Below are positions 1 through 37,868 of a stretch of 37,868 nt of DNA, piece after piece (within the stretch, counting starts at the first letter, position 1; each line of letters opens with the position of its first letter). Source of the stretch: Rhodospirillales bacterium RIFCSPLOWO2_02_FULL_58_16 (GTDB lineage Bacteria > Pseudomonadota > Alphaproteobacteria > Rhodospirillales > 2-02-FULL-58-16); NCBI GenBank assembly GCA_001830425.1, contig MIAA01000027.1, positions 64,260 to 102,127 of the forward strand, given 5' to 3'. Both the position numbers and the translations under genes were made by a program. The notes under the pieces are model-generated. The model did not search any database. It was not told where the DNA came from and was given only the letters and a program-made list of their open reading frames with translations.

Positions 1-368
1 GCGCAATCGCCGACGGCGACCACCCATTTCGGCGAGGGAGTCGCCGCGTAAGTGCGTTCCAGCGCGACCCGCATGTTTTTGCAGACAGGGCCGGTGACAA
101 GCAATACGTCGGCGTGTCTCGGCGAGGCTACGAATTTGACGCCGAAGCGTTCCAGATCATAAACGGCGTTGTTCAAGGCGTGAATCTCCAGCTCACAGCC
201 GTTACAGGAGCCGGCGTCCACCTCGCGGATGGACAGCGACCGGCCCAGGACGCGCCTTGCTTCGCTATCGACATTGACCGCCAATTCGGCCAGCGCCTGT
301 TCGCTGACCGGCGGCGCATCGGTGGTGACGGGACATCGAAACAGGGCCTTAAGGAGGAGATTTGACAT
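1..368 (-). CDS. hyfI: Complex I subunit B-like / group 4 hydrogenase small subunit homologue (HyfI/HycG/EhrS), partial
   Basis: Small electron-transfer subunit of the membrane complex encoded by the operon to its right; homologues sit at the cytoplasmic face and carry one [4Fe-4S] cluster. About 122 residues are visible from the start MSNLLLKALF; the rest lies beyond the left edge. Visible cysteines are a CxxC (GSCNGCE), one in GPVCKN and one in VGDC at the edge, so the cluster site looks intact as far as can be seen. The ATG overlaps the stop of the large-subunit gene by one base (TGATG), showing translational coupling. In E. coli hyf and hyc a ferredoxin-type subunit (HyfH/HycF) gene lies between these two genes; it is absent here. 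Family assignment is sure; partner substrates are not. Confidence 0.88.
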   Translation of the reverse strand, partial: MSNLLLKALFRCPVTTDAPPVSEQALAELAVNVDSEARRVLGRSLSIREVDAGSCNGCELEIHALNNAVYDLERFGVKFVASPRHADVLLVTGPVCKNMRVALERTYAATPSPKWVVAVGDC

Positions 369-1861
369 CACAGATCATGCCCCGAATAAGAGCAATTGAA
401 CGATTTGTTGCACAACGGAAAATCGGCGACGATGTTGTCCTTGACGACCGCCTCCAGGAGGGGCCATTGAAACCACGACGGATCGCGGGGATGACAGCGA
501 ATGAGGCGTCCGTCTTCCGCCAATCGCAGCCAAACCAGAATATCGCCCCTGAACCCCTCGACCACGCCCATTCCTTCCCGTTCTCCGGCAAACCGTTTCG
601 GCAGGTCCCGGCGGAAATCTCCACGGGGAACGGCGTCAAGTATTTGCCTGACCAGGGACAGACTTTGCTTGACCTCCTGAAGGCGTATCCATATCCGCGC
701 ATTGACGTCGCCGGCGTTAACCGTCGGAACGGAAAATTCAAGTTGATCGTAGGGCGGATAAGGGAGCGATTTACGGCTGTCAAACGAACGCTTTGAAGCG
801 CGGCCGATAACGCCGCCGGCGGCGTATTGCCGGGCCAAATCAGGGGGCAATATCCCCGTTCCCCATGTCCGGTCCTTAAGTGACGCCGTATTGTCATAGG
901 CGTCGGCAATTTCATCGAAGCGCTCGGCAAGGGAGGAGATCAATCGGTAAAGGACGCCTTTCCCCTCATCGGAAAGATCACTGACGACTCCGCCGGGAGT
1001 CACCCGGTCCATCATCAAACGATGCCCGAAACAGGCGTTCGCCGCCCGCAACACGTCCTCGCGCAAAATGCCGGCATAGGCATGAAGCAAAGCAAATGAC
1101 GCATCATTGCAGACGGCTCCGATATCCCCGAAGTGATTGGCGAGCCGCTCCAGTTCCGCCATCAGGGCGCGTAGCCAATCAGCCCTCGCGGGAGGCTTGA
1201 TGGACAAAGCGGCTTCCACGGCGCGGGCGTAGGCGATGGAATAAGCGACCGTGCTGTCCCCGGAAACGCGGGCGCACAGTTTGGCGCCGGACTCGACATC
1301 TTTGCCTTCAAGCAGCTTTTCGATTCCCTTGTGGACGTAGCCCAGCCGTTGCTCCAAACGAACCACGGTTTCCCCGTTGACGGTAAAACGGAAATGCCCC
1401 GGCTCGATGATTCCGGCATGAACGGGACCGACGGGGATTTCATGTACTCCCCTTCCTTCCGCAGGCAGGAACCGATATGGTTTCAAGGGCCGGTCGGTCT
1501 CGATCAAGTTTCCATGATCCAGCCATGGCCGTGTATCCGGCAGCCCCGACGGTTCATGGACGAACAGGTCGCGGATCGTCCTTTCCAGCCGCATGGCCGG
1601 AGGATGACGCCGGGAAATCGAAGGATATTTATTGTCCTCCACCGCCAGCGAGGCGACGGCGAACGCCCCGGAAGAAGGCTCGAAAAGCGCCATGTGAATG
1701 TGGGTCTTGTCGGCCCACAAGCCCATCATATCGATGTGGTCGCCCAAGCCGGCCGCTAATTCTTCCCATGTCTTTTTAGTAACCTCGAATCGCGGCCACG
1801 GCCTGTGTTCCGGCGCCGCCTTTCCGGTCGATAGTCTTTCAAGAAGCGAAAGGTTCTCCAT
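368..1861 (-). CDS. hyfG: Group 4 hydrogenase-like large subunit lacking NiFe ligands (HyfG/EhrL; NuoC-NuoD fusion type)
   Basis: About 497 residues: an N-terminal 30-kDa (NuoC-like) part of roughly 120 residues, then a 49-kDa (NuoD-like) part. In NiFe hydrogenases the large subunit holds Ni through two CxxC motifs. Here the first is RVSGDS (residues 198-203; codons 1253-1270), with both cysteines replaced by Ser, and the end reads DFPLCNKSFNC then SYSGHDL instead of DPCxxC. It therefore should not carry a NiFe centre and fits Ehr-type proteins. ATG 1861 is chosen because TTAGGA lies about 9 bases upstream; ATG 1870 and an overlapping ATG 1900 are alternatives. It is one base overlapped with the downstream small subunit gene. 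The physiological reaction is unknown; ion translocation coupled to another redox or conformational event is an inference. Confidence 0.87.
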   Translation of the reverse strand: MENLSLLERLSTGKAAPEHRPWPRFEVTKKTWEELAAGLGDHIDMMGLWADKTHIHMALFEPSSGAFAVASLAVEDNKYPSISRRHPPAMRLERTIRDLFVHEPSGLPDTRPWLDHGNLIETDRPLKPYRFLPAEGRGVHEIPVGPVHAGIIEPGHFRFTVNGETVVRLEQRLGYVHKGIEKLLEGKDVESGAKLCARVSGDSTVAYSIAYARAVEAALSIKPPARADWLRALMAELERLANHFGDIGAVCNDASFALLHAYAGILREDVLRAANACFGHRLMMDRVTPGGVVSDLSDEGKGVLYRLISSLAERFDEIADAYDNTASLKDRTWGTGILPPDLARQYAAGGVIGRASKRSFDSRKSLPYPPYDQLEFSVPTVNAGDVNARIWIRLQEVKQSLSLVRQILDAVPRGDFRRDLPKRFAGEREGMGVVEGFRGDILVWLRLAEDGRLIRCHPRDPSWFQWPLLEAVVKDNIVADFPLCNKSFNCSYSGHDL

Positions 1862-1871
1862 TACCGTCATC

Positions 1872-3311
1872 CTAACCGAGAAGCTTGGCCACTTGTTCAA
1901 ACCAGGTCACCAATGTCGGCGGCAGGTAGACGCCGGCAACCAGAACCAGGCCAAGGTGAGCGAACAAGGGAACAGACGTTGCCTGAACGGGTTCGGAGTA
2001 TGGCGACGGAGGGCCGAACAGAACTCCCTGAAGCCGCATCAGCAAGGCGCCGAACGCCACCAGCAGGCCGAAGGCCAGAATAACGGCCAGCGCCGGTTCC
2101 CGTGCGAAGGTCGATGTCACGATAAGAAACTCGCTGGTGAAGATGCCGAAGGGAGGTATTCCGGCAATGGCGATCACCCCCAGCCCAAGACCCCACGCCA
2201 ATACGGGATGACTTTCGCTAAGCCCCCGAATGTCCGCCAGTTTTTGTGTTCCCTTGGCTTGCGCTATATGTCCTACGGCGAAGAAAATGGCCGACTTGGT
2301 GAGGCTGTGCATGGTCATATGGAGGAGACCGGCAAAGTTGGCGAGCGGCCCGCCCATGCCGAAAGCAAAGGTTATGACCCCCATGTGTTCGATTGACGAA
2401 TAGGCGAACAGTCGCTTGATGTCGCGCCGCCGGTACAGCATAAACGCGGCAAAGACCAGGGACAGAAGCCCCATAGTCATCAGGATAGGACCGGGAGACA
2501 GGGCATCGGCGTTCCCGGCAATGATCATCTTGAACCGCAGAACCGCATAAAGGGCGACATTCAAAAGCAACCCGGAAAGGACCGCAGAGATCGGAGTCGG
2601 ACCTTCGGCATGGGCGTCGGGAAGCCACGCATGTAACGGGGCCAAACCGACCTTGGTGCCGTAGCCGACAAGAAGGAAGACAAAGGACAGGCTGAGCAGG
2701 GAAGGATCAAAGTTCGCCGCATTGGCGACCAGGCTGGTCCAGGTCAGGGCGGGAAAGCCTTCGCCGAGAACCCGTCCGGCCGCCAGATAAATGAGAATTG
2801 TCCCGAAAAAGGCCAGGGCGATGCCGACGCTGCCCAGGATAAAATATTTCCATGCGGCTTCTATGGCCTGATGAGTGCGGTAGATACCGACCATGACCAC
2901 CGTGCTTAACGTCGCCACTTCCACCCCGACCCACATCAGCCCTACGTTATTGCTGACAAGCGCCAGATTCATCGCCCCCAGCATCGCCTGATACATGGCG
3001 TGATAAAAGCGCAGATAGGCGGGCGTCAGGTTCCCAGTTTCCAGTTCATGCCCGATATAGGAGGCGCTGAATACGCTCGTGGTAAATCCGATAAACGTAT
3101 TCAGAACCACCAGATAGATATTGAAATCATCAATAAGGAAAAAGTCGCTGTTCTCCGGTCGCGCAAAAAACAGGGAACAGGCGGCGATGAACGATATGAA
3201 CGACGCGGCGATGTTCAGCAAAGCCCGCAGCCGATGGCCGGGGGCGAGGCTGAGAATGACAATCGCCGCCGCCGGGGTAACAAGAAGCCCCATAAGACCA
3301 AGCTCGTTCAT
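1872..3311 (-). CDS. hyfF: Hydrogenase-4 subunit F-like proton-translocating membrane protein (HyfF/EhrD; NuoN/M antiporter family)
   Basis: A 479-residue multi-pass membrane protein of the Mrp/complex I antiporter family (Proton_antipo_M). Typical channel elements are visible: Glu in VGVEVATLST, Lys in GYGTKVGLAPLHAWLP with the DAHAEGPTPISA loop, and SSIEHMGV. The position that carries Lys in HyfB (MTKVAVYG) reads LLLNVALYA here. It is shorter than E. coli HyfF (about 526) but close to the Ehr size. Its ATG overlaps the hyfE stop by four bases (ATGA), so expression is coupled. It likely forms one proton or Na+ path of the complex. Function as an ion channel subunit is family knowledge; the transported ion cannot be told from sequence. 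Confidence 0.9.
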   Translation of the reverse strand: MNELGLMGLLVTPAAAIVILSLAPGHRLRALLNIAASFISFIAACSLFFARPENSDFFLIDDFNIYLVVLNTFIGFTTSVFSASYIGHELETGNLTPAYLRFYHAMYQAMLGAMNLALVSNNVGLMWVGVEVATLSTVVMVGIYRTHQAIEAAWKYFILGSVGIALAFFGTILIYLAAGRVLGEGFPALTWTSLVANAANFDPSLLSLSFVFLLVGYGTKVGLAPLHAWLPDAHAEGPTPISAVLSGLLLNVALYAVLRFKMIIAGNADALSPGPILMTMGLLSLVFAAFMLYRRRDIKRLFAYSSIEHMGVITFAFGMGGPLANFAGLLHMTMHSLTKSAIFFAVGHIAQAKGTQKLADIRGLSESHPVLAWGLGLGVIAIAGIPPFGIFTSEFLIVTSTFAREPALAVILAFGLLVAFGALLMRLQGVLFGPPSPYSEPVQATSVPLFAHLGLVLVAGVYLPPTLVTWFEQVAKLLG

Positions 3312-3970
3312 CCCCGATCTCCCCTGAATTGATTGAGGTTATCCACGTCAATCGTGTCAAAACGCTCACGGATGCGGAAAATGAACACGCCGAAGACGAA
3401 AAAGGCGATAAGGACGGAAAAGGCGACGCTGATCTCGACGACCAGAGGCATGCCCTTGGCCCCGGTGGCGGCAAGGATCAAACCGTTCTCCAGCGACATA
3501 AAACCGATAATCTGGCTGACCGCGTTCCGTCGCGTTATCATCATCAGGAACCCGAGGAGAATAACCGCAAAGGCAAAAGCCAGGTCTTCGCGGACAACTC
3601 CGGTTTCTTCCGTGGTTACGGGAAAAATGACCATGATCGCCAGAACCGTCAGACCGACGCCGGCCAGCATGGTCATGCCGACGCCCACGACCTTCTCGAT
3701 ATTCCGGTAAATGCCGAGTTTGGGCACGATGCGGTGCAGGGACCACGGGATGACTACGCCTTTTACGCCGAAGGCAATTGCCGCCGTAACATAAAGATGA
3801 GCCGCCTGCTGCGTATAAGCCTGCCAGGCGACGGCAATGGAAAGGACCATGGCCTGCATGGCGAATACTTTCAAAAGGCCGAACATGCGTTCCTGGTAGA
3901 GCAGCATGAAACTGATCACCAGGATTGCTCCCGCCAAAGAATGAGATATATCGGAACTGATGTTCGCCAT
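3308..3970 (-). CDS. hyfE: Hydrogenase-4 subunit E-like membrane protein (HyfE/EhrC; NuoK-related)
   Basis: A 220-residue membrane protein with about six to seven helices, starting MANISSDISHSLAG. The C-terminal part contains SLENGLILAA, a Glu-containing helix like that of NuoK, the small subunit that links antiporter modules in complex I. Length matches E. coli HyfE (about 216). The start at 3970 overlaps the hyfC stop by one base (TAATG), and the reading frame open further upstream runs into hyfC and lacks homologous character, so it was rejected. It belongs to the hyfBCEFGI-type operon and probably bridges the HyfF-like and HyfC-like subunits. Confidence 0.86.
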   Translation of the reverse strand: MANISSDISHSLAGAILVISFMLLYQERMFGLLKVFAMQAMVLSIAVAWQAYTQQAAHLYVTAAIAFGVKGVVIPWSLHRIVPKLGIYRNIEKVVGVGMTMLAGVGLTVLAIMVIFPVTTEETGVVREDLAFAFAVILLGFLMMITRRNAVSQIIGFMSLENGLILAATGAKGMPLVVEISVAFSVLIAFFVFGVFIFRIRERFDTIDVDNLNQFRGDRG

Positions 3971-4926
3971 TACATTCCCCGCGAGACGAACAGAAGAACA
4001 GTGGCCAGCAATCCCAGAACCAACGCCCCTCCAAGGAACTCGGCGACACGGAAAACCCGCATCTTGGCGACCATCGTTTCTCCGACCGCCAGCAGCACGC
4101 CCCCGATCATAAGTTTCCCCAGATAAGCCATCATTCCGATGACGTTGCCGCCCATCGACGAGGCGGGCGACGCGATGCCGAAGGGAGCGAAGATGCACAC
4201 GAAAAGAGACATGTAAAACACCAGCTTGAGAGACGCCGTCAATTCGATTATGGCCAGATGGCGGCCCGAGTATTCAAGCACCATGGCTTCATGCACCATG
4301 GTCAGCTCCAGATGAGTAGACGGGTTATCCACGGGGATACGGGCATTTTCCGCCAGGGAAACGATGACCAGCGCGACGAGAATCAGGCCTAAGGAAACCC
4401 GCAGGCCGATGGGGGTGGTCGCTATATAATAAGCAATGATGGAAAGCTGCGTCGTTTGGGCGAGCAAGGCGACGGTGAATATAATCATCAGCATGGCCGG
4501 TTCGGCCAGCGAAGCAATCATCATCTCGCGTGACGATCCGATGCCGCCGAAGCCGGTCCCGACATCCATGCCGGCAAGCGCCAGCGCGAAACGGGCCGTC
4601 CCCAGCAAGGCGACGATGGCAAGCAGGTCGGCCGCCCAGTTGAACAAAAGACCGGCGGCGAAGGTCGGCACCAAAGCCGCCGCCACCCATACCGCCGCGA
4701 ACGCCGCATAAGGAACAACCCGGTAGAGCCATGAGGCGTTCTCCGCCATCAGCGCTTCCTTGTGCAACAGGCGCCAAAGATCATAGTAAGGCTGGATAAC
4801 CGAAGCCCCCCGGCGCCGGAGAAGACGGGCCTTCACCTTGCGGATAACTCCGGTCAACAACGGCGCGATCAGCAGCACAATGCTCATTTGGACGCCTTGC
4901 AGGATAATGTCGGCGATCAACGCCAT
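3970..4926 (-). CDS. hyfC: Complex I subunit 1 (NuoH)-family membrane protein (HyfC/EhrB)
   Basis: A 318-residue NuoH-family protein with about eight membrane helices; length equals E. coli HyfC/HycD. The family signature is clear: RRRGASVIQPYYDLWRLLHK near the N terminus, and the conserved acidic loop IPVDNPSTHLELTMVHEAM followed by LEYSGRH. NuoH-type subunits anchor the soluble arm to the membrane arm and form the first ion path, with the conserved Glu residues of this loop facing the coupling site. The start overlaps the end of hyfB by ten bases. No internal oddities seen. Confidence 0.92.
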   Translation of the reverse strand: MALIADIILQGVQMSIVLLIAPLLTGVIRKVKARLLRRRGASVIQPYYDLWRLLHKEALMAENASWLYRVVPYAAFAAVWVAAALVPTFAAGLLFNWAADLLAIVALLGTARFALALAGMDVGTGFGGIGSSREMMIASLAEPAMLMIIFTVALLAQTTQLSIIAYYIATTPIGLRVSLGLILVALVIVSLAENARIPVDNPSTHLELTMVHEAMVLEYSGRHLAIIELTASLKLVFYMSLFVCIFAPFGIASPASSMGGNVIGMMAYLGKLMIGGVLLAVGETMVAKMRVFRVAEFLGGALVLGLLATVLLFVSRGM

Positions 4927-6935
4927 ATCACCACCACGATCAACAAGGTTATCAGCGCCGCGAACATCAGGGAAAGATAGCGGCGGATGGTCAGAAACTG
5001 GAGAAAGTTCAGACGGTTGGAAATTCTTTCCAGCAGACTCGCTACCGGCGTGAAGATCAAAGCCCAGGCCGGGTCTGTTATTATTATCTTTATCCGCGCC
5101 GCCCCGACATCTCCGGGGGCGGGCATATCCACCTCCTCACGGGCGCGAAACACGACGCTGCAAAACACCCTGCGGATCGGCTGACTGAACCCGCCGGATG
5201 TGTATTGGCCTGCCGTAGAGTCCGCCGGAGTTCCGCAATCCCAGGCCGGTCCCCGCCTGACCGCCCTGGAGGCAAAGCGGTGAATGAACCAGGCGGTGAA
5301 TGACCCGGCGGTCAGCAGAAAAGCCATGATAGTGAACCCGTCGTAAGAACTTTTCGCCGACGAGAAGGGTATCAGCGCCAACGGCGCGGGACCGCCGCCT
5401 TGCGCGGGCAGTACGGCAAAAACCAGTTCTTGGGTGACCGGCCCCATAGATGTGACGGCCAATGTCGGCAGGACGCCGAAGACAAGGCAAAGAAAGGCGA
5501 GAATACCCATTGCCGCCAATGAATAGCCGTCGGTTTCATGGGCGGTTTCAGCTTGAGGCGTTCTCGGCCGGCCGAGGAAAGCGATGCCGAACGCTTTGAC
5601 GAAGCAGGTCGCCGCCAGCGCCGCAGACAAGGCCAGCAACGCGCCGATAGCCGGCACCAGAAATGTAAGAACGGCCTGGGGCAACTCCGGACTGACCAAG
5701 ATGGATTGAAAGATCAGCCATTCCGACACAAAGCCGTTGAACGGCGGCAATGCCGAAATGGCGATGGACCCCACAAGAAACAAGAACGCCGTTACCGGCA
5801 TCTTGTGGATAAGCCCTCCAAGGCAGTCAAGGTTGCGTTCGCCCGTCGCATGAAGAACGGCGCCCGCCCCCAAAAACAAGAGATTCTTGAACAGAGAATG
5901 ATTAAAAACATGCAGCAAGGCAGCCGTCATCGCCACGGCGGCGCCGGCCTCAAGGCGGTTGGCGTGAAAAGCCGCAGCCAGGCCGAGGCCGATAAAAATG
6001 ATGCCGATGTTCTCAACCGAGGAATAAGCAAGAAGCCGCTTAAGGTCGTCCTGCATAAGGGCGTAAAGAATGCCTATAGCCGCCGTTATTCCTCCGACGA
6101 TCAGGATAGGTATGGACCACCACCAGACGAGTTCACTGCCCGCCAGATCGAAAATAATGCGGATAAAGCCATAGACGGCAACCTTGGTCATGACGCCGCT
6201 CAACAGGGCGGAAACATGACTCGGCGCGGCGGGATGGGCTAAAGGAAGCCAAACATGCAAGGGAAACAACCCGGCCTTTGAACCGGCGCCGAGAAGCGCC
6301 AGGGTAAGAATCGCCGCTCCCGCCCATAGCGGCCTGTCATGCTCCCTGATGGCGTCAAACGCATATCCGCCGTCCGCCCCGGCCAGGATTCCAAAGGCGA
6401 ACAAAAGCATGAAGGCGCCGAAGCCCGCCATGATAAAATAGAGAAATCCGGCTTTTGCCGTCTCAGGATCACGATGGTTGGACATGACAAGCGCCCATGA
6501 CGTCAGGGACATGACCTCCCAGAACACAAGGAAGGTGAAGGCGTCATCGGCGATTACAACCAGATTCATCGCCGCCAAAAACGCCGGAAAGAACGGCAGG
6601 ACGCGCCGGGGCTGCATTTCATGGATGCCGTACCCCATGGCGTAAAGCCCGGCTGCGGCGCTGCCGAGATTGACGACGATGAGAAAAAAAGCCGACAGGG
6701 CGTCAAGACGAAAGTGGGATCCGACCCAGGGCAAGCCTATGGGCAGAACAACCTTCGACGGGACGCCGGACGAGAACAAGGCAAGGACCGCCCCGACAAG
6801 CAACACGACGCTGATGACGGCGGACAGGCCATAGACAAAGCGAATCCACTCCCGATTGGGCCTGACGGCGCAAGCCGCAATTCCAAGGCTGAATAAAAGG
6901 GCCGCACCGCCCATAACCGACAGCAAATAGTTCAT
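4917..6935 (-). CDS. hyfB: Hydrogenase-4 subunit B-like antiporter-family membrane protein (HyfB/EhrA; NuoL-related)
   Basis: A 672-residue multi-pass protein, the same length as E. coli HyfB. It has the ion-channel residues of the NuoL/MrpA family: Glu in FWEVMSLTSWALV, Lys in SKAGLFPLHVWLP, Lys in MTKVAVYGF, and SSVENIGII. A long C-terminal extension (from about residue 540) ends in a final membrane helix, as in HyfB and HycC. It is the first complex subunit transcribed. Its ATG overlaps the stop of the Fic gene by one base (TGATG), so it is probably translated from the same message. There is only one HyfB/HyfD-type antiporter here plus HyfF, fewer than in E. coli hyf. Confidence 0.92.
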   Translation of the reverse strand: MNYLLSVMGGAALLFSLGIAACAVRPNREWIRFVYGLSAVISVVLLVGAVLALFSSGVPSKVVLPIGLPWVGSHFRLDALSAFFLIVVNLGSAAAGLYAMGYGIHEMQPRRVLPFFPAFLAAMNLVVIADDAFTFLVFWEVMSLTSWALVMSNHRDPETAKAGFLYFIMAGFGAFMLLFAFGILAGADGGYAFDAIREHDRPLWAGAAILTLALLGAGSKAGLFPLHVWLPLAHPAAPSHVSALLSGVMTKVAVYGFIRIIFDLAGSELVWWWSIPILIVGGITAAIGILYALMQDDLKRLLAYSSVENIGIIFIGLGLAAAFHANRLEAGAAVAMTAALLHVFNHSLFKNLLFLGAGAVLHATGERNLDCLGGLIHKMPVTAFLFLVGSIAISALPPFNGFVSEWLIFQSILVSPELPQAVLTFLVPAIGALLALSAALAATCFVKAFGIAFLGRPRTPQAETAHETDGYSLAAMGILAFLCLVFGVLPTLAVTSMGPVTQELVFAVLPAQGGGPAPLALIPFSSAKSSYDGFTIMAFLLTAGSFTAWFIHRFASRAVRRGPAWDCGTPADSTAGQYTSGGFSQPIRRVFCSVVFRAREEVDMPAPGDVGAARIKIIITDPAWALIFTPVASLLERISNRLNFLQFLTIRRYLSLMFAALITLLIVVVIWR

Positions 6936-8101
6936 CAGCGCACCAACTCCGTCTCAGTGCGCAATCGGTCGATATAAGCCTGATAGGCGAAGCTGCGATC
7001 ACGTTTTTTGCCGGTCGTCTCGACAAGAATCCCGGCGTTAACGAGCGTCTTGATGGCTCGTATTGCGGTCGGCTTGCTTGCGTCAACCAGCTTCATTGCC
7101 GAGGCGACCGTCACGATGGGGTGGCGGGTAAGCGCCTCGAACAGCCGGGCGGCGTTAACCGAGGCGGTGGCCGAACCCAGCACCCGAGCGCGATCTGCCT
7201 CGACAAGAGCGAAGATATTGCGCGCCGAGATCACCGCCTCGTCAGCGATGGTAGCCACGCCGTCGAGAAAGAAATCGAGCCATCCCTCCCAGTCACCCTC
7301 AGTGCGCACCGCTCCCAAGCGCCGGTAATACTCGGCCTGATGACGCTTGAAGAACAAGCTGAGATACAGAATCGGCTTGGCAAGCAATCCCCAGTGCTCA
7401 AGAAGCAGCGAGATGAGCAGCCGACCTATGCGGCCGTTGCCGTCAAGGTAGGGATGAATGGTCTCGAACTGTACATGGGCCAAACCGGCTCGCACCAGTT
7501 TCGGCAGCCGGTCATCGCCGTGGAGATGCTTCTCGAAATCGCCGAGCAATTCGGGAAGCATGACAGGCGGCGGCGGCACGAATACGGCATTGCCCGGTCG
7601 ACTGCCGCCGATCCAGTTCTGGCTGCGCCGGACCTCGCCCGGCTGTTTGGCGGCGCCGCGTACGCCATGCATCAGGCGGCGATGCGTCTCGTTCAGCAGA
7701 CGCATGGAGAGCGGCAGGCCCTGTCCATCCGCTATCTGACTGCGCGCATAGGTAATGGCGTTGAGATAATTGCATACTTCTTCGACGTCGGCGTTCGGCG
7801 TCGTCTTTTCCTCGGCTTCGAACGCCAGCAGATCGACCAGGGTTGCCTGCGTTCCTTCGATCTGGGAGGAAATAACCGCTTCCTTACGCACAAAGGCGTA
7901 GATGAACCAGTCCGGAGACGGCAGCATCTCACCGGCAAGGTCAAGCCGCGCCAATGCCTGTTCGGCCTGCCGGAGACGCTGAGACAAGCGATCATCAAGA
8001 ATCAACGGCGGCGATGGAGGCAACGGCGCCGGAACGAAGGCCGAAACATCTTCGCCGCCGACAACGACGCGCTCATAGCGCCCTGTATTCCGCCAGACCA
8101 T
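6935..8101 (-). CDS. Fic family protein, class II (N-terminal inhibitory helix), with C-terminal winged helix
   Basis: A 388-residue protein of the Fic family; such enzymes usually transfer AMP from ATP to hydroxyls of target proteins. Order of parts: N-terminal Fic_N region with the inhibitory motif SSQIEG (S/TxxxEG, about residue 77), marking a class II auto-inhibited enzyme; the catalytic motif HPYLDGNGRIGR (about residues 215-226), complete with His, Asp, Asn and both Arg; and a C-terminal winged-helix segment (VASAMKLVDASKPTAIRAIKTL), common in chromosomal Fic proteins. GGAG lies upstream of the ATG at 8101. The stop overlaps hyfB, which is unusual; whether it acts on the complex is unknown. 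Confidence 0.93.
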   Translation of the reverse strand: MVWRNTGRYERVVVGGEDVSAFVPAPLPPSPPLILDDRLSQRLRQAEQALARLDLAGEMLPSPDWFIYAFVRKEAVISSQIEGTQATLVDLLAFEAEEKTTPNADVEEVCNYLNAITYARSQIADGQGLPLSMRLLNETHRRLMHGVRGAAKQPGEVRRSQNWIGGSRPGNAVFVPPPPVMLPELLGDFEKHLHGDDRLPKLVRAGLAHVQFETIHPYLDGNGRIGRLLISLLLEHWGLLAKPILYLSLFFKRHQAEYYRRLGAVRTEGDWEGWLDFFLDGVATIADEAVISARNIFALVEADRARVLGSATASVNAARLFEALTRHPIVTVASAMKLVDASKPTAIRAIKTLVNAGILVETTGKKRDRSFAYQAYIDRLRTETELVR

Positions 8102-8208
8102 TTCCCGCCTCTCCGGCTACAATCACCGTTAATCACGCATTCTTTACTAAGGCGGCGAGATGGTCAAGGTCTCGTTACTTTAAGCACATCGACGACGTTA
8201 CAAGCGTG

Positions 8209-8928
8209 TCAGGATGCGCTGTTTCTCGGGTGATGAGCCAGGCGATCAAGCGACGCCATCACGCCGCCCTTTGACGTAAAATCCCAATGCAGGGCAAAGC
8301 GGAACTCGTTGACCGAGCAGTAGGCGTGATAATGAGGCAACATCCGGTCGTCGCTGATCTCGGAAGAGTGGTTTTCCAGCACCAGTGTCTGCCCGTCAAG
8401 GATCACGGCCAGCACCGCGTTATGGGTCCGTGCGGCATCTTCTCCCACCCAAACCACGCGCAGACGTTCGTAATGAAATCCCAGTTTGCGAAGAAAAACA
8501 TATTTGGCGACGGCGTAGTCCTCGGCCCCTCCCTCACTCTTCAAATAAGCGATAGGCGCCGCCCACGGCTTGGACTTGATGTTGCAGGTGATGTCATTAA
8601 TGCGGACGACGCCGTTAATGAATTTGTTGACGCCGGCGATCTGCCCCCTGACGTCATTGCTGCGCAGGCCGTTCAGCATTTCAAGGGAATCAGACATCGC
8701 CGTATTGCCCTTGCACGCCTGATCCTGATTCGCCGTATCGGGAAATAACTCGGTCGGTTTTCCGATTACGCGCTCGTGGCTACCGAACAATGACGGGGTG
8801 CGGACAGGAGACCTTGTCACGTCGTCGCCCCCCGGAAAGCTGAAATCATCGGCCATCCCGGCGGCGGGGATGACCCCGGCCGCCGCGATAAAGCCCAGCA
8901 AAGTTCGCCGCTTCGCCATGTCTGTCAT
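8209..8928 (-). CDS. Transglutaminase-like cysteine peptidase (C93/BTLCP) family protein with catalytic Cys replaced
   Basis: About 239 residues with an N-terminal export signal (MAKRRTLLGFIAAAGVIPAAG; KRRTLLG resembles a twin-arginine motif). The C93 family includes LapG, a periplasmic protease with a Cys-His-Asp triad in which Cys lies in a (G/D)CEDYA-type motif. Here the motif reads GGAEDYA: the Cys position is Ala135 (codon 8524-8526, GCC). His is kept in RTHNAVL (His169), while the usual Asp of VLDN is Glu in VLENHS. It is therefore probably a catalytically dead periplasmic paralogue. ATG 8928 is chosen for AAGAGA upstream; ATG 8958 and 8919 are possible. It lies 107 bases upstream of the Fic gene on the same strand. 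Confidence 0.8.
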   Translation of the reverse strand: MTDMAKRRTLLGFIAAAGVIPAAGMADDFSFPGGDDVTRSPVRTPSLFGSHERVIGKPTELFPDTANQDQACKGNTAMSDSLEMLNGLRSNDVRGQIAGVNKFINGVVRINDITCNIKSKPWAAPIAYLKSEGGAEDYAVAKYVFLRKLGFHYERLRVVWVGEDAARTHNAVLAVILDGQTLVLENHSSEISDDRMLPHYHAYCSVNEFRFALHWDFTSKGGVMASLDRLAHHPRNSAS

Positions 8929-9151
8929 ATGATTTCTCTTAAGTCTGTTTATCCCCACAGGAACATCAGCAATCTCCGTGCCAGTATTATCATGTTGAAT
9001 TCATTGACGTTTTCATTTCAGAAGGCGGGAACTTCCGCCATAGGAGGCAGGTATTGCCGGGGATAAAATGTCTTTCAGGGCAAGCGCCCGGTTGACGCCG
9101 CCGCCGGCGGACCATAGGGTCCGTTTTTGCCCCCCGTTAAAGGAATCCTCT

Positions 9152-10735
9152 ATGCCGGACATGCGTGAAATCGCCCAAAAAAGCAGCGCCTGGCCGTTTG
9201 CCGAGGCGCGATCCGTGCTCAAGCGCGTCGGCTCAAAGACGCCGGAAAAGGGCTATGTGCTGTTCGAAACCGGATATGGTCCGTCCGGACTGCCTCACAT
9301 CGGCACCTTCGGCGAGGTGGCGCGAACCTCGATGGTGCGCCACGCCTTCACGATGTTGTCCGACATGCCGACCAAACTGTTTGCTTTCTCCGATGACATG
9401 GACGGGCTGCGCAAGGTGCCGGACAACCTTCCCAACCGGGAAATGCTGACCGAGCATCTCGGCAAGCCGCTGACTTCCATCCCCGATCCCTTCGGCGCCT
9501 ATCAGAGCTTCGGCCATCATAACAACGCCCGGCTGCACGCTTTTCTCGATATGTTCGGGTTCGACTATGAATTTTATAGCGCCACCCAATGCTACAAGGA
9601 AGGACGCTTTGACGCCGTTCTGCTCCGGGTGCTGGAATGCTACGATGCGGTAGCCGATGTTATTCTGCCTACGCTGGGACCGGAGCGACGCGCCACCTAC
9701 AGCCCGTTTTTGCCGGTTTGTCCCAAGACCGGCAAGGTGTTGCAGGCGCCGGTCGTCGAGAAAAACAGCGCCGCCGGGACTATCGTCTATGTGAATGAGG
9801 ACGGCGCCGAGGTGGAAACGCCGGTTACCGGGGGACATTGTAAACTGCAATGGAGGGCCGACTGGGCCATGCGCTGGAAAGCGCTGGACGTGGATTACGA
9901 AATGTCCGGCAAAGACTTGATCGAGTCAGTCCGTCTGTCAGGCAAAATCTGTCGCATTATCGGCAGCGCCCCTCCGGTCGGGTTCACTTACGAGTTGTTC
10001 CTGGATGAAAACGGCGAGAAGATTTCAAAGTCCAGAGGCAACGGCCTGGCGGTGGAGGAATGGCTACGTTATGCGCCCCACGAAAGTCTGGCGCTGTTCA
10101 TGTACCAGAAGCCCACGACGGCCAAGCGCCTTTACTTCGATGTCATTCCGCGCAATGTGGATGACTACCTCAGCCATCTGGAAAAATATCCTGAACTTGA
10201 CGACGCCGCCAAGGCGGATAGCCCGGCGTGGCATATCCACCTCGGCCATCCGCCTTACGAAGACGTCCACCTCAGCTATAACGTACTGCTCAATCTGGCC
10301 GGCGTTTGCCATACCGAGGACAAGGCGGTGCTGTGGCATTTCATTTCCCGTTACCGCCCCGGCGCCACGGCGAAAAACGCGCCCATTCTGGATAAACTTG
10401 TGGAATACGCCATCAACTATTACCGGGACTTCATCAAGCCGGCGAAGCGATACCGCAAGGCAAGCGACGAGGAAAAGAAAGCCCTTGATGATTTGATCGC
10501 AACCCTTGAAACCCTGCCCGACAACGCCGACGCTGCGGAAATTCAGACCCAGGTTTACGAAGTCGGAAAGCGCCATCCTTTCCCCGACCTCAAGGCCTGG
10601 TTCGCTGCTCTTTATGAAATACTTCTCGGGCAAAGCCAGGGGCCGCGCATGGGATCGTTCATCGCCTTATACGGCAGGCAGGAAACCATTGCCCTGATCC
10701 GCCGGGCGGTAAACGGGGAGAATATGGAAGTATAG
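9152..10735 (+). CDS. lysK: Lysine--tRNA ligase, class I
   Basis: Charges tRNA-Lys with lysine in the cytoplasm. The class I type, common in Archaea and Alphaproteobacteria, is shown by the Rossmann-fold signatures PHIGT (residues 49-52, HIGH-type) and KISKS (290-294, KMSKS-type) and by the 527-residue length. Conserved segments such as GYGPSGLPHIGTFGE and FAFSDDMDGLRKVP are intact. The reading frame is open further upstream, but ATG 9152 has AAGGA seven bases before it and begins the homologous region, so it is preferred over 9068. It ends one base from the end of the convergent repressor gene, with no obvious terminator between them. Confidence 0.96.
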   Translation: MPDMREIAQKSSAWPFAEARSVLKRVGSKTPEKGYVLFETGYGPSGLPHIGTFGEVARTSMVRHAFTMLSDMPTKLFAFSDDMDGLRKVPDNLPNREMLTEHLGKPLTSIPDPFGAYQSFGHHNNARLHAFLDMFGFDYEFYSATQCYKEGRFDAVLLRVLECYDAVADVILPTLGPERRATYSPFLPVCPKTGKVLQAPVVEKNSAAGTIVYVNEDGAEVETPVTGGHCKLQWRADWAMRWKALDVDYEMSGKDLIESVRLSGKICRIIGSAPPVGFTYELFLDENGEKISKSRGNGLAVEEWLRYAPHESLALFMYQKPTTAKRLYFDVIPRNVDDYLSHLEKYPELDDAAKADSPAWHIHLGHPPYEDVHLSYNVLLNLAGVCHTEDKAVLWHFISRYRPGATAKNAPILDKLVEYAINYYRDFIKPAKRYRKASDEEKKALDDLIATLETLPDNADAAEIQTQVYEVGKRHPFPDLKAWFAALYEILLGQSQGPRMGSFIALYGRQETIALIRRAVNGENMEV

Positions 10736-10736
10736 G

Positions 10737-11369
10737 CTACTGACTTACCCAGACGATTCGGGCGATCCAGTCCACGTCATCGACGAGAACCGAAATATCG
10801 TCATACCTGGGGTTAAGCGACTCAAGGTCTATTTTGCGGGCCGAACGGCGGCGCAACAGTTTGGCCATTACCTCGCCGTTAACGGTTTTTACGACGACGC
10901 GATCACCGCGCCGGATGTTTGAATTGGGCGAAACAACCACAATATCGCCGTCGCGGAACACCGGGTCCATGCTGTCGCCGCTGATTTCCAGGGCATAGGC
11001 GTGCGGGTCGCCGATTCCGGGAAACGGAACTTCATCCCAGGCGCCGCCTATCGGATAACCGGCGTCGTCAAAATAGCCTTGCGCCCCCGCCTGGGCGAAA
11101 CCGATGAGCGGAACGCTGCGATAAACGCCCGCGCCCTCCCCGTCGCTCACATACGAGATGAACTCCTCAAGGCTGGCCTCTGTCGCATTAAGTATCTTGG
11201 AGACGCTTTCCGTACTCGGCCAACGCAGCTTTCCTTCACGGGTTATGCGCTTGCTCTTGTTGAAGGTGGTCGGGTCCAGCCCGGCCTGCCGCGCCAGCCC
11301 GGAGGCCGAAAACCCGTGTTCACGAGCGAGGCGATCAACCGCCCTCCAGATGTCGGCATGTTTCAGCAT
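10737..11369 (-). CDS. HTH transcriptional regulator with S24 (LexA/CI-like) self-cleaving peptidase domain
   Basis: A 210-residue repressor. Residues 1-70 form an N-terminal DNA-binding HTH domain (FSASGLARQAGLDPTTFNKS). Residues about 90-205 are an S24 peptidase domain: the likely Ala-Gly cleavage bond is in GFAQAGAQG, the catalytic Ser is in SGDSMDP, and the Lys is in GEVMAKLL. Proteins of this type are inactivated by RecA-stimulated self-cleavage, linking them to DNA damage. It is divergent from the first prophage gene and convergent with lysK. It may be the prophage repressor, or a chromosomal regulator beside which the phage sits; the sequence does not decide between these. Confidence 0.88.
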   Translation of the reverse strand: MLKHADIWRAVDRLAREHGFSASGLARQAGLDPTTFNKSKRITREGKLRWPSTESVSKILNATEASLEEFISYVSDGEGAGVYRSVPLIGFAQAGAQGYFDDAGYPIGGAWDEVPFPGIGDPHAYALEISGDSMDPVFRDGDIVVVSPNSNIRRGDRVVVKTVNGEVMAKLLRRRSARKIDLESLNPRYDDISVLVDDVDWIARIVWVSQ

Positions 11370-11427
11370 GGGAACATTGTCATATGATTGCGGCCCAACC
11401 GCACTAGGAATATTTTGCTTTATGCTA

Positions 11428-11455
11428 TTGACAAAGGAAATATTGCCTATATGTT
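11428..11455 (+). promoter_or_regulatory. Possible promoter for the leftmost prophage genes
   Basis: TTGACA (11428-11433) and TATGTT (11450-11455) with a 16-base spacer lie in the divergent region between the repressor gene and the first plus-strand gene. The short sequences AGGAATATT (about 11404) and AGGAAATATT (about 11435) repeat here, and AGGAAATA recurs near 12317, which would fit repressor contacts, but they are too short to be sure. Confidence 0.4.
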
Positions 11456-11528
11456 TGTATAGTTCATTAGATGTTCCGTCCTTTTTTGACGCTTGTTGAT
11501 GCGGAAATAATCATAAGGGAGCAAGCAG

Positions 11529-11906
11529 GTGAAGCAACGCAATCATGGCCCGAAGCCTGTTAATGAAATGAACTATGTGCCGTTTATCAACGCCGAGGAG
11601 GCCTGGTTCTGGTTTATTCGATGCCAGCGTCTGCGCCTTGACGGCGCCAGGCCGATCATCGGCGACAAATTCATGGCGCGCCCCTGCGAGCCGGACGACT
11701 TGTACCGGGCGGTCATGGCTCTTTTCCGTAAACAACGCATCGGGCCGGAGCATCTGAAGGTCCTGGGAGAATTCGGCGTACGCGAAACGCCGCCCGATCC
11801 GCGATGCCGCGACGAAGAACGCCCGGCGCGCCTTTGGGACGCGGCGCTGGATCATTTGACCACGATCCTTAAGGCGAAAGGCATCGTTGAATGTAGGGCG
11901 GATTGA
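11529..11906 (+). CDS. Hypothetical protein at left end of prophage
   Basis: A 125-residue soluble protein, not recognised beyond a general likeness to conserved hypothetical proteins of alphaproteobacteria. It starts with GTG, supported by AGGGAG about seven bases upstream. It is rich in Arg, Trp and acidic residues and shows no membrane segment, signal peptide or known motif. It is the first gene rightward of the divergent repressor region and the next gene begins six bases after its stop, so the two form a pair. Confidence 0.6.
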   Translation: MKQRNHGPKPVNEMNYVPFINAEEAWFWFIRCQRLRLDGARPIIGDKFMARPCEPDDLYRAVMALFRKQRIGPEHLKVLGEFGVRETPPDPRCRDEERPARLWDAALDHLTTILKAKGIVECRAD

Positions 11907-11911
11907 TTGTC

Positions 11912-12301
11912 ATGGCGCCTGGAACGCCGCCGAATGCCTGCGCCACGGCTCTCGTCGTCTTCGGCGGAGAGGCGCAACTCAAATGGCTGCGTGTGTTAAA
12001 GCCGGGATTCAGGCATTGTTTCATCGCCCTTAAAAACTCCGGGCGGTGGGTGATCTGCAATCCGCTTTCCCACCAAACGGAAATATCCGTCCACCATGAT
12101 TTTGCCGTTGATGAATTGGCCGAGCGGTACCGGAAGCTGGGCTTCAAAGTCATTATCTGCGCCGTTCACAGGGCGCCGCTCCGCGCCGCGCCGTGGCGCC
12201 CCTATACTTGCGTCGAGGCGGTAAAAAGGGTGCTCGGCATTCACAACGGCCGGATACTGACGCCGTGGCAGCTCTACCGTCACCTGCAAAGCCGGCAATA
12301 A
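11912..12301 (+). CDS. Hypothetical protein, possible permuted NlpC/P60-like cysteine hydrolase
   Basis: About 129 residues from ATG 11912 (a TTG at 11903 overlapping the previous stop is the other option). It is not assigned to a named family with certainty. The visible order His (GFRHCFIAL), Asn (WVICNPLSH), then Cys (PYTCVEAVKRVLGI) followed by TPWQLYRHL resembles circularly permuted papain-like folds, in which the catalytic His precedes the Cys. That reading is an inference. It lies directly upstream of the promoter for the portal operon and pairs with the preceding gene. Confidence 0.6.
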   Translation: MAPGTPPNACATALVVFGGEAQLKWLRVLKPGFRHCFIALKNSGRWVICNPLSHQTEISVHHDFAVDELAERYRKLGFKVIICAVHRAPLRAAPWRPYTCVEAVKRVLGIHNGRILTPWQLYRHLQSRQ

Positions 12302-12322
12302 GAAATTCCCAGTATTAGGAAA

Positions 12323-12344
12323 TAAACCCTTGACATAGGGTTTA
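12323..12344. promoter_or_regulatory. Candidate operator: 8-bp perfect inverted repeat
   Basis: TAAACCCT (12323-12330) and AGGGTTTA (12337-12344) are exact inverted copies separated by TGACAT. The element covers the -35 hexamer of the promoter for the portal operon, so a bound dimeric repressor, such as the S24-type regulator at 10737-11369, would block transcription. Binding by that protein is an inference. Confidence 0.6.
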
Positions 12345-12358
12345 CGTCTCAGTATATA
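12330..12358 (+). promoter_or_regulatory. Strong sigma70-like promoter for the virion operon
   Basis: TTGACA (12330-12335) and TATATA (12353-12358) with a 17-base spacer. The first downstream gene starts at 12431, giving a short leader. There is no gene on the plus strand between this and the portal operon that would otherwise explain it. Confidence 0.75.
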
Positions 12359-12430
12359 GAAGGCAACGGCCGGCACAGCTATGTCTGCGGGCCATTTTTC
12401 ACCACCTTCAATTCGCAAAGGAGAAACGCC

Positions 12431-12535
12431 ATGGGCGGGGCTTTCAGTTCGCCTGCGCCGCCGCCGTCTTCGGCGCGGGGCCTTCCGGGTCTCGCCGACC
12501 TGTCGCCATATCGCAAAAAACTGCTCGGAGAATAG
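12431..12535 (+). CDS. Small Pro-rich protein preceding the portal gene
   Basis: A 34-residue reading frame starting MGGAFSSPAPPP and ending KKLLGE. It has an excellent ribosome binding site (AAAGGAG, eight bases before the ATG), and its stop is two bases before the portal ATG. Short proteins of this style precede portal genes in podovirus-like phages; function unknown. Too short for most gene finders, but the ribosome binding site and tight spacing support it. Confidence 0.65.
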   Translation: MGGAFSSPAPPPSSARGLPGLADLSPYRKKLLGE

Positions 12536-12537
12536 AA

Positions 12538-14082
12538 ATGGAAAAGATTACTCCCAAAGACGTTGTCGAACGATTCCGCCGGGCCAAAGAGCGGCGTTCA
12601 ACATGGGAAGCCCATTGGCAGGAATGTTACGATTACGCCCTGCCGCAACGGGACGGATTTATCCGTTCCGGCCAACCCGGAGAAAAGAAGACCGACAAAT
12701 TATTTGACGGAACGGCGCCGGACGCAGTGGATCAACTGGCGGCCAGCCTGCTGTCCCAGTTGACGCCTCCGTGGTCGAGATGGTTCGGGCTTGCCGCCGG
12801 AACGGACACCCCCGCCGAAGAACGTGAAGGATTGGCCGCCGATCTGGAAACGACCGCCTCGATATTGCAGTCGCACCTTGATCTTTCCAACTTCGCGGTT
12901 GAAATGCACCAATGCTATCTCGATCTGGCGACGGCGGGAACCGCGTCGCTGATGCTTGAAGAAGCGTCGGTGGGCGAACCCTCGGCTTTCCGGTTTACCG
13001 CAGTGCCTCTGGCCCAGGTTATTCTTGAGGAAGGGCCGTTCGGCGGACTGGACAACACCTTCCGGCGAAGCGAGATGTCGATATCGCAACTTCGCGCCCG
13101 CTTTCCCAAGACCGACCTGCCCGATGAGGTTTTACGCACGGCAGGCAAGGACTCCGATATTCGCTTTCCGGTCATTGAGGCGGTCATCAGCCAGGAGCAG
13201 GGCTATGCCTATCTGGCGGTGCTGGAGAACGCCTCGCCCCATATCGGCGACATAACCGTGCTCAAGGAGGGCCATTTTGAGATGTCTCCCTTCATCAACT
13301 TCCGCTGGCTGAAGGCGCCGGGCGAAGTGTACGGACGTTCGCCGGTGATGAAGGTTCTGCCCGATATCAAAACCGCCAACAAGGTGGTGGAGCTGATCCT
13401 GAAAAACGCTTCCATCGCGGTGACCGGCGTCTGGCTGTGCGACGACGACGGCGTTCTCAATCCGGCCACCATCAAGCTGACGCCGGGAACGATCATCCCC
13501 AAGGCGGTCGGCTCCAAGGGCTTGACGCCGCTGGAGTCTCCCGGAAAGTTCGATTTGTCCCAGATCATTCTTGATGATTTGCGGAGCAGCATCCGCCGGG
13601 CGTTGCTCGCCGACAAGCTGGGCCAGGTCGCCGGCCCGAAGATGACCGCCACCGAGGTAATCGAGCGGGCCTCCGAAATGGCGCGCATCCTCGGCGCGAC
13701 ATACGGACGGCTGCAATCGGAACTGCTGACGCCGTTGGTCAAGCGCGCCCTCGCCATTCTCAGCCGTCGGGGCGAAGTTGAAAAATTCCGTATCGACGGC
13801 CGGTATGTTGAACTGGAATACAAATCGCCGTTGGCCCGCCATCAGGCTCAACAGGAGGCCCGGAATACCGTCATGTGGCTGGAGACGATCCGGTCGATGG
13901 GGCCGGAGGCGATGGCCGTCATCGATCAGGCGGCGGCTGTCCGCTGGCTGGGACGCGCCTATGGCGTGCCGAACGAGTTGATCCGCGCAATGCCCGTCGA
14001 CGGAATTAACCCGGCCTTCCTGGAAAATGCCTTGTCGGCGTTGCCTGATATCATCAGGGGCATTGATGGAGTCCGGCCATGA
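12538..14082 (+). CDS. Head-to-tail connector (portal) protein, podovirus type
   Basis: A 514-residue protein of the T7 gp8-like bacteriophage head-to-tail connecting family. Its dodecamer forms the portal through which DNA is packaged and to which tail tubular proteins attach. Family character is seen in the N-terminal RRAKERRSTWEAHWQECYDY region, the DGTAPDAVDQLAASLLSQLTPP segment with PWSRWF, and the C-terminal RASEMARILGATYGRLQSEL segment. Length is typical. GGAG precedes the ATG, and the stop overlaps the next gene by four bases. First large gene after the promoter at 12330. Confidence 0.92.
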   Translation: MEKITPKDVVERFRRAKERRSTWEAHWQECYDYALPQRDGFIRSGQPGEKKTDKLFDGTAPDAVDQLAASLLSQLTPPWSRWFGLAAGTDTPAEEREGLAADLETTASILQSHLDLSNFAVEMHQCYLDLATAGTASLMLEEASVGEPSAFRFTAVPLAQVILEEGPFGGLDNTFRRSEMSISQLRARFPKTDLPDEVLRTAGKDSDIRFPVIEAVISQEQGYAYLAVLENASPHIGDITVLKEGHFEMSPFINFRWLKAPGEVYGRSPVMKVLPDIKTANKVVELILKNASIAVTGVWLCDDDGVLNPATIKLTPGTIIPKAVGSKGLTPLESPGKFDLSQIILDDLRSSIRRALLADKLGQVAGPKMTATEVIERASEMARILGATYGRLQSELLTPLVKRALAILSRRGEVEKFRIDGRYVELEYKSPLARHQAQQEARNTVMWLETIRSMGPEAMAVIDQAAAVRWLGRAYGVPNELIRAMPVDGINPAFLENALSALPDIIRGIDGVRP

Positions 14083-14363
14083 CCGGCCATGAAACCGGCT
14101 GGGCCTGGTTCGATGAAGCCTCCGCTTCATCGGACGGCGAACTGCTGAAGCCGGATATGGAACTGGCCGTGGCCTTTGCCAAGTGCTTCCGGGAGCGGGC
14201 CGGCGAGCAGGTTCTCGAATACCTGCGTTCGCTGACTCTGAAGCGGGCCTTGGGGCCTAACGCCGCCGACGCCTTCCTGCGCCATATCGAGGGACAGCGC
14301 CAACTGGTTGCTCACATTATCGCCCTGGTCGAACGAGGCCGGGGCAATGCTCACGACAGCTAA
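14079..14363 (+). CDS. Bbp19-like small phage protein
   Basis: A 94-residue protein coupled to the portal gene by ATGA overlap. Its core, FRERAGEQVLEYLRSLTLKR followed by AADAFLRHIEGQRQLVAHI and ALVERG, matches small proteins found next to the portal gene in many podoviruses and siphoviruses (Bbp19-like). The molecular role is not known; position suggests a virion assembly part. Ends 38 bases before the scaffold start. Confidence 0.72.
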   Translation: MTGHETGWAWFDEASASSDGELLKPDMELAVAFAKCFRERAGEQVLEYLRSLTLKRALGPNAADAFLRHIEGQRQLVAHIIALVERGRGNAHDS

Positions 14364-14401
14364 ACAACGTCCTCACCACAGACCAAACAATGGAGACACA
14401 A

Positions 14402-15148
14402 ATGAGCGAGAGCCTTATCGAGGCGGCCCCCGTAAAAGCCGGTAACGGCGAAGCGGACAACGGCGAGGCCGCAGCGGCGGACGCGGAAGCAGGCGGCGCT
14501 CCCGTTTCCCTGCGCCCGCAAACGCTTCCGGAAAAGTTCTGGGATGAAGAACGGGGCGAAGTCCGCACCGAGGCAATGATCAAGTCATACCTGGAACTGG
14601 AGCGGAAACTGGGGAGTCATGGCGGGTTGAATATACCCGAAAGCCCCGACGGCTACGAGATCAAGGCGCCCAACGAAATGATAACGCCTGACCGCAGCGT
14701 GAACGCCTGTCTTCACAAGGCGGGCTTTACCAACGAACAGGTGCAGACCGTCTATGATCTGGCCGGGGAAAGAATGATGCCCCTGGCCGTTGAAATCGCC
14801 GCCAAATTCGAGGCGCAAAAAGAGGTCGATCGCCTGTCGGAGAAATTCGGAGGCGAAAATAAATGGCGGGAAACGGCGCGTCAGATCGGCAAATGGGGCG
14901 AAAAAAACCTGGCGCCGGAAGTTTTCGGCCCCCTTTCCACTTCTTACGAAGGGGTGCTCAACCTGCACCGGATGATGACCAACGGCGAACCGGAAATCGG
15001 TCGCGGCGGCGACACGGCCGGCGGGGTGACAAGCGAAGCCGGCATCAAGGAAATGATGCGCGACCCCCGCTATTGGCGGGACCACGATCCCGCTTTCGTC
15101 GAAAAAGTGCAGCATGGCTTCAAGCGTCTGTTTCCAAACGAGGGGTGA
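14402..15148 (+). CDS. Capsid assembly scaffolding protein (T7 gp9-like position)
   Basis: A 248-residue acidic, hydrophilic, mainly helical protein between portal and capsid genes, where T7 has its scaffold. The N-terminal 35 residues are Ala/Glu/Gly rich and disordered-looking; then comes LPEKFWDEERGEVRTEAMIK with SYLELERKLG, a hallmark of phage scaffolds, a helical middle, and a C-terminal DPRYWRDHDPAFVEKVQHGF module typical of the capsid-binding helix-turn-helix. ATG 14402 is preferred over 14390 because GGAG is eight bases upstream. The capsid gene, normally next, lies 5.5 kb away. Confidence 0.82.
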   Translation: MSESLIEAAPVKAGNGEADNGEAAAADAEAGGAPVSLRPQTLPEKFWDEERGEVRTEAMIKSYLELERKLGSHGGLNIPESPDGYEIKAPNEMITPDRSVNACLHKAGFTNEQVQTVYDLAGERMMPLAVEIAAKFEAQKEVDRLSEKFGGENKWRETARQIGKWGEKNLAPEVFGPLSTSYEGVLNLHRMMTNGEPEIGRGGDTAGGVTSEAGIKEMMRDPRYWRDHDPAFVEKVQHGFKRLFPNEG

Positions 15149-15181
15149 GCGCGTTCCCCTTTTCCGCAGCTCCTCCTCGCC

Positions 15182-15213
15182 GGGGGCGTCGGCTTTCGGG
15201 TGCCGGCGCCCCC
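15182..15213. terminator. Strong GC hairpin after the scaffold gene
   Basis: GGGGGCGTCGGC (15182-15193) pairs with GCCGGCGCCCCC (15202-15213) over 12 base pairs, one of them G-U, with an eight-base loop. No T run follows, so it may act as a pause, processing or boundary element rather than a standard intrinsic terminator. It marks the start of the cargo segment. Confidence 0.45.
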
Positions 15214-15418
15214 ATATCAATACGCATATCAATACGCCTAGTCGGGCAGTATTAGCTCTGATAGACTATCGGTAGATGGCACGACCAAAGCAACCGACGC
15301 CGAGACCAGAGAGATTAAAACTGCCATGAAAGTATCTGAAGGAAGGGGGCCGCAACATAATTCAAGAGAGTGTGCAGATCAGTGCAAACGTAGACATACA
15401 AAGAAGATTTGGCGAAAA

Positions 15419-16660
15419 ATGAAAAAATCGGGCAAAAAAAGTATAAAAATTGAGCAAAGCGGCTTTGCAGGGTCTATCCTTTTAGATGGCCTTTTGCCTA
15501 AGCGAAAAGACATCTGGATAAAGCAAAGCGAACGATACACTGACCGTGCATGCAATGTATCTCAGTTAAATTTCTTTGAAGACCCCACCTCAACATTGAA
15601 AAAATTATCAGAAATAATAAGGCACGAATGCACAACAAAGACGCTCACGTTAAATTTTGAAGAAAAAACATGCTTGGATATGGCTCCCTATATGATTTTG
15701 GCTCTGATGGCTAAAAATTTTAATCCAAAATGGATAATCTCAGCCACATGTACAAAATCCCTACATGAAGTCTTAAAGGCCACCAAGCTTTCCGAAAAAC
15801 TTAACCTTGAAGAATTAAAAGAAGAAAGTTATCCGGAAGATATTTGGCCATTTGAATTGGAATCAATTTGTGGGGAGCACTCAACTCTCCAAACGCCCCA
15901 CGCACTGACAGCACGACGCTTTACAGATAGCGTTAATAATTGGCTATCAAAAGTAGAGTGGACTCTTACTGCCGATGGCAGCGATTATCTATCAAAGATG
16001 ACTGCAGAAGTATTGGATAATGCAATTATCCATAGTCGTCCAGGGACAGAGGATAAAACTACAGGTGGCCTTATTTCCGGCGCAAGTGGCGAAGCTCACA
16101 TCGCGGGGTATATGACAAAACGGAAAGTGGGAAATCAAGACCGATATACATGCCACTTCTCAGTCGTAAGCGTAGGAAGCAGTATCTTCGAAAGCTTGAA
16201 TAAAACGTGTCCGAACCATACACGAGATCAAATTAATAATTTAATAAAAAGTCATAACAAGTCTCTCAGGAGTAATTGGGAGAAAAAAGACCTGTGGACC
16301 CTTTATGCGCTTCAGGATGGAGTAAGCCGTTTTAAGCAAGCGGGAGGGCGAGGATTTATGGAGCTTATTAATTTCTTTGTTAAATTTGGTCACCGGAAAG
16401 AAGAGGAGGTCTCCCTTAATGGAGTGCTGCCCTCTCAATTGGTTATTTTATCAGGTAATACATATATTAAAGTGGATGGCATCGCTCCGAAGAAGGACGC
16501 CAAAGGGTTCTGGTCTCTTGCCTTTAATAAGGAAAATGACCTCAAAAAGCCTCCATCTGGGAAGGCGGTATACAATTTAGGAAATTATAAGTTCCCTGGA
16601 ACTGTCTTAACTGTTCGGTTTGAACTGAATGATGAATATCTCGAAAAATCTCACTCCTAA
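15419..16660 (+). CDS. GHKL-type ATP-binding protein with STAS-like N-terminal region
   Basis: About 413 residues, AT-rich and clearly unlike the flanking phage genes. Residues 197-205 (EVLDNAIIH then S) match the N-box of histidine-kinase-type ATPases, and AGGRGFMELI (about 308-317) matches a glycine-rich ATP-lid box. The segment that should hold the D-x-G box reads VVSVGSSI, with Ser in place of Asp. The N-terminal 160 residues (TLTLNFEEKTCLDMAPYMIL) look like a STAS-type fold. No phosphoacceptor His domain is seen, so it is more like an anti-sigma or regulatory ATPase than a sensor kinase. ATG 15419 is preferred because residues before it look non-coding; ATG 15326 in frame is the alternative. 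First of three co-directional genes. Confidence 0.68.
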   Translation: MKKSGKKSIKIEQSGFAGSILLDGLLPKRKDIWIKQSERYTDRACNVSQLNFFEDPTSTLKKLSEIIRHECTTKTLTLNFEEKTCLDMAPYMILALMAKNFNPKWIISATCTKSLHEVLKATKLSEKLNLEELKEESYPEDIWPFELESICGEHSTLQTPHALTARRFTDSVNNWLSKVEWTLTADGSDYLSKMTAEVLDNAIIHSRPGTEDKTTGGLISGASGEAHIAGYMTKRKVGNQDRYTCHFSVVSVGSSIFESLNKTCPNHTRDQINNLIKSHNKSLRSNWEKKDLWTLYALQDGVSRFKQAGGRGFMELINFFVKFGHRKEEEVSLNGVLPSQLVILSGNTYIKVDGIAPKKDAKGFWSLAFNKENDLKKPPSGKAVYNLGNYKFPGTVLTVRFELNDEYLEKSHS

Positions 16661-16686
16661 ACGAAGTATATGTAGGAAAATTCAAC

Positions 16687-17013
16687 ATGGTTGAGCATGT
16701 CATAGTGCTAGAAATCGAAGACGAGTCCAAAATTCTATCCGGAAAAACGACGGGTGTTCGTGCTCGACTAAAATATGATTTGGATAAATTGGAACTAACA
16801 CCAGATCATATAACTATTAAATTTAAAGTACCCACTGTTACTTCTTCTTTTGTGTTAGGGATGCTTGGCGAGAGCGTAAAAAAACTGGGACTTGAAGGTT
16901 TCAAAAAGAAGTACGGATTTGATGCGCAAAACCGAGTGCTAGAGACAATAGCAGATAATATAGACTTCGCTGCGGCCGATGGTACAGCACTGCCACCTTC
17001 GGCCAAGTCATGA
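16687..17013 (+). CDS. STAS-like domain protein (DUF4325-like)
   Basis: A 108-residue AT-rich gene 26 bases after the GHKL gene. The C-terminal half, VTSSFVLGMLGESVKKLGLE followed by FKKKYGF, matches the STAS-like DUF4325 family, which is often encoded beside GHKL ATPases. STAS proteins bind such ATPases in partner-switching pairs (for example RsbV with RsbW), so a regulatory pair is inferred. AGGA lies about ten bases before the ATG. Its stop overlaps the next gene by four bases. Confidence 0.66.
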   Translation: MVEHVIVLEIEDESKILSGKTTGVRARLKYDLDKLELTPDHITIKFKVPTVTSSFVLGMLGESVKKLGLEGFKKKYGFDAQNRVLETIADNIDFAAADGTALPPSAKS

Positions 17014-17657
17014 GTGGGCATTTAATGGACGAGCCAATTTCATGTCTGGGACAGCAGAGCATTAGCGCTTACATACCACCAGTTGTTGCTTTTATAATTC
17101 TTGTAATACAGCTATTTGTCAATCACAGATACAACCGCCTAGCAAAAGAAGAGCGGGACGCCGCGATGCGTCGGGATTATGCGTTGGATTCATTTAAGCG
17201 AGACGTAGTAGCCCCTGCGGAGAAGGGGCTTTCTTTGTTTGATGAATTTATTAAGGATATTCAAACAGAAATTTTAACAAACGCCGATACAAAAGCGAGT
17301 AAGATTCCCCCCCAATTGCCGATCAATCATAAATCTATGTTTAAGGATTTTGGCCCTGACTTTCAGTCAACTTTTTCCCGCGCAAAAGCAGCATGTAAAG
17401 AAGCTGATTTATTTCTTAGATATCAGAACATAGCCTCAAATCTTCAGAAAACACTTGGACTTCTTGACGAAGAAAAATCATTAGATGATTTGGTTCTGCA
17501 ACAAACGACGGAAATAGCTACGACCTCATCAATGAGCAATGCTCTTTTTGCAATTAAAAGCTTAGCGAATCATGTTGGTGAAGCAAAAGCACGTATTCGT
17601 GCGGAATTGTTAATAACAGGAATGATTTTTGCTAAGAGTCGGCAAAATAGTAAATGA
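17010..17657 (+). CDS. Single-pass membrane protein of the GHKL/STAS cassette
   Basis: A 215-residue AT-rich gene overlapping the STAS-like gene (ATGA). One membrane helix near residues 20-38 (IPPVVAFIILVIQLFV) is followed by a charged linker (NHRYNRLAKEERDAAMRRDY) and a helical, probably cytoplasmic domain of about 170 residues. No known catalytic motif is visible. Placement suggests it is the sensor or effector partner of the ATPase and STAS-like protein; this is inference. ATG 17025 is an alternative start. Confidence 0.62.
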   Translation: MSGHLMDEPISCLGQQSISAYIPPVVAFIILVIQLFVNHRYNRLAKEERDAAMRRDYALDSFKRDVVAPAEKGLSLFDEFIKDIQTEILTNADTKASKIPPQLPINHKSMFKDFGPDFQSTFSRAKAACKEADLFLRYQNIASNLQKTLGLLDEEKSLDDLVLQQTTEIATTSSMSNALFAIKSLANHVGEAKARIRAELLITGMIFAKSRQNSK

Positions 17658-17684
17658 CGCAGAAAACATTAGTTCACTATCGTA

Positions 17685-18848
17685 ATGAGACGCACCTTAA
17701 AGCGCCTGATCTCAGCCGTTGCCTTCGTGATTATTCTTGGCGCGGGCGGCATCTTCGCCGCTGACATTGAACCCGGCATGGCCGCGTATGATGCCGGCGA
17801 TTATGCGACGGCTTTGAAAGAATTCCTCCCCCTTGCCGAGCAGGGCCACGCCAACTCCCAGCATCGCCTGGGCAACATATACCAGAAAGGCCTGGGCGTT
17901 AAACAAGACATCCAACAGGCCATCAAATGGTATAAAAGAGCCGCCGAAAAAGATTACGTTGATTCAATTTATAATCTATCCTTGATATATTCACGCGGCG
18001 AAGGTGTCGCCGTTGACATGGAAGAGTCGGCAAAATGGACAACGAAGGCGGCCGCCCTCGGCGATGCTGAATCCATTTATGGCCTCAGTTGGTTTCATTT
18101 TTACGGCAGGGGATTGCCCAAGGACCTTCATAAGGCGGAGCAATATCTCCGTGAAGCCGTCAAACTTAACTACCCGGACGCCTGTTATCTATTAACTCGC
18201 CTTTACTCTAAAAACCCGGAATTTGTTAACGACGAGGCCATTCAATGGTTGCGCCGGGACGCCGAGAGCGACAACCCGACCGCCCAATTCTGTCTGGAAT
18301 TGTTGATTCTAAAAGATAAAAGATTTGCCGTCGAGCATGAGGAAACCGGCAAATGGATCGAAAAAGCCGCCCTTCACGGACTTGCGCCCGCCCAGGAACG
18401 CCTGGGGATAATGTATTATCATGGGGATGGCGTGGCGAAAGACGTAGGCGAAGCCGTAAAGTGGTTGAACGCCGCTACGGAAGGAGGCCTCGACGATTCC
18501 CCTATGATTTTGGCAGACATCCACTTGAAAGGCCTTAACGGCGCCGTAAATGCGCAAGAGGGATACCGATTGATGAAAATCAGCGCCGAACGCGACAACG
18601 TTATTGCCCAACTGGCATTGTCTATAATGTGCTTTTTCGGCAAGGGAACCGACAAAGACCCGGTGCAGGCTTATAAATGGTTTTTGCTCGCCGACCAAAA
18701 AAGAGAGCAATTAAAAAACACGCCGGGGGAAACAAAGACATACCACGACATCTCTTTGCCCGACTTCACCAAGCGAATGTCTCCCCAACAGATTGCCGAG
18801 GCGGAGCGTTTGGCCGCCGAATGGCGCCCGGAGAGAAAAAAGAAATAA
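17685..18848 (+). CDS. Exported Sel1-repeat (TPR-like) protein
   Basis: A 387-residue protein with a signal peptide (ISAVAFVIILGAGGIFAAD, residues about 9-27) followed by around eight Sel1-like repeats of about 36 residues (for example AQERLGIMYYHGDGVAKDVG and AVKWLNAATEGG). Such solenoids bind other proteins in the periplasm. GC content returns to the host level here, so it is not part of the AT-rich cassette before it. No strong ribosome binding site precedes ATG 17685. The next small gene follows four bases later. No phage function is evident; likely cargo. Confidence 0.85.
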   Translation: MRRTLKRLISAVAFVIILGAGGIFAADIEPGMAAYDAGDYATALKEFLPLAEQGHANSQHRLGNIYQKGLGVKQDIQQAIKWYKRAAEKDYVDSIYNLSLIYSRGEGVAVDMEESAKWTTKAAALGDAESIYGLSWFHFYGRGLPKDLHKAEQYLREAVKLNYPDACYLLTRLYSKNPEFVNDEAIQWLRRDAESDNPTAQFCLELLILKDKRFAVEHEETGKWIEKAALHGLAPAQERLGIMYYHGDGVAKDVGEAVKWLNAATEGGLDDSPMILADIHLKGLNGAVNAQEGYRLMKISAERDNVIAQLALSIMCFFGKGTDKDPVQAYKWFLLADQKREQLKNTPGETKTYHDISLPDFTKRMSPQQIAEAERLAAEWRPERKKK

Positions 18849-18851
18849 TTT

Positions 18852-19100
18852 ATGGTGAACGACATGGAATGGCTGCTGATCATTATGTTCAATCTGCCCC
18901 CGGAGAAAGCCGATATCGGCGATCCGAGATTTCCGACTAAAGCCGAATGTATGGCTGAGGGAGAGAAATTGCTGGAAAGCGGGCTTAGCGACATCCGCCG
19001 AAAAATGAAGGATGGAGAACGCAACCCCGTTATAACTCTTGAACTCGAACGTCCTGTGGTTCGATCCGAAATTATGTGCGTAGAGGTAGCCAAGCGTTAG
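18852..19100 (+). CDS. Small hypothetical protein after the Sel1 gene
   Basis: An 82-residue protein, not recognised. It begins MVNDMEWLLIIMFNLPPEKA and contains CMAEGEKLLESGLSDIRRKM and a final CVEVAKR, with a short hydrophobic N terminus that might be a weak signal. ATG 18852 lies three bases after the Sel1 stop, suggesting coexpression; ATG 18864 is possible. Downstream is a repeat-rich stretch. Confidence 0.55.
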   Translation: MVNDMEWLLIIMFNLPPEKADIGDPRFPTKAECMAEGEKLLESGLSDIRRKMKDGERNPVITLELERPVVRSEIMCVEVAKR

Positions 19101-19197
19101 CGCGTCAGGATTGACTGGAATCGCTTTCGTTACGAATTGCCGCCATTGCGCAACAGGGTCATTCGGTTCTCCCCGTCGGAGCTTCATTGCCCATCCA

Positions 19198-19284
19198 TTA
19201 TCGTCATGCCCGTGCTTGTCACGGGCATCCACGTCTGTCTACCTGTCCATTCCCCGGTAAAAAGACGTGGATGGCCGGATCAAC
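19198..19284. repeat. Dispersed palindromic repeat, copy 1
   Basis: Begins with ATCGTCATGCCCGTG and ends near GACGTGGATGGCCGG; ATCCACGTCT and AAGACGTGGAT inside it are near-inverted copies. A related copy lies at 22111-22202. Such elements (CGTCATGCCC...CACGGGC) are common non-coding repeats in alphaproteobacterial genomes. Confidence 0.75.
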
Positions 19285-19287
19285 TCA

Positions 19288-19461
19288 GTGTGTTTTGACA
19301 CAGAGGCACAGAGGCGCAGAGAAGATCAAGCGAAGTCTTCTTCCTGCTTTTTTCCATCCTCCTCTGTGTCTCTGAGCCTCTGTGGTTGATAAAACAGTAT
19401 CGGCGGCAACTTCCTCTTGACCCCTTTTTCGTAAGGAGGGGAAGGCGCCGGGCATCGTTGC
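19288..19461. repeat. Composite dispersed repeat, copy 1
   Basis: CACAGAGGCACAGAGGCGCA near the left and CTCTGTGTCTCTGAGCCTCT at the right form a long imperfect inverted repeat, followed by CGGCGGCAACTTCC and GTAAGGAGGGGAAGGCGCCG. The same two parts occur in the same order and orientation at 35064-35281, there separated by about 35 extra bases. No coding capacity. Confidence 0.8.
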
Positions 19462-19524
19462 CCATTATCTGGTCGATCTTGTGTCTTTCTACTGATCGCC
19501 GCCACCGTTCCATCATTCTTTCCC

Positions 19525-19545
19525 GCCCCGCAAGGGGCTTTTTTT
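19525..19545 (+). terminator. Intrinsic terminator before the lipoprotein gene
   Basis: GCCCC, loop GCAA, GGGGC, then seven T. A compact stem with a T run, ending 15 bases before the lipoprotein ATG. It would stop reading from the cargo genes upstream. Confidence 0.7.
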
Positions 19546-19559
19546 ATGGAGCATCACCA

Positions 19560-19871
19560 ATGCAAAACCGCGTCTGCGGCCTGGTCCTCGCCGCTGTTTT
19601 TCTTGCCGGCTGTTCCTACGGCGTGACGGAGATTTCGTTCGCCCGCTGCCCGGCCCCCGGATCAAGTCCGGGGGTAATCTGCGAAGTCAGCATGAAAGAC
19701 GGCAAGGAAAGGGGCATCATCAATCTTAGCGTCGTTGCGCCTGATGGTTCTGAAATCCATTACCAGGCCTGGGACATCCGGGCGTTCGAGGGGCAGAAAA
19801 TAGCGGCGGACGCCGCCGCCAGGACCGCAGGGACCGTCGCCGGGGCCGCCGTCAAGGCGTTGGCGCCATGA
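19560..19871 (+). CDS. Small lipoprotein
   Basis: 103 residues with a lipoprotein signal, MQNRVCGLVLAAVFLAGCSY; the lipobox is LAGC with Cys at about position 18. The mature part is short, and its end is Ala-rich (AADAAARTAGTVAGAAVKAL), possibly a helix. GGAG lies about ten bases before the ATG. It overlaps the lipase gene by four bases (ATGA), so the two are translated together. Could be an outer-membrane partner of the lipase or a lysis (spanin-like) part; neither is shown. Confidence 0.72.
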   Translation: MQNRVCGLVLAAVFLAGCSYGVTEISFARCPAPGSSPGVICEVSMKDGKERGIINLSVVAPDGSEIHYQAWDIRAFEGQKIAADAAARTAGTVAGAAVKALAP

Positions 19872-20485
19872 TCGCCCTCCCGCTGGCGCATCTGGTGTTG
19901 CAGGCTTATGCCGATCCTGATCGCGTCGTCGACGAGGTGGAATGGGTGGTCCGCCCGTTCAGCGACGGCGTGGCCCTGGCCTTGCGCGGCACCGAGGACA
20001 AAGAGGACTGGCTGGACAACATGCGGGTTATGCCCTGGTGGTGCTGTGGCGTCGGCTGGTGTCATGCCGGTTGGCTGAAAGGCGTCAACGGAGCATGGCC
20101 GCACATCCTGCGCGATCTTTACGCCTACCAGGGACTGCCGATCTATGTGGCCGGTCACTCCAAGGGCGGCGCCGAGGCCGCCATTGTAGCGGCCAAGCTT
20201 TGCGCCGCCGGTCGGGCGCCCTACGCGCTGGTCACCTTCGGCGCGCCCAAGCCCGGCTTCGCCGGCCTCGCCGGGATATTGAACGACCATCAGGTGGATA
20301 TCCGACGCTACGTCAACGGCGCCGACGGCGTGCCGCTTACTCCTGTTTCCCGACTCACTTATCGCCACCCGGCCCCGGCCATCCGCATCGGCAGGCGCCG
20401 CCATCCGGTAAGCGACCACGATATGAAGCGCTACATCGAAGCGTTGGAAATGTTTTTCACAAATTTTCCCGCCGGAGAACCATGA
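19868..20485 (+). CDS. Class 3 lipase-like alpha/beta hydrolase
   Basis: 205 residues with the lipase class 3 pattern: the nucleophile elbow GHSKGG (Ser near residue 98) with preceding IYVA, the TFGAPKPG segment that follows in this family, Asp in NGADGVPLTP, and His in SDHDMKRY. All three catalytic residues appear present. No signal peptide is visible, so it should act in the cytoplasm unless released by lysis. Coupled to the lipoprotein gene. Lipases are unusual inside a phage head gene block; it might attack membrane lipids during lysis or be cargo. Confidence 0.83.
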   Translation: MIALPLAHLVLQAYADPDRVVDEVEWVVRPFSDGVALALRGTEDKEDWLDNMRVMPWWCCGVGWCHAGWLKGVNGAWPHILRDLYAYQGLPIYVAGHSKGGAEAAIVAAKLCAAGRAPYALVTFGAPKPGFAGLAGILNDHQVDIRRYVNGADGVPLTPVSRLTYRHPAPAIRIGRRRHPVSDHDMKRYIEALEMFFTNFPAGEP

Positions 20486-20622
20486 GAGCAGGACGTATTC
20501 CCGCTCTCCGGCCCGGCGGCTTTTTGACGTCTTCATGGGACGGCGGGCAGCCGTAACCGATCCCTGGGGGCGTCGCCGCTCGCCAACCTCAAATTCAACC
20601 ATGCAAACAAGGAGAATGCCTC

Positions 20623-21441
20623 ATGTCGACAACTGTCGATCTGTCGTTCATCAAGAACTTCCAGGCCGACGTCCACCTGCAATACCAGCAGATGGGCAGC
20701 AAATTGCGCAACACGGTCAGGACCAAGGACAAGGTCATCGGCTCATCCACCACCTTCCAGAAGGTGGGCAAGGGAACGGCCTCGACCAAGGCCCGTCACG
20801 GCAAGGTGCCGGTGATGAATGTCGATCACACGCCGGTGGAATGTCCGGTCTATGACTATTACGCCGGCGACTGGGTCGATGAACTTGACGAACTGAAGTC
20901 AAACATCAATGAGCGGATGGTGGTCGCCAAGGCCGGCGCCTACGCCCTGGGCCGCAAGACCGACGAGCTGATCATCTCTCAACTGGACACCGCCACCAAC
21001 TATTCCGGCGCCGGAACCGACGGCCTGACCAAAGCCAAGGTTTTAGGCGCGTTTGAACTGCTGGGCGAGGCCGATGTTCCCGATGACGGCGAGCGTTACG
21101 CCGTTGTCGGCTGGAAGCAGTGGAGCGATCTGCTCGGCATCCTGGAGTTCGCCAACGCCGACTACATCGGCGCCGATGAACTGCCGTGGAAGGGCACCCA
21201 GGCCAAGCGTTGGCTGGGAACCCTGTGGATGCCACACTCGAACCTCACCAAGACCGCCGGCGTCCGCTATTGCTACTGGTACCACAAGACGGCCGTCGCT
21301 CACGCCATCGGCGCGGAGGTCAAATCCGACGTCTCCTGGCACGGCGACAGGGCCGCTCACTTTATCAACAACATGATGAGCCAGGGATCCGTGCTGCTCG
21401 ACACGTCGGGCATCGTTTCCATGCGCTGTCTTGAAGCCTAG
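20623..21441 (+). CDS. Major capsid protein
   Basis: 272 residues, matching phage capsid proteins of podovirus-like prophages. It starts MSTTVDLSFIKNFQADVHLQ and has the conserved early segment STTFQKVGKGTA, a helical spine region (ERMVVAKAGAYALGRKTDEL), and a C-terminal beta domain ending LDTSGIVSMRCLEA. It lies before a small head protein, as capsid genes do. AAGGAG is nine bases before the ATG. Separated from its scaffold gene by 5.5 kb of cargo, which is unusual. Confidence 0.87.
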   Translation: MSTTVDLSFIKNFQADVHLQYQQMGSKLRNTVRTKDKVIGSSTTFQKVGKGTASTKARHGKVPVMNVDHTPVECPVYDYYAGDWVDELDELKSNINERMVVAKAGAYALGRKTDELIISQLDTATNYSGAGTDGLTKAKVLGAFELLGEADVPDDGERYAVVGWKQWSDLLGILEFANADYIGADELPWKGTQAKRWLGTLWMPHSNLTKTAGVRYCYWYHKTAVAHAIGAEVKSDVSWHGDRAAHFINNMMSQGSVLLDTSGIVSMRCLEA

Positions 21442-21455
21442 GGAGGGCCTTAATC

Positions 21456-21725
21456 ATGGCTTACCAATCCAGGAATCTCAGCGTTATCGCCTACGCCAAC
21501 GGCTTTACGCTGTGGCATTACGCGACCGTCGATCCGGCGGCGGACGTCGATACCGCCGGTTATTTCAACAGCGCCTCCGACATGTTGCGCGTCGGCGACA
21601 TGATCATGGCCAACGTTGATACCGACGGCGCGCCCGGCGCCGGCATCTTTCTGGTCAAATCCAACGCGGCGGGCGTCGTTGACGTCGCCGATATGACCGC
21701 CGTCGGCGCCGTCGATACCGACTAA
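21456..21725 (+). CDS. Small head protein following the capsid gene
   Basis: 89 residues, mostly predicted beta strands: NLSVIAYANGFTLWHYATVD, then SDMLRVGDMIMANVD and GIFLVKSN. Proteins of this kind follow capsid genes in many alphaproteobacterial prophages and are likely capsid decoration or head-completion parts; the role is inferred from position. It begins 14 bases after the capsid stop with GGGAGG upstream and is followed by a strong terminator. Confidence 0.7.
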   Translation: MAYQSRNLSVIAYANGFTLWHYATVDPAADVDTAGYFNSASDMLRVGDMIMANVDTDGAPGAGIFLVKSNAAGVVDVADMTAVGAVDTD

Positions 21726-21742
21726 GCCTCTCTTTTACCTGC

Positions 21743-21777
21743 GCCTCCGTGGGAAAATGCCCACGGAGGCGTTTTTT
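21743..21777 (+). terminator. Strong intrinsic terminator after the capsid genes
   Basis: GCCTCCGTGGG pairs perfectly with CCCACGGAGGC (11 base pairs) around a six-base loop, followed by G and six T. It should end most transcripts from the portal promoter, limiting expression of the tail genes downstream unless anti-terminated or separately promoted. Confidence 0.88.
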
Positions 21778-21798
21778 CCCAGACATATGGAGTTTCAA

Positions 21799-22002
21799 AT
21801 GTTCAAGTTTCCCGACCCGCTGACCGAAAAGGCGCTGCGCGACCTGATGAGGGACGAACGCTATTTGAAGACCACCCACCCCCAGCATGAAGCCTATCGA
21901 AACAAGATCAAGGACGGCTTTGACAAACTCTACGGCGCGGCAAAGGCCCGCTATGACGCCACCGGGCGGATGATCAACGACGACCTTGCCGATTCCGAAT
22001 GA
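21799..22002 (+). CDS. Small protein resembling the C-terminal module of the scaffold
   Basis: 67 residues, charged and helical. DLMRDERYLKTTHPQHEAYR then IKDGFDKLYG parallels the last 30 residues of the scaffold at 14402-15148 (MMRDPRYWRDHDPAFVEKVQ then HGFKRLFP). It may be a free-standing capsid-binding module or an internal-head part; inference only. ATG 21799 is chosen for GGAG eight bases upstream. It begins just after the terminator, so it needs readthrough or its own promoter. Confidence 0.66.
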   Translation: MFKFPDPLTEKALRDLMRDERYLKTTHPQHEAYRNKIKDGFDKLYGAAKARYDATGRMINDDLADSE

Positions 22003-22110
22003 CAATAGCCAATATTAGTGGCCTACCCCATTTAAACGATTCTCATGGCGGGTTTTCCATGCGGTTCCCTATTCATGAAGACAAATAATCAGGTTGTGAT
22101 CGCCTACCTC

Positions 22111-22202
22111 AATCGTCATGCGCGGACTTGATCCGCGCATCCACGACTTTCGCCATGGACCTAAAAAGACGTGGGCCGCCGGGTCAAGCCCGGCGGTGAC
22201 AC
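22111..22202. repeat. Dispersed palindromic repeat, copy 2
   Basis: AATCGTCATGCGCGGACTTG through AAAAAGACGTGGGCCGCCGG; the same kind of element as at 19198-19284. It contains the inner hairpins GCGCGGA/TCCGCGC and GCCGCCGGG/CCCGGCGG. Non-coding. Confidence 0.75.
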
Positions 22203-22235
22203 TAACCTATGAAAAACGAATTGGTGTAAGAGCTA

Positions 22236-22505
22236 ATGGATAACAATAGCACTCTTGGCAAGGAAGCAATATTAGTTGAATGGGCTGACAGTCGCCAGCC
22301 TACCAACGAATGGATGCTGCTTGATAAAGCTACGCAACGTGACTTCTGCCGCTGTTATTCAGTTGGATTTATAGTGCAGGACGACAAAGACGTCATCGCG
22401 CTGGCAGCGAATGTGGCAGATATAGGAGAAGAAGCACAAGCAACGGGGGTAATTGTGATACCCACCATTGCTGTGTTAAAACGTACTACACTTATTTCTT
22501 CTTAA
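22236..22505 (+). CDS. Small conserved hypothetical protein
   Basis: 89 residues, AT-rich relative to the phage genes. Segments AILVEWADSRQPTNEWM, YSVGFIVQDDKDVIALAANV and GVIVIPTIAVLKR are like small conserved proteins carried by mobile elements, but I cannot name the function. Its 3' end overlaps the convergent small gene at 22492-22629 by 14 bases, an arrangement that suggests a unit. Weak ribosome binding site (AAGAG). Confidence 0.6.
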   Translation: MDNNSTLGKEAILVEWADSRQPTNEWMLLDKATQRDFCRCYSVGFIVQDDKDVIALAANVADIGEEAQATGVIVIPTIAVLKRTTLISS

Positions 22506-22629
22506 CGACTTGCGTCAAAGCAGAAGCAGCAGCGGACTTTGCCGCTGTAGAGGAACGCGGATCGCGTAGCGTTTTGCCAGCATTGCTCGCAGCCTTCTTG
22601 CCCGTCGTTTCATTTAGTTTCTTGCTCAT
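22492..22629 (-). CDS. Small basic Ala/Lys-rich protein
   Basis: 45 residues: starts MSKKLNETTGKKAA, contains KTLRDPRSSTAAKSAAASAL and ends KKK. It is on the opposite strand to its neighbours and too short for many gene finders. AAGGA is about eight bases before the ATG. Similar short proteins with TLRD and KSAA-SAL motifs occur as widespread hypothetical proteins, often near mobile genes; function unknown, possibly nucleic-acid binding given the charge. Confidence 0.62.
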   Translation of the reverse strand: MSKKLNETTGKKAASNAGKTLRDPRSSTAAKSAAASALTQVVKKK

Positions 22630-22843
22630 GGTACTGTTCCTTATAATTTACCGCATACAAACAAAAGCAGGGTGCCGATCTATTCTCTAACCGTGATTGT
22701 ATATCATATGATCAAGCCATATAAAAGCTTTTGCTTGTTATCAAGAGACACATGAACTCCGCGACAATAATTTTACTAAAATTTTAAATAAAATTAACTA
22801 AATATAAGTAAATATCAAATTACAGTGAACCATTTTGTTGTTA

Positions 22844-22872
22844 TTGAAATCTTAACGATTTTGTTTTATACT
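22844..22872 (+). promoter_or_regulatory. Sigma70-like promoter
   Basis: TTGAAA (22844-22849) and TATACT (22867-22872) with a 17-base spacer in an AT-rich region. Transcription would start near 22879 and meet the terminator at 22940-22964. Confidence 0.65.
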
Positions 22873-22878
22873 ATATAT

Positions 22879-22964
22879 TGCCTTGAAGGGCGACCGTACT
22901 CTTGAATTAGCTGCAATTTTATTCAAATTATTATATTCAGGCCGTCCTTCGTGACGGCCTTTTT
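22879..22964 (+). ncRNA. Candidate small RNA or terminated leader
   Basis: Between the promoter at 22844-22872 and the terminator ending at 22964 there are about 86 bases with no ATG and no reading frame. The transcript would be a small RNA ending in a GGCCGTC hairpin, or a leader of the next gene that is attenuated before it. Only the flanking signals support it. Confidence 0.4.
22940..22964 (+). terminator. Intrinsic terminator
   Basis: GGCCGTC pairs with GACGGCC around CTTCGT, then TTTTTGTTTT. Lies 29 bases before the ATG of the exported small protein. Confidence 0.82.
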
Positions 22965-22993
22965 GTTTTGAGTTGATGTATCAGGAGGATGTA

Positions 22994-23299
22994 ATGGTCA
23001 GATATATCATTGTTTTACTTAGCGCTTTGCTTCTTTGGCAGAGCGCGTCTCCGTCACCCGCGCAGGCGCAGACGGCGTGCGGCGAACGCAGCGACGCCCT
23101 GTTCCGGCTTGAAAAGGACTTCTCCGAAGCGCCCGTCGCCATGGGTCTGGCTTCCAACGGTTCCGTGATTGAGGTGTTCGCCTCCAAGGCCGGAACCTTC
23201 ACCATCATCATGACCCGGCCCGACGGCGTCAGTTGCCTGATGCTTTCCGGCGAAAACTGGGAGGAACTCCCGGCGCAACTGGCCGGCGCCAAAAGCTGA
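22994..23299 (+). CDS. Small exported hypothetical protein
   Basis: 101 residues with a signal peptide (MVRYIIVLLSALLLWQSASP then SPAQAQ, cleavage likely after AQA). The mature part has two Cys and ends with MTRPDGVSCLMLSGENWEEL, a pattern seen in small periplasmic proteins of alphaproteobacteria (PDGxSC...GxxW). AGGAGG lies six bases before the ATG at 22994, which decides the start over 22973. Function unknown; GC content is host-like. Confidence 0.7.
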   Translation: MVRYIIVLLSALLLWQSASPSPAQAQTACGERSDALFRLEKDFSEAPVAMGLASNGSVIEVFASKAGTFTIIMTRPDGVSCLMLSGENWEELPAQLAGAKS

Positions 23300-23784
23300 T
23301 GAGGGTTTTGTAAAGTGACGCATTTTAAAATCGAACGGAATTGCAAATCAGCCGTTAACGTCCTATTTGTCTGACTGGGAAATAATTTGATGTATACATT
23401 TTTGACATATCTATTTTGCAAATGTATGACCGGGTGAATTTTTTTCCATTGCATTCATAGGGGATTGGGATAGAGTTCCAAGTGTGTGCCAATCGTTTTC
23501 TTTGGCAATGTAATCATTTGTTATATAATCTGCTTGTATGCTCCGACCCTAATCAAGCGGGATATGCGTTCAGATGGCTAAGAGGAGTGGCGTTCCTTGG
23601 TGTGGTTGAGGTGTCGTTGTTGTCGCCAAACTGGCTATGGTGAAGCTGAAGGGTTGATCGGGAAGCTGTTTGGGCTGACCGAAAGTGGAAGGTTTGGCGC
23701 GAGGGTGTGCGCTGGAAGTTTAATTGAGTAATAGGTCGAGCCAAAATTGTAAAGAAGGCGGCAGAGGCTCTTTGGAGGTAGAAA
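23300..23784. other. Gene-free stretch, AT-rich on the left
   Basis: No supported gene. Contains two promoter-like sequences (one weak at 23402-23430, one strong at 23502-23529) and about 200 bases of featureless sequence leading to the next pair of genes. Short reading frames here lack ribosome binding sites. Confidence 0.6.
23502..23529 (+). promoter_or_regulatory. Sigma70-like promoter upstream of the 23785-24573 gene pair
   Basis: TTGGCA (23502-23507) and a perfect TATAAT (23524-23529) with a 16-base spacer. It lies about 255 bases before the first gene of the pair, leaving a long leader. A further TTGACA-N17-TATGAC occurs at 23402-23430. Confidence 0.58.
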
Positions 23785-23976
23785 ATGGCAACACAACTTG
23801 AACTGGCAAGGCATCGCCTCTTTGATGAGGATGCCCTTTATGTTGCCAATATTAAGTTGTTTCCTGGCAGCAAAAGGGACGCCACAGCGGAAGAGGTGGC
23901 TCAAGAAATAAATAAGGCAATTGCTCAGGTTGAGGCTGGTGACTTTGATAACGTTGATGACTTCAACGATTGTTAG
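23785..23976 (+). CDS. Small acidic protein, first of a two-gene cassette
   Basis: 63 residues, acidic at the C terminus (EEVAQEINKAIAQVEAGDFD then NVDDFND). A strong ribosome binding site (GGAGG) precedes ATG 23785. It ends nine bases before the next gene, so the two are one unit. Size, charge and pairing recall antitoxin-like partners, but no family was recognised. Confidence 0.65.
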   Translation: MATQLELARHRLFDEDALYVANIKLFPGSKRDATAEEVAQEINKAIAQVEAGDFDNVDDFNDC

Positions 23977-23985
23977 TCGTTAACT

Positions 23986-24573
23986 ATGAGCTATAGTAGA
24001 CTTTACGATTTTTGCCAAACGTTAACGCCCCATATTCACAGAAATAACATTCGCGACAAAGTCAAGGAACTCGCCGGTGTCCCGTCGTTGCGTGTTGCAA
24101 AAACAGCATTAAATGTTGAATTATGCCGAGGGTTTTATCTTTCTGGGCGTAATAAAAGTCACCCGTTAGTTCAGCAGTTTGGATGCCATCTTATTGTCCT
24201 TCCGCGAGAAGGACTTAATAGATGCGAAGAACGCTTTGTTTTTGTTAAAGAATTAATGCATATTTTTGATAGCCCATTAGAAGCAACAGATACCGGGGAT
24301 GCCTTTGAGAGACTATTGTCTGAGTTTATAGCTCCAAATACAAAAGAGCACTCTCCCCAAATGACTTCGGAAATAAAATGTTTTTGGATGGCATTAGGTG
24401 CTTTATGTCCAGAAGAAAACAGAAAGAAATTTAAAGCTGAAAGAGACAAGAGCCAAATTGATGATTATTCCATAGCTTTAAAACTTCGCATTCCACAAGC
24501 ATACATTTCTCATCTTTTTATTCCAAAATTTGAAGAATTAATAAACCTACTTATCAACCCACAAAATACTTAA
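23986..24573 (+). CDS. ImmA/IrrE-like protein with degenerate zinc motif
   Basis: 195 residues, AT-rich. The segment EERFVFVKELMHIFD sits where ImmA/IrrE-type metallopeptidases carry RF..AHELGH; here the first His of HExxH is Lys (KELMH), so zinc binding and peptidase activity are unlikely. The remaining C-terminal part (DDYSIALKLRIPQAYISHLF) resembles the helical tail of such proteins. Members of the family usually act with a partner regulator; the 63-residue gene just upstream is the candidate. Assignment by motif only. Confidence 0.6.
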   Translation: MSYSRLYDFCQTLTPHIHRNNIRDKVKELAGVPSLRVAKTALNVELCRGFYLSGRNKSHPLVQQFGCHLIVLPREGLNRCEERFVFVKELMHIFDSPLEATDTGDAFERLLSEFIAPNTKEHSPQMTSEIKCFWMALGALCPEENRKKFKAERDKSQIDDYSIALKLRIPQAYISHLFIPKFEELINLLINPQNT

Positions 24574-24874
24574 TATAGATATTTTAGCAATCCGGTCGCC
24601 TTCAAAAATTATTTCGCATGGTCGTTTTTACATAATCGCCGCAACCATTGTTGCTTATCCTCTCTTGAATATCCCGAATTTTTGCGTTTTCGGAGTAGGG
24701 TAGCTCTTGATTTTGGCCTTTTTACCGTCATGCGTACATAGCCGCTCAAGCCATAAAAACCACCTTATATTACAGACCAAACTGGTCATGACGATCTTGA
24801 TCGTTGTTCGCTTAGAGCGGGTTGTGTGCAAAAAGGTCGCCATCTGCCCCTTCCAGCGAGCATAGCCGCCCCCA

Positions 24875-24898
24875 AGCCCCGTCCGGGGCTTTCTTTTT
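24875..24898 (+). terminator. Intrinsic terminator
   Basis: AGCCCC, loop GTCC, GGGGCT, then TTCTTTTT. Ends the segment carrying the two-gene cassette. Confidence 0.72.
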
Positions 24899-24920
24899 GA
24901 CCAATCCGACAAACCTGACG

Positions 24921-24944
24921 CGCCCCCAAAAGGGCGTTTTATTT
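24921..24944 (+). terminator. Second, weaker intrinsic terminator
   Basis: CGCCC, loop CCAAAA, GGGCG, then TTTTATTT, 26 bases before the next ATG. Tandem with the terminator at 24875-24898. Confidence 0.55.
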
Positions 24945-24969
24945 ACCTCTAGGCAAGGGAGAACCGACC

Positions 24970-25275
24970 ATGCACGACACATGGACCATTGACGTAATCT
25001 GGTGGATCACGGCGGTTGAATTGCCGGCCCTGGCCGGCTTGTTCTGGCTGAACTGGCGAAACCGCCAGGACGCCGGCGATGAAAGCGACGCCGTGCGCTA
25101 TAGCTGCGAAAACGGCATGGCCCGCCTGCGGGAAAGCCTTTCCGCCTACAAGCTGGAGGTGGCCAAGTCGTACGCCTCCCTCGGCTATCTGAAAGAAGTG
25201 GAGCAACGCCTGACCAGCCACCTGATCCGCATCGAGGACAAACTGGGTTCCGCCGGCCATGGAGGCGGGTTATGA
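24970..25275 (+). CDS. Small single-pass membrane protein, possible holin-like or lysis accessory protein
   Basis: 101 residues: one membrane helix (IDVIWWITAVELPALAGLFW, about 7-28) followed by a charged coiled-coil-like tail (LRESLSAYKLEVAKSYASLG and EQRLTSHLIRIEDKL). It overlaps the endolysin gene by four bases (ATGA). The pairing suggests a holin or a tail-anchored lysis partner, but the single helix and long cytoplasmic tail are not decisive. GGGAG lies about nine bases before the ATG. Confidence 0.68.
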   Translation: MHDTWTIDVIWWITAVELPALAGLFWLNWRNRQDAGDESDAVRYSCENGMARLRESLSAYKLEVAKSYASLGYLKEVEQRLTSHLIRIEDKLGSAGHGGGL

Positions 25276-25733
25276 GCGTTCAGGAACCCCAAAAAAGTAA
25301 CCACAATACCCGCGTCCCTCTTAACCCGGAGGTTGACGCCCTTGCCCGCACCCTGTTCGGGGAGGCTCGCGGCGAACACGTTCGCGGCAAGGAAGCGGTC
25401 GCTTCCGTGATTATCAACCGCGTCCGCAGGGCGAAGGACCGCAACGGCTACTGGTGGGGCGACTCGGTCGCCGCCGTTTGCCGCCGGCCCTGGCAGTTTT
25501 CGTGCTGGAACGAGAATGACCCCAACCGCGACAAGATCGAAACCATCGATCAGGGCAACGAGGTCTTTGCCTGTTGCGTGCGGATTGCGCGGCGCGCCGT
25601 CGCCGGGGTTCTCAAGGACCCGACGGGAGGCGCCACCCACTACCACGCCAAGAGCGTGACCCCGCCGTGGGCGGGCGGCCTTATGCCCTGCGTCGTGATC
25701 GGCAACCACAAATTCTACAACAATGTGGAATGA
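25272..25733 (+). CDS. Cell wall hydrolase, SleB-like (endolysin)
   Basis: 153 residues of the Hydrolase_2 (SleB) family, which cleaves peptidoglycan glycan strands. The catalytic Glu is in ARTLFGEARGE (Glu31); the family's NRV, CRRPWQFSCW, ATHYHA and NHKFY segments are all present. No signal peptide, so release would need the membrane protein encoded just upstream or lysis by another route. The next gene starts 22 bases after its stop. Confidence 0.9.
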   Translation: MSVQEPQKSNHNTRVPLNPEVDALARTLFGEARGEHVRGKEAVASVIINRVRRAKDRNGYWWGDSVAAVCRRPWQFSCWNENDPNRDKIETIDQGNEVFACCVRIARRAVAGVLKDPTGGATHYHAKSVTPPWAGGLMPCVVIGNHKFYNNVE

Positions 25734-25755
25734 GCAAAAAACAAGGAGAATGGTA

Positions 25756-26325
25756 ATGACTCTCAGCAGTATTGCCTTGTGTTCGCGGGCGCTTTTGAAA
25801 ATCGGCGCCAATACGATCACTTCATTTGATGAAGGAACCGCCGAGGCGGAAGTGGCGGCCAACCTGTTTCCGTCCGTGCGCGACGGGCTTCTTTCCGCCC
25901 ATCCCTGGAGTTTCGCCACCGCTCAGACGACGCTGGCCAAGCTGTTGGCCAAGCCGGTGGCGGATTACGCTTTCGCTTATCAACTGCCGGCCGACTTCCT
26001 GAGGGTCTTGTCCGCCGGCGTCATCGGCAGGGGACGCGGCATCGTCTATCGAATCGCCGAGCGCAAACTTCACACCGATACCGACGGGGTGGTGCTCACC
26101 TATATTTTCCGGCCGGACGAAAGCGAGTTTCCCCCTTACTTCAACCAGGCCCTGATTGCGCGACTGTCCGCCGAATTCGCCATTCCGGTAACCGAATCAA
26201 CGTCGAGATCGGAAAGCCTGTACAGCCGGGCCGAAGAGGAATTCCGTCGCGCCAAGATGATCGATTCTCAACAGGCGACGACAGGGCGCATCGAAGATTT
26301 CACCCTGACGGAGGTAAGAAAATAA
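25756..26325 (+). CDS. Tail tubular protein A-like (T7 gp11)
   Basis: 189 residues of the podovirus head-tail adaptor family: the start MTLSSIALCSRALLKIGANT, the FDEGTAEAEVAANLFPSVRD segment and HPWSFATAQ are typical. It binds below the portal ring and carries the nozzle. ATG 25756 has AGGAG seven bases before it; starts at 25723 and 25750 do not. The stop overlaps the next gene by one base (TAATG). Confidence 0.87.
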   Translation: MTLSSIALCSRALLKIGANTITSFDEGTAEAEVAANLFPSVRDGLLSAHPWSFATAQTTLAKLLAKPVADYAFAYQLPADFLRVLSAGVIGRGRGIVYRIAERKLHTDTDGVVLTYIFRPDESEFPPYFNQALIARLSAEFAIPVTESTSRSESLYSRAEEEFRRAKMIDSQQATTGRIEDFTLTEVRK

Positions 26326-28226
26326 TGTCCCGCATCCAAATCCATAAAAACAGTTTCACCGGCGGAGAAATTTCGACGAACCTTCTCGGACGGGGCGATC
26401 TTCGGGCCTATGACAACGGCATGATGAAGCTGCGGAATGTTTTTATCCATCCGACAGGAGGGGTAAGCCGCAGGTCAGGGTTGCGGTTGATTGATGCGGC
26501 GCGGGGCAACGGTCGCCTTGTCGCCTTTGAGTTCAACACCGAACAGGTCTATCTGCTGGCCTTCAGCGACCAGCATATCGACGTCTATCGTGACGGCGTG
26601 AAAGTGGCCGATTTTACGGCGCCGTGGTCTCTCCAGCAGGTCGGACAAATTTCCTGGATTCAATCCGCCGATACTTTGTTCATTGTCCATCCGGACACGG
26701 CGCCGAAAAAGATCACCCGTTTGTCCGATGCCGGCTGGAGTATTCTGGACTGGGAATTTTTTGAAAAAAACGGCAAGATTTTCCAGCCTCATCACAAGTT
26801 TGCCGACGACGCCGTGACGCTGACGCCGAGCGCCACGACCGGCTCCATTACCATCACCGCTTCCCGGAACGTTTTCCAGACCGGACACGCAGGCAAGCGT
26901 CTTCGCCTGGAAAACAAGGAAGTGGCCGTTACAAGTTATGTTTCCGCGACCCAGGTTCAGGCCGCCGTCAAGGAGACCCTGCTTTCGACCGCCGCCGTCA
27001 AGGACTGGGAAGAACAGTCATTTTCAGACCTGCGCGGATGGCCGGCCACGGTGAGTTTTCACCAGGACCGACTGGTTATCGGCGGCTCACGCGATCTGCC
27101 CAACCGGCTGTGGCTGTCCAAGTCTTCGGACTTGTTCAACTTTGATCTCGGCGCCGGTCTTGACGATGAAAGCATTGAATTTGCGATTCTTTCGGATCAG
27201 GTCAACGCCATACGAGCGGTATTTTCCAGTCGCCACCTCCAGGTATTCACCTCCGGGTCCGAATGGAAGGTAGCCGGCGAACCGATAACTCCGGGCAGCG
27301 TACAACTGCATCGCCAGACGCGCATCGGCTCTCCGGTGGATCGCACCGTGCCTCCCAGGGATGTTGACGGCGCGACTTTGTTCATCCCCCGCAGCGGGGC
27401 TGAATTGCGCGAGTTTCTTTATTATGACGGCGAGCAGGCCTACCAATCCACGGATTTAGCCATGCTTGCGCAGCATATGATCGATGACCCGGTGGACCAG
27501 GATTTCCAAAAATCACGGCGCCTGCACCACCTGGTTATGCGCAACGGCTCGCTGGCGACGTTAACAATATATCGCGCCGAGGAAGTCAATGCGTGGTGTC
27601 TTCAGGAAACCGCCGGATCGATCAAGTCCGTCGTCGCCATCGGCGAAGATTGTTATGTGCTGGTTGAGCGCGCCGGCGGCTTCTATGTCGAGATATTCGA
27701 TCCGGCCTTTAATGTGGATTCCGGCCTTGGCGGTACGGACGTCAACGGAAAAACCATATGGAGCGGGCTGAACCACCTGGAAGGGGCCACGGTAAAAATT
27801 CTGGCCGACGGCGCGGTGCGCCCTGACAAGGTTGTCGCCAACGGCGCCGTCGAATTGGCCGAACCGGCCTTTGCCGTCCAGATCGGCCTCGGCTTTTCGC
27901 ACGTTATTGAGCCTCTGCCGCCGGCGGCGCAACCGGGAGGCGGCGATGCGCAAGGCGGCAAGCTGCGTCCGGTTGAGATTACCTTTCGCCTGCATGATTC
28001 GTCCGCTTTGCGCCTTGACGCCGGATCGGGTTTCATCGACGTGCCGTTCAAACGATTCGGCGAAAACGTTCTCGATGCGCCGCCGCAGGCCTTTACCGGC
28101 GACAAGGCGGTGCGCGTTCTGGGATGGAAGAAGGACGCCGTGGAATCTATATGGCGCATTCAACAGGATGCGCCGCTTCCCTTCACCCTGCTTGCGGTGA
28201 TGACGGAAATCAAACTGAACGTCTGA
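26325..28226 (+). CDS. Tail tubular protein B-like nozzle protein (T7 gp12 position)
   Basis: 633 residues, starting MSRIQIHKNSFTGGEISTNL, with LLGRGDLRAYDNGMMKLRN and PTGGVSRRSGL, features shared by podovirus nozzle proteins of alphaproteobacterial prophages. The middle is beta-propeller-like (repeated strands such as VYLLAFSDQHIDVYRDG and QVFTSGSEWKVAG). It forms the tail tube tip to which fibres attach. Coupled to tail tubular A. Confidence 0.85.
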   Translation: MSRIQIHKNSFTGGEISTNLLGRGDLRAYDNGMMKLRNVFIHPTGGVSRRSGLRLIDAARGNGRLVAFEFNTEQVYLLAFSDQHIDVYRDGVKVADFTAPWSLQQVGQISWIQSADTLFIVHPDTAPKKITRLSDAGWSILDWEFFEKNGKIFQPHHKFADDAVTLTPSATTGSITITASRNVFQTGHAGKRLRLENKEVAVTSYVSATQVQAAVKETLLSTAAVKDWEEQSFSDLRGWPATVSFHQDRLVIGGSRDLPNRLWLSKSSDLFNFDLGAGLDDESIEFAILSDQVNAIRAVFSSRHLQVFTSGSEWKVAGEPITPGSVQLHRQTRIGSPVDRTVPPRDVDGATLFIPRSGAELREFLYYDGEQAYQSTDLAMLAQHMIDDPVDQDFQKSRRLHHLVMRNGSLATLTIYRAEEVNAWCLQETAGSIKSVVAIGEDCYVLVERAGGFYVEIFDPAFNVDSGLGGTDVNGKTIWSGLNHLEGATVKILADGAVRPDKVVANGAVELAEPAFAVQIGLGFSHVIEPLPPAAQPGGGDAQGGKLRPVEITFRLHDSSALRLDAGSGFIDVPFKRFGENVLDAPPQAFTGDKAVRVLGWKKDAVESIWRIQQDAPLPFTLLAVMTEIKLNV

Positions 28227-28284
28227 CTGATCTTCGGATCAATCTCACATTTCTCAAACAGCACTACCTGAAGGAGCGCGTCAA

Positions 28285-28725
28285 ATGGGTGGATTCGGCA
28301 ATCAGGCGCTTAGCGTCTTTGATGTAACGAACAGCAGAAAAATAGCCAGGGAACAAAATAAAATGGAGGCTGAAAATGTCCGAACCGGCATTCAGAGAAT
28401 TCAGCAGGCGCAGCAAAAAACCGAAGAATTAAATCGTGCGGATTTGCGCAAAGAACTGGCGACGCAAAGGGCGCGTTTCGGGGCGCAAGGAATCGTTTCG
28501 ACCGACGGATCATCCAAGGCTGTCCTCGATGGGCTTCGAAAACAAACGGAGGAGGCCATCAACGATAACCGCGCCGCGTCAAACCGGCAAGTCGACGACA
28601 TCGGAAGAAAAATATCAAACAGCCGGCGGTTGAACCTGCTTCAGGAATCCTACGACAAGCCCCGCAGGATGTACGGGCTGTTCCGGCAAAGCATCCGCAA
28701 CATTCCCTTGATCGGAAACTTCTAA
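28285..28725 (+). CDS. Small helical internal virion protein-like
   Basis: 146 residues, mostly helical and charged (REQNKMEAENVRTGIQRIQQ through EELNRADLRKELATQRARFG), with GAQGIVSTDGSSKAVLDGL in the middle, a pattern found in small proteins after the nozzle gene in podovirus prophages. By position it would be a counterpart of the T7 internal core proteins (gp14 region), ejected with the DNA. GGAG lies about nine bases before ATG 28285. No membrane segment, no signal peptide. Confidence 0.68.
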   Translation: MGGFGNQALSVFDVTNSRKIAREQNKMEAENVRTGIQRIQQAQQKTEELNRADLRKELATQRARFGAQGIVSTDGSSKAVLDGLRKQTEEAINDNRAASNRQVDDIGRKISNSRRLNLLQESYDKPRRMYGLFRQSIRNIPLIGNF

Positions 28726-28745
28726 AATTAACCCAGGAGATGAAA

Positions 28746-30281
28746 ATGGCTGACCATATACAAATAGGCGCCGTTTCGCCGCGCATTCAATACGCGGGAA
28801 ACGGCGTGCAAGCCCAGTTCACCTACCCGTTTCCCATCTTTCAAAATGGGGATGTGGAAGTCTATGAAAATACCACGCTCAAGACGTTGACCGCCGACTA
28901 CGCCGTAACCGGCGCCGGTAATTCCGGCGGCGGCTCGGTAACCTTCGTTACCGCTCCGGCCAACGGCGTTACGGTTACCTTGCGGCGGAAACTAACCATC
29001 CAAAGAAACTCCGATTTCCAGGAATCAGGGGAATTCCGCGCAAAAGTAATCAATGATGAACTGGATATTCTGACCGCCGGCGTTCAGCAGATAAACGAAG
29101 ATGTGGGCCGCTGTCTGCGCCTCGCCGTAACCGACCATGCCGCGTCGATGGAGATTCCGGGCAAAGCGACGCGAGCCGGCAAATTCCTGGCGTTTGACGC
29201 CAACGGCGATCCCACGGCCGGAGACACTGCCGGCCCCCAGGGACCGCAAGGCCCCTCGGGGCTGGATGGGAAGACCGTACTCGGCGGATCAGGAGTTCCC
29301 GCAGACGCCATGGGAGCAAACGGCGACTTTTATTTCGACACAACCAACCACACCTATTATGGACCGAAAACAGCCGGTTCATGGCCGCTCCCCGGCGTCT
29401 CGCTTATTGGCCCCTCCGGTTCCGGCAACGGCGACATGATCGGCGCCAATAATTTGTCGGATGTCGCCAACGTAACAACAGCGCGGGCAAATCTCGGGTT
29501 AGGATCGGCGGCCACGGTCAATACCGGCACGGCCGGGGCTAATGTGCCTACCATTGCCAATGCCGACGGCCGCTATCTTCAAAAAGCCAATAACCTCTCC
29601 GATGTGGCGAATGCGGCGACGTCGCGGACCAATTTGGGACTGGGCAACGCGGCGGTGCAGGACGTGGCCGCCGGCGGGACGGGCGCCCTGCTGCGCGCCG
29701 ACGGCGACGGTTCACAGCTTACCAACCTGCCCGGCGGCGGCGGCAAGCTGGTTGCCGTTCATCGCACTATTCATGCCGCCACTTCATCTCTCGATCCCTG
29801 CGTTTCCGGCGGATCGCCGCTCGGTTCCGACCTGGGCGCGGGGTCGCCCGCCAAAGTGAATATCCCGACGGCGGGGATATTAAGGCTTACCTGCGAACAG
29901 GCGGATTTTAGTCGGATTTCCGGAGTCACATATGCGTCAGTGACAATAGGCCTGGAGGTGGCCGGCAAGAAGTATTTTGCCGTTAATGTCATGGCGGGAT
30001 CAACTTCTTACTCACCTGTTATGGTCTCCGATGCCACAGGCTCCTCAAAAATTCGTGGCGGGTATGGCCCCGGTTACTACATGAACATACCGACGCAGAT
30101 ATCCTTTGACATCGCCGCCGCCATAGCGCTTGACGGCGCCGTCGGCATGGCAACCGGAAGCCAAACCGTAAAAGTGTTGATGGGCGATAATGCTCAAGCG
30201 TCCTTCTCGGCAGAAGGTCAGACTGACTACACCGCCTTCGTTCCCGCCGTCTTTGTTCTTGAAGTAATTGATGGGAGTTGA
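28746..30281 (+). CDS. Tail fibre protein
   Basis: 511 residues. The N-terminal 150 residues (VSPRIQYAGNGVQAQFTYPF through INDELDILTAGVQQINEDVG) match the T7 gp17-type fibre attachment domain. Then comes a collagen-like stretch (GPQGPQGPSGLDGKT), two copies of NNLSDVAN followed by T-x-R-x-NLGLG, a phage tail repeat, and a C-terminal domain of about 170 residues that should carry receptor specificity. ATG 28746 is chosen because AGGAG lies eight bases before it. The assembly chaperone gene follows three bases later. Confidence 0.87.
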   Translation: MADHIQIGAVSPRIQYAGNGVQAQFTYPFPIFQNGDVEVYENTTLKTLTADYAVTGAGNSGGGSVTFVTAPANGVTVTLRRKLTIQRNSDFQESGEFRAKVINDELDILTAGVQQINEDVGRCLRLAVTDHAASMEIPGKATRAGKFLAFDANGDPTAGDTAGPQGPQGPSGLDGKTVLGGSGVPADAMGANGDFYFDTTNHTYYGPKTAGSWPLPGVSLIGPSGSGNGDMIGANNLSDVANVTTARANLGLGSAATVNTGTAGANVPTIANADGRYLQKANNLSDVANAATSRTNLGLGNAAVQDVAAGGTGALLRADGDGSQLTNLPGGGGKLVAVHRTIHAATSSLDPCVSGGSPLGSDLGAGSPAKVNIPTAGILRLTCEQADFSRISGVTYASVTIGLEVAGKKYFAVNVMAGSTSYSPVMVSDATGSSKIRGGYGPGYYMNIPTQISFDIAAAIALDGAVGMATGSQTVKVLMGDNAQASFSAEGQTDYTAFVPAVFVLEVIDGS

Positions 30282-30284
30282 ACC

Positions 30285-30833
30285 ATGCAACACAAACTGA
30301 TCGAAACAATAAAACGCTACTGGCCGAATGCCTGGCTTCATATTCTGGCCGATTACGACGGCGCGGTCCCGTTGCAATCATGGCTTGACGCCAACGTAGT
30401 CTGGCGACATGGCTCCACGCCGCCGACCGCCGTTGAGATCGAAGCCAGGCTGGCCGAATACGAGGTTGCCGTTCTGACCGAGAGCAGGAAAGCGGCAATC
30501 GATGCCGTGAAAATCGAGGCCGAGGCGCGGATAACCAAGGGCGCGGTCATCGGCGGCAACCGCATCAAGTGCGACGCCGCGTCAATCGGTCGTCTGCACG
30601 GCATGGTGACGGCGGGAGGGCGCAAAGGCGCCGGCTATTCCCGCACCTTCATGACCGACGCCGGGGTCAGGCTGACATTAGGCAAGGCTCAGGTGGAGAC
30701 CATCTTCGATGTCGCCGAAGCCTTCGTCGCCACCGTGCTTGACAGGTCCGCCGCCGTGCAGGAACAGATCGCCGCCATGACCGCCGCCGAACTCGCCGCC
30801 TTTAACCCGGCCAATGACGCCAACTGGCCGTAA
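30285..30833 (+). CDS. Tail fibre assembly protein (DUF4376)
   Basis: 182 residues with a DUF4376-type C-terminal half: VLTESRKAAIDAVKIEAEAR, GGNRIKCDAASIGRLHGMV, and the closing NPANDANWP. Proteins of this family sit directly after tail fibre genes and are thought to help fibre folding or attachment. The N-terminal 45 residues are a separate domain with several Trp (RYWPNAWLHILAD). GGGAG precedes the ATG. Confidence 0.82.
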   Translation: MQHKLIETIKRYWPNAWLHILADYDGAVPLQSWLDANVVWRHGSTPPTAVEIEARLAEYEVAVLTESRKAAIDAVKIEAEARITKGAVIGGNRIKCDAASIGRLHGMVTAGGRKGAGYSRTFMTDAGVRLTLGKAQVETIFDVAEAFVATVLDRSAAVQEQIAAMTAAELAAFNPANDANWP

Positions 30834-30850
30834 GGCCGGCGGATACGACT

Positions 30851-30875
30851 CAATATCTAATCAACGAAAGCAATT
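30851..30875. repeat. 25-base repeat, copy 1
   Basis: CAATATCTAATCAACGAAAG then CAATT matches 34831-34855 at 21 of 25 positions. It lies in the gap between the fibre assembly gene and the peptidoglycan hydrolase gene. Role unknown. Confidence 0.5.
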
Positions 30876-30889
30876 CAAGGAAACCAGCC

Positions 30890-32269
30890 ATGTTCAATCT
30901 GCTTGAAGACCTGATGGGCAGCCTTGGTTTTGGCGACGACGGCTCTAAAACGCCGAGCCGCTACAACCTGTTGGACGATACCCTGTCGCCAAGCCCCAAG
31001 AAGCGTGAAAGCAGCCTCTTCTCCCTCAGCGACTCGGTCGGCGTTAGCGGGCGCAACCTGCCTGACGACGTGAACAGGATGGAAAGCGGGTTGAGTAAAC
31101 TGGGCTTCCTCGATCAGGCGGAATCCACCGGCGCCTTCGGCGATTCCCTGAAGCGGGGCATGGAATCGTTCCAGCAAGCCAACGACTTGAAGGTAGACGC
31201 CCAGGCCAACGTTGACGGTCCCACCGTTACGACCATGGGTTACCAACTGGCAAGCGGCGGCCTTGATGATCAGGTCAAAGACATCATGGCGGATAATGCC
31301 TCGCCCCGGGCCGACGCCGCCTCGCCATGGTGGCGTGCGCGCACCCTGCCCGCCCTGCCCGCCGAGGATCACGCTTCCAACCGCCGCGCCATAGACGGCA
31401 TGTTGAAATACGCCGACAACGGCGACCTGCCCAACCTGCAGGCCCAGGCGATCAACGATTACGGCGATAAGGCGGTAGGCGAGTTCGGCGACTTCATGCG
31501 TCAACTAAACGACCGCGACCCGGCCCGGGCCAAAGGCTTCGAGAAAACCGTTTACGACAAGCTGGATGATGCCCAAAAAGCCAGGCACTTCCCGGAGATG
31601 TTTGTCACCGATGCCGGCCCCCATACCGATCAGAGCGAGATCGATGTAACTAAAAAAACCGAATTGGAAAAATGGTCTGCCTCAGTGGGTAAGTTGAATA
31701 ACCTATCTCCCGTTGAGGCCAACACATACAAGAAAATATTTGCCGCCGAGGGTGGCCTTACTACCGACCAAAGAAGTGGAGCGGCCAGCGGCATCACTCA
31801 AGAAGCTCTTGATCGCGCCATCGGGGCCGGCGCCCTGCCGGGCGTCGAGAAGGGAGCCATACCGGGTCAGCTCTCCATGGATGATCGGGCAAAGGTCTAC
31901 CGGCACTATTTTGACGACGTATTGCACACCGTGGACAAGAAAGTCCCCGGAAGCAGCAATATATCGCGAATCGGCGATGAAAAGGCGTCCACCGCCTTCG
32001 CCGACGCCATGTTCGCCCATGGCCGCCATGATGGCGCCCAAGCAATCCAAAACGCGATCAACAAGGTAACGCCGGAAACCGTGCCTTCCGATGGAAATAT
32101 GGGACCCAAGACCTTCGAGGCCTACCGGCAACTTGCCTTAAACCCCAAGACGAACCGTGCGCTTCTTGACGCCCTGGGCGATGCTCGACGGGATATGGTC
32201 AAAGATCGAAAAGACGCCAAGGGGTGGCGCTCGCGAATCGGTCGGTTTCACTCCCAAAACTCGCCATGA
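30890..32269 (+). CDS. Virion-associated peptidoglycan hydrolase with two peptidoglycan-binding regions
   Basis: 459 residues. Residues about 57-120 resemble a peptidoglycan-binding domain (VNRMESGLSKLGFLD through FQQANDLKVDAQANVDGPTV). The C-terminal half resembles the glycosyl hydrolase 108 family, with a candidate catalytic Glu in FAAEGGLTTD (Glu287) and GITQEALDRA, and ends in a PG_binding_3-like segment (IQNAINKVTPETVPSDGNMG). It may open the cell wall during DNA entry, as T7 gp16 does, or assist lysis. The glycine-rich nick of true GH108 (DPGG) is altered to RSGAAS here. Its end overlaps the minus-strand gene by 22 bases. Confidence 0.75.
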   Translation: MFNLLEDLMGSLGFGDDGSKTPSRYNLLDDTLSPSPKKRESSLFSLSDSVGVSGRNLPDDVNRMESGLSKLGFLDQAESTGAFGDSLKRGMESFQQANDLKVDAQANVDGPTVTTMGYQLASGGLDDQVKDIMADNASPRADAASPWWRARTLPALPAEDHASNRRAIDGMLKYADNGDLPNLQAQAINDYGDKAVGEFGDFMRQLNDRDPARAKGFEKTVYDKLDDAQKARHFPEMFVTDAGPHTDQSEIDVTKKTELEKWSASVGKLNNLSPVEANTYKKIFAAEGGLTTDQRSGAASGITQEALDRAIGAGALPGVEKGAIPGQLSMDDRAKVYRHYFDDVLHTVDKKVPGSSNISRIGDEKASTAFADAMFAHGRHDGAQAIQNAINKVTPETVPSDGNMGPKTFEAYRQLALNPKTNRALLDALGDARRDMVKDRKDAKGWRSRIGRFHSQNSP

Positions 32270-32904
32270 AAAGTCTTGTCTGCGTACCAACCCACGACCT
32301 GCCACTTGCCGCCGATATCGCGCACGAGGTAGGTCTGAGGGTCTTTCTCTGTCCCGCATTGGGTCGGAGGGCATCCCTCGCCAAAGGCGCGGTCGTTGTC
32401 GTCCATTGGCATGATCGCACATAAGGCTACAGGCTCACAACCCTTCCGTCGCAATGACTCGAATACACAGGCGTCCACAGGCGCACAACTCTCCCATCGC
32501 AATTGTATAACCACATCGCCGGGAGATACCTTCGACTTGTCCAAGTCTTTCGCCACCAAGGCAACATCTTCGGCATCGATGACTTTCTGGGTCTCGATCC
32601 GGTAATGATAGATGCCCAATTTAAAGTACGCGCCGGTCGTGAATGTGAAGGTTGCCGGGTCGATGCCCATGGCCGCACAGACTTTTTTGTCAACCCATAA
32701 ATAACAGGCTTCGTAGGTTTCCACGGCGCAAAGCGGCGTCACCGGATTGCCGATGCATCGGCTGGAACTGGTCGCCGGATCAAAGGTCAAGGTCTCCTGC
32801 TCCCCGGCGGATGCGGGAAAAACCGACGCCGCATCGCCCGCCTCGCCGGCGGACACGGAAAGCACAACAAGGAACAGGGCAAGAGCCAAGATTCGAAAAA
32901 CCAT
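32248..32904 (-). CDS. Exported Cys-rich hypothetical protein (moron-like)
   Basis: About 218 residues on the strand opposite to all virion genes. It has a signal peptide (MVFRILALALFLVVLSVSAG) and about ten Cys in the mature part (SSRCIGNPVTPLCAVETYEA and repeated C-x-n-C), suggesting disulphide-bonded folding in the periplasm. ATG 32904 is chosen over 32973 because the signal peptide starts there and a GGGG-rich stretch precedes it. No family recognised. Single inverted genes with their own control are typical morons expressed from prophage. Confidence 0.72.
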   Translation of the reverse strand: MVFRILALALFLVVLSVSAGEAGDAASVFPASAGEQETLTFDPATSSSRCIGNPVTPLCAVETYEACYLWVDKKVCAAMGIDPATFTFTTGAYFKLGIYHYRIETQKVIDAEDVALVAKDLDKSKVSPGDVVIQLRWESCAPVDACVFESLRRKGCEPVALCAIMPMDDNDRAFGEGCPPTQCGTEKDPQTYLVRDIGGKWQVVGWYADKTFHGEFWE

Positions 32905-33029
32905 CACACGCCCCCCACAACCATTCCACGATAAATCCAACGTAATCATATCATGTCGCTTGACGCTTGCCACCTGCGCTTTAGGTGTGTGCGCTCCAGG
33001 CGGGTTTTCTTGTGCAGGGAGGTAAAATC

Positions 33030-33344
33030 ATGAATTGCGCAGACGAAAAAGCCGTGACGAATCTTGATTACGTCCGGCGTAAAATGGCGGTCGAATTTCC
33101 CTCCCTGCTCGCCAAGGCGGCGGCGGACTACCGGACGCTGGCATCCGGCGCCCCGGAATGTCCCAAAGATTTCGCCGCCCGTCAGGCGGCCTGCAAGGCC
33201 GCTCTCGCCCACATAGAGCATCTCATCAAGATGACCGTCTGGGCCGAAGGAACGGACCCGGAAACAAAAATGCGAAATGAAAATTCCACGCTTATCGCCA
33301 GGGCGGCGGTCGCCCTCAACAATCATCCGGAGGATGAGGAATGA
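33030..33344 (+). CDS. Small protein in the position of the terminase small subunit
   Basis: 104 residues, overlapping the large terminase gene by four bases (ATGA), as T7-like phages place gp18 before gp19. It is helical, with NLDYVRRKMAVEFPSLLAKA and CKAALAHIEHLIKMTVWAEG, and has no clear HTH motif, so the assignment is by position. GGGAGG lies about seven bases before ATG 33030, which decides it over 32985. Confidence 0.68.
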   Translation: MNCADEKAVTNLDYVRRKMAVEFPSLLAKAAADYRTLASGAPECPKDFAARQAACKAALAHIEHLIKMTVWAEGTDPETKMRNENSTLIARAAVALNNHPEDEE

Positions 33345-34840
33345 AAGACGTTGATTTCCCGGAGTTTGTCTGGATATGGAATCACCGTCAGGGACTGGCC
33401 ACGCCGAAGCTGCATGTTCGCATAACCCGCTGGCTGGCCGCCCGCCTGCCGGCGAATGATCTGGAATTATTGCTGCTGGCGTTCCGCAATTCCGGCAAGT
33501 CGACTCTTGTCGGCCTTTTCAGCGCGTGGCTGATAATGCGCGACCCGAATATCCGGATTCTGGTCATAGCCGCCGATCTGGCGTTGGCGGAAAAGATGGT
33601 GCGGAATGTCAAACGCATCATCGAACGCCACCCCTTGACCGGGGGGCTGAAGCCGGAGCGCGCCGATCAGTGGGCTTGCGGCCAATTCACCGTCAACCGC
33701 CCGGGGGAATTGCGCGATCCTTCCATGCTGGCCAAGGGCATCGGCGCCAATATTACGGGATCACGCGCCGACGTGGTGATATGTGACGACGTAGAGGTTC
33801 CCAACACCTGCGACACCCCGCCCAAACGCGCTGATTTGCGGGAGCGTCTGAACGAGATCGAGTACGTCCTGACGCCGGGCGGCCTGAAACTGATCATCGG
33901 CACGCCCCATACCTACTATTCCATTTACAGCCGTGAGCGCAGGCCGGAGACCGGCGAGGAAACTCCCTTCCTCGACGGCTTCGTCAGGCTGGAGTTGCCG
34001 ATCCTGGACGAGCGCGGCAAAAGCCGCTGGCCGGAGCGCTTCAGCGAGGAAAAGATAGAGGCCATCCGCCGCCGCACAGGGCCTAACAAGTTTGAAAGCC
34101 AGATGATGTTGAGGCCGGCAAACCTTGCCGACGGTCGTCTCGACCCCGACCTGCTGCGCTGTTATGACGCCGAGCTTGTCTACCACGAAAGCAACAACGA
34201 GGCGCTTCTGACCCTGGGCGGAAAGCGTCTGGTAAGAGCGTCGTGCTGGTGGGATCCGTCCTACGGATCGCCGGAAAAAGGCGACGCCAGCGTCATCGCC
34301 GCCGTCTTCACCGACGAGGACGGCGAATACTGGCTCCACCGCGCTCTCTACCTGGAACATGATCCGGATAAAACCGAACAAGCCGCCGAAGCGACGCAAC
34401 TCTGCCGCCGGGTGGTGAGCTTTCTGGATGATCTTTACCTGCCGGCGGTGACTTTGGAGACCAACGGCATCGGACGATTTCTGCCGGGCCTGCTGCGTAA
34501 GGAACTGGCGGAGGCCGGCCGGCCTTGCGCCGTCATCGAAGTCGCCTCGAAACAAGCCAAGGATACGCGCATAGTCGAAGCCTTTGACGCCGTTCTCGCC
34601 GACCGCCGTCTGCATGCTCACCGCTGCGTCTGGGACACGCCTTTCATCGCCGAAATGCGGGAATGGCGTCCGGGCGGCAGAGGGCGCGATGACGGCCTGG
34701 ACGCGGTCTCCGGTTGCCTGTTGAGCGAACCGGTGCGGCTTTCCCGCCGCCCGGAGCCGACGCCCAGGGAAGTCAGGACGCGGCGCAACTGGCGTCCCGG
34801 ATACGGCTCCTTCACCGCCAGGACCGGCTTCAATATCTGA
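33341..34840 (+). CDS. Terminase large subunit
   Basis: 499 residues; packages DNA into the head using ATP and cuts concatemers. Visible motifs: Walker A-type AFRNSGKST (47-55), Walker B VVICDD (145-150), then the nuclease domain with WWDPSYG and the late acidic motif RDDGLDAVSG near the C terminus. Both ATPase and nuclease residues look intact. It is the last virion gene, as gp19 is in T7, and no terminator is evident immediately after it. Confidence 0.93.
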   Translation: MKDVDFPEFVWIWNHRQGLATPKLHVRITRWLAARLPANDLELLLLAFRNSGKSTLVGLFSAWLIMRDPNIRILVIAADLALAEKMVRNVKRIIERHPLTGGLKPERADQWACGQFTVNRPGELRDPSMLAKGIGANITGSRADVVICDDVEVPNTCDTPPKRADLRERLNEIEYVLTPGGLKLIIGTPHTYYSIYSRERRPETGEETPFLDGFVRLELPILDERGKSRWPERFSEEKIEAIRRRTGPNKFESQMMLRPANLADGRLDPDLLRCYDAELVYHESNNEALLTLGGKRLVRASCWWDPSYGSPEKGDASVIAAVFTDEDGEYWLHRALYLEHDPDKTEQAAEATQLCRRVVSFLDDLYLPAVTLETNGIGRFLPGLLRKELAEAGRPCAVIEVASKQAKDTRIVEAFDAVLADRRLHAHRCVWDTPFIAEMREWRPGGRGRDDGLDAVSGCLLSEPVRLSRRPEPTPREVRTRRNWRPGYGSFTARTGFNI

Positions 34841-34855
34841 TCGACGTAGGCAATT
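34831..34855. repeat. 25-base repeat, copy 2
   Basis: Overlaps the end of the terminase gene and matches 30851-30875 at 21 of 25 positions. Its inner ATCGACGTAGGCAATTA (34840-34856) also matches ATCGACATAGGCGATTA (35309-35325) at 15 of 17 positions. These could be remnants of a boundary sequence. Confidence 0.5.
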
Positions 34856-35322
34856 AGCGCGTCAGGATTGATTTGAACCGCTCAAGGTCGCTGTGGGCCA
34901 CGTCTTGCCGTCTTTGCGAGGATTGCGAGAAGCGAAGCGACGAAGCAAGACGAAGCATCCAGGGAGCATCTAATGTCAATGGCCGTAAAAAATGACTCTG
35001 AAAAATTCTCCCCCTTGCTTCAAGGGGGAGTTAGAGGGGGTATTGAAGAGAGAATTATCGGCCTGTGTGTTTTGTCCACAGAGGCACAGAGGCGCAGAGA
35101 AGATTAAGCGAAGTTTTCTTTCTGCTTTTTCTTTTTTCTCTCTATCCTCCTCTGTGTCTCTGAGCCTCTGTGTTTCATAAAATAGCGCTTATTCCGGTCA
35201 ACGCGCCGGGCGTTAAGGGTATCGGCAGCAACCTCCCCCAACCCCTCCTTGGTAAGGAGGGGAAAGCGCCGAGGCTGCCGGCGGTCAATAATTATTGCCG
35301 CCGGTATTATCGACATAGGCGA
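34841..35322. other. Gene-free, repeat-rich stretch at the right end of the prophage
   Basis: No supported gene. It starts with a second copy of TTAGCGCGTCAGGATTGA (34853-34870), then holds CTCCCCCTTGCTTCAAGGGG, a hairpin typical of dispersed repeats, and the composite repeat at 35064-35281. The prophage right end lies somewhere here. Confidence 0.7.
35064..35281. repeat. Composite dispersed repeat, copy 2
   Basis: CACAGAGGCACAGAGGCGCA on the left, CTCTGTGTCTCTGAGCCTCT on the right, then CGGCAGCAACCTCC and GTAAGGAGGGGAAAGCGCCG. Same parts in the same order as at 19288-19461, with about 35 extra bases between the two parts. Confidence 0.8.
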
Positions 35323-35958
35323 TTAAAGCCTTGACGAAGAAAAGGCTTTTGCCATGTAGCCGTCAATAAAGTCCATGAACTTTCGGGCGGCGTCCATGCC
35401 CAGAATGAACATCATATAGCCGTTGATTTTTCGCTGTTTTAATTCGAAATTTACTTCCATGAACATCGTCATGTCGCCGTTGCCGCCGGCGCCTGTTTCC
35501 CGGCCCATAATGATGAATTCGCCGGCGCCCTTCACATATTCAGGCAGAGCGCAGACAATCTCCATGCCCAGAAGGTTGGCGAGGCTCCCCAGGGAGGCGT
35601 TAAGAACGACATTGCCTACTTCCGTCAAGGCGTCGCGCTCCAGCTCGGAGGCGCTTTCAACAGGCGCCAGTTCGCCGATAATGGCGCGCACCAACTCAAG
35701 GCTTTTTTTCTCCGGAAAGACTAAAAGCGCCTCGCCGGGGCAAGGGCCGGAAAACTCCTGGGTGACGGCGCAGGCGCCGTCAATGGTGTGTTCGTTGATA
35801 AGCCGACTTACATCGCCCCGTTCGATAAACCTGACGCGGGGCACGGTCAGGCCGATTTCTTCATCAACAAGCTGATTGAGCGACGAAGCCGCCCGACCGA
35901 CGGCTATATTCATCAACTCGGTAATAGTTTCCTGCTGGATTTCCGTTAGTTTAATCAT
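35323..35958 (-). CDS. cheC: CheC-family chemotaxis phosphatase
   Basis: 211 residues. Two copies of the CheC active-site pattern are seen: ETITELMNIAVGRAASSLN near the N terminus and ALTEVGNVVLNASLGSLANL in the middle, each with the Glu and Asn needed to remove phosphate from CheY. The presence of both sites fits CheC rather than CheX. Its start lies five bases after the stop of the receiver-domain gene, so the pair is one operon and the receiver is its likely substrate. Chromosomal, not prophage. Confidence 0.88.
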   Translation of the reverse strand: MIKLTEIQQETITELMNIAVGRAASSLNQLVDEEIGLTVPRVRFIERGDVSRLINEHTIDGACAVTQEFSGPCPGEALLVFPEKKSLELVRAIIGELAPVESASELERDALTEVGNVVLNASLGSLANLLGMEIVCALPEYVKGAGEFIIMGRETGAGGNGDMTMFMEVNFELKQRKINGYMMFILGMDAARKFMDFIDGYMAKAFSSSRL

Positions 35959-35963
35959 GACCT

Positions 35964-36338
35964 TTATTCTCGACCGTCCACCTTTTCAAAAAATTCAAAG
36001 AGGGCTTGCGCCTTAAGCGGTTTTTCGATGAACGTGGCGCCCATTGCCTCGGCCCTTTCGCGAACCGGGGTTTGGATGTTGGCGGTAATCACGGCAATCG
36101 CCGTGGTTTGATTGTTCTTGCGAATCCTCGACACCAGCTCCAGGCCGTCCATCCCCGGAAGCCCCACATCCACCAGAATTACGTCGAAATTCCCCGTTTT
36201 CGCTTCTATCTGCTCCAGCGCGTCTTCCGCATTATGGACCTCGACCACCGACCACTTGGACCTGGCCTCGGCAATGACGGAACTCAACATCATGCGGGCA
36301 AGACGGTTATCGTCAACCAGGAGAACAGTTTTATTCAC
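35964..36338 (-). CDS. CheY-like single-domain response regulator
   Basis: 124 residues, a single receiver domain with all phosphorylation residues: acidic pair in LLVDDNR, phospho-acceptor Asp in ILVDVGLPGMDG, Thr in AVITAN, Lys in FIEKPL. With no output domain it should act by protein contact, for instance on the flagellar motor, and its phosphate is probably removed by the CheC encoded next. No kinase gene is in the window. Confidence 0.92.
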   Translation of the reverse strand: MNKTVLLVDDNRLARMMLSSVIAEARSKWSVVEVHNAEDALEQIEAKTGNFDVILVDVGLPGMDGLELVSRIRKNNQTTAIAVITANIQTPVRERAEAMGATFIEKPLKAQALFEFFEKVDGRE

Positions 36339-36410
36339 TTGCGCGGACGCCGATCATGATGAGGAAACCCCAGGCTTCGTAATGTATCATTAATGTATAA
36401 TTCAAAGCAA

Positions 36411-37868
36411 TTATCTATCTTCCCTCGGATATAACCATGTTTTATCAATCCGCCAGCCCCCATCTCCGGGGCCGAGCAAATAAGATGCGTCGTCCGCCAA
36501 TTCCATGCCCAGCGCCTCACGCAGCGCCGGGACAACGGAATGAATGATAATCGCATCGCTTTGACCGGGGGTCAGCATTTTACGGAAATCATCAAGGCTC
36601 TGACCGTGATAGGCGCTGTTGAACCCGACCATCCGCCTTTTCAGGCCCAGGAAGTAGCGAACCATCATCGCCGACTCTCCGGAGCCTTTGGGGTCAAGCA
36701 CGATAAACCTCGATCCCTCGGGCAGCAGGTCCGGCAATCGGGCCGCCACCGCCAGAAAGTGGGGCTTGGGAGGCTCACGATCAAACCGCAGCTTGGAGGA
36801 GAACGCCACCGGCAGGGCCAGAGCCAAAACAACGGCGGCGACGCTGAATTTTTTCGCGTCCAATCTTAACGCCAAGCGGTCTTGCCACAGCCGCGCCAGG
36901 CCATAGGCGCCGAAGACCATGCCCAACGGCCCCAGATGCATGTTGTAGCGCCAAAATGAGGTGACGGTTTTGGCATCGTCGGCGCCGAATCCCGCCACAT
37001 ACATAAATAACAGAAAAGCGTTGTAGCCGAGAAAGACCGAAGCAACGATGACAGCCAGCCTGTCCATGGCGTCGCGGCGACGCCACAGCCCCCTTACGGC
37101 GAAAATGACCACCACCGTCATCAGGGTGAAATACGCCCCTTTCCTGGAAAGCACGATCAGCATCCGGTGGAGAATTTGCGGGATCAGATTGATGTTCCAG
37201 TTCGCGTAGGGAAGCAAATTGCGCTCATACGCGGAAAGTTCGGCGGCGACGTAGGAAATCCATATGACATGAATAGCTGCGGCCGGGAGCGCCATTAACG
37301 GAACCAGCCTGACAAGGCGGGAAAACCGAATCTTGGAATCCATCAGTCCGGCGAGCAGTACGCCGATGACGGCAAAGACAAACAAGACAAACCCGGTCTG
37401 TTTCAGATTAACCAGCACCATCATTGCCAACCCGAACTGCAAGGCCAGGTCTCTTGCCTTTTCTTTTTCGCCGTCCGCCAGGGCGTTAAGCATCATCCAG
37501 CCGAGCGCCCCTCCGACGCCGAGGACGACGGCGCTCGGCGTATCGGCATAGGCGGTCAGCACGATCTTCTGGGAAAAAGTCGGGTTGAAGGCGAACCCGG
37601 CGAGAACAGCCAAGGCGGCAAGTCCCCATCCGTGGCCGGCCGGTCCTTTTTTTCCGATCCCGACGAGAACCACCCTTGTCAGCACCATGCCGAAAGTCAG
37701 CAGCAGCAGAACGTTGAGAGGCCCCCCGGCGTTTTCGACGAAGCGTCCGGCCAGCTTGCTTGTCATGTAGGTCAGCAGCGTCCAGCCGTAGGGATAGGCG
37801 GGGAACGATGAGCCGGTCTCGGCATCGGCGGCGCCGGGAAAGCCGTCATTATTGATCAGGAAGCGGGC
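36411..37868 (-). CDS. Multi-pass membrane protein, GT-C glycosyltransferase-like, partial
   Basis: At least 485 residues; the N terminus is beyond the right edge, since the frame stays open upstream of the ATG at 37766 (ARFLINNDGFPGAADAETGS then SFPAYPYGW). It has about ten or more membrane helices and a periplasmic-looking C-terminal domain (from about AVAARLPDLLPEGSRFIVLD). The layout fits GT-C type glycosyltransferases that use lipid-linked sugars, but the N-terminal loop with the catalytic acidic residues is missing, so the activity is not confirmed. Convergent with nothing; same strand as the chemotaxis pair. Confidence 0.7.
   Translation of the reverse strand, partial: ARFLINNDGFPGAADAETGSSFPAYPYGWTLLTYMTSKLAGRFVENAGGPLNVLLLLTFGMVLTRVVLVGIGKKGPAGHGWGLAALAVLAGFAFNPTFSQKIVLTAYADTPSAVVLGVGGALGWMMLNALADGEKEKARDLALQFGLAMMVLVNLKQTGFVLFVFAVIGVLLAGLMDSKIRFSRLVRLVPLMALPAAAIHVIWISYVAAELSAYERNLLPYANWNINLIPQILHRMLIVLSRKGAYFTLMTVVVIFAVRGLWRRRDAMDRLAVIVASVFLGYNAFLLFMYVAGFGADDAKTVTSFWRYNMHLGPLGMVFGAYGLARLWQDRLALRLDAKKFSVAAVVLALALPVAFSSKLRFDREPPKPHFLAVAARLPDLLPEGSRFIVLDPKGSGESAMMVRYFLGLKRRMVGFNSAYHGQSLDDFRKMLTPGQSDAIIIHSVVPALREALGMELADDASYLLGPGDGGWRIDKTWLYPREDR

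What the first reader, a model, noticed from the sequence alone, without database searches (positions are those of the whole stretch)
23502..24573. Two-gene cassette with a degenerate HExxH protein
A small acidic protein precedes an ImmA/IrrE-like protein whose motif is KELMH, lacking the first zinc His. The pair has its own TATAAT promoter, AT-rich composition and two terminators downstream. Could be a toxin-antitoxin-like or phage-exclusion unit that uses the fold without proteolysis.
Basis: partly seen in the sequence, partly recalled or inferred. Interest (0 to 1): 0.5.

Follow-up and report, generated by a model that had tools for sequence, protein, structure and literature searches.

The report
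Phage two-gene cassette with altered protease
A prophage carries a compact pair of genes, a small acidic protein and a protein shaped like a DNA-damage protease whose metal site is changed in the same way in every relative found, and the pair travels together on phages and transposons, so it is probably an accessory module that works by binding rather than by cutting.

Summary
Window 23785-23976 (63 aa, pI 4.2) and 23986-24573 (195 aa) form a two-gene unit in a prophage head/lysis region. KELMH is not decay of one copy: in 37 distinct loci K88, E89 and H92 are the only invariant columns, and the third-ligand position is E or D in 36 of 36. Seven loci found without any motif pattern all have KExxH. 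A confident model (pLDDT 95.8) matches CapP (Z 12.2) and IrrE/PprI (Z 8-9). A related small gene lies directly upstream in 35 of 37 loci, borderline in one, not recognisable in one; searching with the small gene alone found the same genomes. Pair members co-diverge (r 0.84). The pair sits at differing sites in temperate phages, with IS1-family sequences in six loci (one complete transposon), and near type IIG restriction genes in three. Two related phages lack it at the window's site. No curated family, named phage or plasmid search matched it. Best reading: a mobile accessory module built on an ImmA/IrrE-fold pseudoprotease that binds its small partner, TA-like or defensive. That function is inferred, not shown.

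The parts
23300..24969 (.). Interval that holds the cassette, between two phage genes (108 aa gene ending 23299, 101 aa gene starting 24970) that lie about 90-180 bp apart in two related phages without it
   Evidence: L131 and L139 adjacent; none of 28 related loci hold the pair; AT-rich
23502..23529 (+). Promoter-like site TTGGCA-16-TATAAT, about 255 bp before the small gene
   Evidence: 11 of 12; best of 6 found, 4.0 expected; not conserved in 22 other upstream regions looked at
23785..23976 (+). Small acidic partner, 63 aa, with conserved KLFPGSxRDxTAEQ-like stretch
   Evidence: no Pfam, NCBIfam or PADLOC family
23986..24573 (+). ImmA/IrrE/CapP-fold protein, 195 aa, KExxH in place of HExxH, with an HTH-like C-terminal part (about residues 142-192)
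24247..24261 (+). KELMH, residues 88-92, at the position of the zinc motif HExxH
   Evidence: K88, E89, H92 invariant in 37 of 37; aligned to HExxH by hhalign
24370..24372 (+). E129, aligned with the third zinc ligand of M78 proteins
   Evidence: E in 29 and D in 7 of 36 rows with a residue
24874..24891 (+). Terminator-like hairpin with T tail
24920..24937 (+). Second terminator-like hairpin with T tail

Best explanation
It is a mobile two-gene accessory (moron-type) module. Shown by computation: the larger protein has the two-part core of the ImmA/IrrE/CapP group, a zincin peptidase fold followed by an HTH-like part, and no GAF domain. Its zinc site always has Lys for the first His, while the general-base Glu, the second His and the third acidic position are kept. 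It is encoded with one particular small, usually acidic protein as a unit that moves between phages and IS1-type elements. Inferred: with one zinc ligand replaced by Lys it does not work as a protease; the Lys amine takes the place of the metal charge and ties Glu89, His92 and the acid at 129 into a stable cleft. The small protein binds this cleft as a substrate-like partner through its conserved KLFPG stretch, and the complex is the resting state. The free larger protein, released when the small partner is lost or displaced during infection or induction, then acts on a host or phage target, as in toxin-antitoxin or exclusion modules. The last step is the weakest: I put TA-like or anti-phage at about 0.5, and regulator or anti-defence for the resident element at about 0.3.
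For: Fold: model pLDDT 95.8, pTM 0.91; Foldseek top rows 3dte/3dti IrrE probability 1.00 and 7t5t CapP 0.91; VIA Z 12.2 CapP, 8.7/8.4 IrrE, 8.0 PprI, above the next zincins at about 5. Sequence: hhalign against 17 canonical M78 rows E 4.5e-4 over 125 columns with KExxH on HExxH and E129 on the third ligand, reversed control E 0.6; one distant member, L040, hits phrog_87 metallo-protease at 1.2e-5. Invariance of K/E/H in 37 of 37, including 7 loci found by profile or protein HMM search without a motif pattern: L004, L007-L010, L044, L046. Pairing: small gene clear in 35 of 37; small-gene profile alone in 240 genomes rang in 7, of which 5 are the genomes with the pair and 2 are short pieces of long ORFs; distance correlation 0.84, 0 of 2000 permutations reach it. 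Purifying selection: dN/dS 0.08-0.30 in the 5 of 8 comparisons that were not saturated. Mobility: IS1 transposon L026 with 23-bp repeats and 8-bp duplication GAAATTTG; phage contexts; empty site in L131 and L139. Defence neighbourhood: type IIG genes near L030, L037, L040 against 78 N6_Mtase matches in 58 whole genomes.
Against: HHalign probability was only 33% although the E-value is good. Foldseek E-values against PDB are weak (best 0.029). Type IIG genes near 3 of 37 loci is a small number, and phage loci show no defence neighbour by my reading. The two genes could co-diverge simply because they are linked. In L044 the upstream ORF is not recognisably the small protein (65 of 500 shuffles score as well), in L040 only at E 0.015. 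Four small proteins of 34 are not under pI 5.5 (5.7-9.2).
Confidence: 0.5

Rival explanations
1. RosmerTA-like reading with the roles reversed: the ImmA-fold protein is the antitoxin and the small acidic protein is the toxin or effector that it holds by binding, without cleaving.
For: In RosmerTA and the NetFlax D25 node the ImmA-domain protein is the antitoxin, paired with diverse toxins, and gene order varies in that group (passages of PMC10440598).
Against: D25 proteins often carry an N-terminal HTH; this protein has none before the peptidase part. A small, mostly acidic protein looks more like an inhibitor than a toxin (inference).
Confidence: 0.17
2. A regulator for the resident mobile element, a pseudoprotease counterpart of ImmA/CapP: it binds a repressor or anti-sigma-like partner and tunes induction or transposition, the small protein being its regulated ligand.
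For: ImmA, PprI and CapP all act on HTH repressors (passages). Some copies lie near repressor genes, such as L018 next to an S24/HTH repressor. An HTH-like part is present at the C-terminus.
Against: Positions vary: head genes (window, L011, L022, L024), after tail genes (L005, L019), in IS1 elements (L026, L008) and chromosomal spots without phage genes by my reading (L025, L027). An element-specific regulator should stay with its element's control region.
Confidence: 0.2
3. The site is still a working metallopeptidase with another residue as third ligand, and the small protein is its substrate or zymogen-type inhibitor.
For: E89, H92 and the acid at 129 are kept in every member with a residue there; D95 is kept in 33 of 37 and C80 in 29 of 37, so nearby groups exist.
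Against: No candidate replacement ligand is invariant; Lys is a poor zinc ligand (general chemistry, recalled) and is itself invariant.
Confidence: 0.09
4. Cargo without a settled role: decayed or neutral genes carried along by phage and IS1 traffic.
For: Some copies are broken: in-frame stops in L010, early stop in L093, cut copy in L002.
Against: Purifying selection in the unsaturated comparisons, invariant site and a constant partner.
Confidence: 0.04

Closest known systems
CapP of the CapH-CapP pair (Thauera sp. K11, PDB 7t5t)
   Same: Closest fold, VIA Z 12.2, rmsd 3.1, 147 residues aligned; two-gene module; defence-linked (passage).
   Different: CapP is a protease that cuts the transcription factor CapH, activated by ssDNA (passage of PMC10904395). 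Here K replaces the first His and the small partner has no HTH family hit.
IrrE/PprI with DdrO (Deinococcus; PDB 3dte, 3dti, 8slm)
   Same: Peptidase-like domain plus HTH-like part in the same order.
   [quoted passage not shown] neither is here.
ImmA/ImmR and COG2856-Xre modules (Pfam Peptidase_M78)
   Same: Fold and motif register; mobile-element setting.
   Different: Of 8 members scanned with Pfam only 1 matched M78, weakly (0.12); no HExxH; no Xre-type partner.
RosmerTA (RmrA/RmrT)
   Same: Two-gene phage-associated modules with an ImmA-type domain (passages).
   Different: RmrA is a protease-domain antitoxin; the pair here has another partner and a changed site. PADLOC has no match.
PD-lambda-2 (E. 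coli anti-phage system)
   Same: Peptidase domain of ImmA/IrrE kind in a defence operon (passages of PMC9519451; that the two passages concern one system is my reading).
   Different: Three components with an Xre-peptidase fusion and a HigB-type protein; no such genes here.
IS1-family transposons with passenger genes
   Same: L026 is such an element carrying the pair plus a short PRGPKGE-type gene.
   Different: The window copy has no such terminal repeat and no transposase next to it.

Membership tests
ImmA/IrrE (Peptidase_M78) group | Zincin peptidase-like fold of IrrE/ImmA/CapP | tested here: met
   (CapP Z 12.2, rmsd 3.1, 147 aligned; IrrE Z 8.7, rmsd 4.1, 141 aligned)
ImmA/IrrE (Peptidase_M78) group | HExxH zinc motif | tested here: not met
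   KExxH in 37 of 37
ImmA/IrrE (Peptidase_M78) group | Acidic third zinc ligand in the following helix | tested here: met
   position 129 E in 29, D in 7 of 36; register from hhalign
ImmA/IrrE (Peptidase_M78) group | Match to the Pfam M78 model at its cut-off | tested here: not met
   none over cut-off; best E 0.12 in 1 of 8 members scanned
ImmA/IrrE (Peptidase_M78) group | Proteolysis of a cognate HTH repressor | not testable with these tools
   needs purified proteins
CapH-CapP | HTH transcription factor partner (CapH) | tested here: not met
   small protein: no HTH family in Pfam among 20 of 20 members scanned; one sigma-70 region 3 row at E 0.09, below cut-off
PprI/IrrE | C-terminal GAF-like domain | tested here: not met
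   protein ends at residue 195, after the HTH-like part
Type II toxin-antitoxin / RosmerTA | Conserved adjacent two-gene unit moving as one | tested here: met
Type II toxin-antitoxin / RosmerTA | One gene toxic alone, the other neutralises it | not testable with these tools
   no expression test possible
Type II toxin-antitoxin / RosmerTA | Match to a known defence or TA model | tested here: not met
   PADLOC, NCBIfam, Pfam: none for the window's two proteins
IS1-family passenger unit (window copy) | IS1-type terminal repeats around the pair | tested here: not met
   0 matches to the L026 repeat with up to 3 mismatches in the window
IS1-family passenger unit (L026) | Terminal inverted repeats, target duplication, IS1 transposase | tested here: met
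   23-bp perfect repeats, GAAATTTG on both sides, PF03400 1e-6

The most novel reading that the evidence does not exclude
The KExxH site is not a dead site but a rebuilt one: a metal-free zincin family in which an invariant lysine stands where zinc's first ligand stood and, with the kept Glu, His and acid, forms a new functional centre (a charge-mimic peptide clamp or a lysine-based reaction centre) dedicated to one small partner. This would be a recurrent, phage- and transposon-borne module of its own kind, a TA or defence switch run by regulated binding instead of repressor cleavage.
Probability: 0.2. Interest if true: 0.85.

Novelty: new variant of a known kind. Interest (0 to 1): 0.6.

Why it matters
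ImmA/IrrE/CapP proteins are proteases behind prophage and ICE induction, radiation response and CBASS control. A relative carried by many phages that keeps the whole site but swaps one zinc ligand for lysine in every copy, and almost never goes without the same small partner, would show that this fold has a non-proteolytic branch. It offers a very small two-gene system in which binding-only signalling by a former protease can be tested directly. The gene pair is also a new marker for phage morons and IS1 cargo.

Tried and rejected
Curated families: no Pfam, NCBIfam, PADLOC or PDB sequence match for either window protein (profile searches gave only rows that I take for chance; Pfam on all 20 small proteins). 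PHROGs: the two window proteins gave only chance rows; of 37 large proteins 2 matched phrog_87 at 0.01 or better; I identified one of them, L040, by scanning 10 of the 37 and did not look for the other. Named phages and plasmids: tblastn with P0002, L013, L012 and L023 in phages and with P0002 and L013 in plasmids found nothing.

The first structure job, with 8 sequences, was poor (pLDDT 57) and not used. RNA idea: the G-rich 255-base leader folds no better than shuffles (z 0.21), has no Rfam match (two rows far below threshold lie elsewhere) and is not conserved upstream of other copies: rejected. The 3' interval folds somewhat better than shuffles (z -1.89); it holds the terminators.

IS1 for the window copy: no matching terminal repeat; rejected for this copy. 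L041 has IS1-type repeats at both ends but no transposase and no target duplication in the flanks printed. I first read an L109 IS1 cargo as HicBA-like; Pfam did not support it: dropped. The 12 of 29 M78 segments without HExxH did not align with the family, so it is not of that branch.

Absence in fold lists: rows below the M78 group are other zincins at Z about 5 and HTH or sigma-4 domains at Z 3.7-4.8; those among them that are toxin domains were not followed up.

Papers: PMC10440598, PMC2701414, PMC9519451, PMC10904395 and PMC11266112 were seen only as passages; the others only in search listings. 'KExxH' and 'KELMH' as whole words are in none of the 5.39 million held papers, which says nothing of papers not held; the listings of searches showed no description of this pair. 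No wider claim is made.

Rows dropped: duplicates of the same element were left out of the 37 (L001, L003, L006, L043 = window; L036 = L007; L028 and L029 = L009; L035 = L005; L017 = L016; L021 = L015; L045 = L008; later refetches L076-L080 and L088-L100 except L093). For one search small proteins were trimmed to a likely start by a rule of mine. Locus contexts are my reading of ORFs; only those with a family call are cited as such.

Full report
WHAT IS THERE. The window lies at G000:C27:64260-102127 of a 2.73 Mb genome. Two ORFs, 63 aa at 23785-23976 and 195 aa at 23986-24573, follow each other on the + strand with a 9 bp gap. The motif is KELMH at residues 88-92. The neighbours are phage genes: major head protein (phrog_3437, 2.4e-66), endolysin-type protein (phrog_938, 3.3e-21), and two phage genes of unknown function on either side, phrog_25396 and phrog_29007.

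AN INSERTED UNIT. In the window the two flanking phage genes are 1670 bp apart (23299 to 24970). A search for relatives of the downstream one gave 28 viral loci. In two of them, L131 and L139, the upstream neighbour is also found and the matches lie about 176 and 93 bp apart; none of the 28 loci holds either gene of the pair. L024, a phage related to the window's prophage (portal 58%, head protein 63%), does hold a distant version of the pair, but between portal and scaffold genes. The same kind of phage has thus taken the unit at two different sites.

THE FAMILY. Single-protein searches found one viral and one genome relative. Successive alignments found more in viral contigs, in named bacterial genomes and in unnamed whole genomes. 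After removing duplicates, 37 distinct loci were aligned, window included (A13). K88, E89 and H92 are the only invariant columns; R83 is R in 34 of 37, D95 is D in 33 of 37, and position 129 is E in 29 and D in 7 of 36. Some searches used a pattern that contains KE and H, which would bias this count, but L004, L007, L008, L009, L010, L044 and L046 came from profile or protein HMM searches without a pattern and all 7 carry KExxH. The family is rare: 6 of 385 genomes of the class, 5 of 289 and 2 of 398 of the phylum, each count including the window's own genome, and 1 of 200 of one gammaproteobacterial order, the centre itself. Named records include Rhizobium, Rhodospirillaceae, Asticcacaulis, Ponticaulis, Tahibacter, Pseudoxanthomonas and Methylococcales (Tahibacter lineage).

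THE PARTNER. An HMM from 20 small proteins was run over all loci then held. In the 34 distinct loci scored the small gene lies just upstream on the same strand, at E of 3e-11 or better except L040 (0.015). L046 and L093 were added (1.3e-7 and 9.6e-24, for a search of three sequences). L044 has an ORF of fitting size that is not recognisable (65 of 500 shuffles score as well). That is 35 of 37 clear, one borderline, one not. Of the 17 loci not used in training, 15 are clear. The reverse test: the small profile alone over 240 genomes rang in 7 at 0.01; 5 are exactly genomes with the pair, 2 are pieces of 27 and 39 residues inside ORFs of 1060 and 341 aa. Gaps between the genes have a median of 22 bp; 30 of 34 small proteins have pI under 5.5. 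Distances in the two proteins correlate at 0.84 over 33 loci, with 0 of 2000 permutations as high; linkage alone could give this. dN/dS is 0.08-0.30 in 5 of 8 comparisons; in the other 3 dS was saturated.

FOLD. With 8 sequences the model was poor; with 37 it is confident, pLDDT 95.8 and pTM 0.91, five models within 94.5-95.8. Foldseek against PDB puts IrrE first with probability 1.00 (E 0.029) and CapP third. VIA-align gives CapP Z 12.2 (rmsd 3.1, 147 aligned), IrrE 8.7 and 8.4, PprI 8.0, then two entries of a Mycobacterium regulator at 7.6 and 7.4, and other zincins at about 5. Residues 142-192 also match HTH domains of sigma factors, ParB and DeoR at Z 3.7-4.8. PprI is described as a zinc peptidase-like domain, an HTH domain and a GAF-like domain (passage of PMC10904395); the protein here has the first two in that order and ends. 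By sequence, hhalign of the family (34 rows) against 17 canonical M78 segments from related genomes gives E 4.5e-4 over 125 columns, probability 33%, with KExxH on HExxH and E129 on the third ligand; reversed sequences give 0.6. One distant member, L040, matches phrog_87, metallo-protease, at 1.2e-5. The window's genome itself has no M78 match.

WHERE IT TRAVELS. Phage settings with a family call or a match to known phage genes: window; L011 before a prohead protease (PF04586); L018 beside an S24/HTH repressor; L032 near a minor tail protein (PF10145); L022, whose downstream gene matches a gene that follows the protease in L011; L024. Others, by my reading of ORFs only, lie near terminase, portal, tail, exonuclease or integrase genes. 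IS1 settings: L026 is a complete element, 5334-7485, with 23-bp perfect terminal repeats, the 8-bp duplication GAAATTTG, a short PRGPKGE-type gene, the pair, and a transposase (PF03400, 1e-6). L008 has the left repeat, the same four genes and a 9-base direct repeat CGAAGAATC near both ends with a worn right repeat. L036 has the same gene order cut by the contig end; L002 a left repeat and the transposase start; L023 a transposase part and a repeat; L041 two repeats without transposase. The window has no such repeat. Three loci lie near type IIG restriction genes: L040 about 200 bp away, L037 about 1.3 kb (its specificity gene about 350 bp), L030 about 2.5 kb. As a yardstick, N6_Mtase matches number 78 in 58 whole genomes of the class, many of them in short ORFs that need not be restriction genes, so a chance meeting within a few kb is unlikely; I did not compute a formal test.

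HOW IT MAY WORK. Shown by computation: fold, invariant change of one ligand position, near-constant partner, mobility. Inferred: the protein is not a protease, because Lys is a poor zinc ligand (general chemistry, recalled) and no other residue that could replace it is invariant. That the remaining site residues stay invariant says the cleft still has a job. Zincins hold substrate peptides along an edge strand beside the motif (recalled); the small protein has a conserved KLFPG stretch with an invariant Lys at position 24 in the alignments of 8 and 20 members (Arg in L032), so I propose that it lies in this cleft as a bound partner. The consequence, TA-like or anti-phage against regulatory, is not decided by the data. 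Variable sites, transposon carriage and restriction-gene neighbours favour the first; the repressor-linked roles of CapP, PprI and ImmA (passages) favour the second.

COMPARISON. I found nothing described that is exactly this. It is closest in fold to CapP and IrrE, and closest in kind to ImmA-containing TA and defence modules (RosmerTA, PD-lambda-2; passages). It fails the HExxH feature of M78, the HTH-partner feature of CapH-CapP and the model match of every defence or family library tried on the window proteins, so I do not file it as a member of those; I call it a new variant of the ImmA/IrrE-fold two-gene module.

Noticed in passing
L026 5334-7485; L103, L105, L106: IS1-family elements repeatedly carry a short PRGPKGEKRPAD-type gene, with or without other passenger genes before the transposase; the KExxH pair is one of several cargoes. 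L102, L103 and L112 have a coiled-coil-like ORF in the cargo place.
   Followed up: partly
L041 5072-6902: IS1-type repeats enclose the PRGPKGE-type gene and the pair but no transposase: possibly a non-autonomous element.
   Followed up: partly
window 11529-34840: Prophage-like stretch of about 23 kb with portal, scaffold, head, lysis, tail and terminase-type genes but no integrase or replication gene that I recognised.
   Followed up: no
window 15326-19516: About 4-5 kb of extra ORFs between scaffold and head protein genes; in the related L024 these two genes are under 1 kb apart. Looks like a second insertion.
   Followed up: no
window 10737-11369 and L024 761-1678 (- strand): A LexA/S24-like repressor with similar N-terminus lies beside the phage genes in both, so it may be the phage's own repressor.
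   Followed up: no
L002 4108-4863 and 6347-6715: Two similar copies of a portal C-terminal part flank the cassette, and the large ORF runs into the start of an IS1 transposase: a rearranged or chimeric contig.
   Followed up: no
window 23530-23784: Strongly G-skewed leader (GC skew about 0.3) before the small gene, with no stable fold and no conservation elsewhere.
   Followed up: yes
L010, L093: Broken copies of the large gene (in-frame stops; early stop) beside intact-looking small genes.
   Followed up: no
BFVD entry A0A345BNR9: An unnamed 200 aa viral protein is the best structural match among predicted viral structures (E 5.8e-4, TM 0.59, 10% identity); not examined.
   Followed up: no
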